This document shows positions 1 through 53,997 of a stretch of 53,997 nucleotides of DNA, piece after piece (position 1 is the stretch's first letter; every line of letters starts with the position of its first letter). The DNA is taken from the NCBI GenBank assembly GCA_947625435.1, contig CANQOI010000008.1:1-53997 (forward strand). The letters run 5' to 3'. The notes beneath the pieces are model-generated. The model did not search any database. It worked only from the letters and a program-made list of their open reading frames with translations, and was not told where the DNA came from. A program made the translations under genes and the position numbers. This DNA is from an uncultured Clostridia bacterium (GTDB lineage Bacteria > Bacillota > Clostridia > UBA1212 > UBA1255).

Positions 1-286
1 CCCCGCGGAGTTCAATACGATCGTATTCTATCCGAGACAGAGTATTGAGGGCAGTTATTTTCCCGAGGAGGCCGCGGTACAGATATCGGTCGACGGCAAA
101 GACTGGACGGATCTGGCGATCCTTAAGGACGACGGCGCTCTGGCTACGCTCCCGAGGATTTTACACACGGACACCGTGACAACGCAGTATGTGAGGATAT
201 TGGCACGAAAAATGACGAAATATTCCGCGTCGCGTGACGGATATATGATGCAGTTCTCCGAGATCGAGATATACAACGATAAATGA
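1..286 (+). CDS. C-terminal part of an F5/8 type C (discoidin-like) domain protein
   Basis: The gene is cut by the left window edge; only the last 94 codons are present, with codons starting at position 2 and TGA at 284-286. The fragment contains FYPRQSIEGSYFP, then SVDGKDWTDL, then QYVRILA, and ends with MMQFSEIEIYNDK. This is the strand pattern of the last half of an F5/8C (discoidin) carbohydrate-binding domain. The same blocks occur in the lipoprotein at 7240-7983 (WPRQSIGDELGLYFP, SSDGENWTNV, KYIRVHG, MMQFAEIEVF), so the two are paralogues. Known members of the family bind glycans on secreted or surface proteins. What lies upstream (signal peptide, catalytic domain) cannot be seen. It ends about 30 bases before polC with no terminator between them, so polC may be read from its promoter. 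Confidence 0.8.
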   Translation, partial: PAEFNTIVFYPRQSIEGSYFPEEAAVQISVDGKDWTDLAILKDDGALATLPRILHTDTVTTQYVRILARKMTKYSASRDGYMMQFSEIEIYNDK

Positions 287-316
287 GCCGGTCGGAAGTG
301 TGAGGTGTGTATACCG

Positions 317-3300
317 GTGAAGCTTGTATCGGCAAAAATATATAATGACGACAAAAAAATAATCCTTTGCTTCGAAAACGACGCGCCCGTAAGTGATGCC
401 GGGATCGCTGAAATAAGAAATGAATGGATGAGAAAATTGAAATGCGGCAATGGTGTAGACATTGCCGTAAATGTTGCCGTGCCGGAAAACTCCGATCCGT
501 CGCCTGTGACCGTATCGTTCAGCATAGACGAATATGAAAGAGCCCAGCAGAAAAATATACTTGCCGCGCCCCGTACGGAAAAATATGCCAAAAACGGCTC
601 GGGCGGATATTCAAACCGCGGAGACGGCAGATTTTCAAAAAAGAAAAGACTCACCCCGCCCGAGGGAGAAGAGCTCCGCAGGGATTCCAACGGCAATACG
701 ATATACATAGGCTCCGAAATAACGTCGCCCGTGTCCAAAATGTCGGAAATAGACGCCTTCTCGGGTTATGTGGCGGTAGCGGGTAAGATATTCAGATTCG
801 AGCACAAACAGATACCGAGCGGCTCGTACATAGCCATGATCGAAATGACCGATAACACATATTCGGTTTCGGTCAAATTCTATTTTGAGGAATTTGACAA
901 AAAATTCGTATGCGATACATTCAAAGAGGGCAGATATATAACGGTGTACGGCGAGACTTCGAACGACAGGTTCAAGGGCGAGCTCACGATAATGGCTAAG
1001 AGCATAACGGAATATAAGCCGATTTTCAGACAGGACAACGCGCCCGTAAAGAGAGTGGAGCTCCACCTTCATACAAACATGAGCGCCCAGGACGGGCTTA
1101 CGCGCCCCGACGATCTTGTAAAGCAGCTTGTGAAATGGGGCCATGAAGCCGTCGCCATAACGGATCACGGCACGGCTCAGGCGTATCCCACAATGTTCAA
1201 TGCCATGAAAAAAGCTACCCCGAAGGGCGGGCAGGACGCATTGAAGCTCATATACGGCTGCGAATGCTATCTCTGCGACAGAACGCCGGATATGACAGAT
1301 GAACAGGCGCGAAAGCTGCCCTCATGGCACTGCATAATACTCGTAAAGGATCTTGTCGGCCTCAAAAATCTGTACAAACTGATATCGTATTCAAACCTTA
1401 AGTATTATCACAAGCGGCCCCGTATGCCGCGTTTTGAGATAGAGGCTCACAGGGAAGGCCTCATAATAGGGAGCGCCTGCTCGGAGGGCGAGCTTTTTAA
1501 CGCCGTCATGAAAGGGGAGCCGGAGGAGGAGCTTGACAGGATAGCTTCATTTTACGACTATCTTGAAATACAGCCTCTCGAGAACAACATGTATCTGGTG
1601 CGCGAAGGACTCATGGAAAGCCTTAACGACGTGGCCGCCGTGAACAGGCATATACTTGAGATAGGCGACCGCATCGGTAAAATGACAGTCGCCACGTGCG
1701 ACGTGCACTTCCTGAATCCCGAGGACGCCATATACAGGAGCGTTTTACAGGCGGCTCAGGGCTATAAGGATGCAGACTCGCAGCCTCCTCTTTACCTGCG
1801 CACTACGGAAGAAATGCTTGACGAATTTGAATATCTCGGCGACAGGGCATATGAGGTTGTAGTGGAAAATACGCGCACGATCGCGGATATGATAGAAAAG
1901 ATACGGCCGGTGCCGGACGGATTTTACCCGCCGGTCATAGAGGGCTCGGACGAAAAGCTCCGCACGAGCTGTTATGAAAAGGCCGGGCAGATATACGGAG
2001 AGAAGCTCCCCGAAAACGTGGAGGCGCGCCTCGAAAAGGAGCTTAATTCAATAATAAACAACGGCTATTCGGTCATGTACATAACGGCAAAGGAGCTTGT
2101 TGCGGAATCCGCGAGAAACGGCTATCAGGTGGGCTCGAGGGGATCCGTGGGCTCATCGATCGCGGCATACATGGCAGGCATAACGGAGGTTAATTCGCTT
2201 CCCGCGCATTACAGATGCGACAAGTGCCATTATTATGAATTTCACGAAAACGAGGGATATGACTGCGGATTCGATATGCCTCCCAAGACGTGTCCGAACT
2301 GCGGCACGCCGCTCATACGGGACGGCTACGACATACCGTTTGAAACGTTTCTGGGCTTTAACGGCGACAAGGTGCCCGATATAGACCTTAATTTTGCATC
2401 CGCCGATCAGCCCAACGCACATAAATACACAGAGGTTCTGTTCGGCAAAGGGAACGTTTTCCGCGCAGGTACGATAGCGGGACTTGCGGATAAATCGGCG
2501 CGCGGATATGTGCTGAAATATCTTCAGGAACGCGGCAAAACGGTATCAAATGCCGAAATAAACCGCCTTGCGAGCGGCTTCGAGGGCGTGCGCAAAACGA
2601 CGGGTCAGCATCCCGGAGGTATAATAGTAATACCGAGAGATAAAGAGATATATGATTTTACTCCCGTGCAGCACCCGGCTGAAAAGGAAAATTCAGATAC
2701 GGTCACGACGCATTTCGATTATCACTTCCTGCATGACAACATTTTAAAGCTTGATATACTCGGCCACGACGGCCCCGCTATGCTGAGACTTCTCGAGGAA
2801 TATACCGGCATAAGCAGCCTCGGCGTTGATATAAACGATCCCGAAATGCTGTCGCTCTTCAATTCGTCCGACGCTCTCAAGCTTAACAACGATATGCTCA
2901 AAAGGCCCATTCCTCTGGGAACGCTGGGCATTCCCGAAATGGGCACGGGCTTTGTCACGAAAATGCTCATGGAGACAAAGCCTTCCACAATATCCGAACT
3001 GGTGAGGATATCCGGACTGTCGCACGGCACCGACGTGTGGAACGGAAACGCTCAGGATCTTATAAAGAGCGGTACGTGCACGCTTTCGCAGGCAATATGC
3101 TGCCGCGATGACATAATGCTGTATCTTATAAACAAGGGCCTCGAAAAGAAGATGTCATTTGACATAATGGAATCGGTGCGCAAGGGCAAGGGTCTCAAGC
3201 CGGAATGGGAAGCGGCCATGAAGGAGCACGGTGTCCCCGACTGGTATATAGATTCGTGCAAGAAGATAAAATACATGTTCCCTAAAGCCCACGCCGTAGC

Positions 3301-3889
3301 GTATGTCACGCTTTCGCTCAGGATAGCGTGGTATAAGCTCTATCAGCCTCTTGCGTATTATGCTGCGCGGTTTTCACTCAAGCTCGATGACTTTGACGGC
3401 GCTTCCATGCTTCACGGAATAGATAAGATGTACGGAAGGATGGCCGTTCTGAACCTTATAAATGTATCGGACGACGACATGGATCAGTACGACTCGGAAG
3501 GCGACGATGACTCGGAAACAAGATCGTCAAAGAATAAAAGCGGCGATCTTTCGGCCAAAGACAAAGCTCAGGCGGCGCTGTACAATCTGCTCGCAGAAAT
3601 GTACGCACGCGGAATAGAGTTCCTTCCCGTTGACATATATAAATCCGATCCTGTATTTTTCCGCCCGGAAAGCGGCAAGATCCGTCCGCCTCTTTCGGCG
3701 TTTCAGGGCGTAGGCGCGGCGGCGGCCATGAGCATAGCGGCAGTGCGCGACAGAAAGTTCATGTCCGTTGAGGATATACAGCAGAGAGCAGGAGTAAACA
3801 AGAGCGTTATAGAGACACTTCGCGCCGAGGGCTGCTTCGAAGGCATGCCCGACACAAACCAGATGTCACTTTTCGATATGCTCGCATAG
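317..3889 (+). CDS. polC: DNA polymerase III alpha subunit PolC, lacking the exonuclease domain
   Basis: This is the replicative polymerase of low-GC Gram-positives. With GTG at 317 it has 1190 residues; that start is preferred because TGAGGTG (301-307) lies 9 bases upstream, while an in-frame GTG at 305 overlaps this site. Domains in order: short N-terminal domain; OB fold (about 148-235); PHP domain with HxH at 250/252 and a TDHG motif; Cys4 zinc site from about 634; catalytic aspartates D688 and D690 in PDIDLNF and D813 in LKLDILGHD; HhH and C-terminal region. PolC is usually about 1430-1440 residues with a DEDDh proofreading exonuclease inserted in the PHP domain. Here IYGCECYLCD (about 315) runs directly into the second PHP half (SWHCIILVKDLVGLKNLYKL) and no DxE exonuclease motif is present. 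An acidic low-complexity stretch lies near 1052-1082. The polymerase core looks intact. Confidence 0.95.
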   Translation: MKLVSAKIYNDDKKIILCFENDAPVSDAGIAEIRNEWMRKLKCGNGVDIAVNVAVPENSDPSPVTVSFSIDEYERAQQKNILAAPRTEKYAKNGSGGYSNRGDGRFSKKKRLTPPEGEELRRDSNGNTIYIGSEITSPVSKMSEIDAFSGYVAVAGKIFRFEHKQIPSGSYIAMIEMTDNTYSVSVKFYFEEFDKKFVCDTFKEGRYITVYGETSNDRFKGELTIMAKSITEYKPIFRQDNAPVKRVELHLHTNMSAQDGLTRPDDLVKQLVKWGHEAVAITDHGTAQAYPTMFNAMKKATPKGGQDALKLIYGCECYLCDRTPDMTDEQARKLPSWHCIILVKDLVGLKNLYKLISYSNLKYYHKRPRMPRFEIEAHREGLIIGSACSEGELFNAVMKGEPEEELDRIASFYDYLEIQPLENNMYLVREGLMESLNDVAAVNRHILEIGDRIGKMTVATCDVHFLNPEDAIYRSVLQAAQGYKDADSQPPLYLRTTEEMLDEFEYLGDRAYEVVVENTRTIADMIEKIRPVPDGFYPPVIEGSDEKLRTSCYEKAGQIYGEKLPENVEARLEKELNSIINNGYSVMYITAKELVAESARNGYQVGSRGSVGSSIAAYMAGITEVNSLPAHYRCDKCHYYEFHENEGYDCGFDMPPKTCPNCGTPLIRDGYDIPFETFLGFNGDKVPDIDLNFASADQPNAHKYTEVLFGKGNVFRAGTIAGLADKSARGYVLKYLQERGKTVSNAEINRLASGFEGVRKTTGQHPGGIIVIPRDKEIYDFTPVQHPAEKENSDTVTTHFDYHFLHDNILKLDILGHDGPAMLRLLEEYTGISSLGVDINDPEMLSLFNSSDALKLNNDMLKRPIPLGTLGIPEMGTGFVTKMLMETKPSTISELVRISGLSHGTDVWNGNAQDLIKSGTCTLSQAICCRDDIMLYLINKGLEKKMSFDIMESVRKGKGLKPEWEAAMKEHGVPDWYIDSCKKIKYMFPKAHAVAYVTLSLRIAWYKLYQPLAYYAARFSLKLDDFDGASMLHGIDKMYGRMAVLNLINVSDDDMDQYDSEGDDDSETRSSKNKSGDLSAKDKAQAALYNLLAEMYARGIEFLPVDIYKSDPVFFRPESGKIRPPLSAFQGVGAAAAMSIAAVRDRKFMSVEDIQQRAGVNKSVIETLRAEGCFEGMPDTNQMSLFDMLA

Positions 3890-4000
3890 AAGCATGATAT
3901 GCTTGCGTAATACAGTAATAATATATGCCTCCCTTTCATATAAATGTCATGTAAACTGCGGCGAGTACAGGGTTACTTATTTATAAAGGGAGGTATTTTG

Positions 4001-5479
4001 GTGGATAAATTTGATATTTACCAGCAGATAGCGGAAAGAACGAACGGCGATATATATATCGGCGTGGTAGGCCCCGTCCGCACGGGAAAGTCTACTTTTA
4101 TTAAAAGATTCATGGATTTATTGGTCATTCCCAATATTACAGACACATTTGAGCGCGACAGGGCGATAGATGAGCTTCCTCAGAGTGCTTCCGGTAAAAC
4201 GATAATGACGACCGAACCGAAATTCATACCGAATGAAGCGGCAAATATAGTCGTAGACGGCAATATAAAGCTTAAAGTGCGTCTTGTGGACTGTGTGGGC
4301 TATCTTGTGGAGGCGGCTCTCGGACATCTTGAAAATGATGTGCCGAGAATGGTGGACACTCCCTGGTATGAGGATAAGATCCCCTTCGGCGAAGCCGCAG
4401 AGATAGGTACAAAGAAGGTCATAACGGAGCATTCTACGATAGGTCTCGTTGTGACGACGGACGGCAGCATAACGGACATAGAGCGCGGCGAATACACGGA
4501 CGCCGAGGAACGCGTGATAGCCGAAATGAAAAATACGGGCAAACCGTTTGCCGTTTTACTCAACTGCATAGATCCTGCGTCCGAAGACGCGATGCGCGTG
4601 AGGAGCGAGCTCAGCGAAAAATACGCCGTTCCTGTGCTGGCCGTAAACTGCAGCACCATGACGCAGGAGGATATAAACGACATAATGCAGACAGTACTCT
4701 ATGAGTTTCCCATATGTGAAATAGGCATCAACATACCGTCATGGATGGTGAGCCTTGAATATGACGAAGAGCTTAAAGCGTCACTCACGGAGGCCATACG
4801 CGAATCGTTTGAACCCGCCTCGAAGGTGCGCCATATAGGAGCATGTGTGGAAGCACTTGCAAGATATCCGTTTGTAAAAAGGGCCGTGCTTTCATCAGTA
4901 AACGCCGGAAACGGCTGCTCGATAATAGATATGCAGCTGCCGGATGAACTGTTTTACAAGATACTTTCCGACAGATCCGGGCTCGATATAGCAGACGACA
5001 AAGCGCTCGTGTCTATGATAAAGGATCTCGGACGCATAAAACGCGAGCACGAGCGCATTGAATACGCTCTTCGGGAGGTGGAGCTGAAGGGCTACGGGAT
5101 CGTAATGCCGACTATTGATGAAATGCATCTCGAAGAGCCGCAGATAGTAAAACAGGGCAACCGCTTCGGCGTAAGGCTCCGCGCAAATGCGCCTTCGATA
5201 CATATGATAAAAGCCGATATTGAAACGGAGATAGCCCCGTTTGTAGGCACAGAGAAGCAGTCCGAAGAGCTCGTAAATTATATATTGAATGAATTTGAGG
5301 ATGATCCGCAGTCTATATGGACATCGCACCTTTTCGGCAAGCCGTTGAATGAGCTTATGGAGGAAGGACTTCAGAGTAAGCTGAACCGCATACCGGACGA
5401 GGAACGCGTAAAGCTCCAGGAAACGATACAGCGTGTCATAAATGAAGGAAGCGGCGGCCTTATTTGCATAATACTGTAG
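4001..5479 (+). CDS. spoIVA: Stage IV sporulation protein A, spore coat morphogenetic ATPase
   Basis: SpoIVA polymerises on the forespore outer membrane with ATP hydrolysis and forms the basement layer of the spore coat. The start is GTG at 4001, seven bases after the strong site AAAGGGAGGT (3985-3993). This gives 492 residues, the length I recall for B. subtilis SpoIVA. The Walker A motif GPVRTGKS falls at residues 24-31, matching the family. DELPQSASGKTIMTTEPKF follows, then the GTPase-like fold and the C-terminal domain ending in GSGGLICIIL. The gene follows polC on the same strand after a 111-base gap and is closed by a perfect hairpin terminator. Sporulation-type control is expected, but I could not place a convincing sigma-E promoter. 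The gene is good evidence that the organism forms endospores. Confidence 0.97.
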   Translation: MDKFDIYQQIAERTNGDIYIGVVGPVRTGKSTFIKRFMDLLVIPNITDTFERDRAIDELPQSASGKTIMTTEPKFIPNEAANIVVDGNIKLKVRLVDCVGYLVEAALGHLENDVPRMVDTPWYEDKIPFGEAAEIGTKKVITEHSTIGLVVTTDGSITDIERGEYTDAEERVIAEMKNTGKPFAVLLNCIDPASEDAMRVRSELSEKYAVPVLAVNCSTMTQEDINDIMQTVLYEFPICEIGINIPSWMVSLEYDEELKASLTEAIRESFEPASKVRHIGACVEALARYPFVKRAVLSSVNAGNGCSIIDMQLPDELFYKILSDRSGLDIADDKALVSMIKDLGRIKREHERIEYALREVELKGYGIVMPTIDEMHLEEPQIVKQGNRFGVRLRANAPSIHMIKADIETEIAPFVGTEKQSEELVNYILNEFEDDPQSIWTSHLFGKPLNELMEEGLQSKLNRIPDEERVKLQETIQRVINEGSGGLICIIL

Positions 5480-5501
5480 ATCTGCCGCATGAGCGCATAT
5501 T

Positions 5502-5538
5502 AAAACGGCGGGACATTTCAGACTGTCCCGCCGTTTTG
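5502..5538. terminator. Bidirectional intrinsic terminator
   Basis: A perfect 14-bp stem, AAAACGGCGGGACA (5502-5515) and TGTCCCGCCGTTTT (5524-5537), encloses an 8-base loop. A-tract and T-tract flanks make it work on both strands. It sits between the convergent spoIVA (plus) and sugar-binding protein gene (minus) and serves both. Confidence 0.93.
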
Positions 5539-5565
5539 TCAAGAGATATCGTTATTGTCTGACTG

Positions 5566-6957
5566 TCAGTATGACAGCTTCTGCCATGTCTCATTACATC
5601 TCGTCTCAAGTTCCGCGAATACTGTCTGCACATCTCTTGAACCGTTTATTATACTTGCAAATGCGGCTGTCATAGCATCCGTTGAGAGTATATCGGATAT
5701 TTCCGACGGAGCTCTCGCTATAACGGAAGCCGGTATATTTGCTTCCGGATAAGAAACAAATGCGTCAAAGTTCTTGTCGCTCCACTTGCTGTCGGGCATT
5801 CTCCAGAAATCCTCGCCTGCTATCGACTTAAGAAGCGGTACGTTTCCTCCGCTCGTTCCGTGATATGCCCGCTGTCCGTCTTCAGTGAGGAAATACAGAG
5901 CGAATGTCGCTGCCGTGTCGGCATTTCTCGTTCTGGCATATACAACGTAGCCCGTCGCTCCGGCGCCTACCTTGTGAGTGGGCAGCTCGGGGAATGAACA
6001 GAAATCCCATGCTATGTTCGCATTGTCGTATGCTTCGCCGTAAGCTGTGATCCACTGCATATCTCCGAATGTACGGAATACGTAATCAAGATCGGAAAGT
6101 CCTTTATATTTGTCAGCCGCAGCTCCCGAGTAAGGAGTGACGTCTGCCTTCATCCAACCTTCGGTAAGGGCGTTTACAAGCTCGTTTATACCGTTCATGA
6201 CCTTATCGTCCGATACGAAGGAAACCTTCTTGTTCGTTGTATCTACCCATGTTCCGCCCCAGCCTTCCGCAAAAGCCTGCCATACCGGAGCCCACCATAC
6301 CTTGAAGCTGGCGCCTACCTGTGTGTATGTACCGTTTTCCTCAAGAGTCAGCTGTCTGCATATATCTTTGAAATCTTCCCACTTGACAGCGCCTGTTCCG
6401 GAAGGAATGGATATATTGGCCTGCCTGAGAGCGTCACTGTTGTATATGAGCACCTGCTGTCCTATGTTTCTGGGAACCATGTAAAGACGTCCGTCTATCA
6501 TACCGCTCATGAGCGCTCCGGAAAATACATTGTCTATCTCTATTCCGAGACGGTCTCTGTAATAGTCGAGCATCATGAGAGCATTGTGATTCTTTTTGTA
6601 GTTGTTTGCGTCGTTCGCATCGCACCAGAAAACGTCGCCTATCTCACCGGAGGATATACGCGTAGGATAATTTCCGCGGTTATCTTCGTCTATGTGAACG
6701 GTAACGTTGGGGTATTTCTTCATGAAAGCATTCGCAAAGGCTATAGGCGCGGCAGCCTCCGAACGGGAACCGCTCTCGTTCGATATAGTGAATGTGATCT
6801 CTCCGCTTATGTTGAGTTCGTCATCTTCTTCGAGTATTCCGCTTTGAATAGGGGCAAGTTTCTTGCATGCAGATACGCTGAAAAGCACAGCCGTCACGAT
6901 GAATACGACAGCGGCGACCTTACCGTATCTGAAAATGCGCATTTTGTCCTTAAGCAT
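5566..6957 (-). CDS. Extracellular solute-binding lipoprotein (ABC sugar-type, family 1)
   Basis: A 463-residue substrate-binding protein. It has a basic N-terminus, a hydrophobic segment and a lipobox LFSVSAC with the lipidated cysteine at C31. The mature part has the fold signatures of carbohydrate-binding SBPs: FANAFMKKYPNVTVHI, GEIGDVFWCD, GRLYMVPRNIGQQVLIYN, then WEDFKDICRQLT and a C-terminal helical part. On the minus strand the site GAGGTGA lies seven bases before ATG 6957. Such proteins deliver sugars or oligosaccharides to a two-permease ABC importer, but no permease or ATPase gene is next to it, so it is an orphan. The genes on both sides encode discoidin-domain proteins, which also bind glycans, so a shared role in carbohydrate handling is possible but inferred. 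Confidence 0.88.
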   Translation of the reverse strand: MLKDKMRIFRYGKVAAVVFIVTAVLFSVSACKKLAPIQSGILEEDDELNISGEITFTISNESGSRSEAAAPIAFANAFMKKYPNVTVHIDEDNRGNYPTRISSGEIGDVFWCDANDANNYKKNHNALMMLDYYRDRLGIEIDNVFSGALMSGMIDGRLYMVPRNIGQQVLIYNSDALRQANISIPSGTGAVKWEDFKDICRQLTLEENGTYTQVGASFKVWWAPVWQAFAEGWGGTWVDTTNKKVSFVSDDKVMNGINELVNALTEGWMKADVTPYSGAAADKYKGLSDLDYVFRTFGDMQWITAYGEAYDNANIAWDFCSFPELPTHKVGAGATGYVVYARTRNADTAATFALYFLTEDGQRAYHGTSGGNVPLLKSIAGEDFWRMPDSKWSDKNFDAFVSYPEANIPASVIARAPSEISDILSTDAMTAAFASIINGSRDVQTVFAELETRCNETWQKLSY

Positions 6958-6995
6958 AAATTGTTCACCTCAGTAAAATAAAAATCATGTAGTTT

Positions 6996-7023
6996 ATGAT
7001 AACACAACTGTGAAAATATGCAA
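6996..7023 (-). promoter_or_regulatory. Possible sigma-A promoter of the solute-binding protein gene
   Basis: On the minus strand TTGCAT (7018-7023) and TATCAT (6996-7001) are separated by 16 bases, about 40 bases before the start codon. The match is moderate. The rest of the 282-base gap to the next gene is AT-rich with a short repeat of ATCCAAAA near 7067-7081. Confidence 0.4.
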
Positions 7024-7142
7024 TATTTAATGTGATGAGTTTACAAAAATATAACATAAACTTAAATCCAAAAATCCAAAAGTGCGACAGGCTCTTGCGC
7101 GGACTGTATCTGAGCGCGGCACCGTATCTTGAGAAGTTATGC

Positions 7143-7171
7143 TTGATATAAAGTCACACAAATGATATAAT
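7143..7171 (+). promoter_or_regulatory. Sigma-A promoter of the discoidin lipoprotein gene
   Basis: TTGATA (7143-7148) and TATAAT (7166-7171) are separated by exactly 17 bases, a near-consensus vegetative promoter 69 bases upstream of the start codon at 7240. Confidence 0.8.
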
Positions 7172-7239
7172 CCGGATGTTCTTTTTTACAGAAATGTGAA
7201 TATCATTACGGATTTCACATGGGAAGGAGATTATGATCT

Positions 7240-7983
7240 ATGAAGAAAAGGTTTATGTTCACAGTTGTACTTTTGATACTGGCGCTCACGCTCTGCTCCT
7301 GCGGCGGCAATGAAGACAGCGAAGCGGGCAAATCGACCGCGACTGCGGGAAGCACTCCCACCGCGAAGGTGACCGCGACGCCTACGAAAGCGCCTGAGCC
7401 CACGCCTACCGAAGAGCCTACAGAGGCCCCCACAGAGACTCCGACGGAAGTTCATCCCGACGGTGATACGGGCTCATCCGACAGCTCGCTCACGCAGCTT
7501 GACATCGGAGATATTTTCATTGAAGAGACATCTTCGTCGTACGAGAGCCCCGGAGAGGGTTGGTGTGCCGATTTTGCCATAGACGGAGATTACGGTGATG
7601 AAGGAAACGGCTGGTCCACATCGCCGCACGGTGAAGAGGACGGCGACGCTTACATCATACTCGGCTTCGACGGTGAGCAGGAAGTAGGACAGGTCAAGCT
7701 CTGGCCGAGACAGAGCATAGGCGACGAGCTGGGTCTGTACTTCCCGATAGCATATGAGATAGACGTATCATCCGACGGTGAGAACTGGACCAATGTAGCG
7801 TCTAAAGAGGGCGATTACGGCTCGGATGAGAACGACGATACGCCGCGTGTCATAGACTTTACACCGGTCAAGTGCAAATATATCAGGGTTCACGGCACGG
7901 AGCTTACCGATTATAACCCGATGCACGCCGACGGTCTCATGATGCAGTTCGCGGAGATCGAAGTATTTGTCGTGAAGAAATGA
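7240..7983 (+). CDS. Lipoprotein with Thr/Pro linker and F5/8 type C (discoidin) domain
   Basis: A 247-residue surface lipoprotein. The signal segment ends in the lipobox LTLCSC, giving the lipidated Cys21. A Thr/Pro/Glu-rich linker follows (about 35-75, repeated P-T-E units), then one F5/8C domain (about 105-247) with VKLWPRQS, SSDGENWTNV, KYIRVHG and MMQFAEIEVF. The start ATG 7240 has GGAAGGAGA at 7211-7219 upstream, a rather long spacing. The domain is paralogous to the protein fragment at 1-286. The gene stands alone between its own promoter (7143) and a terminator (about 8001-8058). The inferred role is glycan binding at the cell surface; there is no catalytic domain. Confidence 0.88.
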   Translation: MKKRFMFTVVLLILALTLCSCGGNEDSEAGKSTATAGSTPTAKVTATPTKAPEPTPTEEPTEAPTETPTEVHPDGDTGSSDSSLTQLDIGDIFIEETSSSYESPGEGWCADFAIDGDYGDEGNGWSTSPHGEEDGDAYIILGFDGEQEVGQVKLWPRQSIGDELGLYFPIAYEIDVSSDGENWTNVASKEGDYGSDENDDTPRVIDFTPVKCKYIRVHGTELTDYNPMHADGLMMQFAEIEVFVVKK

Positions 7984-7991
7984 TCTGAATT

Positions 7992-8058
7992 AAAAAAAGG
8001 ACTGTCGGTACATTCCGGATGACGGGCGTATGGGCGCCCCGGATATGCCGACAGTTTT
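7992..8058. terminator. Intrinsic terminator with long imperfect stem
   Basis: The arms 8001-8018 (ACTGTCGG...TTCCGG) and 8039-8055 (CCGGATATGCCGACAGT) pair with a few mismatches and enclose a GC-rich loop. The stem is preceded by an A-tract and followed by seven or more T, so it may act on both strands. Confidence 0.85.
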
Positions 8059-8063
8059 TTTAT

Positions 8064-8084
8064 GCCGTGCCGCGGAGGCACGGC
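8064..8084. other. Short perfect hairpin upstream of an operon promoter
   Basis: GCCGTGCC (8064-8071) and GGCACGGC (8077-8084) form an 8-bp perfect inverted repeat with a five-base loop. It has no T-tract and ends one base before the -35 hexamer of the promoter at 8086. It could be a second stem of the terminator just upstream or an operator; the sequence does not decide. Confidence 0.5.
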
Positions 8085-8085
8085 C

Positions 8086-8114
8086 TTGACGTTTGTGTAA
8101 AATATCTATAAAAT
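8086..8114 (+). promoter_or_regulatory. Sigma-A promoter of the P-loop/Asp23 operon
   Basis: TTGACG (8086-8091) and TAAAAT (8109-8114) are 17 bases apart, 41 bases upstream of the first start codon. Confidence 0.65.
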
Positions 8115-8154
8115 TGCATATGTCAATGATAATGAAGAAAGGGCTTGTGACGGC

Positions 8155-9009
8155 TTGTATATATGCGCGCTGGTAGGCCCGAGCGGGACAGGCAAAAGCC
8201 ATAGAGCGCTCTGGGTCGCAAAAGAACACAATATAGATTATATAATCGACGACGGACTGCTCATACACGGAAACGGAGTCGTGGCGGGCAAATCCGCAAA
8301 ACGCGAGAAAACGCGTGTCGGAGCCGTCAAGACGGCGATCTTCACGGATGATGAACATGCCTTTGAAGTGACCGAAGCTCTCAGGCAGAACAATGTGGAG
8401 AGGCTCCTGATATTGGGCACTTCGGACAGCATGGTGAGCAAGATAACAAGACGCCTCGGACTGCATGAGGTCGATGAGACAGTCTATATACAGGACATAT
8501 CGAGCAAATATGAAATACAGCAGGCCCTTAACACGCGCCGCTCCGAAGGAAAGCATGTGATACCGGTGCCCACGCTTGAGCTCAAGAAGGATTTCTCCGG
8601 CTATATGCTCGATCCGCTCAATCTGCTGAGGCGCAGGGGACTTGGCGATTACGAGATGCTCGGCGAGAAATCGGTGATACGTCCCACGTTCAGCTATCTC
8701 GGAAAATATACCATTTCCGATTATACGATATATCAGCTCGCGGAGCATGTGACGGTGCGCTGCGAGGGTGTGTCGGGAATAACGCGCTTCCGAGCGGAAA
8801 AATCGGAGGACGGCATCAGGATCGAGATGGATATCGTCCTGTATTACGGCTATAAAATACCCGATGTTTTCAAAAAGATAAGAGACGCCGTCATAGACGA
8901 GATAGAAAAAATAACATCGCTTAATGTGTCCGCGGTAGTGCTGACGGCAAAAAGCCTTGTTCTTAAGAGCGACTATAAAAATAAAAATAAGGATTTCGTG
9001 ACAGTATGA
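8155..9009 (+). CDS. P-loop ATPase fused to an Asp23/Gls24-like domain
   Basis: A 284-residue protein of unknown function. The first half has Walker A GPSGTGKS (residues 8-15), a possible Walker B YIIDDGLLI (about 29-37) and RLLILGTSD (about 83-91). The C-terminal part (about 175-275) resembles the Asp23/Gls24 (YloU-type) domain: start ISDYTIYQLAEHV, then VEGVSG-like CEGVSGITRF, an alternating strand IEMDIVLYYGYKIPDV, a helix, and LNVSAVVLTAKSLVL. The start is TTG at 8155; an in-frame TGA at 8149-8151 excludes anything further upstream, and AGAAAGGG lies 11 bases before it. It is first in an operon with the Cys-pair protein (overlapping by 4 bases) and ogg. Asp23 proteins are linked to envelope stress in Gram-positives; joining one to a nucleotide-binding domain suggests an ATP-dependent switch, which is inference. 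Confidence 0.82.
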   Translation: MYICALVGPSGTGKSHRALWVAKEHNIDYIIDDGLLIHGNGVVAGKSAKREKTRVGAVKTAIFTDDEHAFEVTEALRQNNVERLLILGTSDSMVSKITRRLGLHEVDETVYIQDISSKYEIQQALNTRRSEGKHVIPVPTLELKKDFSGYMLDPLNLLRRRGLGDYEMLGEKSVIRPTFSYLGKYTISDYTIYQLAEHVTVRCEGVSGITRFRAEKSEDGIRIEMDIVLYYGYKIPDVFKKIRDAVIDEIEKITSLNVSAVVLTAKSLVLKSDYKNKNKDFVTV

Positions 9010-9770
9010 AAGAGACGATCTATACGATACCCGTAAACGAAGCGTTTGAGACGCCGTGCGAATGCCCCTTGTGCAGGCTTGAGACGAGATTTGAAAACGA
9101 CCGCGTGAATTATTATCTCGGGCCGTCACTCATGGAGCCCGAAAACCGCGTTGAGACAAATGAGACCGGCTTCTGCGCAAAGCATTTCAGGCTTATGTAC
9201 GAAACACGGGCGAACAGGCTGGGTCTCGGACTCATGATACACACCCACATGTGCGAGCAGAACAAAAAATTCGAAAAAGCAGCCGGCGCGAAGGAGGGCG
9301 GAGACACAAAAAAATCTTTTTTACGGTCCGTAAAGTCCGGCTCCGCGTCAAAGTCCGCCGACGCATTGCTCAGATACATAGACGGCAGGCAGGATTCATG
9401 CTGCATATGCAGGGATCTCGTAAAAACAATGGACAGATACTGCGAGGTCATAACGCATATGTATTTCACAGACAAAGAATTCAGGGAGCATTTTGACGGA
9501 GGACTGGGGTTCTGCATGCCCCATCTCGCAATGCTGATACGGGCGTCTCAGAAGTATCTCTCGGGGGCAAAGCAGGAAGCTTTTACGGAAAATCTCATAA
9601 AAATGCAGATCGAGAACATGAAGCGCATAGAAGACGAGGTAGAGTGGTTTACGAAAAAGTTCGATTACAGGAACAGAGACGCCGATTGGGGAAATTCGCG
9701 GGACGCGGTGCCGAGGAGCATAGAAAAGCTCACCGGCCTTACGGGCCTCACGGAGACCGACAAGGGCTGA
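9006..9770 (+). CDS. DUF6062-like protein with four paired-cysteine sites
   Basis: A 254-residue cytosolic protein of unknown function that I recognise as resembling DUF6062. The cysteines sit in pairs: CECPLC near the N-terminus, FCAKHF (about 57), CCICRDL (about 131) and FCMPHL (about 169). The two CxxC sites and the two Cys-x-x-His sites make two similar halves, each CPLC/CxxC followed by a C-x-x-H helix, as in a duplicated zinc-binding or Fe-S module. It has no signal peptide or membrane segment. The start ATG overlaps the stop of the P-loop/Asp23 gene (ATGA), which implies translational coupling. It is followed after 11 bases by ogg. Confidence 0.75.
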   Translation: MKETIYTIPVNEAFETPCECPLCRLETRFENDRVNYYLGPSLMEPENRVETNETGFCAKHFRLMYETRANRLGLGLMIHTHMCEQNKKFEKAAGAKEGGDTKKSFLRSVKSGSASKSADALLRYIDGRQDSCCICRDLVKTMDRYCEVITHMYFTDKEFREHFDGGLGFCMPHLAMLIRASQKYLSGAKQEAFTENLIKMQIENMKRIEDEVEWFTKKFDYRNRDADWGNSRDAVPRSIEKLTGLTGLTETDKG

Positions 9771-9781
9771 TATAATATAAT

Positions 9782-10774
9782 ATGAATATAACAGTAAAAG
9801 AATATTTTACGGATGAAGGACTTCCGTGCGTGGATATAACGGGGTGCGACGAATTTGTGCCGGCGCATATATTCGAATGCGGCCAGTGCTTCAGGTGGAA
9901 CCGCGTCCCGGACACGGAGAATACATATGTGGGGATCGCCTCCGGCCGCGTGCTCGCCGTGAGCGCGTGCGTAAAGAACGGAGAGAACGTGATAACGCTG
10001 GCGAATACCGACGAAGCCCTGTTCAGAGGCTTCTGGAAGGATTATTTTGATCTGGAACGCGATTACGCCGAAATACAGAAGGAGCTTTCCCGTAAAGACG
10101 GATATCTCGGCGCCGCAGTCGGATACGGCCGCGGGATACGTATCTTAAAACAGGAACCGTTTGAGACGCTCATATCCTTCATAATATCCGCGAACAACAA
10201 CATACCGAGGATAAAGGGCTGCATCGAGAAGCTCTGCGCGGCGTACGGAAAGCGTATATGCGCGGAGGATGCGTTCGTATCGTATATAGCAAGGATATCC
10301 GGGGCGGATAAAAGCTCCGTATGTGGGGAATATCATGCATTCCCGAGCCCGGAGGAGCTGTCGGCGGCGACGAAGCATGACATAAGCGCGTGCTGCAGAG
10401 CCGGATACAGATGCGAGTATATAGAAAAGACGTCCCGCGCATACAAAGACTCGCCTATGGACACGTGTAAAATAAAAACCGCTTCCGCAGACGACGCGCG
10501 TAAAATGCTGCGCGCATACACGGGAGTGGGGCCGAAAGTGGCGGACTGCGTGCTGCTCTTCTCGGGGCTCCGCACGGACGTTTTCCCGGTGGACGTGTGG
10601 GTGCGCCGCGTGCTCGAAAAGCTGTATTTTAAGAGAAAGGTCACGGCGGCTGAGGCGGGCGCCTTCGTGAGCGGGCATTTCGGGGAGCTGGCGGGCTACG
10701 CGCAGCAGTATCTTTTTTACGGCATGAGAGAGGATCCGTCCGTATTCGACAGTATGAGCGGTCAAAGCAATTAA
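9782..10774 (+). CDS. ogg: 8-oxoguanine DNA glycosylase/AP lyase, HhH-GPD family
   Basis: A 330-residue bifunctional base-excision repair enzyme that removes 8-oxoguanine opposite C. The N-terminal domain has HIFECGQCFRWN, the OGG1-type start of the substrate-binding domain. The helix-hairpin-helix reads YTGVGPKVADCVLLF with the Schiff-base lysine at K252. The catalytic aspartate is D271 in FPVDVWVRR. The fold is the OGG1-like class that many Clostridia carry instead of MutM. It is the third gene of the P-loop/Asp23 operon, 11 bases after the DUF6062-like gene. The adjacency to a Cys-rich protein and an envelope-stress-type domain may hint at oxidative stress, but this is inference. Confidence 0.92.
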   Translation: MNITVKEYFTDEGLPCVDITGCDEFVPAHIFECGQCFRWNRVPDTENTYVGIASGRVLAVSACVKNGENVITLANTDEALFRGFWKDYFDLERDYAEIQKELSRKDGYLGAAVGYGRGIRILKQEPFETLISFIISANNNIPRIKGCIEKLCAAYGKRICAEDAFVSYIARISGADKSSVCGEYHAFPSPEELSAATKHDISACCRAGYRCEYIEKTSRAYKDSPMDTCKIKTASADDARKMLRAYTGVGPKVADCVLLFSGLRTDVFPVDVWVRRVLEKLYFKRKVTAAEAGAFVSGHFGELAGYAQQYLFYGMREDPSVFDSMSGQSN

Positions 10775-10790
10775 AATGTCGTATGCCGTA

Positions 10791-10819
10791 TTGACATGAG
10801 CAGATTAAAGCTGTATAGT
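10791..10819 (+). promoter_or_regulatory. Sigma-A promoter of the polyamine operon
   Basis: TTGACA (10791-10796) and TATAGT (10814-10819) are separated by exactly 17 bases. The predicted transcript starts near 10826, giving a leader of about 138 bases before the start codon at 10964. Confidence 0.8.
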
Positions 10820-10825
10820 TACCGA

Positions 10826-10926
10826 CTGAAAAGGTGCGGTATTCACGGGTGCATAATCGGTTGACGGGGACACCCGATCTGACAGGATTTTACGCAAGCT
10901 GACATACAACGGCCTGCGTTTTTTTT
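10826..10926 (+). ncRNA. Candidate cis-regulatory leader RNA (attenuator or riboswitch) of the polyamine operon
   Basis: Between the promoter and speA the RNA can form a CGGGTG/CACCCG stem (10846-10851 with 10871-10876) with a 19-base apical region. A second short stem GTG/CAC lies just before it, and an intrinsic terminator ends at 10926. The apical TCGGT (10857-10861) could also pair with ACCGA at the very 5' end. I compared it by memory with guanidine, SAM, preQ1, TPP and c-di-GMP classes and did not find a match. A leader ending in a terminator ahead of a biosynthetic operon is the usual design of transcription attenuation. The ligand, if any, is unknown. Confidence 0.55.
10892..10926 (+). 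terminator. Intrinsic terminator inside the polyamine operon leader
   Basis: ACGCA (10892-10896) pairs with TGCGT (10915-10919), continued by GC (10898-10899) with GC (10912-10913) around an A-C mismatch. Eight T follow. It lies downstream of the promoter and about 38 bases before the speA start, so it must be read through or prevented for the operon to be expressed. Confidence 0.75.
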
Positions 10927-10963
10927 ACTTACGCACATATGAGTGATTGTCGGGGTGGAGGAT

Positions 10964-12460
10964 ATGTACAGTAACAGCAGAGAGAGAATAACGGATCAGC
11001 GCCGCGCTCCCGTGTACGAAGCACTGGAGAATTTCAGACAGATGCGCGTCGTACCGTTTGACGTCCCGGGACATAAGCACGGAAGAGGCAACCCGGAGCT
11101 CACGGCATTTCTCGGGCAGCAGTGCGTGGAGGTAGACGTAAACAGCATGAAGCCTCTCGACAATCTGTGCCATCCCATATCGGTCATACGTCAGGCGGAG
11201 GAGCTTGCCGCGGATGCGTTCGGAGCGTCATACGCCTTCCTTATGGTGGGAGGCACCACGAGCTGTGTACAGAGTATGGTACTTGCCTCCTGCAAACGGG
11301 GCGATGAGATAATACTCCCCAGGAACGTACACAGAAGCGTCATAAATGCCCTCGTGCTGTGCGGAGCGGTACCGGTATACGTAAATCCCGAGGTGGACAA
11401 GCGCCTCGGAATATCGTTGGGCATGTGCAAGGAGCAGGTGGCAAAAGCGATAAAGGAGCACCCTAAGGCGGTGGCGGTGCTCGTGAACAATCCCACGTAC
11501 TACGGCATATGCAGCGATCTGAGATCCATAGTTAAAATGGCGCACGAGGCCGGAATGCTGTGCCTTGTGGACGAGGCCCACGGCACGCATTTTTATTTCG
11601 GTGAGAATATGCCCGTTTCGGCGATGGCGGCGGGGGCCGACATGTCGTCCGTATCGATGCACAAAAGCGGAGGCAGCCTCACGCAGTCAAGCCTTCTGCT
11701 CGTAGGCGCGAATGTATCAAAAGGGCACGTAAGACAGATAATAAACCTCACTCAGACGACATCCGGCAGCTATCTGCTCATGTCGAGCCTTGATATAAGC
11801 AGGAGGAATCTCGCTCTGCGGGGCAAGACGGTATTCAGCCGCATAGCGGAGATGGCCGAGTATGCGAGAGATGAGATAAATGCCATAGGCGGCTATTACG
11901 CGTTCGGCAGGGAGCTCGTCAATTCGAACTCCGTATTTGACTTCGATATAACAAAGCTCAGCGTGCACACGCGCGAGATAGGACTTGCGGGCATAGAGGT
12001 ATACGATATACTCAGAGACGAATACGACATACAGATAGAATTCGGAGATATAGGAAATATACTCGCTTATCTTTCCATGGGCGACCGCCCGCAGGATCTC
12101 GAAAGACTTGTGAGCGCCCTTGCCGAAATACGCAGGAGATTCCAGAGAGACAGCAGCGGCCTTCTTAACACGGAGTATATAGATCCGGAGGTTGTATCGA
12201 GCCCGCAGGAGGCATTTTACGCGGAGAAGAAGAGCGTGCCTCTCAGAGACAGCGCCGGGTGCGTGTGCAGTGAATTCGTGATGTGCTATCCGCCCGGGAT
12301 ACCGATACTGGCCCCCGGAGAGAGGATAACGCCTCAGATACTCGATTATATAGAATATGCCAGGAGAAAGGGCTGCTCCCTGACGGGCCCCGAGGATCCG
12401 GACATAATGAACATAAACGTACTGACAGGAGGTAATTCGGGTGGAGCTTTGGTTCAGTGA
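10964..12460 (+). CDS. speA: Arginine decarboxylase, fold-type I (Orn/Lys/Arg decarboxylase family)
   Basis: A PLP enzyme of the Gram-positive SpeA type, about 498 residues, which converts arginine to agmatine. Recognised blocks: FDVPGHKHGRGNPE near the N-terminus, GGTTSCVQSM, LVDEAHGTHFYFGE with the PLP-binding Asp, and SMHKSGGSLTQ with the Schiff-base lysine at about K234. The C-terminal part has CYPPGIPILAPGE. ATG 10964 fits the family N-terminus and is preceded by GGGGTGGAGG; an in-frame GTG at 10943 is possible but has no ribosome site. Lysine decarboxylases share the fold, so specificity rests on the agmatinase and SpeE genes that follow. It is the first gene of the operon and overlaps speE by 20 bases. 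Confidence 0.9.
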   Translation: MYSNSRERITDQRRAPVYEALENFRQMRVVPFDVPGHKHGRGNPELTAFLGQQCVEVDVNSMKPLDNLCHPISVIRQAEELAADAFGASYAFLMVGGTTSCVQSMVLASCKRGDEIILPRNVHRSVINALVLCGAVPVYVNPEVDKRLGISLGMCKEQVAKAIKEHPKAVAVLVNNPTYYGICSDLRSIVKMAHEAGMLCLVDEAHGTHFYFGENMPVSAMAAGADMSSVSMHKSGGSLTQSSLLLVGANVSKGHVRQIINLTQTTSGSYLLMSSLDISRRNLALRGKTVFSRIAEMAEYARDEINAIGGYYAFGRELVNSNSVFDFDITKLSVHTREIGLAGIEVYDILRDEYDIQIEFGDIGNILAYLSMGDRPQDLERLVSALAEIRRRFQRDSSGLLNTEYIDPEVVSSPQEAFYAEKKSVPLRDSAGCVCSEFVMCYPPGIPILAPGERITPQILDYIEYARRKGCSLTGPEDPDIMNINVLTGGNSGGALVQ

Positions 12461-13310
12461 ATTTCACGCGCCGGATGTGAAACACAGCATAAGAGTGAAC
12501 AGGCACCTGTATTCCGGAATGAGCGATTATCAGCAGATAGACGTATTTGACACTCCGGAATTCGGCCGTGTGCTCGCCCTCGACGGAAATGTGATGCTCA
12601 CGGAGCGCGACGAATTCATATATGACGAAATGATAACTCACGTTCCCATGGCGGTGCATCCCGGCGCGCGGGACATACTCGTGATAGGCGCGGGCGACGG
12701 AGGCGTTGTTAAGGAGCTCACGCGTTATGACACGGTCAATCGCATAGATCTCGTTGAAATGGATCCCCAAGTGATAGACGTGTGCCGTATCTATCTTCCC
12801 GAGAACGCGTCGAAGCTCGACGACGAGAGAGTCCATATAAAATATGAAAACGCACTGCGCTTCATAAGACGGTGCGACAGGGCTTACGACCTTATAATAG
12901 TGGACTCCACAGACCCGTTCGGGCCGTCCGAAGGACTTTTTACCAGAGAATTTTACGGCAGCTGCTGCAACGCTCTCAGGGATGACGGGATAATGGTGAA
13001 TCAGCAGGGAAGCCCGTTTTACAGGCACGATGCGGAGGCAATGCAGAGAAGCCATAAGAGGATCGTGAATACATTCCCCATAAGCCGTATATATCAGGCT
13101 CACATACCGACCTATGCGGCGGGATACTGGCTGTTCGGCTTTGCCAGCAAAAAATATCATCCCATAGACGACCTCGATCCGGACAGGTGGCTTTCGCGGG
13201 GACTTAAGACAAAATATTACACGACAAAGCTGCATGTCGGTTCGTTTTACCTGCCGGCTTTCCTTGAGGAAATGCTCCAGGAGGTGGAATATGCTGAGCA
13301 GGAACGTTGA
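12441..13310 (+). CDS. speE: Spermidine synthase-type aminopropyltransferase
   Basis: A 289-residue enzyme that transfers the aminopropyl group from decarboxylated SAM to a polyamine acceptor. It starts with GTG 12441, eight bases after the strong site AGGAGGT, and overlaps the end of speA by 20 bases. Motifs: YDEMITHVPM (acceptor side), VIGAGDGGVVKEL (about 80-92; the nucleotide site, GAGDGG instead of the usual GGGDGG), LVEMDPQVIDV, and IIVDSTDPFGPSEGLF with the catalytic Asp. No SAM decarboxylase (speD) is in the window. The acceptor could be putrescine or agmatine; the order speA-speE-speB would allow agmatine. See the finding on two spermidine routes. Confidence 0.92.
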   Translation: MELWFSEFHAPDVKHSIRVNRHLYSGMSDYQQIDVFDTPEFGRVLALDGNVMLTERDEFIYDEMITHVPMAVHPGARDILVIGAGDGGVVKELTRYDTVNRIDLVEMDPQVIDVCRIYLPENASKLDDERVHIKYENALRFIRRCDRAYDLIIVDSTDPFGPSEGLFTREFYGSCCNALRDDGIMVNQQGSPFYRHDAEAMQRSHKRIVNTFPISRIYQAHIPTYAAGYWLFGFASKKYHPIDDLDPDRWLSRGLKTKYYTTKLHVGSFYLPAFLEEMLQEVEYAEQER

Positions 13311-14166
13311 GAATTTCATAGGATGCGAAAGCACTTACGATGAAGCGGACACAGTGCTTTACGGCGCGCCCTTTGATTCTACTACGAGCTTTCGCCCGGG
13401 CGCGAGATTCGGACCTGCCGCCATACGGCACGAGAGCTTCGGCATAGAGACATACAGCCCGTACCGGAACGCCGATCTGACTGATAAAGCGGTATTCGAC
13501 AGCGGCGATATGGAGCTTTCCTTCGGAAGCACGGTAAAGGCGCTCGAGGATATTGAACAAAGAGCCTCCGTAATACTTGATGACGGTAAATTCCCGCTCC
13601 TCATAGGAGGCGAGCACCTTGTGACGCTGGGCGCCGTGAGATCGGTCGTCAGGAGATATCCGGATCTTCACATCATACAGTTTGACGCGCACGCGGATCT
13701 CCGGGACGATTATCTGGGCGTAAAGCTCAGCCACGCGTGTGTGATGAGACGGTGCCTGGAGCTCACGGGAGACGGCAGGATACATCAGTTCTGCATAAGG
13801 AGCGGCGACAGGTCGGAATTTGACATTGCGGCGGGGCATACGGATATGCACCTTTTCTCGTTTGACGGCATAGACGAAACGGTTGAAATGCTCGTAAAGA
13901 GCGGCGCGCCCGTTTATTTCACGATAGATCTCGACTGCCTGGATCCGTCCGTTTTACCGGGTACGGGTACGCCCGAGGCGGGAGGCGTCACATTCGCCGA
14001 GCTTGAAAAGGCCATAATGAAGGTATGTAAAACGAATGTAGTGGGCGCGGATATAAACGAGCTTTCGCCCATGCTCGATGCGAGCGGCGCGTCTACGGCG
14101 TGCGCCTGCAAGGTGCTGAGGGAGCTCATACTGGCAGTATCCGGGCGCACCGGAGCCGGACATTGA
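13291..14166 (+). CDS. speB: Agmatinase, ureohydrolase family
   Basis: A 291-residue binuclear manganese hydrolase that splits agmatine to putrescine and urea (or an aminopropyl-agmatine to spermidine). The start ATG 13291 follows AGGAGGTGGAAT directly and overlaps the end of speE by 20 bases. Metal-binding signatures in order: GGEHLVTLG, FDAHADLRDDY, and TIDLDCLDPSVLPGTGTP followed by the EAGG loop. The strong ribosome sites and short overlaps of speA, speE and speB indicate one tightly coupled transcript. Confidence 0.94.
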   Translation: MLSRNVENFIGCESTYDEADTVLYGAPFDSTTSFRPGARFGPAAIRHESFGIETYSPYRNADLTDKAVFDSGDMELSFGSTVKALEDIEQRASVILDDGKFPLLIGGEHLVTLGAVRSVVRRYPDLHIIQFDAHADLRDDYLGVKLSHACVMRRCLELTGDGRIHQFCIRSGDRSEFDIAAGHTDMHLFSFDGIDETVEMLVKSGAPVYFTIDLDCLDPSVLPGTGTPEAGGVTFAELEKAIMKVCKTNVVGADINELSPMLDASGASTACACKVLRELILAVSGRTGAGH

Positions 14167-14204
14167 CGGCCGGGCGATTTTAAAGATCATAAGGAGGAAA
14201 CGAA

Positions 14205-15464
14205 ATGAGCAGAGTTTTGATCATAGGATGCGGCGGAGTGGCGTCGGTGGCGATACATAAGTGCTGCGCGCTGAGCGATATTTTCACGGAAATATGCATA
14301 GCGAGCCGCACAAAGTCCAAATGTGACGCGCTTGCCGAAAAGCTTGCACCCGCCACAAAAACAAAGATAACGACGGCGCATGTGGACGCCGACAGTACCG
14401 AAGAGGTGAAGGCGCTCATAGATTCATATAAGCCCGACCTTGTAATGAACATCGCTCTTCCGTATCAGGATCTTACGATCATGGACGCGTGCCTTGAGTG
14501 CGGCGTGGATTATATGGATACGGCAAATTACGAGCCCGAGAACACGGATGACCCGAAGTGGCGTGAAATATACGAAAAAAGGTGCAGAGAACAGGGCTTC
14601 TCTGCATATTTTGACTACAGCTGGCAGTGGGCGTACCGCGAAAGATTTGAGAAGGCGGGCCTTACGGCCCTGCTCGGCTGCGGATTTGACCCCGGTGTTA
14701 CACAGGCCTACTGCGCATACGCTCAGAAGCATTATTTTGACAGCATAGACACGATAGATATACTGGACTGCAACGGCGGCGACCACGGCTACGCATTCGC
14801 CACGAATTTCAACCCCGAGGTGAACCTGAGAGAGGTCTCCGCCCCGGGAAGCTACTGGGAGAACGGTCATTGGACGGAGATACCCGCCATGAGCATAAAG
14901 CGCGAGTACGACTTTGACGAGGTGGGAATGAAGGACATGTACCTCCTTCATCACGAGGAAATAGAATCCCTGGCGCAGAACATACCCGGCGTAAAACGCA
15001 TACGCTTCTTCATGACCTTCGGAAGCAGCTACCTCATGCACATGAAATGTCTCGAAAATGTGGGCATGCTCTCCACGTCTCCCGTAATGTTCGATGGGCG
15101 CGAGATAGTACCCATAAAATTCCTGAAGGCTCTTCTGCCGGATCCCGCGAGCCTCGGGCCCCGCACTCACGGTAAAACGAACATAGGATGCATTTTCACG
15201 GGCATGAAGGACGGAAAAGAGAAAAAATATTACATTTACAATGTGTGCGACCATCAGGAAAGCTACAGGGAGGTAGGAAGTCAGGCGATAAGCTACACGA
15301 CGGGCGTGCCCGCCATGTGCGGAGCTCTCATGCTCCTTACGGGCAAATGGAACAAAAAGGGAGTTCACACGGTAGAGGAGTTCGACCCCGATCCGTTCAT
15401 TGAGGCTCTTGACATGTACGGTCTTCCCAAGAAGGAGAGCTTTGAACCCGTACTTGTAGACTGA
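14205..15464 (+). CDS. Carboxynorspermidine/carboxyspermidine dehydrogenase (saccharopine dehydrogenase-like)
   Basis: A 419-residue NADPH-dependent enzyme that condenses aspartate semialdehyde with a diamine (putrescine gives carboxyspermidine). It starts at ATG 14205 after AAGGAGGAAAC. The Rossmann motif VLIIGCGGVASVAIHK is at residues 4-19, with DLVMNIALPYQDL and CGFDPGVTQAYCAYA as in the LYS9-like family. True saccharopine dehydrogenases share the fold. The assignment comes from the next gene, the matching decarboxylase, and from the preceding polyamine genes. Often called CASDH. Confidence 0.9.
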   Translation: MSRVLIIGCGGVASVAIHKCCALSDIFTEICIASRTKSKCDALAEKLAPATKTKITTAHVDADSTEEVKALIDSYKPDLVMNIALPYQDLTIMDACLECGVDYMDTANYEPENTDDPKWREIYEKRCREQGFSAYFDYSWQWAYRERFEKAGLTALLGCGFDPGVTQAYCAYAQKHYFDSIDTIDILDCNGGDHGYAFATNFNPEVNLREVSAPGSYWENGHWTEIPAMSIKREYDFDEVGMKDMYLLHHEEIESLAQNIPGVKRIRFFMTFGSSYLMHMKCLENVGMLSTSPVMFDGREIVPIKFLKALLPDPASLGPRTHGKTNIGCIFTGMKDGKEKKYYIYNVCDHQESYREVGSQAISYTTGVPAMCGALMLLTGKWNKKGVHTVEEFDPDPFIEALDMYGLPKKESFEPVLVD

Positions 15465-15471
15465 CAACGGT

Positions 15472-16743
15472 ATGAGCATACATTTTGAGCATTTAACGCA
15501 TATACTGAACGGGGGCTCTGCGGGCGGCGACAGGCCGGAAAATATGCAGAGCAGGCTCGCATCTTTTTTTGACGGCATACAGACGCCGTGCTATATCATC
15601 GACAGTCATGTATTGAGACACAACTGTGAGATACTTTCGGGCGTTGAGAAGCGCACGGGCTGCCGCATTTTGCTTGCGCAGAAGGCGTTTTCGAATTATG
15701 ACCTGTATCCGCTCATATCGGAATACTTATGCGGCACCGAGGCCAGCGGGCTCTATGAGGCGAGGCTGGGCAGAGAGAGGATGCCGGGCAGGGAAGTGCA
15801 TGTATTTTCCGCCGCCTACAGAGACGACGATTTTAAAGAGATACTGAAATATGCCGACCACATCGTATTCAATTCTCCGCGCCAGCTCGAAAAGTTCGGA
15901 TATGCCGCAAAAAATGCCGGCAAGAGCATAGGACTGAGGATAAATCCCGAATGCTCCACACAGGAAGGGCACGCCATATACGATCCCTGCGCGCCCGGCA
16001 GCCGGCTGGGCACGACGAGAGAGCAGTGGGACGCACATATGAACGAAGAACTCGTATCGCTCCTTGACGGGCTGCATTTTCACACTCTGTGCGAGCAGGA
16101 TTCGGACGCGCTGGAGGTGACTCTTGACGCCGTGAGCGATAAGTTCGGCGATGCTCTCGGTAAAATGAAATGGCTCAATATGGGCGGCGGGCACCATATA
16201 ACACGCCCCGGATACGACATAGCCCGGCTTGAAAAATGTATTAAAAGGGTTCGGGATGCTTACGGCACGGATGTGTATCTGGAGCCGGGAGAGGCGGTGG
16301 CTCTAAATGCCGGATATGCCGCGTCGAGAGTGCTCGATACAACCTGTAACGGCGGCACGCGTATTGCCGTTCTTGACATAAGCGCGGCGTGCCACATGCC
16401 GGACGTCATTGAGATGCCCTACCGCCCGCCTCTTTACAACGAACAGAGCACAGGCGGCGGCACAGACGGCGCAGAGCCCGCCGGAGCGCACCGGTACCGT
16501 CTCGGAGGCCCTACGTGCCTCGCGGGCGATGTCATAGGCGATTATTATTTTGAAAATGAGCTTGCGGAAGGGGACATACTCATATTCGGGGACATGGCGA
16601 TATATACGATGTGTAAGAACAACACATTCAACGGTATGGCGCTCCCTCCCATATATGTGCTGGATGAGAGCGGTAAAATGCAGCTTACAGCCTGCTTTGA
16701 TTATCACGATTTCGAAAAACGCCTCGGAAGCAGTAAGGAGTGA
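15472..16743 (+). CDS. nspC: Carboxynorspermidine/carboxyspermidine decarboxylase
   Basis: An alanine-racemase-fold PLP decarboxylase that turns carboxyspermidine into spermidine (or carboxynorspermidine into norspermidine). Motifs: TPCYIIDSHVLRHN, LLAQKAFSN with the PLP lysine at K71, GLHFHTLCE, NMGGGHHI, LEPGEAVALNAGY and GGPTCLAGD with the active-site Cys. The call uses ATG 15472 (423 residues), 7 bases after the dehydrogenase stop but with a weak ribosome site. The family norm is about 380 residues, and the in-frame ATG at 15544 would start at MQSRLASFFDGIQTP, closer to the family. It is the last gene of the polyamine operon; I saw no terminator after it. Confidence 0.92.
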   Translation: MSIHFEHLTHILNGGSAGGDRPENMQSRLASFFDGIQTPCYIIDSHVLRHNCEILSGVEKRTGCRILLAQKAFSNYDLYPLISEYLCGTEASGLYEARLGRERMPGREVHVFSAAYRDDDFKEILKYADHIVFNSPRQLEKFGYAAKNAGKSIGLRINPECSTQEGHAIYDPCAPGSRLGTTREQWDAHMNEELVSLLDGLHFHTLCEQDSDALEVTLDAVSDKFGDALGKMKWLNMGGGHHITRPGYDIARLEKCIKRVRDAYGTDVYLEPGEAVALNAGYAASRVLDTTCNGGTRIAVLDISAACHMPDVIEMPYRPPLYNEQSTGGGTDGAEPAGAHRYRLGGPTCLAGDVIGDYYFENELAEGDILIFGDMAIYTMCKNNTFNGMALPPIYVLDESGKMQLTACFDYHDFEKRLGSSKE

Positions 16744-16820
16744 AGAACGGGGCGACAATTTCACGACACAAACTATTAATAAATTTAAAACAAATATAGG
16801 CGCGGCGGGCCGGAAATCTG

Positions 16821-16829
16821 TGCTATACT
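16821..16829 (+). promoter_or_regulatory. Extended -10 promoter of the amidase gene
   Basis: TGCTATACT (16821-16829) is an extended -10 element. No -35 hexamer is recognisable upstream. The 140-base gap between nspC and the amidase gene otherwise contains AT-rich sequence with no terminator. Confidence 0.45.
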
Positions 16830-16883
16830 CAGAAATGTAATACAACAGAAGATCAAAGATTTTATTTACAAAGGATGAGGAAC

Positions 16884-18260
16884 ATGAAGAGAGCAGATTT
16901 TTCTGTCGGAACGCATTTCACATTGACAGCACTTATATTGGCAGTGCTCCTGGCGCTCAATGTGCCCGTATTGACATCGTGCGGAGCCGCCGGAGAGGCA
17001 GGCCCGGGTACGGGCACGGTATATAACTCAAAAAACGGAGGCGGCATAGTCATAGTAGTGGATCCGGGTCACGGAGGGAATGACAACGGGACCATGGGAA
17101 GCTCCGGAGGAGAGACATTTTACGAAAAAGATCTCAATCTGAAGACCGCGACATATCTGTGGGAGGCTCTGTCGGGATATTCAGGTGTTAAAGTATATAT
17201 GACGAGATACGGCGACACAAAGCTGTCCATACTGAGCCGCGTCAAGGAGGCCGCCGATCTGAACGCGGATCTCATGGTGTCGGTACATATGAACGCGCTA
17301 GAGACCGACAGCTTTAAAGGCAGCGAGATATTCGTGCCTAAGGGGAATTACAGGCCGGAGCTTTCTGAAATATCATCGTCCTTAGCCGAAAGGATACTCG
17401 ACAGATTTGAAAAGATAGGCATGAGGAAGATAGGCGTCAAAACGAGCCTTCTCGATCACAGCGATTATTACGACTATCCCAACGGAGCGCAGGCGGACTA
17501 TTACGGTATAATACGGTATTGCGTTCAGGAAAACATACCTTCAATGATAATAGAACACGGCTATCTCTCAAACAAAGACGATATGAGATTCCTGAGCAGC
17601 GACGCAAATCTGGAGAAGCTGGCAAAGGCGACTGCGGAATCGATAGCCGAGGAATACGGGCTCAGAAAGGGAAGCGGCAGCAAGATAAGGCTTAAAAATC
17701 AGGAGCCTGTCACCATAGACGACATACCGACCGAGCTGACAGTGGGAACGAAGCCCATAGAACTGAGCGCCCGCGGCGGCAGCGGAAACGGTCAGATGCG
17801 CTTTGAGAGCAACGACAGCTCCGTGCTGAGGATATCGGGGAACAAGCTTGAGATATACGGAGAGGGCACCGCAAACATAACGGCGGTCAAGGGAAGCGAC
17901 GGGACATACCTTCCCGAACAGAGCGAAAACTATATAAGGATAACCGTTCACGCATCGGGAAGACAGCCCGCCACGGCCGGACCCTCGGAGGAGTATGCGG
18001 AAGATGCGCCGCCGGTAACGCGTGAAACGGGCACAGAGCAGAACGGCGCCCCGGGCGCGCAAGGCTCCCGGGGCTCTCTGAGCAAGTACCAGTCACTGAG
18101 AAAGTTGGCAGACAGCAGATATTTTACGGCGGCGGCAGCGGCGGGCGGAGTGCTCGCAGCAGTCATCATAATAATAACGGTAAGGATCGTATACGTTCGC
18201 CGTAAAAGGAAAAAAGAACGCGAAAAACGCTTTACAAAAGGACGCAGCCCTCGTTTCTGA
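16884..18260 (+). CDS. N-acetylmuramoyl-L-alanine amidase (Amidase_3) with Ig-like domain and C-terminal membrane anchor
   Basis: A 458-residue cell-wall hydrolase. ATG 16884 is favoured, with AAGGA eight bases upstream; an ATG at 16875 has no spacing. The N-terminal hydrophobic segment ends in a lipobox-like LTSC. The zinc amidase domain follows: VVVDPGHGGNDNG, FYEKDLNLK, VSVHMNAL and the C-terminal glutamate in SMIIEHGYLSN. Next comes a Big/Ig-like region (about 275-355, ELTVGTKPIELSARGGS to NITAVKGSDG), a disordered linker, then a second transmembrane helix (about 417-440) and a very basic tail. It is therefore held in the membrane at both ends, with the catalytic part outside. The 3' end overlaps the convergent asnA by 29 bases. 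Confidence 0.9.
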   Translation: MKRADFSVGTHFTLTALILAVLLALNVPVLTSCGAAGEAGPGTGTVYNSKNGGGIVIVVDPGHGGNDNGTMGSSGGETFYEKDLNLKTATYLWEALSGYSGVKVYMTRYGDTKLSILSRVKEAADLNADLMVSVHMNALETDSFKGSEIFVPKGNYRPELSEISSSLAERILDRFEKIGMRKIGVKTSLLDHSDYYDYPNGAQADYYGIIRYCVQENIPSMIIEHGYLSNKDDMRFLSSDANLEKLAKATAESIAEEYGLRKGSGSKIRLKNQEPVTIDDIPTELTVGTKPIELSARGGSGNGQMRFESNDSSVLRISGNKLEIYGEGTANITAVKGSDGTYLPEQSENYIRITVHASGRQPATAGPSEEYAEDAPPVTRETGTEQNGAPGAQGSRGSLSKYQSLRKLADSRYFTAAAAAGGVLAAVIIIITVRIVYVRRKRKKEREKRFTKGRSPRF

Positions 18261-19230
18261 GGGCTTTTTCCTGCTCCTCCGGCCATACGGAAACCTGAAC
18301 CTCGCCTATGTGCATCTTACCGAGAAAATACATACACAGACGCGACTGACCTATACCGCCCCCTATCGTATAAGGGAGCTTCTTTTCGAGGACTGCCCTG
18401 TGGAAGGGAAGATCCCTGCGGTCATCGCAGCCTGCCTCCGAAAGCTGGTACGAAAGAGAATCCTCATCCACGCGTATGCCCATGCTCGATATCTCAAAGG
18501 CTATATCCAGAACCGGGTAGTACAGTATTATATCGCAGTTCAGATTCCAGTCATCGTAGTCGGGAGAGCGGCCGTCATGAGGCTTACCGGAGCGCAGCCT
18601 GCCGCCTATCTTGGTAAGGCATACAGCGCCGTATCTGCGCGCCGCGGCATATTCACGATCCTTGGGAGTGCTCCCGGGGTACATATCCTCCAGCTCCTGC
18701 GACGAAACAAACGTTATGTCGCAGGGCAGCTCAAAGCCCTTAAAACACTCCGTGACGGACGGATAACATGATCTTACGTATGAAAAGGTGCCAAGGAGTA
18801 CATTGTATATTTTACGCACGGTGTCCTTCAGAAAATACTCGTTCCTGTCCTCCCTGCGTATGCAGAGCTCCCAGTCCCACTGATCGACGTATATTGAATG
18901 GAGCGCGTCCGCCGTCTCGTCGCGGCGTATGGCGTTCATGTCCGTATAAATGCCCTCGCCGGGGTTAAAGCCGTATTTTCCGAGAGCGAAACGCTTCCAC
19001 TTGGCGAGAGACTGCACGATCTGCACATCCTTTCCGGTCTCAAGAAGATCGAACTGGACAGGGCGCTCCGTGCCGTTCAGGCAGTCATTCAGTCCGGACT
19101 CGGGGGTGACCATAAGGGGCGCGGTCACACGCATCAGATTGAGAGCATGCGAAAGCTCCTTCTGAAAGAAGTCCTTGACCTGTTTTATGGCTCTCTGTGT
19201 TTCCTTGAAATCCAAAGCGGGAATGTACAT
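18232..19230 (-). CDS. asnA: Aspartate--ammonia ligase (AMP-forming asparagine synthetase A)
   Basis: A 332-residue cytosolic enzyme that makes asparagine from aspartate, ammonia and ATP, with a class II tRNA-synthetase-like fold. Motifs: SGLNDCLNGTERPVQFD, VQSLAKWKRFALGKYGF, YTDMNAIRRDE, HSIYVDQWDWE and the terminal GGGIGQSRLCMYFLG. The length matches the family. The ribosome site GGAGG is inside the last codons of miaB, and only four bases separate the two genes, so translation is likely coupled. The 3' end overlaps the convergent amidase gene by 29 bases. It is the last gene of ylbF-mutS-miaB-asnA. Confidence 0.96.
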   Translation of the reverse strand: MYIPALDFKETQRAIKQVKDFFQKELSHALNLMRVTAPLMVTPESGLNDCLNGTERPVQFDLLETGKDVQIVQSLAKWKRFALGKYGFNPGEGIYTDMNAIRRDETADALHSIYVDQWDWELCIRREDRNEYFLKDTVRKIYNVLLGTFSYVRSCYPSVTECFKGFELPCDITFVSSQELEDMYPGSTPKDREYAAARRYGAVCLTKIGGRLRSGKPHDGRSPDYDDWNLNCDIILYYPVLDIAFEISSMGIRVDEDSLSYQLSEAGCDDRRDLPFHRAVLEKKLPYTIGGGIGQSRLCMYFLGKMHIGEVQVSVWPEEQEKALRNEGCVLL

Positions 19231-19234
19231 TTGA

Positions 19235-20704
19235 TCATAACCTCCAATTTACTGCGCGTCCCTCTAAGGACCACGTCTGCGCATTCTCTATATAAACGTC
19301 GGCGAATCTGCCCGCAAGGCTGCCGTCTGACACATCGTACGGCGGGCTTGCCGTGAAATTCACCACTTTGTTGCTCTCCGTCCTGCCTGTGAGGCGTGTA
19401 TCGCACGTGCGGCTCACACCCTCGCAGAGAACGCTGAACGTTTTACCGACACATGCCTCATTGAGCTCCCTGCATATGCCGTTCTGAAGCTCGAGCAGCC
19501 TGTCAAAACGTTCGTGCACGACTTCCGGCGGCACCTGATCCGGATATGAGGCGGCGGGAGTGCCCACGCGGGGCGAATATATGAAAGTGAAAGCCGCATC
19601 GTACCGGACGCGTTTTACAAGGTCCAGCGTCTCGGCAAAATCCTCCTCCGTTTCACCGGGGAAGCCCGTTATTATATCAGTGGAAAGAGCGATGCCGGGT
19701 ATCCTCGAGCGTATTTTATCGACGAGTGAAATATACTGTTCTTTTGTATAGCGCCTGTTCATGCGGCGGAGCACCTCGGTGCTTCCCGACTGCACCGGAA
19801 GATGGAGCTGCGCGCATATCTCCGGGCGGGACGCCATGACGTCTATGAGCCTGTCCGAGAGATCCTTAGGGTGAGACGTCATGAAACGTATGCGCCTGAG
19901 CCCGCTGCCCTGCACGCGGTCGCATATTTCACCGAGAAGACCCGCAAAATCCGTGCCGCTGTTTATATCTCTGCCGTACGAATTCACGTTCTGCCCGAGA
20001 AGCGTTATCTCGCGCACGCCGGAAAGGGCGAGAGACTCGACCTCCCGTAAAATGTCATCCTTATTTCTGCTGCGCTCGCGGCCTCTCACGTAGGGCACCA
20101 CGCAGTACGTGCAGAAATTGTTGCAGCCGTACATGACGGTCACCCACGCCTTGAAATCGCTGTCTCTTTTTATGGGAAGCCCCTCGGGTATCTCGTCGCC
20201 GGAGCCCGGCGGAACGCACACGCGTTTGCCTGTGAATACAGCTTTGTACACGAATTCCGGGAACCTGTATATGTCGTGAGTGCCGAATACTATATCTACA
20301 TTTCTGAATTTACTGTTTATATCGTCGTATATGTGTTTCTGCTCCGTCATGCAGCCGCACACTGCCGTCAGAAGCCCGGGATATTCGTGCTTTGCTCCCT
20401 TGAGAGCGCCTATGTGCCCGAATATCTTCTCCTCCGCGTTCTCGCGCACACAGCATGTGTTGAGCACAACGAGATCGCAGAAACGGCCGTTGTATTTACC
20501 CGCGGCCTCATCGGGTACTATCTCATATCCCATGCGCTCCGCCATTCCGGCAAGCTTCTCCGAATCGTGCTCGTTCATCTGGCAGCCGAATGTCTTGATG
20601 CACGCGGTGGGTCGCCTTTTGAGAGCACTGTTCCTGTCAAGTACGCGCCGCATATAATTATCCTGTCTTTCGGTCTCTTCCGGTGTTATGATCTTCTTAG
20701 CCAT
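19235..20704 (-). CDS. miaB: tRNA-2-methylthio-N6-dimethylallyladenosine synthase
   Basis: A radical-SAM methylthiotransferase that adds the 2-methylthio group to i6A37 of tRNAs. Starting at 20704 gives MAKKIITPEE and 489 residues, with AAAAGAG upstream; an in-frame ATG at 20725 lies inside the end of mutS. Domains in order: UPF0004 N-domain with IKTFGCQMNEHDSEKL, LNTCCVRENAEEK and VCGCMTEQ (first cluster cysteines); radical SAM CNNFCTYC (about 191-198) followed by VVPYVRGRERSR; C-terminal TRAM domain (about 425-489). The long N-terminal extension is typical of Clostridia. It lies between mutS and asnA in the same operon. Confidence 0.96.
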   Translation of the reverse strand: MAKKIITPEETERQDNYMRRVLDRNSALKRRPTACIKTFGCQMNEHDSEKLAGMAERMGYEIVPDEAAGKYNGRFCDLVVLNTCCVRENAEEKIFGHIGALKGAKHEYPGLLTAVCGCMTEQKHIYDDINSKFRNVDIVFGTHDIYRFPEFVYKAVFTGKRVCVPPGSGDEIPEGLPIKRDSDFKAWVTVMYGCNNFCTYCVVPYVRGRERSRNKDDILREVESLALSGVREITLLGQNVNSYGRDINSGTDFAGLLGEICDRVQGSGLRRIRFMTSHPKDLSDRLIDVMASRPEICAQLHLPVQSGSTEVLRRMNRRYTKEQYISLVDKIRSRIPGIALSTDIITGFPGETEEDFAETLDLVKRVRYDAAFTFIYSPRVGTPAASYPDQVPPEVVHERFDRLLELQNGICRELNEACVGKTFSVLCEGVSRTCDTRLTGRTESNKVVNFTASPPYDVSDGSLAGRFADVYIENAQTWSLEGRAVNWRL

Positions 20705-20705
20705 A

Positions 20706-23342
20706 TCATGTTCTCTTTTCCGCATTCTGGTGGAGCCTGTACAGTATGTTCATAGCGTCTATGGGAGTGAGCGTGCGTATATCGAGCGACTTGAGCTCGC
20801 TTATTATCTCATCCCGATCGGCGGAATCTGCCGCATATGAAAACAGATCCGGGCCGTATTCACGGCGGTCGCGCGGCCTGTCCTGATTCTCAAGCTCCGA
20901 AAGTATCTCGTGGGCCCTTGACGTCACCGCTTTGGGTATGCCCGCAAGAGAAGCCACCGCTATGCCGTAGCTCCCGTCGGCGCCGCCGCGCTTTATTTTA
21001 CGTAAAAATACGATGTCGTCGCCCTTTTTCTTAACGTCGACACAGTAATTCTTAACGCCCGGCAAGCTGCCTTCGAGCTCCGTGAGCTCGTGATAGTGAG
21101 TCGCGAACATGGATCTGCACCCGAGCGTTCCGGCTATGTATTCGAGCACCGCCCACGCGATACTGAGCCCGTCGAAGGTGCTCGTGCCGCGGCCTATCTC
21201 ATCCAATATGAGGAAGCTTTTTGATGTTGCGCCGGACAGTATGTTCGCCACTTCGCTCATTTCGACCATGAAGGTGCTCTGACCGGACGCCAGATCGTCG
21301 GAAGCGCCTACGCGCGTAAAAAGCCTGTCGACTATCGTTATTTCGGCTTCGTCCGCCGGAATGAAGGAGCCGGCCTGAGCCATGAGTATGCAGAGCGCGG
21401 TCTGCCTCATATATGTGGATTTGCCCGCCATATTAGGGCCTGTTATCACAAGGAGCTTATTCTCGCCTGAGTCAAGGAATACGTCGTTCGGTACGAAATC
21501 GCCCGAAGGGAGCATTTTCTCGACTACGGGATGCCTGCCGCCCTTGACGGATATCTTCATGGAGCCGTCGGATCCCGTATCGTATACGCGCGGCCTGCAG
21601 TAATTTTCCCTGTCGGCAGTTTCGGCGTATGAAGCGAGAGCGTCGAGCTCGGCTATGGCGCGGGCCGTATTCTTAAGGCGCGCCGCCTGCAGGCACACCT
21701 GCCCGCGCACGTCGCAGAATATGTCAAATTCGAGCCTCATGAGCCTTTCCTCGGCGCCTAATATGCTGTCCTCCGTTTTCTTGAGCTCTTCGGTTATGTA
21801 GCGCTCATTGTTCGCGAGAGTCTGTTTTCTTATATACCTGTCCGGCACAAGATCGAGATACGAGCGCGTCACTTCAATATAGTATCCGAAAACCTTGTTG
21901 TAGCCTATCTTGAGATTTTTGATACCCGTGGCATTCCTTTCCTTCGCTTCGAGCTCCGCAAGCCACGTCTTGCCGTTTACGGAGGCGGAGCGGCACGCGT
22001 CTACTTCCTCGCTGTAGCCCTTCTTGATGAGCCCGCCTTCGCGCATTGAAACGGGAGGCTCGTCTTCTATCGCTCTCTCCAAAAGGTCGTATATATCCTC
22101 AAGTCCGTCCATGGCGGCGTTTATATTTCTGAGCAGGGGAGAAGAGCACCTTGAAACAGAGCTTTTGATATACGGTATCTTGCAGGCGGACTGTTTCAAA
22201 GACACAAGGTCCCTGGCCGTACATGTGCCGAGCGTGATCTTACCTGCAATGCGCTCCATATCGTAAACGCCGTCAAGCAGCTCCCTTATCTCGCTCCTAA
22301 AAATGAAAGCGTCCTTCAGCTCTCCCACTGCGTCAAGACGTTCGTTTACGGCCTCCGCGTCTATGAGGGGCTGCTCGATCCATTTTTTGAGCATCCTGCC
22401 GCCCATAGCGGTGACGGTCCTGTCAAGCACCCACAGGAGCGAACCCTTCTTGTCTCTGCTGCGCATCGTTTCCGTTATCTCGAGATTCCTGCGCGAGGAC
22501 GCGTCTATGGACATATATTCGTCGACGGTATAGTACTCCGCTCTTATCTGGTCGGAAAGATGCATTTTCTGAGTGCTCTCCATGTACGCTATGAGCGCGC
22601 CGCAGCATCTTACCGCCGGCTCGTCCTTAAGATTGAGAGCATTATTTTTGCGCCCGTCTCTCTCTCCGGTAAAATCTATGTCCGACATATGCTCGGACGC
22701 CGCGTCAAAGTCAAACAGTGACTCATCCACTTCGCTTATATACGCGCCCACCGCTCCGGACACAAAATTCCTGAGCTTTAGGAGAGACGGGGCGTTTCTG
22801 TTCACCACGATCTCGGAAGGCGCGAAGCGTGCCAGCTCATTTGCAAGATGATTGAAAGTGCTCCCTATGCTGAACGATGTGACATAAAGCTGCCCGGTAG
22901 TGATGTCGGCGGCCGCAAGGCCGAATATATTCATGAATTCGTAAACCGCGGCTATATAATTGTTCCTCTTCTGCGGGAGCATCTGATCGTCGATCACGGT
23001 TCCGGGAGTGTAGACACGCACGATATCGCGCTTTACTATGCCCTTGGCGAGAGCCGGGTCCTCCAGCTGCTCGCACACGGCCACCTTATATCCCTTGGAC
23101 ACAAGTCTTCCTATATAAGAAGAAGCGGCGTGAAAAGGCACGCCGCACATGGGCGCGCGCTCTTCAAGGCCGCAGTCCTTTCCCGTGAGCACGAGCTCGA
23201 GCTCTCTCGATGCGGTCTCCGCATCCTCGTAAAACATTTCGTAAAAATCCCCGAGACGGAAAAAAAGTATACAGTCCCCGCACCGCTTCTTTATATCAAG
23301 ATATTGTTTCATCATCGGCGTAGGTTCCATCTCAGGGCTCAT
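20706..23342 (-). CDS. mutS: DNA mismatch repair ATPase MutS
   Basis: An 878-residue mismatch recognition protein. The N-terminus has TPMMKQYLDIK and the mismatch-binding FYEMFYEDA (F-x-E of domain I). The core has the clamp and lever domains. The ATPase has Walker A GPNMAGKSTYMRQ (about 633), Walker B FLILDEIGRGTST and the ATHYHEL loop. The site TAAGGAG is directly next to ATG 23342, so translation may begin at the in-frame ATG 23330 (MEPTPMMKQ). It is coupled downstream to miaB, whose start lies next to the mutS stop. No mutL is visible in the window. Within the gene, at about 20997-21008, is the 12-base palindrome TTTTACGTAAAA. Confidence 0.97.
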   Translation of the reverse strand: MSPEMEPTPMMKQYLDIKKRCGDCILFFRLGDFYEMFYEDAETASRELELVLTGKDCGLEERAPMCGVPFHAASSYIGRLVSKGYKVAVCEQLEDPALAKGIVKRDIVRVYTPGTVIDDQMLPQKRNNYIAAVYEFMNIFGLAAADITTGQLYVTSFSIGSTFNHLANELARFAPSEIVVNRNAPSLLKLRNFVSGAVGAYISEVDESLFDFDAASEHMSDIDFTGERDGRKNNALNLKDEPAVRCCGALIAYMESTQKMHLSDQIRAEYYTVDEYMSIDASSRRNLEITETMRSRDKKGSLLWVLDRTVTAMGGRMLKKWIEQPLIDAEAVNERLDAVGELKDAFIFRSEIRELLDGVYDMERIAGKITLGTCTARDLVSLKQSACKIPYIKSSVSRCSSPLLRNINAAMDGLEDIYDLLERAIEDEPPVSMREGGLIKKGYSEEVDACRSASVNGKTWLAELEAKERNATGIKNLKIGYNKVFGYYIEVTRSYLDLVPDRYIRKQTLANNERYITEELKKTEDSILGAEERLMRLEFDIFCDVRGQVCLQAARLKNTARAIAELDALASYAETADRENYCRPRVYDTGSDGSMKISVKGGRHPVVEKMLPSGDFVPNDVFLDSGENKLLVITGPNMAGKSTYMRQTALCILMAQAGSFIPADEAEITIVDRLFTRVGASDDLASGQSTFMVEMSEVANILSGATSKSFLILDEIGRGTSTFDGLSIAWAVLEYIAGTLGCRSMFATHYHELTELEGSLPGVKNYCVDVKKKGDDIVFLRKIKRGGADGSYGIAVASLAGIPKAVTSRAHEILSELENQDRPRDRREYGPDLFSYAADSADRDEIISELKSLDIRTLTPIDAMNILYRLHQNAEKRT

Positions 23343-23366
23343 CTCCTTACATTGACGTCAGAGCTG

Positions 23367-23747
23367 TCAGTGGCATCCGGCGCACGTCGAACAGCTTCCG
23401 CTGCATCCGCCGCTGCTCCCGGTCACAAAATGCTGTATTATATCGTTTACCGTGGCCATCATAGTCTCAAAGCCCTTCCTGGCCTCAAAATATTCCGATG
23501 TTACGGCATTCTCATTAAGCTCTCTCTGCTTATCCATCAGGGTATCCCGTATCTTCTCAAGCTCGCTCTTGTCGATATCGTCACGCGAGCCCTTTACAAG
23601 CTCCTTCTGAAGATCTTTGTATGAATTTATGAGCTCCTGCGCTTTGTCGTTCTGTATAAGTGCAAGCTCCGCGCTCTGCCATCTCCTGAATTCCGCGCTG
23701 TCTCTTATGGCCTCGCCGAGTGCGGCTGCCGCTTCAACATAATCCAT
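23367..23747 (-). CDS. ylbF: YlbF/YmcA family protein with Cys-rich tail
   Basis: A 126-residue helical protein of the RicA/RicF family. In B. subtilis this family forms, with RicT, an Fe-S-containing complex that promotes RNA processing by RNase Y and affects sporulation and competence. The body is coiled helix (EAAAALGEAIRDSAEFRRW, then SYKDLQKEL and DKQRELNENAV). The tail GGCSGSCSTCAGCH carries four cysteines, fitting a cluster ligand set. It is the first gene of the mutS operon, 24 bases upstream of mutS, with a good promoter at 23797. Whether it is the YlbF or YmcA branch is not certain. Confidence 0.8.
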   Translation of the reverse strand: MDYVEAAAALGEAIRDSAEFRRWQSAELALIQNDKAQELINSYKDLQKELVKGSRDDIDKSELEKIRDTLMDKQRELNENAVTSEYFEARKGFETMMATVNDIIQHFVTGSSGGCSGSCSTCAGCH

Positions 23748-23796
23748 TCATATCCGGCCTTTCTCAACGTAAAATGTAAAATATAAAACAGCGTAC

Positions 23797-23825
23797 ATCA
23801 TAGCACATTTTACAATCCGGCACAA
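23797..23825 (-). promoter_or_regulatory. Sigma-A promoter of ylbF-mutS-miaB-asnA
   Basis: On the minus strand TTGTGC (23820-23825) and TATGAT (23797-23802) are 17 bases apart, and a TG at the extended -10 position strengthens it. The -35 overlaps the last codons of yerC. Confidence 0.6.
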
Positions 23826-24109
23826 TCCGGTTTTGAAAGGACGGCGGCGTACCCGCCGGCGCCGTATTTAAGCGCCCTGTTCACACGTGAGATAGTCGCG
23901 GTGGAAGCTCCCGTAAGGTCCGCTATATTGCTGAAGGTCTCGCCGTTTCTGAGCATGACCGCCACGGCGAACCGCTGAGCCATGGCGTTTATCTCGTTTA
24001 TGGTGCAGAGATCGTCAAAAAAGGCCGAGCATTCATGCTCGTTTTCAAGCGCCAATACGGCCTTTATGAGCCGTTTTTTGTATTTATCGAGGTCTTCACT
24101 GTCATGCAT
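23810..24109 (-). CDS. yerC: YerC/YecD family TrpR-like DNA-binding protein
   Basis: A 99-residue protein of the TrpR/YerC family. The helix-turn-helix is typical: FFDDLCTINEINAMAQRFAV, MLRNGETFSNIADLTGASTATISRVNRALKYG. The start at 24109 is preferred because GGGAG lies seven bases before it; the in-frame ATG at 24127 lies upstream of this site. Family members are probably transcription regulators. B. subtilis YerC/YecD has no firmly known target that I can state. It has its own promoter and precedes the ylbF-mutS operon on the same strand. Confidence 0.88.
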   Translation of the reverse strand: MHDSEDLDKYKKRLIKAVLALENEHECSAFFDDLCTINEINAMAQRFAVAVMLRNGETFSNIADLTGASTATISRVNRALKYGAGGYAAVLSKPDCAGL

Positions 24110-24148
24110 GATATTGTCTCCCGTCATATTCCGTTTTCACGGTTCAGT

Positions 24149-24177
24149 ATGTTAATACTTTATTGCGCTAAAGTCAA
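24149..24177 (-). promoter_or_regulatory. Sigma-A promoter of yerC
   Basis: On the minus strand TTGACT (24172-24177) and TAACAT (24149-24154) are separated by 17 bases, 40 bases before the yerC start. Confidence 0.65.
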
Positions 24178-24263
24178 CAGCGCCGGGCGTCCGCGCAAAA
24201 AAGAAAATTGTTGAGATAAGGCAAAAAATGTAAAATTTTTTTTGTTTCCGAGGCATGTTTTTA

Positions 24264-24292
24264 TAGACAATCTATTTTCAAAATGATACAAT
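24264..24292 (+). promoter_or_regulatory. Sigma-A promoter of the giant subtilase gene
   Basis: TAGACA (24264-24269) and TACAAT (24287-24292) are separated by 17 bases, each 5 of 6 to consensus. The transcript would start near 24299, leaving a leader of about 200 bases. The gap 24110-24501 also holds the divergent yerC promoter and AT-rich sequence between the two. Confidence 0.65.
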
Positions 24293-24301
24293 TGCGTGCG
24301 T

Positions 24302-24348
24302 AAAAATAATTTCGCGTTCAGCTCTGTATTGAGGGCGTAGTTATTTTT
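24302..24348 (+). other. Imperfect hairpin in the subtilase 5' leader
   Basis: AAAAATAA (24302-24309) pairs with TTATTTTT (24341-24348). Inside it CGC pairs with GCG and CTC with GAG around a small loop. It would be the first structure in the predicted leader RNA. There is no T-tract after it, so it is not a simple terminator. Confidence 0.5.
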
Positions 24349-24380
24349 ATATCCTAAATAGGCGAAGGAGACAATGTACT

Positions 24381-24437
24381 ATTCTCAAAAGTGAACTATT
24401 GCCAGAGGGACGGCTTTGAGTGAACACTTTTGAGAAT
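24381..24437 (+). repeat. Perfect 13-base inverted repeat in the subtilase 5' leader
   Basis: ATTCTCAAAAGTG (24381-24393) and CACTTTTGAGAAT (24425-24437) are exact inverted copies with a 31-base loop, which itself can pair GCC with GGC. It ends 65 bases before the start codon. It may be an mRNA stabilising or regulatory hairpin, or an operator; it could also be a relic of a mobile-element end, but no transposase is nearby. Confidence 0.75.
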
Positions 24438-24501
24438 TTGTATATTTTCCCGTCTGTTTATATATTTTACATAATTATTCAGAAAGGAATGAGTTACGAA
24501 G

Positions 24502-27500
24502 ATGAGAAAACAAACAACAGTCAGTCGTTGTATTTCTCTTATTCTTGCAGTCGCTATGGTAGCGGGACTGTCGTTCCCTGCCGGCGCTGTCGGAAACGGA
24601 TGGGAAACACTTCCTTGGAATCAGTCCGATATCACACCTGATCCGCGCGATCAGAGGCCGCTGGACAGGAATGAAAATGCTCCCGTATTTGACGATGACG
24701 ATAATGTGCGTGTTTCCATTGTTGTAGAAGGCGCGTCAACACTTGACAAGGGCTTTTCCACAAAGGGCATAGCGCATAACGCAAATGCAGCGGCTTACAG
24801 AAATATCCTCCGTATCAAGCAGGATACCGTTGAACAGAGAATCGAGCGCACCGTGCTCTCGGGTCAGTCCCTTGATGTTGAATGGAATCTCACACTTGCC
24901 GCGAACCTGATCTCCGCAAATGTCAAGTACGGACAGATAGACGAGATCAAAGCGGTCGACGGAGTTAAAGACGTCGTGCTTGAGAACAGATATGAGCCCG
25001 CGGTCACGGATACAGATCTGCCGGCAGATCCGAATATGGGCTCGTCGTCACAGCAGATAGGCTCGAGCGCAGCCTGGGCAGGCGGATATACGGGCGCCGG
25101 AAGCACTGTGGCGATAATAGACACAGGTATCGATATTGACCACAAGTCGTTCGATCCCGACGCTTTCTTGTATGCTATACAGCAGGTAAGGGCGTCCGGC
25201 AAGAACGTCAAGCTGATGGATGCCTCGGACATCATGAAAGTATACAGTCAGCTGAATATAGTCAAGCTCGGCAGCTACAGCGGAGGCCCTTCGGGTCTTT
25301 ACCAGAACAGCAAGGTTCCGTTCGCTTTCAACTATGTTGACAAGAATCTTGATATCACGCATGACAATGACAGCGAAGGCGAGCACGGTTCACACGTTAC
25401 CGGTATAGCGGCGGGCAACCGTTTCGTTGCGGACAGCAGTAAAGACAGCGGTTACGCAAACGCTCTTGAGAGCGTATTCACGCAGGGCGTTGCACCTGAC
25501 GCACAGGTGATCACGATGAAGGTGTTCGGAACCGGAGGCGGCGCGTATGATTCCGATTATATGGCAGCCATAGAGGACGCTCTCGTTCTCGGAGCGGATT
25601 CCGTTAACCTTTCACTCGGTTCCGGAATGGCGGGATTCAGCCGCAGCGACACGTATGAAGATATAATGAACAAGCTCGTAAACAGCGATACGGTCGTTTC
25701 CATGTCTGTAGGCAACAGCGGATATTGGTCCGAGAATTCACAGCTTCCTTATCTCCATGAGGAAGACATAAACTTCCAGACAGGCGGTTCGCCGGGAAGC
25801 TTTACGAATTCCATCGCAGTCGCATCGGTTGATAATATAGGATATACGGGATATTATCTCAAAGCCGGCGACAACCTCATATTCTATACCGAATCTGAGG
25901 AATATAAGAATCTTCCCATAAGAACGATCGCGAGCGATGAGCCTTACGATTTCGTATTCTTTAATGCGATCGGAGATGACGGTGACTTTGACGAAGTCGA
26001 CGTAACAGGAAAGATAGTTCTGTGCTACCGCGGTGAGACTAACTTCTCGGCTAAAGCTAACAATGCTGCCGCAGCCGGAGCAAAGGCTGTCATAATAGTA
26101 AACAACCAGGCCGGAACGATCAACATGGATCTTTCAGATTACACATATACCGCTCCTGCCATCTCCATAACGCAGGCTGACGGCGCTCTCCTGTGGAGTC
26201 TTGCCACAAAGACAGACACGACAGAAAGCGGCATAGAATATGCGGAAGGCAAGATCACGGTCGGCTCGAACATAGGCGTAAACTACGGAGAGGTAAGCGA
26301 GGATAATGTCTATACTATATCCGAGTTCTCTTCATGGGGTGTTCCGGGCTCTATGATAATGAAGCCTGAGATAGTCGCACCGGGAGGAAATATCTATTCC
26401 GTAAACGGCGCTGTTGCGGGCGGACAGGCATATGAGAACATGTCCGGTACTTCTATGGCATCGCCTCAGGTTGCCGGTATGGCGGCTGTGATAGCTCAGT
26501 ATATAGACGAGAATCCCGAAAAATTCGAAGGTTCCGTTCTTTCACAGCGCGGACTCATAAACAGCCTGCTCATGTCTACGGCTCTTCCCATCATGGAGGA
26601 TTACGGCGAATATGACGATCCGGATCTCGGTCACATCGATTTTGGTCAGGGGTATTATTCCGTACTCGCTCAGGGCTCGGGTCTTGCGAACGTAGGTAAT
26701 GCGGTGAGCGCACAGGCTTACATCGTTATGGATGCGAAGGCCAATAAGAGCGCAGCCGACGGCAAGGTCAAGGTTGAGCTCGGCGACGATCCCGACAAGA
26801 CAGGCAGATACAGCTATTCATTCGATATATACAACACAAGCGGTAAAGAGAATGTATACACACTGGATACCGCGCTCTTTACGCAGGACCGTGTAGAGGA
26901 TGTTTACACATACCTCGATACATGGACGACACCTATTGATTTCACTGCGAAATATACAGTGAACGGACAGCCTTTCGATCCCGAGGCACGCATTGACGCG
27001 GACGTGAACAACGACGGTTACACGAACGATGAGGATGCTCAGGCGGTACTCGACTTGCTCGCAGGCGTTATAACAGAAGAAGGTCTTAACCTCGACGCAG
27101 CTGACCTCGACGGCGATAAAGCCGTTACGACATATGACGCTCACCTCATACTTGAAGGTATTGAAGCAAGGCTTACCGTTCCCGCAGGCGGATCTGCCAA
27201 CGTAAAGGTTGAATTGGAAGTTACCGAAGATCTCACCGCTTACAAGAACGGTGCGTATATAGAAGGATTTACGTTTGTATATCCTGTGGCTACCGAGGAA
27301 GGCGAGCTTGACGTAACATATTCGATACCTGTTCTCGGATTCTACGGAAACTGGACGGATCCGTCAATGTACGACAGAGTGGATCTTGAAGATTACTTCT
27401 ACGGTGACGAAGATGATCAGCTCGGTTATACCGGAGAGCTCGTGGGCGAGCTGGATTACAAGGACGGAAACGACAAGAATGAATATTACCTGTTCGGAAA

Positions 27501-30500
27501 TCCGTATGTGAGCGAAAAAGATGCCGAATATCATCCCGAGCGCGAAGCTCTCAAGGCCAATGATACTCTGACGGCATTTTATTACACACTCATACGTAAT
27601 GCGGGCGCAACGGCTGCCGTGATCTATGATTCAGACAACAACCCCGTTTACGTATCGGATATAAGCAGCGAATATGCGGCATTCTATTATACGAACGGCG
27701 GTTCATGGCAGTATACGAGCAGCGGTATAAATCTGGGCATAAGAGTATCGGATCTGGGCATTGACGAGAACGACAGCTTCACGCTTAAGTTCTATGCCGT
27801 TCCCGAGTACTATCTCACAGATGAGATGTATGCCGATAACGCTATTTCACAGGAAGAACTCCTTTCAGTGATAGGTAAGCTGGGAGCGGGCGCCGCTCTT
27901 TCAAAGACGATAACGGTCGACAATACGGCTCCTCAGTTCACATCGGATCCTGTCAAGAATCTTAAGACGGATGACCTTAAGATAACCGTTAAGGACAATC
28001 AGTACATTGCATATGCGGCTGCCCTCACGCGCAGCGGAGCTGTACGTTTTGCCGACATCACAGCCGACGATATCGGCGAGCAGGTACCCGGAGAGGATAT
28101 AGAGCTCGTATTCAGCGGTGATGATCTTAAGGCCGGCGGTGCGGGCGAATTTGTAGCGATCGCCGTATATGACTATGCGGGCAATATGAGCGTGATAGAG
28201 ACCAAGTACGGCGATCATGTAAATGTTGACGGCAAGATGTACGGATTTACATCCGAGCTTTATTCCAACGGCAACGGCGATCCCGTGAACACATGGATCG
28301 AGATCGATCCTGCCATCATAGATGTTTTCTGGGAAGATGTAGGATACAAGCTTGTTGACGGAAGCAGTATCGATGTTGTAAATGCGGAATATATTGACCA
28401 CTATACATTCCAGACAGGTGCTGACGGTGCTCTGTACGTTGCTCCCGAATCCGATCCGGGATATACGACGCGTATAGCCGCATTGTCGGTGGATATAGTC
28501 GATATGGCATATGACTATACGAGAAATGAGCTCTATGCACTGACTGCCGATAATGCCGTATACGAGATAGAGCCTCTTAACGGTAAAGCGACGTTGGCGT
28601 TCAGAGTGAGCGGTGTTACAGGCGCTCTCAAAGGTATCGCGATAGATGATGACGGAACGTTCTATTTCTCAGGCTCATATCTGTATGTCGTGAGCGATTG
28701 GGACGGAGAGGCAGATACTGCCATAGCTGAAGGAAAGACAAGGACGCTTCCTGTGTACCGCAGCATAATGGCGTGGGATCACGATAACGATATACTGTAT
28801 ATGATGAATTCCGCGGGAACGCTCTCGTTCAGCAACATACTTTATGTTATAGATACGGAAACCGGAAGCTATAAGGCTTCGGGAGAAAACGGTGCTTATC
28901 TGTTCTCTTCTTATTCGGCGCTTTACATAGTTCCGAGCGACAAGGGCGGATCCGACATAGACGATACGGCAACAACAAAGGTTGAATCCGTGACCGTAAC
29001 GCCCGAGGACACAACTGTCATGGTAGGCGGAACATTCATGCTCACGGCTGATGTAACTCCCTGGACGCTTTCTGACAGAAGCGTAACATGGAAGAGCTCT
29101 GACGAGAATGTGGCAGTCGTAGATGATTTCGGTTATGTAACTGCGGTAGGTGTCGGCGAAGCTACTATAACGGCAACCTCGGTACTTGACGATACAAAGT
29201 TTGCGACAGCTTCGGTTACGGTTGAGCCGCTTCCGTCTTATGACCTTGAAGGACTCGTTTACGACGATGACAGCAAGGCATACTGGAGCAGCTTCAATAC
29301 GCAGTCGCCTGACGAGTTTAAACATATCGCAGACGGCAGCTATTACTACGCGGGAGCTCTTGCTGTTGACGGAAAGACGATATATGTTCATGACGGAGAG
29401 GGCATATATGCGGTAGATGCGGAAACATTCGAAAGCCGCCATATATTTGATATCAATCCGACATACCTCTTCCCGGATGCGGCGCTCAATATGTTCTTCG
29501 CGGAAGAAGCCGGAAGTGTAGCGCTTCTTGCTCCTGAGGCAAATTCTCAGATTCTCATGATACTCCTTCCCGAGGAAAAGGGCTTGTACACTGTGGATCT
29601 TACAGGTAAGCTCAGCGCCAACATAGCCGGAATAACATGGATAGGAATAAGCCCATATCAAGGCGAGTATGCTGATATCTACTACATGATACTTGAGAAC
29701 GGACAGCTTTATCAGGTTCTTCTCACAGAATCCGGAAGTCTTGCATGCGGCCCTGTAGGCGACACGGGACTTAATCTTTCGGGCGCTGCGAATCCGGACG
29801 GTCAGTCATCCGCATCGCTCATATACGACTGGGAGAACAGCAGTTCGGCTAAAAAATATCTGTATGTGGCACATTATGCGGATAATGACGATTCTGCACT
29901 TCTCACTGTAATTGAAATAAACGACGAAGGCGCTAAGGCGATGGCGAGCGTGCCCTTCGGAGATAATGTATGGCCTGTTGTTTCACTGATAGATCCTTAT
30001 GTTGAGGGAATACTTACCGAAAGTAATCCTGCCGACAAGTATGCGGCAAATGACAGGTTCGTTAAGAACACGGACGTTGTTCTGACTGTATCCGAGATGG
30101 AATCTGCCGCAGCTTCAGACGCTGTTTCTTCCGATGAGGATAAAGACGCGCAGACTGTGGGTTCACTCAACTCCATAGAGGTTTCCGGAACAAAGGACGA
30201 AGCAGGCAAAAAGCAGTACAACGTTATAGACAAAGAGAACAATACAGTAACGATAACTGTTCAGGCTGCCGATTCTACGAACGGTATGCTGAGCGTTAAG
30301 TACGATTCTAAGCTCTTCAAGCTTGTGAGCGTGACAGGCCTTACGGCATACAACGCTCATACAGAATCCGACGGAACTGTCGTATTTGATTATGCGGCTG
30401 CAAACGCTCTCAATCAGGACGTTGTTACATTGGTATTCAGCTACAACGAAGAAGATGAGATCTGGATCGACACAGTATTCACTGTTACAGTAACAGAGGA

Positions 30501-31452
30501 CGGAAAGACTGTAGGCGCTGAGCCTTCTGTTGAGGAGATACCGGTCAAGGTAACACATGACCATAAGCTCAACAAGGTAGAAGGTGTTGAAGCGACATGC
30601 ACGGAAGACGGACGCAAGGATTACTGGCAGTGCGAGCTCTGCAACAGGATATTTGCCGACGCTGAAGGCACGGAAGAGACAACACTTGATAAGCTCGTGA
30701 TACCCGCAAAGGGACATAAGCTCAACAAGGTGGAAGCTGTTCAGGCAACATGCGAGACGGCAGGTGTTAAGGAGCACTGGGTATGCGAGAACTGCAACAA
30801 GATATTTGCCGACGATGCAGGCAATGAAGAGACAACACTCGATAAGCTTGCGGTACCCGCTACCGGACATCACTTCACTGAAAAAGTCGTAAGTGACGCT
30901 ACGCTCAGAAGCCCTGCGGATCATCATGAAGCTGCTACTTACTTCTACACATGCGCTGACTGTGGCGCGATAAGCGACACGGAATGGTTCTATGACGGAG
31001 ATAAGGTTCCGTACAGTGTTTCCGCAGACGGAGAAGATAAGTGGACAGAAAACGATGAGGCAGGAATCGTATTCGGAACAGACGGCGATTACGAATATCT
31101 TGAAGGTGTACAGGTTGACGGAAAGGATGTTCCGGAGAATGCTTACACCGTAGATAAAGACACAATGACCGTTACACTTTCGGCAGAATATCTCAAGGCT
31201 CTTGCCGAAGGCGAACATACTCTGACCGTCAGATACAGCGACGGAAGCGCAGAGGTTAAGTTCACTGTTGTTAAGAAGGCAGACGAACCTACACCCACAC
31301 CTCCGTCCACACAGAATCCCGACAACCCGCCTACGGGTGAAGGACGTGTGAACAGTGCATGGCTCGCATTTGCCGGCACATGCGCTATGGCTGTAGGAGC
31401 TTTCGCGGTTATAGTTCTTGCAAAAAAGCGCAAGGAAAACGGCAGAGCTTGA
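24502..31452 (+). CDS. Giant cell-wall-anchored subtilisin-like serine protease with dockerin and cohesin-like modules
   Basis: A 2316-residue secreted protease. Signal peptide 1-29; propeptide about 68-170; S8 catalytic domain with D207 (IIDTGIDIDHKSFD), H295 (EGEHGSHVTGIAAG) and S651 (SGTSMASPQVAG). A PA domain (about 500-570) is inserted in it, as in lactocepin/C5a peptidase. Next comes a type I dockerin (about 832-895, DVNNDGYTNDEDA and DLDGDKAVTTYDA) inside a fibronectin-like region, then a propeller-like stretch, a Big_2 domain (about 1494-1577), a cohesin-like module (about 1905-2009) and two 51-residue CxxC repeats. The C-terminus has a Pro/Thr linker, the sortase-like motif NPPTG (about 2275), a membrane helix and a KKRK tail. 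It probably degrades host or dietary protein at the surface. It is monocistronic with a terminator. Unlike most of its neighbours it uses ATC and TTC codons often, as a highly expressed gene would. Confidence 0.93.
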   Translation: MRKQTTVSRCISLILAVAMVAGLSFPAGAVGNGWETLPWNQSDITPDPRDQRPLDRNENAPVFDDDDNVRVSIVVEGASTLDKGFSTKGIAHNANAAAYRNILRIKQDTVEQRIERTVLSGQSLDVEWNLTLAANLISANVKYGQIDEIKAVDGVKDVVLENRYEPAVTDTDLPADPNMGSSSQQIGSSAAWAGGYTGAGSTVAIIDTGIDIDHKSFDPDAFLYAIQQVRASGKNVKLMDASDIMKVYSQLNIVKLGSYSGGPSGLYQNSKVPFAFNYVDKNLDITHDNDSEGEHGSHVTGIAAGNRFVADSSKDSGYANALESVFTQGVAPDAQVITMKVFGTGGGAYDSDYMAAIEDALVLGADSVNLSLGSGMAGFSRSDTYEDIMNKLVNSDTVVSMSVGNSGYWSENSQLPYLHEEDINFQTGGSPGSFTNSIAVASVDNIGYTGYYLKAGDNLIFYTESEEYKNLPIRTIASDEPYDFVFFNAIGDDGDFDEVDVTGKIVLCYRGETNFSAKANNAAAAGAKAVIIVNNQAGTINMDLSDYTYTAPAISITQADGALLWSLATKTDTTESGIEYAEGKITVGSNIGVNYGEVSEDNVYTISEFSSWGVPGSMIMKPEIVAPGGNIYSVNGAVAGGQAYENMSGTSMASPQVAGMAAVIAQYIDENPEKFEGSVLSQRGLINSLLMSTALPIMEDYGEYDDPDLGHIDFGQGYYSVLAQGSGLANVGNAVSAQAYIVMDAKANKSAADGKVKVELGDDPDKTGRYSYSFDIYNTSGKENVYTLDTALFTQDRVEDVYTYLDTWTTPIDFTAKYTVNGQPFDPEARIDADVNNDGYTNDEDAQAVLDLLAGVITEEGLNLDAADLDGDKAVTTYDAHLILEGIEARLTVPAGGSANVKVELEVTEDLTAYKNGAYIEGFTFVYPVATEEGELDVTYSIPVLGFYGNWTDPSMYDRVDLEDYFYGDEDDQLGYTGELVGELDYKDGNDKNEYYLFGNPYVSEKDAEYHPEREALKANDTLTAFYYTLIRNAGATAAVIYDSDNNPVYVSDISSEYAAFYYTNGGSWQYTSSGINLGIRVSDLGIDENDSFTLKFYAVPEYYLTDEMYADNAISQEELLSVIGKLGAGAALSKTITVDNTAPQFTSDPVKNLKTDDLKITVKDNQYIAYAAALTRSGAVRFADITADDIGEQVPGEDIELVFSGDDLKAGGAGEFVAIAVYDYAGNMSVIETKYGDHVNVDGKMYGFTSELYSNGNGDPVNTWIEIDPAIIDVFWEDVGYKLVDGSSIDVVNAEYIDHYTFQTGADGALYVAPESDPGYTTRIAALSVDIVDMAYDYTRNELYALTADNAVYEIEPLNGKATLAFRVSGVTGALKGIAIDDDGTFYFSGSYLYVVSDWDGEADTAIAEGKTRTLPVYRSIMAWDHDNDILYMMNSAGTLSFSNILYVIDTETGSYKASGENGAYLFSSYSALYIVPSDKGGSDIDDTATTKVESVTVTPEDTTVMVGGTFMLTADVTPWTLSDRSVTWKSSDENVAVVDDFGYVTAVGVGEATITATSVLDDTKFATASVTVEPLPSYDLEGLVYDDDSKAYWSSFNTQSPDEFKHIADGSYYYAGALAVDGKTIYVHDGEGIYAVDAETFESRHIFDINPTYLFPDAALNMFFAEEAGSVALLAPEANSQILMILLPEEKGLYTVDLTGKLSANIAGITWIGISPYQGEYADIYYMILENGQLYQVLLTESGSLACGPVGDTGLNLSGAANPDGQSSASLIYDWENSSSAKKYLYVAHYADNDDSALLTVIEINDEGAKAMASVPFGDNVWPVVSLIDPYVEGILTESNPADKYAANDRFVKNTDVVLTVSEMESAAASDAVSSDEDKDAQTVGSLNSIEVSGTKDEAGKKQYNVIDKENNTVTITVQAADSTNGMLSVKYDSKLFKLVSVTGLTAYNAHTESDGTVVFDYAAANALNQDVVTLVFSYNEEDEIWIDTVFTVTVTEDGKTVGAEPSVEEIPVKVTHDHKLNKVEGVEATCTEDGRKDYWQCELCNRIFADAEGTEETTLDKLVIPAKGHKLNKVEAVQATCETAGVKEHWVCENCNKIFADDAGNEETTLDKLAVPATGHHFTEKVVSDATLRSPADHHEAATYFYTCADCGAISDTEWFYDGDKVPYSVSADGEDKWTENDEAGIVFGTDGDYEYLEGVQVDGKDVPENAYTVDKDTMTVTLSAEYLKALAEGEHTLTVRYSDGSAEVKFTVVKKADEPTPTPPSTQNPDNPPTGEGRVNSAWLAFAGTCAMAVGAFAVIVLAKKRKENGRA
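30562..30867 (+). repeat. Tandem pair of 153-base coding repeats (51-residue CxxC modules)
   Basis: Two direct repeats, 30562-30714 and 30715-30867, encode HKLNKVE, then a cysteine, then WQCELCNRIFAD or WVCENCNKIFAD, then EETTLDKL. A third, diverged copy (HHFTEKV...FYTCADCG) follows. These cysteine-pair modules are frequent near the C-terminus of large clostridial surface proteins; their role is not known to me. Confidence 0.85.
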
Positions 31453-31483
31453 TAAAACGGCTTTGATCGTGCGATCATGACAG

Positions 31484-31519
31484 ACAGCCGCGGGGCTTGA
31501 ATGGCTCCGCGGCTGTTTT
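31484..31519 (+). terminator. Intrinsic terminator after the subtilase gene
   Basis: ACAGCCGCGG (31484-31493) and CCGCGGCTGT (31507-31516) form a perfect 10-bp stem, extended by GC/GC with a bulge, followed by TTT. Confidence 0.88.
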
Positions 31520-31551
31520 ACAATAAAAAACATGCCGAATTAATTGCAAAA

Positions 31552-31580
31552 TTGCGGATTCCGTAAATGTTTGTTATAAT
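31552..31580 (+). promoter_or_regulatory. Sigma-A promoter of ftsH-GNAT-HAD
   Basis: TTGCGG (31552-31557) and TATAAT (31575-31580) are separated by 17 bases, with TG at the extended -10 position, 36 bases before the ftsH start. Confidence 0.75.
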
Positions 31581-31616
31581 AGGAAACAGAAAAATGTTGC
31601 CGGAGGCTGTCATACA

Positions 31617-33488
31617 GTGAATGAAAAAAAAGACAATAAAAAAAAGATACCGATATTTGCTTATTATATAATCTTACTGGCCATAGTTCTCATCATATGC
31701 TACACGATGCTTCCCAAGCTCATGGAGCCGGAGGAGAAGGAGATATCTTTCAGTGAGTTCGTGACAATGATCAAAAACGACGAAGCCGATGAGGTGGAGG
31801 TAAACTCTACGCAGTATATACTTAAGCCTAAGGATTTTGACACGTCGAACATATACTATGTCACGGGAAATATAAATAATGATTTTCACGAAAGTACGTC
31901 CCTTTTAACACTGCTGGACGAGAAGGGTATCAAATACGATTCGCCGATAGTGAGCTCCAGCGTTTGGACTGACATATTCCTTGTATATATACTTCCCACG
32001 CTGCTCACGCTCGGACTCATAATAATACTCATGCGCTCTATGAGCAAGCGCATGGGAGGCGGCGTCATGTCATTCGGAAAGAATACGGCGAAGATATACG
32101 CCGAGAAATCGACAGGCAAGCTGTTTTCCGATGTGGCGGGGCAGGATGAGGCCAAGCAGAATCTTGTTGAAATAATAGACTTTCTGAATAACCCCGGAAA
32201 ATACACCGCGATAGGCGCCAAGCTTCCGAAGGGCGCTCTGCTCGTGGGGCCTCCCGGAACGGGCAAGACGCTTCTTGCAAAGGCTGTGGCAGGTGAGGCA
32301 AAGGTGCCTTTCTTTTCACTGTCAGGCTCGGAATTCGTAGAAATGTTCGTGGGCATGGGCGCCGCGAGAGTGAGGGACCTGTTCAAGCAGGCCGTCGAGA
32401 ATGCGCCGTGCATAGTCTTTATAGACGAGATAGATGCGATAGGCAAGAGCAGGGATAACAGTATAAGCTCTAATGACGAGCGCGAGCAGACACTGAATCA
32501 GCTGCTTGCCGAGATGGACGGCTTTGATTCTTCCAAGGGCGTAGTCATACTGGCGGCAACGAACAGACCCGAGGTGCTGGATAAGGCACTGCTAAGGCCC
32601 GGAAGATTTGACAGGAGGATAATAGTGGATCTGCCCGATCAGAAGGGGAGAGTCGACATTTTAAAGGTACATGCGCGCGATGTGCTCATGGAGCCCGATG
32701 TAGATTTTGAAGTGGTCGCAAGAGCCACACCGGGTGCTTCGGGCGCCGATCTTGAGAATATAATAAATGAATCCGCATTAAGGGCGGTAAGAGCGGGAAA
32801 ACAGCGTGTGAGCCAACAGGAGCTTGACGAAGCGATAGAAGTGATAATTGCGGGCGAAGAGAAGAAGAACCGCGTTATGTCCGATGAGGAGAAGCGCATT
32901 GTGGCCTATCACGAAACGGGTCATGCGCTCGTGACCTCCCTGCTCACGCACACTGAGCCCGTTCATAAGATAACCATAATACCGAGAACCTCGGGAACAC
33001 TCGGTTACGTTATGCATGTCGCCAAGAAGGAGAAGGTACTTCTTACAAAGAAAGAGATACTCGAAGAGATAACGATACTGACAGGCGGGCGCGCATCCGA
33101 GCAGATAGTTTTCGATTCCGTCACTACGGGCGCTTCCAACGATATCGAGCGCGCCACGGAAATGGCCAGAAATATGATAACGACATACGGTATGAGCGAC
33201 AAGTTCGGATTCGTTAACTGGCAGAAGAAGAATAGCCTGTACCTCACTGACACAAAGACCATGAACTGCGCCGAGAGCACGTTTGCGGGAATAGACGAAG
33301 AGACAAAGGTCATAATATCGGGCTGCTATGCGGATGCCGTAAATATACTTAAAGAGCACAGAAATACGCTTGATAAGATAGCGTCCGTTCTGTATGACAG
33401 GGAAAATCTCACGGGCGAGGAATTCATAGAGCTGTTCAGAGAGTTGGAGCCCGATGTGACTATCAACAGGGCAGAAGGCGATGCGTGA
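31617..33488 (+). CDS. ftsH: ATP-dependent zinc metalloprotease FtsH
   Basis: A 623-residue membrane AAA+ protease that degrades misfolded and short-lived membrane and cytosolic proteins as a hexamer. It starts with GTG 31617, ten bases after GGAGG. Two membrane helices (about 11-33 and 119-141) flank a short extracytoplasmic domain. The AAA domain has Walker [22 protein letters not shown], and the second region of homology with [20 protein letters not shown]. The zinc site is HETGH at 432-436. The length is typical. It overlaps the following GNAT gene by 8 bases. A second FtsH elsewhere is possible, since the extracytoplasmic part is diverged. Confidence 0.96.
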
Positions 33489-34050
33489 GCACAGCTTGCA
33501 TTTTACGGATAACGGACACGATATAACGCTGCTGCCTGCGGAGATCTCCGCAGGCAGCGCCGGGTTTATATGCGGACTTATGAACGATGAGGCCGTTATG
33601 AGAGCGCTGAATGAGGTGCCGACGGATATCGCGGTATGGGAAGCCGATATCGGCGGCGGAAATGAAAGCGGAGACGAGGCAAGCTTTATCATATGTGTCG
33701 GCGGCGAGCGCGCGGGATGGCTCTGCATACGGGATCTTATGTCATATACGCAGAGGGTCTATCTTAAGATGCTCGCGATACTTCCCGAGTTTCAGGGAAG
33801 AGGTATAGGTGCTGCGGCCATAGGAATTGTTACAGAAAGGCTCGCCCGGGAAGGGTATCTGTCTTTCGACCTTCATACAAATAAAGACAACACTGCCGCG
33901 CTTAAATGCTATAAGAAGTGCGGCTTTGAGATAATAGGCAGCGTCACGCAGAAAATGAGCGACGGTGCGCTCGTACCGAGGTACTTCATGCGGCGCACGA
34001 CGTATCCTGATGCCGCCATATATATTGCCGGGAGGGATCGCCTTAAATGA
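33481..34050 (+). CDS. GNAT family N-acetyltransferase
   Basis: A 189-residue acetyl-CoA-dependent acyltransferase. The acetyl-CoA binding motif A is MLAILPEFQGRGIGAAAIGIV (about 100-120), followed by the typical D-L-H-T-N-K-D-N and ALKCYKKCGFEIIG. The substrate is unknown. The start ATG overlaps the ftsH stop and the end overlaps the start of the next gene (ATGA), so all three are translationally coupled. Confidence 0.88.
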   Translation: MREHSLHFTDNGHDITLLPAEISAGSAGFICGLMNDEAVMRALNEVPTDIAVWEADIGGGNESGDEASFIICVGGERAGWLCIRDLMSYTQRVYLKMLAILPEFQGRGIGAAAIGIVTERLAREGYLSFDLHTNKDNTAALKCYKKCGFEIIGSVTQKMSDGALVPRYFMRRTTYPDAAIYIAGRDRLK

Positions 34051-34772
34051 TCAAAAGGAATATTACCGCGCTGCTGTGGGATGTGGACGGCACATTGCTC
34101 GATTTTCTCGCCGCGGAAAAGTACGGCATGGAAAAATGCTGCCGTGATATAGGCGTGGAATTGAGCGCGAAAATGCTGGCGGAATACTCTGCCATAAACC
34201 GCTCTTGGTGGGAAAAGCACGAGCGCGGCGAGGCAACGCAGCAGGAGGTCTTTACAGGCAGGATGCGGGAATTCTTTACGCTCTGCGGCATAGATCATAT
34301 CGACTATGACAGCTTTAACGCACATTATCAGCAGGCGCTCGGAGAAGCGGCATTTCCGCAGGATGATTCGATAAGGCTGTTTAAAGGGCTGTCGGGACAC
34401 TTCAGGCAGTATATCGTCACGAACGGCAGCCGTGAGGCGCAGGAGGCGAAGCTGAAAAAGTGCGGATTTGACCGTATGGCAGACGGCGTGTTCATATCAT
34501 CCGCCGTAGGCGCGCAGAAGCCTTCAAAGGCATTTTTCGATGCAGTGCGCGAAAAAACCGGCTATATACCCGGTGAAACGATGATAATAGGCGATTCGCT
34601 CACCAGCGATATGCAGGGAGGCAATAATGCGGGCCTCGTATGCTGCTGGTACAATCCCGGCAGAGTAAAGCTTTCCGAACAAGCCTCCGGGCGCAGTCTT
34701 CGCATCGATCATGAGATACATGATCTTTGGGAGCTGCTTCCCATCCTCGGCGCGGATCACATTTCATTCTGA
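34047..34772 (+). CDS. HAD-family phosphatase, YjjG-like noncanonical pyrimidine nucleotidase
   Basis: A 241-residue haloacid dehalogenase-type hydrolase. Motif I is LLWDVDGTLLDF (about 8-19), motif II YIVTNGSREAQ, motif III GAQKPSKAFFD and motif IV MIIGDSLTSDMQGGNNAG. The pattern and length fit YjjG/YfnB nucleotidases, which dephosphorylate unusual pyrimidine nucleotides, although substrate prediction within HAD enzymes is uncertain. It is the last gene of ftsH-GNAT-HAD. Only 13 bases separate its stop from that of the convergent atpC, with no hairpin between them. Confidence 0.88.
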   Translation: MIKRNITALLWDVDGTLLDFLAAEKYGMEKCCRDIGVELSAKMLAEYSAINRSWWEKHERGEATQQEVFTGRMREFFTLCGIDHIDYDSFNAHYQQALGEAAFPQDDSIRLFKGLSGHFRQYIVTNGSREAQEAKLKKCGFDRMADGVFISSAVGAQKPSKAFFDAVREKTGYIPGETMIIGDSLTSDMQGGNNAGLVCCWYNPGRVKLSEQASGRSLRIDHEIHDLWELLPILGADHISF

Positions 34773-34785
34773 GTTCGTTTTGATT

Positions 34786-36455
<1,670 letters not shown>

Positions 36456-37268
36456 CTATCCCCTTCCGCTTCCCGCGACTATTTCCGTTATCTCCTGAGT
36501 TATTGCGCCCTGCCTTGCCCTGTTGTATTCAAGCTGCAGAGAATCTATCATTTCCTTGGCGTTCCTCCCGGCGGAATTCATGGCCGCCCTTCGCGCCGCC
36601 ACCTCGCAGGCAAAGCTTTCACGCACCGCAGCCGTGATCTCGCCCGCCACATAGAGGGGCACCGCGCTTTTGAGAACGCTCATTTCATCCGGCTCGAATA
36701 TGATACCGCCGTTCATTTTACCGTTCCCGCCCATGTCCGCGGCTACGGGCAGCACCCATTTTACGCGCGCCTGCTGATTTACGGCTGAAATGTACTCCGT
36801 GCACACTATGCCGAGCCTTCCGTATTTACCGTTCGTGAAATCCTCGCACAGGCCTGCGGCCGTCTCCCGGGCGTCCTCCGCGGTAAAATGCTCCGAGGAG
36901 GGTCCCTGCAGCCGTTTCCCCACAGGTATTATCTCTATGTTATCCGCATTGTCCGCCTGTATTTCGCGCACAGTGCGCATCACATTCGCGTTGTAGCCTC
37001 CCGCCAGCCCTCTGTCTCCCACTATCACGATGAGGCGTATGATATCGGAGCCGTTTTGCTTCATATAAGGGCTTTTCGCGCATTCGCGGCTCAGCGCCAG
37101 AGTGCTCACGCACGAGCGCAGGGCGTCCAGATACTCGCGGCTCCTTAGCATAGCTTCATTTGCGCGTCTCATCTTGGATGAGGCGACGAGCTCCATTGCT
37201 TTTGTGAGATGAAGAGTCGAGTCGACGCTCCTTATGCGCGTTCTCAGACTTTTGGTATCGGCGCCCAT
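36456..37268 (-). CDS. atpG: ATP synthase F1 gamma subunit (central stalk)
   Basis: 270 residues, slightly shorter than the usual 285. The N-terminal helix has LRTRIRSVDSTLHLTKAMELVASSKMRRA and the C-terminal helix RRAAMNSAGRNAKEMIDSL with QGAITQEITEIVAG. Together they form the rotating coiled coil. The central Rossmann part includes IVGDRGLAGGYNANV. Six bases separate it from atpD and three from atpA. Confidence 0.97.
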   Translation of the reverse strand: MGADTKSLRTRIRSVDSTLHLTKAMELVASSKMRRANEAMLRSREYLDALRSCVSTLALSRECAKSPYMKQNGSDIIRLIVIVGDRGLAGGYNANVMRTVREIQADNADNIEIIPVGKRLQGPSSEHFTAEDARETAAGLCEDFTNGKYGRLGIVCTEYISAVNQQARVKWVLPVAADMGGNGKMNGGIIFEPDEMSVLKSAVPLYVAGEITAAVRESFACEVAARRAAMNSAGRNAKEMIDSLQLEYNRARQGAITQEITEIVAGSGRG

Positions 37269-37271
37269 TGC

Positions 37272-38798
37272 TTATACATCCGCCTCCTGATGCCGCGGCT
37301 GCACGGCCCGATCCATATCGGCAAGAGCCGCCTTGAGGGCGTCCGCGTCGCATTCGTCGAAAAAGCCCTGCTCAAACCTTGAAATGAGCTCCGGATATCT
37401 GCTCTCGAGCATATCATAAAGCTTTATTTCATAGTCGCGGACCTTCTGAACAGGTATCTTATCGAGATATCCGTTGATGACCGCATAAATGATCGCCACC
37501 TGACAGCCCACGCGAACGGGAGAATTGCGCCCCTGCTTGAGCACTTCGACTATGCGCTCTCCGAGAGCAAGGCGCGCCTTAGTGTCAGCGTCGAGATCGC
37601 TGCCGAACTGTGAAAATGACTGAAGCTCTCTGTACTGAGAGTATATGAGCTTAAGCTCTCCCGATACCTTTTTCATGGCCTTGAGCTGAGCCGAACCGCC
37701 CACGCGGCTCACGGATATGCCCGGATTTATGGCGGGCATTATGCCCGAGTGGAAAAGCTCTGTTTCAAGGAAAATCTGTCCGTCCGTTATCGATATCACA
37801 TTGGTGGGTATATATGCCGACACGTCTCCGGCCTGCGTCTCGATTATGGGAAGCGCCGTTATGGATCCTCCGCCGTATTCCGGCGCCACGCAGGCAGCCC
37901 TTTCAAGCAGACGGGAATGAAGATAGAAAACGTCTCCCGGATAAGCCTCGCGTCCCGGCGGACGCCGTATGAGAAGAGACAGCGCGCGGTACGCGACGGC
38001 ATGCTTGGAAAGATCGTCGTATATTATGAGTACGTCCTTGCCCTTTTCTCTGAAATATTCCGCCATGGCGCATCCGGAATAGGGCGCTATATACTGAAGC
38101 GGTGCGCTCTCTGAAGCAGATGCCGAAACGATAGTGGTATATTCCATGGCTCCGTTTGCCGCCAACTCCCTCGCTATCTGAGCGACAGAAGTGTTCTTCT
38201 GGCCTATGGCAACATAGATACAGTAAACATCGGTATTTTTCTGATTTATTATGGTATCGACGGCGAGCTCCGTTTTACCCGTCTGTCTGTCTCCTATTAT
38301 GAGCTCCCTCTGACCGCGGCCGATGGGTATCATGCTGTCTATCGCCTTTATGCCCGTCTGAAGGGGCACGCAGACGCTCTGCCTTTCTATTATGCCGGGC
38401 GCCTCCGCCTCTATGGGCCTCGTAAATTCTGTGCTCACGGGCCCCTTGCCGTCTATTGGCGCCCCGAGAGCGTCCACAACGCGTCCGAGGAGGGCTTCTC
38501 CTACTGGCACAGAGAGCACGCGCCCCGTCCTTTTGACCGAGGTGCCTTCGCGTATGTCATTGTTGTTTGAAAGTATGGCCACGGACACAATGCTCTCTTC
38601 AAGATTCTGCGCCATTCCGAAGCTTCCGTCTTCAAATTCAAGGAGCTCGCTCGCCATGCAGTTCCTGAGTCCGTAAACTCTCGCGATGCCGTCTCCCACG
38701 AGCACGACGGTGCCCGTTTCCGACATTTCTATGCGCGAGTGATAATTCTTTATCTGTTCCTTTATCACATTGCTTATCTGTTCGGTTCTGTTATTCAT
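37272..38798 (-). CDS. atpA: ATP synthase F1 alpha subunit
   Basis: 508 residues, typical length. The non-catalytic nucleotide site has [15 protein letters not shown], and the arginine finger region has [17 protein letters not shown]. The start overlaps the end of atpH by four bases. Confidence 0.98.
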
Positions 38799-39349
38799 AC
38801 GTCTATGGCTTCCTTTGCGTTTTCAAGGCGGCTCCTGAGGGAACCGTCCAGTATTTTGCCGTCTATTTCGATCCTGATCCCGCCTATGAGCGTCTTGTCT
38901 GTGCTGCACTTAAGCTGTATGTCATCGGCATCTGCGATACCGTCTCCTGAGGAGCATACCTTTGCGAGCTTTTCTCTTAGTCTCATCTTCTCGTCGTCGG
39001 TAAGTGAAACGGCGCTCGTGACGTACGCTGTGGTGCGTCTTGTAAAACGGTCGAGAAGTTTCCCGTATTCACTTGCCGTTTCGTGAAATATATCCGCTTC
39101 TCCGCGTCCGCACATTATTGACAGGAGCGAGAGCGCGTATTCGTGTACTGCGCCGCCGAATGCTTCCCGTATGAGCCCGATACGCTCCGAGACAGGCACG
39201 GCGGGGGACATCAAAAGGGGCACGTATTCCGGCTCGGATCTGAAAACGTCCGATATCACATCCAGCGAGTTCTGTATCTCGTGCACACAGCCGTTTTCCT
39301 TAGCGAGTGAGAAAAGGGCGGAAGCGTATTCCTCAGCTGCCTTCGCCAT
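38795..39349 (-). CDS. atpH: ATP synthase delta subunit (peripheral stalk)
   Basis: 184 residues. An N-terminal helical bundle begins [15 protein letters not shown], followed by [17 protein letters not shown]. The C-terminus has [27 protein letters not shown], the OSCP/delta signature. It overlaps atpF by 17 bases and atpA by four. Confidence 0.95.
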
Positions 39350-39848
39350 TGCCGGTACCTACTTCGTCTATGAAAGAATCTATGAGCGCTTTGTGGTCGC
39401 TCTCGTTTATCTCGCGCTCCAGCAGCTTTTCGGAAAGGAGAACGGACACGCTCGCTATTTCATGTCTTATGTCCTTTTCGGCTTTCTCTTTTTCAAGCGC
39501 GGCATCGGCGCGAGCCTGCTTCACTATCGCATCCGCTTCGTCCTTGGCTCCGGATATTATGGAGGCCGCGCGCCTTTCGGCATTCGCTCCGGCGGTCTTT
39601 ATGATATCGTCCGCTTCTTCGTCCGCGGCCGAAAGCTTATTCTCCCACTCGCTCTTCATTTCCATAGCGCTCTTTCTGTCATTTTCGGCGCTGCTGTACT
39701 GCCTGTCAAGCTCATCCTGTCTTTTTTTGAGGAGCTTCCTGACAGGCTTATACAGAAATTTCTTTAATATGAGAAAGAGTATGAGCAGGTTGCAGAGAGA
39801 TATCAGTATCTGCCACAGATTGACCGATATGACCTCAAGGTTTTGCAT
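39333..39848 (-). CDS. atpF: ATP synthase F0 b subunit
   Basis: 171 residues. One N-terminal membrane helix (about 9-28, LWQILISLCNLLILFLILKK) is followed by a long charged helix that dimerises as the stator. The tail LIDSFIDEVGTG is the delta-binding end. The gene overlaps atpH by 17 bases. Confidence 0.95.
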   Translation of the reverse strand: MQNLEVISVNLWQILISLCNLLILFLILKKFLYKPVRKLLKKRQDELDRQYSSAENDRKSAMEMKSEWENKLSAADEEADDIIKTAGANAERRAASIISGAKDEADAIVKQARADAALEKEKAEKDIRHEIASVSVLLSEKLLEREINESDHKALIDSFIDEVGTGNGEGS

Positions 39849-39864
39849 TTCGTTTCACCCCGGT

Positions 39865-41026
<1,162 letters not shown>

Positions 41027-41030
<4 letters not shown>

Positions 41031-41425
41031 ACGCTCTCATCCCTGTCTTTCTTTTTTCCGAAAAGGGGTCTGAACAGTATGGCTATCCTCGGAAAGAAAA
41101 GCGGCACCAGCACCGCGACCGTATTAAAATACGGAAGGAGTACGCCGACGCCGGCGACTGCGAAAATAAGGAGCATCCTGAGGGATTGGGATATTTTAAG
41201 ATAACTTGCCGCCCGCTTCTTATCCATGAGCACCGCTTTCTGAACGGTGACGCCCATGAGCAGAAAATTCGCCGCGGCGGCAGCAGCGCCGAGAACGTTG
41301 CCTGTTAAGACGGTATGATCCCATTTTCCTATTATGAGGAAAACGGATTCGAGCAGCGCGCTGCACACTATCACCCATAAGGTGATATATAATGTTTCAT
41401 AACGCACTGTCTTATCAAGCTTCAT
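41027..41425 (-). CDS. atpI: AtpI-like membrane protein of the ATP synthase operon
   Basis: 132 residues with four predicted membrane helices (about 13-32, 42-58, 83-101 and 103-122) and a lysine-rich C-terminus. The sequence is poorly conserved. Its position directly upstream of atpB, with a four-base overlap, and its topology identify it as the AtpI/ATP synthase I type, thought to assist c-ring assembly or cation supply. It is the first gene of the operon. Confidence 0.8.
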
Positions 41426-41472
41426 GTAACCCTCATCCCTCTTTATTTTGCTGCATAATGCGCACGGGACAT

Positions 41473-41501
41473 ATTTTACATGAAAAACGATTTATTTTCA
41501 A
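41473..41501 (-). promoter_or_regulatory. Sigma-A promoter of the atp operon
   Basis: On the minus strand TTGAAA (41496-41501) and TAAAAT (41473-41478) are separated by 17 bases with TG at the extended -10 position, 48 bases before the atpI start. It is immediately after the stop of the m5C methyltransferase gene on the same strand. Confidence 0.75.
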
Positions 41502-41503
41502 TG

Positions 41504-42418
41504 TCAGAGCCGGACTATTTTTGCCGTGAAAAATCCCTCGTAGAGCTCGGAGGGTCTTATGAGGCATGTGCCCTCGAGCTTTGAAGGGAGCAGCGGCAGG
41601 GCCGACATGAGCGCGCTGTCTATCGGCACGAGCCGCGCTTTTGTGTCTGAGAGCACGCGGCTCACCACTCCTTCGTTTTCCTCCTCCAGCACGGAGCAGG
41701 TCGAGTACACTACAAAGCGGCCCGGCTTTATGAGCCTGAGCGCTTTCCTCAGCATGGCCTCCTGTGTTTTGACGGAGCGTGATACGAGCTCTTCCGTGAA
41801 ATGAGTATTTACCTTATCACGGTAAAATTCCAATGTGCCGCTCCCGCTGCACGGGGCGTCGAGCAGTATCTTGTCAAATGAGAAAAGGGGATCGAGCTTT
41901 ATTGCGTCCTGTTCGAGCACGGCAGTTCCGCGGGCGCCCTGACGGCGCAGGTTGAATCTGAGGCGCTCCGCGCGTATCCTGTTTTTCTCGCAGGCTGTTA
42001 TCTGCGCTCTGCCTCCGGACAGGGCGGACATCTGAGTCGTTTTGCCTCCCGGGGCGGCGGCCATATCGAGCACGCATTCGCCCTCGCGGGGGTCGAGTAC
42101 GAGAGGCGGTATCATAGATGACAGACTCTGCATGTATATTTCGCCTTTTTCGTACATATCGAGGGATCTCACGGCACTGCCGCCCGCTTCCGTGAGTATG
42201 AAGGCATCGCCGTACCATGCGGGTCTTGTGTAACGTATCCCGGCGCATTCAAGCTGCCGTGACACACTCTCCGCATCGGTTTTAAGAGTGTTCACGCGAA
42301 ACGTAGTGAGGCGTTTCACGGAAAGTCCGCTGATTATCTGCTCCGAAAGCGCGCCGCCGTACCTGCGCTCGAGCATTTTATGAAAAAAGTCGGGTTCAGT
42401 TGTGTTGTCTGCCGTCAA
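41504..42418 (-). CDS. RNA m5C methyltransferase, RsmB/RsmF (NOL1/NOP2/Sun) type
   Basis: 304 residues; a SAM-dependent RNA cytosine-C5 methyltransferase. Motifs: LDMAAAPGGKTTQ (SAM binding), KILLDAPCSGSGT with the Pro-Cys of motif IV, and VVYSTCSVLEEENE with the catalytic Cys of motif VI. The N-terminal part is the short NOP2/Sun domain and there is no NusB domain, so RsmF-like is a better fit than RsmB. A C-terminal PUA-like domain is absent. The start is TTG 42418, seven bases after GGAGGAG, with its own promoter. Whether the substrate is rRNA or tRNA is not determined. Confidence 0.92.
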   Translation of the reverse strand: MTADNTTEPDFFHKMLERRYGGALSEQIISGLSVKRLTTFRVNTLKTDAESVSRQLECAGIRYTRPAWYGDAFILTEAGGSAVRSLDMYEKGEIYMQSLSSMIPPLVLDPREGECVLDMAAAPGGKTTQMSALSGGRAQITACEKNRIRAERLRFNLRRQGARGTAVLEQDAIKLDPLFSFDKILLDAPCSGSGTLEFYRDKVNTHFTEELVSRSVKTQEAMLRKALRLIKPGRFVVYSTCSVLEEENEGVVSRVLSDTKARLVPIDSALMSALPLLPSKLEGTCLIRPSELYEGFFTAKIVRL

Positions 42419-42442
42419 TCGTACACTCCTCCTATGGACGCC

Positions 42443-42471
42443 ATGATAGCATTAACCCGTAAAATAATCAA
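42443..42471 (-). promoter_or_regulatory. Sigma-A promoter of the RNA m5C methyltransferase gene
   Basis: On the minus strand TTGATT (42466-42471) and TATCAT (42443-42448) are separated by 17 bases with TGC directly before the -10. Confidence 0.6.
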
Positions 42472-42500
42472 GACGATCGAGTTTCTGCGCTATAAAAAGC

Positions 42501-42528
42501 TTGACAGTTTTGTACGATATGGTAACAT
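42501..42528 (+). promoter_or_regulatory. Sigma-A promoter of the surface acylation cluster
   Basis: Perfect TTGACA (42501-42506) followed after 16 bases by TAACAT (42523-42528), 36 bases upstream of the first start codon. Confidence 0.6.
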
Positions 42529-42564
42529 TAGCATGTTAAAATATATCGGAAACAGTGAAGAAGT

Positions 42565-43584
42565 ATGGGGCGTAATTCTAGGAGATCAGACAGAAATAAG
42601 AGCAGACTGCCTAAGAGGCGGCGTGCTCTCAATATCGTATGTATCGTGCTGATATTTGCGTCTTTATCGATCGTGTTCGCTGTGTTCGCGCTTTCCGGAG
42701 GATCGGGAGTACGGCCCGTGTCGGGGAGCGCCGGTTATTCCGGTCTGTACGCAGACGCGGGACGCAGGTCTCCCGGCCATACTCCGGCCGTGACACCGAC
42801 TGCAAAGGTCACGCCTTCCGAGAGGGTGACGGCTGCCCCTTCCGCCACGCCTGCGGTGACTGTTACCCCCACTGCCGCGGCAGCGACCGCCACGCCTGCG
42901 CCTGCGACCTCCGAGCCGCCGCGCCCGACAGAGTCACGCACGCCTTCCGCATCGCCTCACAGTCCGGTCGAGGACAGCTTTTTTGACGGAGCCGTTTTCG
43001 TGGGAGACTCCGTGACGCTCAAGCTTCAGTATTATATGTCGAAGCAGAGGAGGAACGGTTCGACTCTTCTCGGAAACGCCCGGTTCCTCGCCGCCGGAAG
43101 CCTGGGGAGCGGAAATGCTCTCTGGCCTGTCAGCAATGAATCCGTACATCCGTCATATCAGGGCGTGAAGATGACGATACAGGACGGAGTGCAGAAGATA
43201 AAAGCGGACAAGGTGTACCTTATGCTGGGCATGAACGATATAGCGGTGTACGGTCTTGAAGGGTCGCTTGAGAATATGGACAGGCTCATAAATAAAATAA
43301 TAGAAAAGAGTCCCGGCGTTTCCGTATATATCGAATCGGTGACGCCCATACTGCAAGGCAGAGAGAAATATTTTCTCAATAATGAGAATATAAGAAAATA
43401 TAATTCCATGCTCTGCGATTTCTGCGGACGCAAAGACTATGTGTATCTGGATGTGGCTTCCGAATTTGAGGACGGGAACGGATATCTCATCACGGAATAC
43501 TGCAGCGATCCGGAGGGCATGGGTATACATCTTACAGACAGAGCGTGTAATGTCTGGATAGAATATCTTTACACGCATTCGTGA
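42565..43584 (+). CDS. Membrane-anchored SGNH/GDSL-type hydrolase with Thr/Pro linker
   Basis: 339 residues. A basic N-terminus and one membrane helix (about 22-43) orient the rest outside. A 90-residue Thr/Pro/Ala-rich linker follows. The hydrolase domain has the catalytic serine S149 in VFVGDSVT, the Asn block LGMNDIAVYG and the C-terminal DPEGMGIHLTD with the Asp/His pair. SGNH enzymes of this kind remove or transfer acyl groups on polysaccharides. It is first in a row with a DUF4358 lipoprotein, an MBOAT acyltransferase and a DHHW protein, so a role in surface O-acyl turnover is likely. The ribosome site before ATG 42565 is weak. Confidence 0.87.
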   Translation: MGRNSRRSDRNKSRLPKRRRALNIVCIVLIFASLSIVFAVFALSGGSGVRPVSGSAGYSGLYADAGRRSPGHTPAVTPTAKVTPSERVTAAPSATPAVTVTPTAAAATATPAPATSEPPRPTESRTPSASPHSPVEDSFFDGAVFVGDSVTLKLQYYMSKQRRNGSTLLGNARFLAAGSLGSGNALWPVSNESVHPSYQGVKMTIQDGVQKIKADKVYLMLGMNDIAVYGLEGSLENMDRLINKIIEKSPGVSVYIESVTPILQGREKYFLNNENIRKYNSMLCDFCGRKDYVYLDVASEFEDGNGYLITEYCSDPEGMGIHLTDRACNVWIEYLYTHS

Positions 43585-43609
43585 ATTAAAGACAAGCGGA
43601 GGCTGATTT

Positions 43610-44098
43610 ATGAAAAAGATCTTAATACTGTTTATGCTGACGGCACTTATCATATGTGTCATATGTGTGCCTGCGGCGGGGTGCGGCAAGACCGAAAATA
43701 CAAAGGCGCCCGAACCGGATACCGCAGATATATTGAAGGGCATGAGGGAACAGGTGTCTCTTCCCGAAATGATGGATCTTATAGACAGCGACCTTACTGA
43801 CATATACGGCATAGACAGCGCGGATGTGGCCATGTTCTCGGGCTGCATACTCGGAGACGGATATTCTCCGGATGAGATAGTGCTCATCAAAGCGAGCAGC
43901 GAGGATGCGGCGCAGAGGATACGCCAGTCCCTCGACGCACGTCTCAAGAGTAAGATAAACGAGGCCAAGAGCTATAACCCGGACGCATATGCGCTGATGC
44001 AGAAGAGCAGGGTGAGCGTCAGGAACGTATATGTATCGATGATAGTATCTCCCGATCAGGACAGGCTCACTGAGATATACGACAGCTATTTCAATTAA
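43610..44098 (+). CDS. DUF4358-like lipoprotein
   Basis: 162 residues. A signal segment ending PAAGC gives the lipidated Cys25. The mature part is a small domain with GIDSADVAMFSGCILGDGYSPDEIVLIKA and EDAAQRIRQSLDARLKSKINE, which I recognise as DUF4358-like. It has no known enzymatic motif. CGGAGG precedes ATG 43610 by eight bases. Proteins of this family often sit next to MBOAT and DHHW genes in Clostridia, as here, suggesting a partner role in surface polymer acylation. Confidence 0.8.
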   Translation: MKKILILFMLTALIICVICVPAAGCGKTENTKAPEPDTADILKGMREQVSLPEMMDLIDSDLTDIYGIDSADVAMFSGCILGDGYSPDEIVLIKASSEDAAQRIRQSLDARLKSKINEAKSYNPDAYALMQKSRVSVRNVYVSMIVSPDQDRLTEIYDSYFN

Positions 44099-44118
44099 AA
44101 AACAGGAGTAGATATAAC

Positions 44119-45519
44119 TTGGTATTCTCAAGTTTGATTTTTATATTTTTATATCTTCCGGCAGTGCTCATGATATATTATGCACTGCCAAAACGTTTTC
44201 GTAACCTGTTCCTGTTTTTTGCGAATCTGGTATTTTACGCATGGGGAGAGCCCGTGCTGGTAGTCGTGATGCTCTTCTCGACCGTCGTCAACTATATATA
44301 CGGCATCGTGATAGCAAGATACAGGGAAAAGGAGCGCGCCGCCAAGGCGATACTCGTAACATGTATCGCCGTGAACCTGCTCCTGCTCGGGTTTTTTAAA
44401 TACGCCGGGTTCATAACGGGATTGATGAAGGATCTGTTCCCTTTTATGAGCGCGCTACCCGAGATAGACGTGCCTCTTCCCATAGGCATATCCTTCTATA
44501 CATTCCAGATCATGTCGTATGTGATAGATGTTTACAGAAAAGAAACGCCCGCCCAGAAGAGCCTTGTCACATTCGGAACGTATGTGGCTCTTTTCCCGCA
44601 GCTCATAGCGGGCCCTATCGTGCGATACAGAGATGTGGCGGAGCAGCTTGACAGCAGGACGGAGAGCATGGAGCTCTTTACGCACGGAGTAAAGCTGTTC
44701 CTCGTGGGACTTGCAAAGAAGGTGCTCATAGCGAATCAGATGAGCGTGCTCTGGGAGACGCTCCTTAAATACCGCTCCGAGAACGGCATATTGGGCTCAT
44801 GGGTCGGCATAACGGCATTTTCTTTTCAGATATATTTTGATTTCAGCGGCTACTCGGATATGGCGCGCGGGCTCGGCAATATGCTGGGCTTTGAATTCCT
44901 CGTCAATTTCGATCACCCTTATATTTCAAAGAGCATAACCGAATTCTGGCGGAGATGGCACATATCCCTCGGGACATGGTTCCGGGAATACGTATACATT
45001 CCTCTCGGGGGCAACAGGAAGGGCACTGCGCGCACTGTGCTCAACCTTCTTATCGTGTGGTTCCTGACGGGATTCTGGCACGGAGCGGGCCTCAATTTCA
45101 TTCTGTGGGGGCTCTATTTCGGCGTGATACTGATAATAGAAAAATTTGTTCTTAAGAATTTTCTGGCAAAGCTTCCCAAAGCCGCGTCGCATATATATGC
45201 GCTCGTACTCATAATAATAGGCTGGGTGATATTTTACTTCGAGGATACGGGTGAAATATTTGAATATATAAGATATATGTTCAGCTTCTCCCACGGTATA
45301 ATGGGCAAAGAGGCATTGACGCTCACGGTTTCGTATATACCGCTCATACTGATCGCGGCGGCAGCGTCCACGCCCCTTGCAAGCAGGCTGTATGTTCGTA
45401 TAAAGGATATGCGCTTTACATGGCTTGCGGAGGCGGCGTGCGCGCTTTTGTGTCTGCTCCTGTGCACGGCGGCTCTCGTGAGCAGCAGTTACAATCCTTT
45501 TTTGTATTTCAGATTCTGA
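44119..45519 (+). CDS. MBOAT family membrane O-acyltransferase (AlgI/DltB-like)
   Basis: 466 residues with about ten membrane helices. The start is TTG 44119, ten bases after AGGAG, giving the typical VFSSLIFIFLYLPAVL start. Motifs: GISFYTFQIMSYVIDVYR, FPQLIAGPIVRY, FWRRWHISLGTWFREYVYIPLGG, and the conserved histidine H321 in FLTGFWHGAGLNFILWG. MBOAT proteins of this class pass an acyl group (usually acetyl) across the membrane for O-acylation of extracellular polysaccharides such as alginate, or D-alanyl groups for teichoic acid. The next gene is the AlgJ/AlgX-like partner, so polysaccharide acetylation is the more likely job. Confidence 0.94.
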   Translation: MVFSSLIFIFLYLPAVLMIYYALPKRFRNLFLFFANLVFYAWGEPVLVVVMLFSTVVNYIYGIVIARYREKERAAKAILVTCIAVNLLLLGFFKYAGFITGLMKDLFPFMSALPEIDVPLPIGISFYTFQIMSYVIDVYRKETPAQKSLVTFGTYVALFPQLIAGPIVRYRDVAEQLDSRTESMELFTHGVKLFLVGLAKKVLIANQMSVLWETLLKYRSENGILGSWVGITAFSFQIYFDFSGYSDMARGLGNMLGFEFLVNFDHPYISKSITEFWRRWHISLGTWFREYVYIPLGGNRKGTARTVLNLLIVWFLTGFWHGAGLNFILWGLYFGVILIIEKFVLKNFLAKLPKAASHIYALVLIIIGWVIFYFEDTGEIFEYIRYMFSFSHGIMGKEALTLTVSYIPLILIAAAASTPLASRLYVRIKDMRFTWLAEAACALLCLLLCTAALVSSSYNPFLYFRF

Positions 45520-45534
45520 AGGAGGGCGGTGTGA

Positions 45535-46725
45535 ATGAAAAAATTCAGGAAAGAATATGCGTGCGCGTTTGTATTCATAGCTTTTATAGGTATGATGCTC
45601 GTTCTTTTTGCCGTGCTGCCCGGTAAAACGTATCTGACAGACGAAAAGAGGAAACCCGCCGAAATGCCGTCTTTAACATGGAGATCTCTGAGGGACGGCA
45701 CATTCGGCGACGACATGGACTCGTATATATCCGATAATTTTGCCGGAAGAAAGTTCTTCGTGGGTCTGAACGCATATTACGATTACATTTCCGGCCGCGG
45801 AGGCACTCTCGATATTTATAACGCAAAGGACGGCTATCTCATAAACGGGCCTGTAACGCCCGATACGGAAAGGCTGAGCAGGAATATTGATATCATAGAC
45901 AGATTTGCGGAGCACATCGATTCCCGTGTGTATCTGTGCGTCGTGCCCTCTGCCGCTTATGTTATGGAGGACAGGCTCCCGTGCGTACACATGCCGTACC
46001 ATGACGACGAGCTGTTAGACATCATAGAAGACGGACTTTCGGACAGCGTGACTTATGTGGATCTGGCCGGAAGCTTCAGGGAATACTCAGGTAACGAGCC
46101 CCTTTTCTACAGGACAGACCACCACTGGACCACATACGGGGCATATGAGGGTTATGTTGAAATATGCAAAAGCATGGGCATAGAGGCCGCTTCGCGGGAG
46201 GATTTTACCGTAAGCAGATATGAAGGATTTTACGGCACGACATACTCACAGAGCGGCTACTGGCTGACGGAACCCGATACTGTCGAAATATGGGAAAGAA
46301 ATGCGGGAGCCGACGCGGGAGCAGACGGGAAAGGCTCCGGCGTGACCGTGTATATCGAGGAAAACGGCAAGGTAGTCAAGCAGAGGGACAGCCTGTATTT
46401 CACCGAGCATCTGTCCGAGCCGGACATGTATCCTGTCTTTGTTGACGGGAACCATCCGCTTGTGCGCATCATAAATGAAAATGCCCCGGAGGGAAGGCTC
46501 GTTGTCATTAAAGATTCGTTCGCGCACTGTCTCGTGCCCTTCCTTTCGGAGCATTACCGTGAGATAGACATGATAGATCTCAGATATTACAAGGGATCCT
46601 CCTCGGATATCGTAAACGGCGGATCGGGAGATAAGTGCGACGTGCTCTTTGTATACGGTCTTGACGATATAGTGAACGATTCGAATTTCCCGTGGCTGAC
46701 GCGCGATATCATGCGCAGCGAGTGA
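45535..46725 (+). CDS. DHHW/AlgJ-AlgX-like surface acetylation protein
   Basis: 396 residues. One N-terminal membrane helix (about 9-30); the rest lies outside. The SGNH-type domain has YRTDHHWTTYGAY with D195-H196-H197-W198 (the DHHW motif) and VVIKDSFAHCLVPFLSEHY near the C-terminus, the serine-containing block. AlgJ/AlgX relatives transfer acetyl groups from an MBOAT partner to a glycan; here the MBOAT gene ends 15 bases upstream. The 3' end overlaps the convergent M48 peptidase gene by 17 bases. Confidence 0.9.
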   Translation: MKKFRKEYACAFVFIAFIGMMLVLFAVLPGKTYLTDEKRKPAEMPSLTWRSLRDGTFGDDMDSYISDNFAGRKFFVGLNAYYDYISGRGGTLDIYNAKDGYLINGPVTPDTERLSRNIDIIDRFAEHIDSRVYLCVVPSAAYVMEDRLPCVHMPYHDDELLDIIEDGLSDSVTYVDLAGSFREYSGNEPLFYRTDHHWTTYGAYEGYVEICKSMGIEAASREDFTVSRYEGFYGTTYSQSGYWLTEPDTVEIWERNAGADAGADGKGSGVTVYIEENGKVVKQRDSLYFTEHLSEPDMYPVFVDGNHPLVRIINENAPEGRLVVIKDSFAHCLVPFLSEHYREIDMIDLRYYKGSSSDIVNGGSGDKCDVLFVYGLDDIVNDSNFPWLTRDIMRSE

Positions 46726-48808
46726 AGACGCGGCTGCCCTCTATGCGCTTCATTTTATTTATTGCGCCGCGCGGCACTTCGTTTGATATAAAGAGAGAGA
46801 ACTGTCTGCTGCTGAACGTGTCCAGGTGATTGAATATTTTTTCGTACACGCGGTTCATGACGTCATAATCTGTGTTTTTGACAAAATCAAGTACTAATAC
46901 GCTGGTGAAGAAATCGTCGGATATGGTCTTGCGCACAAGATAGATATTATTCAGGCATTTTACGTCATCTATGCCGTTTATATATTCGAGTAAGCCTTCG
47001 AGCATGCCTTCGGGCAGGCTTTCGGAGGAAAGCGCGTCGCTCTTCTTAAGCTCCGACAGATGGCTGAATTTGTCCATTGATTCCTGAGCGAGCGCTATGG
47101 CGCGCTCCCTGTATACGTCAAGATCGCTCTGGCGTCCCGTTATGCAGCAGAACTCACCTATAGTCTCGAGCCCTTCGTCTATATAATTGCTGTTTTCCTT
47201 CATGGCCGCGTACACGCAGTCTATTCCGGAGGCATCGTAGGAGTGCAGAAGGCAGCAGCCCTTTATGAAATTTGCGTAGCTCGCCCCGGAGGGAGGGAGA
47301 CTTTCCGCGGCTCTGCATGCGAGACCGTAGGCTTCTCTGTTCCTTCCGAGCTTCCTGAGGGCGATGATTATATCCGCATATTCATCCGCTATTACGGGCT
47401 CTCCCGCTTCCTTCCATGCGTCGACGCGCCGCTTAGGCTCAATATAGTGACTCTTTCTCGCGTCCTCATACGTTTGGGATACGTCACCGTAAAGAGTGCT
47501 GTCAAGGTGCGCGAGTATGCGGCGGCATTCCGTGCGGTATTCCTCCCGTGAAATGTTCTCATCGTATATGTATCTGTCATTGATACCCATATGATCGAGA
47601 CGCATTTTAAGAGTGGGGTGAGATGCGTTCCTTGAGAGTATCTCCGCATCTGTCAGGCCGTCCCACATTTCCTTATTGTCGCGTATCGCATTTTTAAATG
47701 AAAGGAACTCTTTTTCAAGCCTGTTTTTATCCGGCTCCTCCCGTTCGTATATGCACGGTTCGTCTTTCACGCCGTGTTCCCAGAGAAAATAATCATAGTA
47801 ATGCACTTTGATAAGAGCCGAAGCCGCGGCCTTTGCGTTCCCGTAACGCAGCATCGCGCCGTCAGCGAATGTCTCGCTCCTGATAGATGACGCATACTGA
47901 TACAGTATGTAGTGAAATCCGTACAGATTGTCTGTGTAAATGAAAAAAAGTGACGGAAAATACGCGGCGTAATTCGGATTGTCCGTGTCTGACATCCAGG
48001 CCGCGAATTTTTCATCCTTTCTGGAGGCGTATGTAGATATTTTCATGTGGGCGAATTCATGGAGCAGTATGTTGTACATCTCCTCCTCGGAAAGTATGCA
48101 CAGAAGGTATATGCCAAGCCGTACGGAATATATCTTACCGACGCGCCCTATTCCCGCGTTGCAGTCGGATGTGAACGTTATCCTGATCTCTCCGGGACAT
48201 CCTACCGTTTTGGCGGCCTTTGCCGCAAGAGCGTACAGATTGGGATAATCCTTTGCTTTGATATATGTCTCGTCATCCTCGAAGATAAGCTCGGGAGGCG
48301 ATGTGCGCAGGCGTGAAACGGCAGTGAATATGAGAAATGCGCCTATAAATACCAAAAGTACCTTTATATTGCTCCGGAAGAGCATGCCGGACGAGAAAGC
48401 GGCTCCGGCGCCGCATAAAAAAATGACTGCCGCACATATATCGGCGCATTTTCTTAATCTCGTTATATATGCCGGCTTCTCTTCCGATATCTTTTCGGCG
48501 GATTCTCTGTGCGACAGCACGTACCTTTGCATCTCTTCTGCCTTTTTGCGGCGGAATCCGTTTAAAAACCTTTTGGCGGATATTATGTTTACGATGAGTA
48601 TGACGACAGGTACGGCGCAGCATGCGGCGAAAAAGCACCGCGCGTATGTCACGCTCCTGCCGGAAGCGGACATTACGGCAATGTTTCCGCATGTAAATAA
48701 TGCTATCGTCAACAGTACGGAAAGTACTATGACAGCCAGATACCTGAATCTGACAAGCGTTTCGTATTTTGTTCTGCGCGCTGCTTTTTTCGTAGGTCTG
48801 TCATTCAT
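46709..48808 (-). CDS. Membrane M48-family zinc metallopeptidase with long C-terminal helical region
   Basis: 699 residues. Two N-terminal membrane helices (about 22-46 and 58-78) and two more (about 120-140 and 145-165) precede the peptidase domain. The zinc site is HEFAH (250-254) with the third ligand in SETFADGAM (about 313). The last 330 residues are mainly helical and TPR-like (YGLACRAAESLPPSGASYANFIKGCCLL). It resembles HtpX/Ste24-type quality-control proteases but has an unusual long C-terminus. The start is at 48808. The end overlaps the DHHW gene by 17 bases. Confidence 0.85.
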   Translation of the reverse strand: MNDRPTKKAARRTKYETLVRFRYLAVIVLSVLLTIALFTCGNIAVMSASGRSVTYARCFFAACCAVPVVILIVNIISAKRFLNGFRRKKAEEMQRYVLSHRESAEKISEEKPAYITRLRKCADICAAVIFLCGAGAAFSSGMLFRSNIKVLLVFIGAFLIFTAVSRLRTSPPELIFEDDETYIKAKDYPNLYALAAKAAKTVGCPGEIRITFTSDCNAGIGRVGKIYSVRLGIYLLCILSEEEMYNILLHEFAHMKISTYASRKDEKFAAWMSDTDNPNYAAYFPSLFFIYTDNLYGFHYILYQYASSIRSETFADGAMLRYGNAKAAASALIKVHYYDYFLWEHGVKDEPCIYEREEPDKNRLEKEFLSFKNAIRDNKEMWDGLTDAEILSRNASHPTLKMRLDHMGINDRYIYDENISREEYRTECRRILAHLDSTLYGDVSQTYEDARKSHYIEPKRRVDAWKEAGEPVIADEYADIIIALRKLGRNREAYGLACRAAESLPPSGASYANFIKGCCLLHSYDASGIDCVYAAMKENSNYIDEGLETIGEFCCITGRQSDLDVYRERAIALAQESMDKFSHLSELKKSDALSSESLPEGMLEGLLEYINGIDDVKCLNNIYLVRKTISDDFFTSVLVLDFVKNTDYDVMNRVYEKIFNHLDTFSSRQFSLFISNEVPRGAINKMKRIEGSRVFTRCA

Positions 48809-48864
48809 AATCTTGTTTCCCCCTCAGACACAATAAAAACCATAACAGAACCGACTATGTTCTT

Positions 48865-48893
48865 ATTATAATACGCGATTTTAAATAAGTCTA
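48865..48893 (-). promoter_or_regulatory. Sigma-A promoter of the M48 peptidase gene
   Basis: On the minus strand TAGACT (48888-48893) and the perfect TATAAT (48865-48870) are separated by 17 bases. Confidence 0.6.
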
Positions 48894-48903
48894 TTATATT
48901 TAT

Positions 48904-48933
48904 TTGTAATACGGGCATTTTTAATGGTATAAT
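48904..48933 (+). promoter_or_regulatory. Sigma-A promoter of the metallophosphoesterase-moxR operon
   Basis: TTGTAA (48904-48909) and the perfect TATAAT (48928-48933) are separated by 18 bases with TGG directly before the -10, an extended -10 element. Confidence 0.65.
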
Positions 48934-48993
48934 GACAGAGAATCAATAAATTGCCGCGCTTTCGGACAAATGCGCTGCGAAGAGGTGCTCTTT

Positions 48994-50088
48994 ATGTTCG
49001 TTCTTATGACCGTTATACTGCTTATAACGGCAGTTGCCGGGATCGCGTATCTTGTGACAAGATTCCACCGCTTTAATATATTTCAAAGGCTGTCGGGACA
49101 CGGACGTTTTATATCATGGTCGGCTGCGGCGGCGCCCGTTGTCGTGATAAATCTGCTCATAGGTTTTATGATAAACGTATATTCGGCGCTGGTGGTCACT
49201 CTGCACCTCATCGTGATATGGATGCTCTGCGACCTTGTCGCTCTTATAATAAGAAAGATAAGGAAAAAGCCCTTCAGATACAATTATCAGGGCGCAGCGG
49301 CGATGATCGTCACAGTCCTTTATATGTGCACGGGCTGGTACATGGCGCATCACGTTTTCAGGACGTATTACGCCGTGGATGCAGACGGCAGAACCGGCGG
49401 AGAGAACCTGCGCATCGTCATGATAGCCGACTCGCACATAGGTATAACTCTTGACGGAGATGATTTTGCGCGTCAGACGGAAAGAGTGCAGAAAGAAAGA
49501 CCGGATATAGTTGTGATAACGGGCGACTTTGTTGACGACGACACAGAGGCCTCCGATATGACGGCGGCGTGCGCCGCACTCGGAAGGCTCGAAACTACGT
49601 ACGGCGTTTATTTTGTATACGGAAATCACGACAACGGCTACTTCGGGTACAGAGATTTTACATCGGACCGGCTGAGAGACGAGCTCGAAAAGAACGGCGT
49701 CGTCATTCTGGAGGATGAAATATGCGATATAGGGGAGCATTACTGCCTCATAGGCAGGAAAGACAGATCATTTTCGGACAGAGCCGATATGTCGGAGCTC
49801 ATGTCACGCGCAGACAGCTCAAAATACACGATAGTGCTCGATCATCAGCCTAACGATTACGATAACGAACAGGCGTCCGGCGCCGATATGGTACTTTCGG
49901 GGCATACGCACGGAGGGCATATTTTCCCCGTGGGGCTCATCGGTCTTGCGATAGGCGCAAATGACAAGGTATACGGTCATGAAAAGAGAGCCGATACGGA
50001 TTTCATAGTCACGTCCGGAATATCGGGATGGGCCATACCGTTCAAGACCGGCACCGCGTCGGAATATGTCGTGATAGACATAGCGTGA
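48994..50088 (+). CDS. Membrane-anchored metallophosphoesterase (calcineurin-like)
   Basis: 364 residues from ATG 48994, which has GAGGTG six bases upstream; an in-frame ATG at 48970 is less likely. Four membrane helices (about 1-130) precede the phosphoesterase domain. The metal-binding blocks are ADSHIG, VITGDFVDDD, VYGNHDN, DHQPNDYDN and SGHTHGGH, the complete set for a binuclear metal centre. The layout fits the YkuE/YaeI family, implicated in phospholipid or UDP-sugar-lipid hydrolysis; the substrate is unknown. The moxR gene follows after 34 bases on the same strand. Confidence 0.9.
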   Translation: MFVLMTVILLITAVAGIAYLVTRFHRFNIFQRLSGHGRFISWSAAAAPVVVINLLIGFMINVYSALVVTLHLIVIWMLCDLVALIIRKIRKKPFRYNYQGAAAMIVTVLYMCTGWYMAHHVFRTYYAVDADGRTGGENLRIVMIADSHIGITLDGDDFARQTERVQKERPDIVVITGDFVDDDTEASDMTAACAALGRLETTYGVYFVYGNHDNGYFGYRDFTSDRLRDELEKNGVVILEDEICDIGEHYCLIGRKDRSFSDRADMSELMSRADSSKYTIVLDHQPNDYDNEQASGADMVLSGHTHGGHIFPVGLIGLAIGANDKVYGHEKRADTDFIVTSGISGWAIPFKTGTASEYVVIDIA

Positions 50089-50122
50089 GCGGCACAGACA
50101 TTTTACGGAGGGGACTTTTAAA

Positions 50123-51052
50123 ATGGAAAATATACTTAAGAAGATCGTAAATAACATGGAAAAAGCCATTATAGGCAAAAGAGAAGCCGTTGAGCTTACG
50201 GTAACGGCGCTTGCCGCGGGCGGACACGTGCTCATAGAAGATGTGCCCGGCGTCGGCAAGACAACTCTGGTCAAGGCACTGGCAAGATCCGTAAACGCTA
50301 CATTCGGAAGGATACAGTGTACGCCCGACGTTCTGCCGTCGGATATAACGGGTTTTAATATGTATAACACTAAGACAGGCGACATGGAATACAGGGAAGG
50401 GCTCATATTCAGGAATGTCATTCTGTCGGATGAAATAAACAGAGCGTCGCCCAAAACACAGTCAAGCCTGCTGGAGGTCATGGAGGAGGAGCAGGTCACG
50501 GTAGACGGCAGGACAAGAAAGGTGCCGACTCCTTTTATGCTGCTCGCCACGGAGAATCCCGTTGAATTTGCTGGAACATTTCCTCTTCCCGAAGCGCAGA
50601 TGGACAGGTTCATGTTTAAGATATCGATAGGATATCCCGACTATGATCACGAGCTGGACATGCTGAGCATTATGGCAGACGGCAACAAGGCGGACACTCT
50701 TTCTTATGTGGCGACCACGGATGAAGTGATCGCCGTTCAGAACGACGTCAGGAATATATTCGTGAGCGATGCGGTGCGGAGGTACGTGCTCGATATAATC
50801 ACCGCCACGAGAAGCAGCGAATATGTGCTCATGGGATGCAGCCCGAGAGCGGGGCTCCAGCTTTTGAGAGCGGCTCAGGCGACCGCATTTTACGAAGACC
50901 GGGATTATGTGATACCGGATGACGTACGTAAGATGACTCCGTATGTGCTGCCTCACAGGATAATGCTCGGCACCGACGCCAAAGTGAAGGGCGTAACGAA
51001 GTACGGCATAATAGACAGCGCGGTGCGGTCGGCTGTCGTAACAGTAGAATGA
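50123..51052 (+). CDS. MoxR-type AAA+ ATPase
   Basis: 309 residues. Walker A EDVPGVGKTTLVKALAR (about 40-56), DLPSD-like VLPSDITGFNMY, Walker B VILSDEINRASPKTQSSLLEVMEE, sensor 1 LLATENPVEFAGTFPLPEAQMDRF. MoxR ATPases act as chaperones for maturation of partner complexes, usually with DUF58 and transglutaminase proteins, which are exactly the next two genes. The ribosome site GGAGGGG precedes ATG 50123. Confidence 0.95.
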   Translation: MENILKKIVNNMEKAIIGKREAVELTVTALAAGGHVLIEDVPGVGKTTLVKALARSVNATFGRIQCTPDVLPSDITGFNMYNTKTGDMEYREGLIFRNVILSDEINRASPKTQSSLLEVMEEEQVTVDGRTRKVPTPFMLLATENPVEFAGTFPLPEAQMDRFMFKISIGYPDYDHELDMLSIMADGNKADTLSYVATTDEVIAVQNDVRNIFVSDAVRRYVLDIITATRSSEYVLMGCSPRAGLQLLRAAQATAFYEDRDYVIPDDVRKMTPYVLPHRIMLGTDAKVKGVTKYGIIDSAVRSAVVTVE

Positions 51053-51067
51053 ATGTAGAATGACTGT

Positions 51068-52117
51068 ATGAGTGTGAGATCGGTTATATATATGGCGGTA
51101 AACGCGGCCGCCGTCATATCTGCGATGTTTTTCGGATATCTGGTACTGTGGATATCCGCTGTGTTCATGACGGCCGTTTTGTTTGCGTCCGCCGCCATGA
51201 TAATATGCTCCGCCTTATGTCTCAGATGCAGGATACTGCCCGAAAAATATATATATAACAAAAATGAAAAAGTTAATATCATACTGGAATGCAGGAACAG
51301 CTCGCCTTTTATATATCTTAAGACCGATATCAGGTATTCAAACGGCGTGAAATGCCGTGCTGCCGTTTTCCGCGGTACAAATACCTTTGCAAGTGAGTAC
51401 AGCTTCAAGAGAAAGGGCTTTTATACGGTGGGCACCGGCAAGATCACCGTGCGCGATGTTTTCGGCATTTTCAGACATAAGATACGTGTGAGCGGGGAGC
51501 GGATATGTGTGCTGCCGCGCTCGGATGCCGAGGATGTCGTTAAAGCCGAAAAAGCGGGCGGCAGGACATATTCGGATGCGGTGAACAAGCCCGAGGGCGA
51601 CCAAAATATGATATCTTATCTGCGGGGGTACCGTTACGGGGACACTCTCAACAGGATAAATTGGAAAGCGACTGCGGGCAAGAACAGCGTTATAGTAAAT
51701 CAGTACGAGGATGAGCAGGATTTCAGAGTCCTTGTTTTCGCGGAATGTTCGGATGATCCGGACACTGACGACGCCGTATGCGATAAGGCTTATACATGTG
51801 TAAGAGACGTGCTTGAGAGAAAAGGCGCCGTGACGCTCATGCGCAGTGCTGATGAAGCGTCGCAGGACAGCTCCGAGACATCGGCTCCGGAGGAATACGG
51901 GGTATATCTGGCAAAGCATATCGGTAAGGTGCCCGGCAGGAGCACATGGACGGATGCGATAGACAGAACGATGAATACGGAAAGAGAAGGCTACGACAGC
52001 GCAGTGCTCTTTATAGCCGGCAGCGAGGATGAATACGTGACGGATCTTGTAAAATATCTCACAGGCATGGATATAAATGTTTCCGTACAGTACGTGACGG
52101 GAGGTGCCTCTGAGTGA
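51068..52117 (+). CDS. DUF58 domain membrane protein
   Basis: 349 residues. Two membrane helices (about 6-28 and 32-52) and a beta-rich region precede the DUF58 core (about 175-230, DQNMISYLRGYRYGDTLNRINWKATA), followed by a vWA-like fold. DUF58 proteins act with MoxR and transglutaminase-like proteins; the exact job is not established. Its stop overlaps the GTG start of the transglutaminase gene (GTGA). Confidence 0.9.
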   Translation: MSVRSVIYMAVNAAAVISAMFFGYLVLWISAVFMTAVLFASAAMIICSALCLRCRILPEKYIYNKNEKVNIILECRNSSPFIYLKTDIRYSNGVKCRAAVFRGTNTFASEYSFKRKGFYTVGTGKITVRDVFGIFRHKIRVSGERICVLPRSDAEDVVKAEKAGGRTYSDAVNKPEGDQNMISYLRGYRYGDTLNRINWKATAGKNSVIVNQYEDEQDFRVLVFAECSDDPDTDDAVCDKAYTCVRDVLERKGAVTLMRSADEASQDSSETSAPEEYGVYLAKHIGKVPGRSTWTDAIDRTMNTEREGYDSAVLFIAGSEDEYVTDLVKYLTGMDINVSVQYVTGGASE

Positions 52118-53997
52118 TAAAACGCTTCAGATCGAGATGGGTGCTCGTACTGACGTCATTGATACTGGCTTCGCTCCTGGCTCTTCCGTACATAGGGGAC
52201 GCTCTCAACGTTCCGTACGGAGTTGTTCTGGCGGCTTCTGTCATCGCGGCTTTACTGGTCGAGCTCATATGTGCGAACCTTTACACGCTCCTCGCGGCGG
52301 GAATACTCGTTTATCTGCATATAGTGAGCACATTCGGGCTGCTGCCGTATACGCAGGACACCTCAAGGTATATAAACCGGTGCTTTTACTATGTGTACCT
52401 GAAGATCGTATACCCGTACCGGAGGCCGCCGATAAACAATTACGTATATATTTTTATAATAGTGCTCGTGGTATATCTGTCATTATACATCGTATATGTG
52501 CGCGCAAGATCCGTGCCTTTCAGTTTTATTACCGTTTTCGTATATACTTTGTGCGCTGAGCTCTTCGGATTCGGCAGCAGATACACGGTCATGGCGGGTA
52601 TGATGGCGGGAGTGCTCTCTGTTCTGATGCTGTACTGTTTCAAATGGAAGCGCCTTGACGCGCCCGGCGGCAAACGCGTTTTACTTAGCTTCGCATTGCC
52701 TCTTGTGAGTGTCATATTGGCATTCACGGTGGCTCTCTCGTTTGTGCTGGGAGTGGCAGGCGCAAGAGGGATAAGCCGATTTTCCAACAATTTCTTTCCG
52801 AAGGTCTTACCGAACATTTTACACATGAGCGGCGGTTCGGAGGACGGTGGGTCTTCGCGCGATCTGAGCTATTTTGAAAATACCGGCGGCAGGATAGAAG
52901 GCAGCCTTGTTCTGGGAAATGAACCGCTGTTCAGCATATTTGTGCCCGATGAAAGACAGGGCGCTTTTCCGAAGGACGGGTGGTACTACCCGCAGCAGTA
53001 CACTGTGCCGCGCACGATTTATCTCAGAGGGAACGCCTGCGACACTTTTGAAGATAATGCGTGGAAAAAAGAACGCGATGAAGCGCCTGTTTTAATGGAT
53101 GATTATTTTAAGCGCAACGTGCTGCTCTGCCACGACGGAGACGAGTCTGTATACGACATGCTGAGACGCACGCAGGCATATAAAAGCCGCAGCGTGACTG
53201 TGACGTATGATAAAGACAGGACTGAAAAGCTTTACAATATGACCTGTACAGACGTGATAACGGTCCCTGATACGGAAGGCGATGTATACTGCGTCAATTC
53301 ATCCGAAACATATTTTTCGTCGGAAGTGTACGAATATTCGATAGTAAGCCGATATTTAGACAGAAACAGCTCGGCCTTCAATCAATATATTGCACAGCGG
53401 GCGGATCTGTCCTCCGTAAACGGCGACGGTGAGTACAGCTTTCCCGATAATGTGAGCGATGTCCTTACATCGTATTATCTGACCGTGCCGAAAGGCGTAT
53501 CGGAAAATGTCATAAAGCTCGCAAAGCTCGTTACGAAGGATATGCCGGGGGACTATATGAAGGCCGAGGCAATAGAGGGCTTTCTCAAATATAATTACGA
53601 GTATACGCTCACGCCCGGAGAAGTGCCCGCAAGGAGAAACTTTATAGATCATTTTCTGTTTGAAAACAGAAAGGGTTACTGTGCTCATTTCGCAACGGCG
53701 ATGGTAGCCATGCTCAGGATAATTGGTATACCGGCGAGATATGTAACGGGCTTCCGCGTGGATGTACCGGCATTGGGAAGCTATTATGGTACTGTACGCG
53801 AATCTAATTCTCATGCCTGGGTCGAAGCATGGATACCGGAACTCGGATGGGTCACATTCGATCCCGTCAGCAGCCGGAATTTTACGGAGCAGACCGAAGA
53901 TAACGGCGCGCATGAGGATGATCCTGCGCAGGATGTCACGCCTCCTCCTTCTCCAACGCCCTCGCCTACGCCTACTGTCACTCCAACGCCTCCGCCT
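52114..53997 (+). CDS. Membrane transglutaminase-like protein, partial
   Basis: The gene runs off the right edge; 628 residues are visible from GTG 52114, which overlaps the DUF58 stop. The frame is open to the window end. Six or so N-terminal membrane helices (about 8-220) are followed by an extracytoplasmic region with a transglutaminase-like protease domain. The catalytic triad is C523 in RKGYCAHFATAMV, H567 in SNSHAWVEAW and D583 in GWVTFDPVS. A Pro/Thr/Ser linker begins near residue 610. In related proteins a C-terminal membrane helix and DUF4129 follow; here they lie outside the window. It completes the moxR-DUF58-transglutaminase trio, which probably modifies or processes surface proteins. 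Confidence 0.92.
   Translation, partial: MIKRFRSRWVLVLTSLILASLLALPYIGDALNVPYGVVLAASVIAALLVELICANLYTLLAAGILVYLHIVSTFGLLPYTQDTSRYINRCFYYVYLKIVYPYRRPPINNYVYIFIIVLVVYLSLYIVYVRARSVPFSFITVFVYTLCAELFGFGSRYTVMAGMMAGVLSVLMLYCFKWKRLDAPGGKRVLLSFALPLVSVILAFTVALSFVLGVAGARGISRFSNNFFPKVLPNILHMSGGSEDGGSSRDLSYFENTGGRIEGSLVLGNEPLFSIFVPDERQGAFPKDGWYYPQQYTVPRTIYLRGNACDTFEDNAWKKERDEAPVLMDDYFKRNVLLCHDGDESVYDMLRRTQAYKSRSVTVTYDKDRTEKLYNMTCTDVITVPDTEGDVYCVNSSETYFSSEVYEYSIVSRYLDRNSSAFNQYIAQRADLSSVNGDGEYSFPDNVSDVLTSYYLTVPKGVSENVIKLAKLVTKDMPGDYMKAEAIEGFLKYNYEYTLTPGEVPARRNFIDHFLFENRKGYCAHFATAMVAMLRIIGIPARYVTGFRVDVPALGSYYGTVRESNSHAWVEAWIPELGWVTFDPVSSRNFTEQTEDNGAHEDDPAQDVTPPPSPTPSPTPTVTPTPPP

Follow-up and report, generated by a model that had tools for sequence, protein, structure and literature searches.

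Does the short leader in front of a polyamine operon in an uncultured Clostridia bacterium contain a sensor of its own? The stretch of DNA analysed (hereafter the window, 53,997 nt at its full length) carries at this point a promoter, a segment of some tens of nucleotides and a terminator, which a preliminary description took for an attenuator governing the operon, with a new polyamine, arginine or agmatine sensor as a possibility. The arrangement of promoter and terminator is real; the window nevertheless lacks the part that would do the sensing, and the riboswitch idea fits the RNA found in relatives rather than the window leader itself. We think it probable, at roughly 70%, that the window leader is a remnant: a transcription-attenuation leader whose RNA was deleted and whose terminator is weakened.

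The upstream gene encodes an 8-oxoguanine glycosylase and ends at 10774. Downstream, all on the forward strand, lie genes for a speA-type Orn/Lys/Arg decarboxylase (10964..12460; Pfam PF01276 and PF03711), the polyamine aminopropyltransferase speE (12441..13310; NF002010 and TIGR00417, above cut-off), a speB-type agmatinase (13291..14166; TIGR01230, above cut-off), a carboxynorspermidine synthase-like dehydrogenase (14205..15464; NF043000 at E 5e-121, below its cut-off) and the carboxynorspermidine decarboxylase nspC (15472..16743; TIGR01047, above cut-off). The gene set would fit the carboxy-intermediate route to spermidine, and no SAM decarboxylase (speD) is recognisable in the window's genome. 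The window speA is absent from the genomes sampled in its own genus and family, where just distant paralogues occur, and copies 77-86% identical to it are found in other families, a patchy distribution that could reflect either horizontal transfer or differential loss.

Promoter and terminator

The promoter (10791..10819, + strand) has the -35 hexamer TTGACA at 10791-10796 and the -10 hexamer TATAGT at 10814-10819, separated by 17 nt and together matching the consensus at 11 of 12 positions; the related locus L066 has the same hexamers and spacing. This strand of the window has three matches of this quality where shuffled sequence has about 0.3, some ten times more, though the numbers are small. 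The 17-spaced promoter of the preliminary description is confirmed.

The intrinsic terminator (10892..10926, + strand) is formed by a stem of 10892-10901 with 10910-10919, interrupted by one A-C mismatch, and by eight T at 10919-10926. It folds beyond chance (z -3.35), in agreement with the earlier reading of a terminator with eight T ahead of speA. It is of the ACGCAAG..CTTGCGT type that is found just before speA in relatives, to whose terminators it is homologous (nhmmer E 2e-4, with a profile of the relatives' leaders), and it is the only part of the window that this profile matches. The gap between the T run and speA at 10964 is too short for a second promoter, so that transcripts from the promoter at 10791 must cross the terminator. 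At -11.0 kcal/mol the hairpin is weaker than the terminator of every one of 57 speA leaders that bear the RNA, for which the median is -19.6 and the weakest value -13.5.

The leader RNA of the relatives

Comparison with 80 loci whose SpeA is 79-86% identical to that of the window changes the picture considerably, as most of their upstream regions contain a long conserved sequence that the window does not have. A covariance model of its 3' domain (…GACUUGUGAAACGGUCAAUAAGAGUAG…GACUCU) finds a conserved RNA of about 210-240 nt between promoter and terminator in 74 of the 80, a count that includes two weak matches (L069 and L108) and some loci that helped to build the model. The RNA is missing from L039, L041, L106, L110, L118 and L068, the last on a contig that ends too close to judge. 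In the consensus from an alignment of 35 diverse members there are 45 pairs, of which 15 show two-sided changes, and 96.9% of cells pair; none of 500 shuffles reaches any of the five measures used. Rfam family RF02440 (SpF59 sRNA, or "ldcC RNA") spans 54 nt of the relatives' RNA. The alternative guess that the RNA is raiA RNA gave no match in a search of the window's own genome alone, run without a positive control.

The RNA, which is seen at L066:2622-2975, in most of L040-L117 and in L122-L151, is not confined to speA. It also lies 5' of potA-type polyamine transporter ATPase genes (for example in L122, L131, L135, L138, L139, L144 and L147) and of speD in speD-speA operons (L004, L006), the potA and speD identities coming from a reading of the encoded proteins, and it precedes a carboxynorspermidine synthase gene in L136. 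RF02440 is above cut-off in 33 of 291 class genomes, and of 299 genomes from the phylum 15 contain the RNA according to the covariance model.

Within the RNA, the strand ACUUGUG pairs with UAUAAGU (helices 6 and 7). The same strand has a second complement, made up of the terminator's loop and 5' arm. When each core is paired with its own terminator, the predicted duplexes are more stable than those of permuted pairs (-16.7 vs -14.1 kcal/mol, none of 5000 permutations as extreme), and this holds for 25 dissimilar representatives (-15.7 vs -12.5 kcal/mol, again 0 of 5000); permutation leaves some shared ancestry in the comparison, and the effect persists where contexts differ considerably in terminator sequence. 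These complementarities are most simply read as an OFF switch, in which the folded RNA would hide the strand and let the terminator form, the strand otherwise opening the terminator.

Further natural deletion derivatives occur among these loci: L110 has lost the whole RNA domain, L041 seemingly retains just a fragment like the 5' end of the RNA, and L069 is missing part of the 3' half.

The window leader and competing explanations

No trace of the RNA is found in the window. RF02440 does not match it at the gathering score (37.2 bits), the best score in the whole genome being 17.5 bits; the 3'-domain covariance model R1 scores no higher than 0.7 bits (E 3.9) there, with filters off and 601 bases searched, and over the window's genome it finds neither a match nor any other copy of the RNA. 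A degenerate ldcC RNA hidden in the window was ruled out by profile, covariance model and alignment shuffles alike, and the resemblance of GAGCAG..GCTGTATAG in the window promoter to the 3' end of the RNA is not above chance.

What the window has kept is the start of the leader. The segment TACCGACTGAAAAGGTGCGGTATT (10820..10843, + strand) is homologous to the sequence with which the L066 transcript begins, immediately 5' of the ldcC RNA: L066 has TATAGTACCTGTTGAAAAGGTGCGATTTT there, and the window has TATAGTTACCGACTGAAAAGGTGCGGTATT. The in-register match of the first 23 nt or so after the -10 box was equalled in 4 of 20,000 shuffles, L066 being the best of all RNA-bearing relatives, and that figure is somewhat favourable in that L066 was picked out by this same similarity, with its sister position in the tree of SpeA as independent support. 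In this tree, whose bootstrap is not fully settled, the window groups with L039 and L041, both of which lack the RNA (91/90), and these three join L066 and L117, both of which bear it (95/86), leaving the window clade nested inside RNA-bearing lineages. The -10 box and the terminator hairpin are 72 nt apart in the window, as against 347 nt in L066. The ends of the window leader are homologous to the L066 start and to the relatives' terminator, and the middle, with the RNA, is missing. The 21 nt just 5' of the window terminator show no significant similarity to L066, and the 48 nt between the homologous ends (10844..10891, + strand), where relatives have the RNA and a linker, match none of the relatives' leaders beyond chance and have no traceable source, so that the RNA may have been replaced and not simply deleted. 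Likewise, L041, L039 and L110 have short leaders that are dissimilar to that of the window, except for the L041 terminator.

Homology at both ends, absence of the RNA, its covariation in relatives and the weak terminator are established at the level of sequence, and they suggest deletion as the cause of the loss. The ancestral leader, kept by most relatives, would have run from promoter through the ldcC RNA domain and a variable linker to the terminator and speA, with the strand ending in ACUUGUG having two alternative partners: one within the RNA, in which case the terminator can form (OFF), and the terminator 5' arm (ON). The window would have lost about 275 nt, comprising the RNA domain and most of the linker, and kept the promoter, the short stretch after the -10 box and the terminator. 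Once deprived of the antiterminator strand, the terminator would act solely as a fixed and leaky brake, its weakness (one mismatch, -11 kcal/mol) presumably allowing enough read-through to restore expression. Leaky constitutive read-through, free of any sensing, is thus the likely present state. Weakening of the terminator is not a general consequence of RNA loss, since L041 has lost the RNA and yet kept a strong terminator (-19.4 kcal/mol).

A protein or small RNA might instead have taken over from the lost domain and control the terminator in trans, and the retention of the hairpin and its eight T despite the loss of the RNA would be in keeping with this, but no conserved binding site is demonstrable and we consider such control unlikely.

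The new short riboswitch, in which the segment of about 66 nt after the start site would bind a polyamine, arginine or agmatine and control the terminator, is quite improbable. It has in its favour the position before a polyamine operon, the conserved terminator, the lack of any Rfam match and one fold of 10826-10935 that pairs GUAUUCA with the terminator loop. The preliminary description could not match the leader to a known class, and no Rfam class matches it: across the whole window no family reached its gathering threshold, and relaxing the cut-off to E 10 gave for the leader just a chance match of the terminator to NsiR1 (16.5 of 39 bits), with none to the SAM family. The folded leader proposed there fares less well. 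Both strands of its stem are present (CGGGTG at 10846-10851 and CACCCG at 10871-10876), but the stem is indistinguishable from chance, the upstream leader (10826-10892) folding no better than shuffled sequence (z -0.21) and the whole leader hardly differently (z -1.20, again no better), while one strand of the candidate pseudoknot, ACCGA at 10821-10825, sits at or before the predicted transcription start. Antiterminator pairing is equally at chance level, 1152 of 2000 shuffles doing at least as well as the best duplex and 350 of 1000 as well in a separate test. Within the leader only promoter and terminator rise above chance; no structured aptamer domain does so, and the proposed new sensor is accordingly unsupported, as no structure or switching potential beyond chance lies between the two. 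Searches of 31 genomes of the order (short chance matches only) and 391 of the class found no conserved homologue or DNA relative of the window leader, and no close relative of the species with the same leader; the closest relatives have a different, large RNA or none.

Attenuation by a leader peptide, with translation of a short ORF controlling the terminator, is very improbable. Two ORFs are readable, from ATG 10797 and GTG 10834, of which the second contains three Arg codons, all CGG, and stops within the terminator loop, but the ATG lies between the promoter hexamers, 5' of the predicted start site, the GTG has no properly spaced ribosome-binding site, there is no homologue in which codon conservation could be compared, and stalling at low arginine would turn on an enzyme that consumes arginine. 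The genome is metagenome-derived and a draft of 86 contigs, but misassembly is a highly improbable cause of the missing RNA: the junction lies well inside one contig of 54 kb, the segment between the homologous ends is unique sequence, the RNA is absent from two sister loci too, and the terminator itself is altered.

Known systems and the wider family

The closest known system is the ldcC RNA/SpF59 sRNA (RF02440) together with the larger Clostridia leader RNA of which it is a part. The window is like these leaders in operon type, in its promoter-proximal sequence (shared with L066) and in its speA terminator; it differs in that the RNA domain, present there, is absent, and in that its best antiterminator duplex (-10.4 kcal/mol) is at chance level where the relatives' matched duplexes lie well below it, at the average given above. 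The spermidine riboswitch, a SAM-I variant of which Salvail et al. (2023, PMC10853860) reported 13 examples, in Bacilli and in metagenomes, similarly places polyamine biosynthesis genes under transcription attenuation, but the window has no SAM-I-like sequence. The odc1 and potE candidate motifs (PMC8632094) and the speF motif (PMC11477304) are likewise cis elements linked to polyamine genes, though of other hosts (alpha-proteobacteria, Veillonella) and other structures, and the window has no Rfam match.

Further classes of polyamine riboswitch are still to be discovered, according to Salvail et al. (PMC10853860), and the relatives' leader RNA is a strong orphan riboswitch candidate. By its pairing pattern it looks like a riboswitch of the OFF type, and the genes that it precedes, on which the choice of ligand is based, point to a polyamine. 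We propose tentatively, with a little less than even confidence, that the family could be an unrecognised polyamine riboswitch class, an RNA of 210-240 nt represented in Rfam just by a 54-nt small RNA and exerting terminator/antiterminator control, in Clostridia and elsewhere in the phylum, over the genes for carboxynorspermidine synthase, speA, speD and potA, with the window lineage as a natural aptamer-deletion mutant. RF02440 is not described as a riboswitch in the literature searched, which did not extend to a 2017 paper on 224 candidate structured RNAs, and the full RNA may be described already.

The window in this respect offers a natural case of lost regulation, in which the fate of an attenuator can be followed after deletion of its sensor. 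The RNA itself is large and strongly conserved, and stands before genes of polyamine synthesis and uptake in gut Clostridia including Faecalibacterium, Gemmiger, Blautia and many uncultured lineages. If it binds a polyamine, which is directly testable, the class would greatly exceed the SAM-I variants, which are rare, in how widely it occurs. In one RNA-bearing relative (L117:2490-2793) an insertion of about 80 nt follows GGTTACTTTATA in the leader RNA, which suggests that this site is a tolerant peripheral loop.
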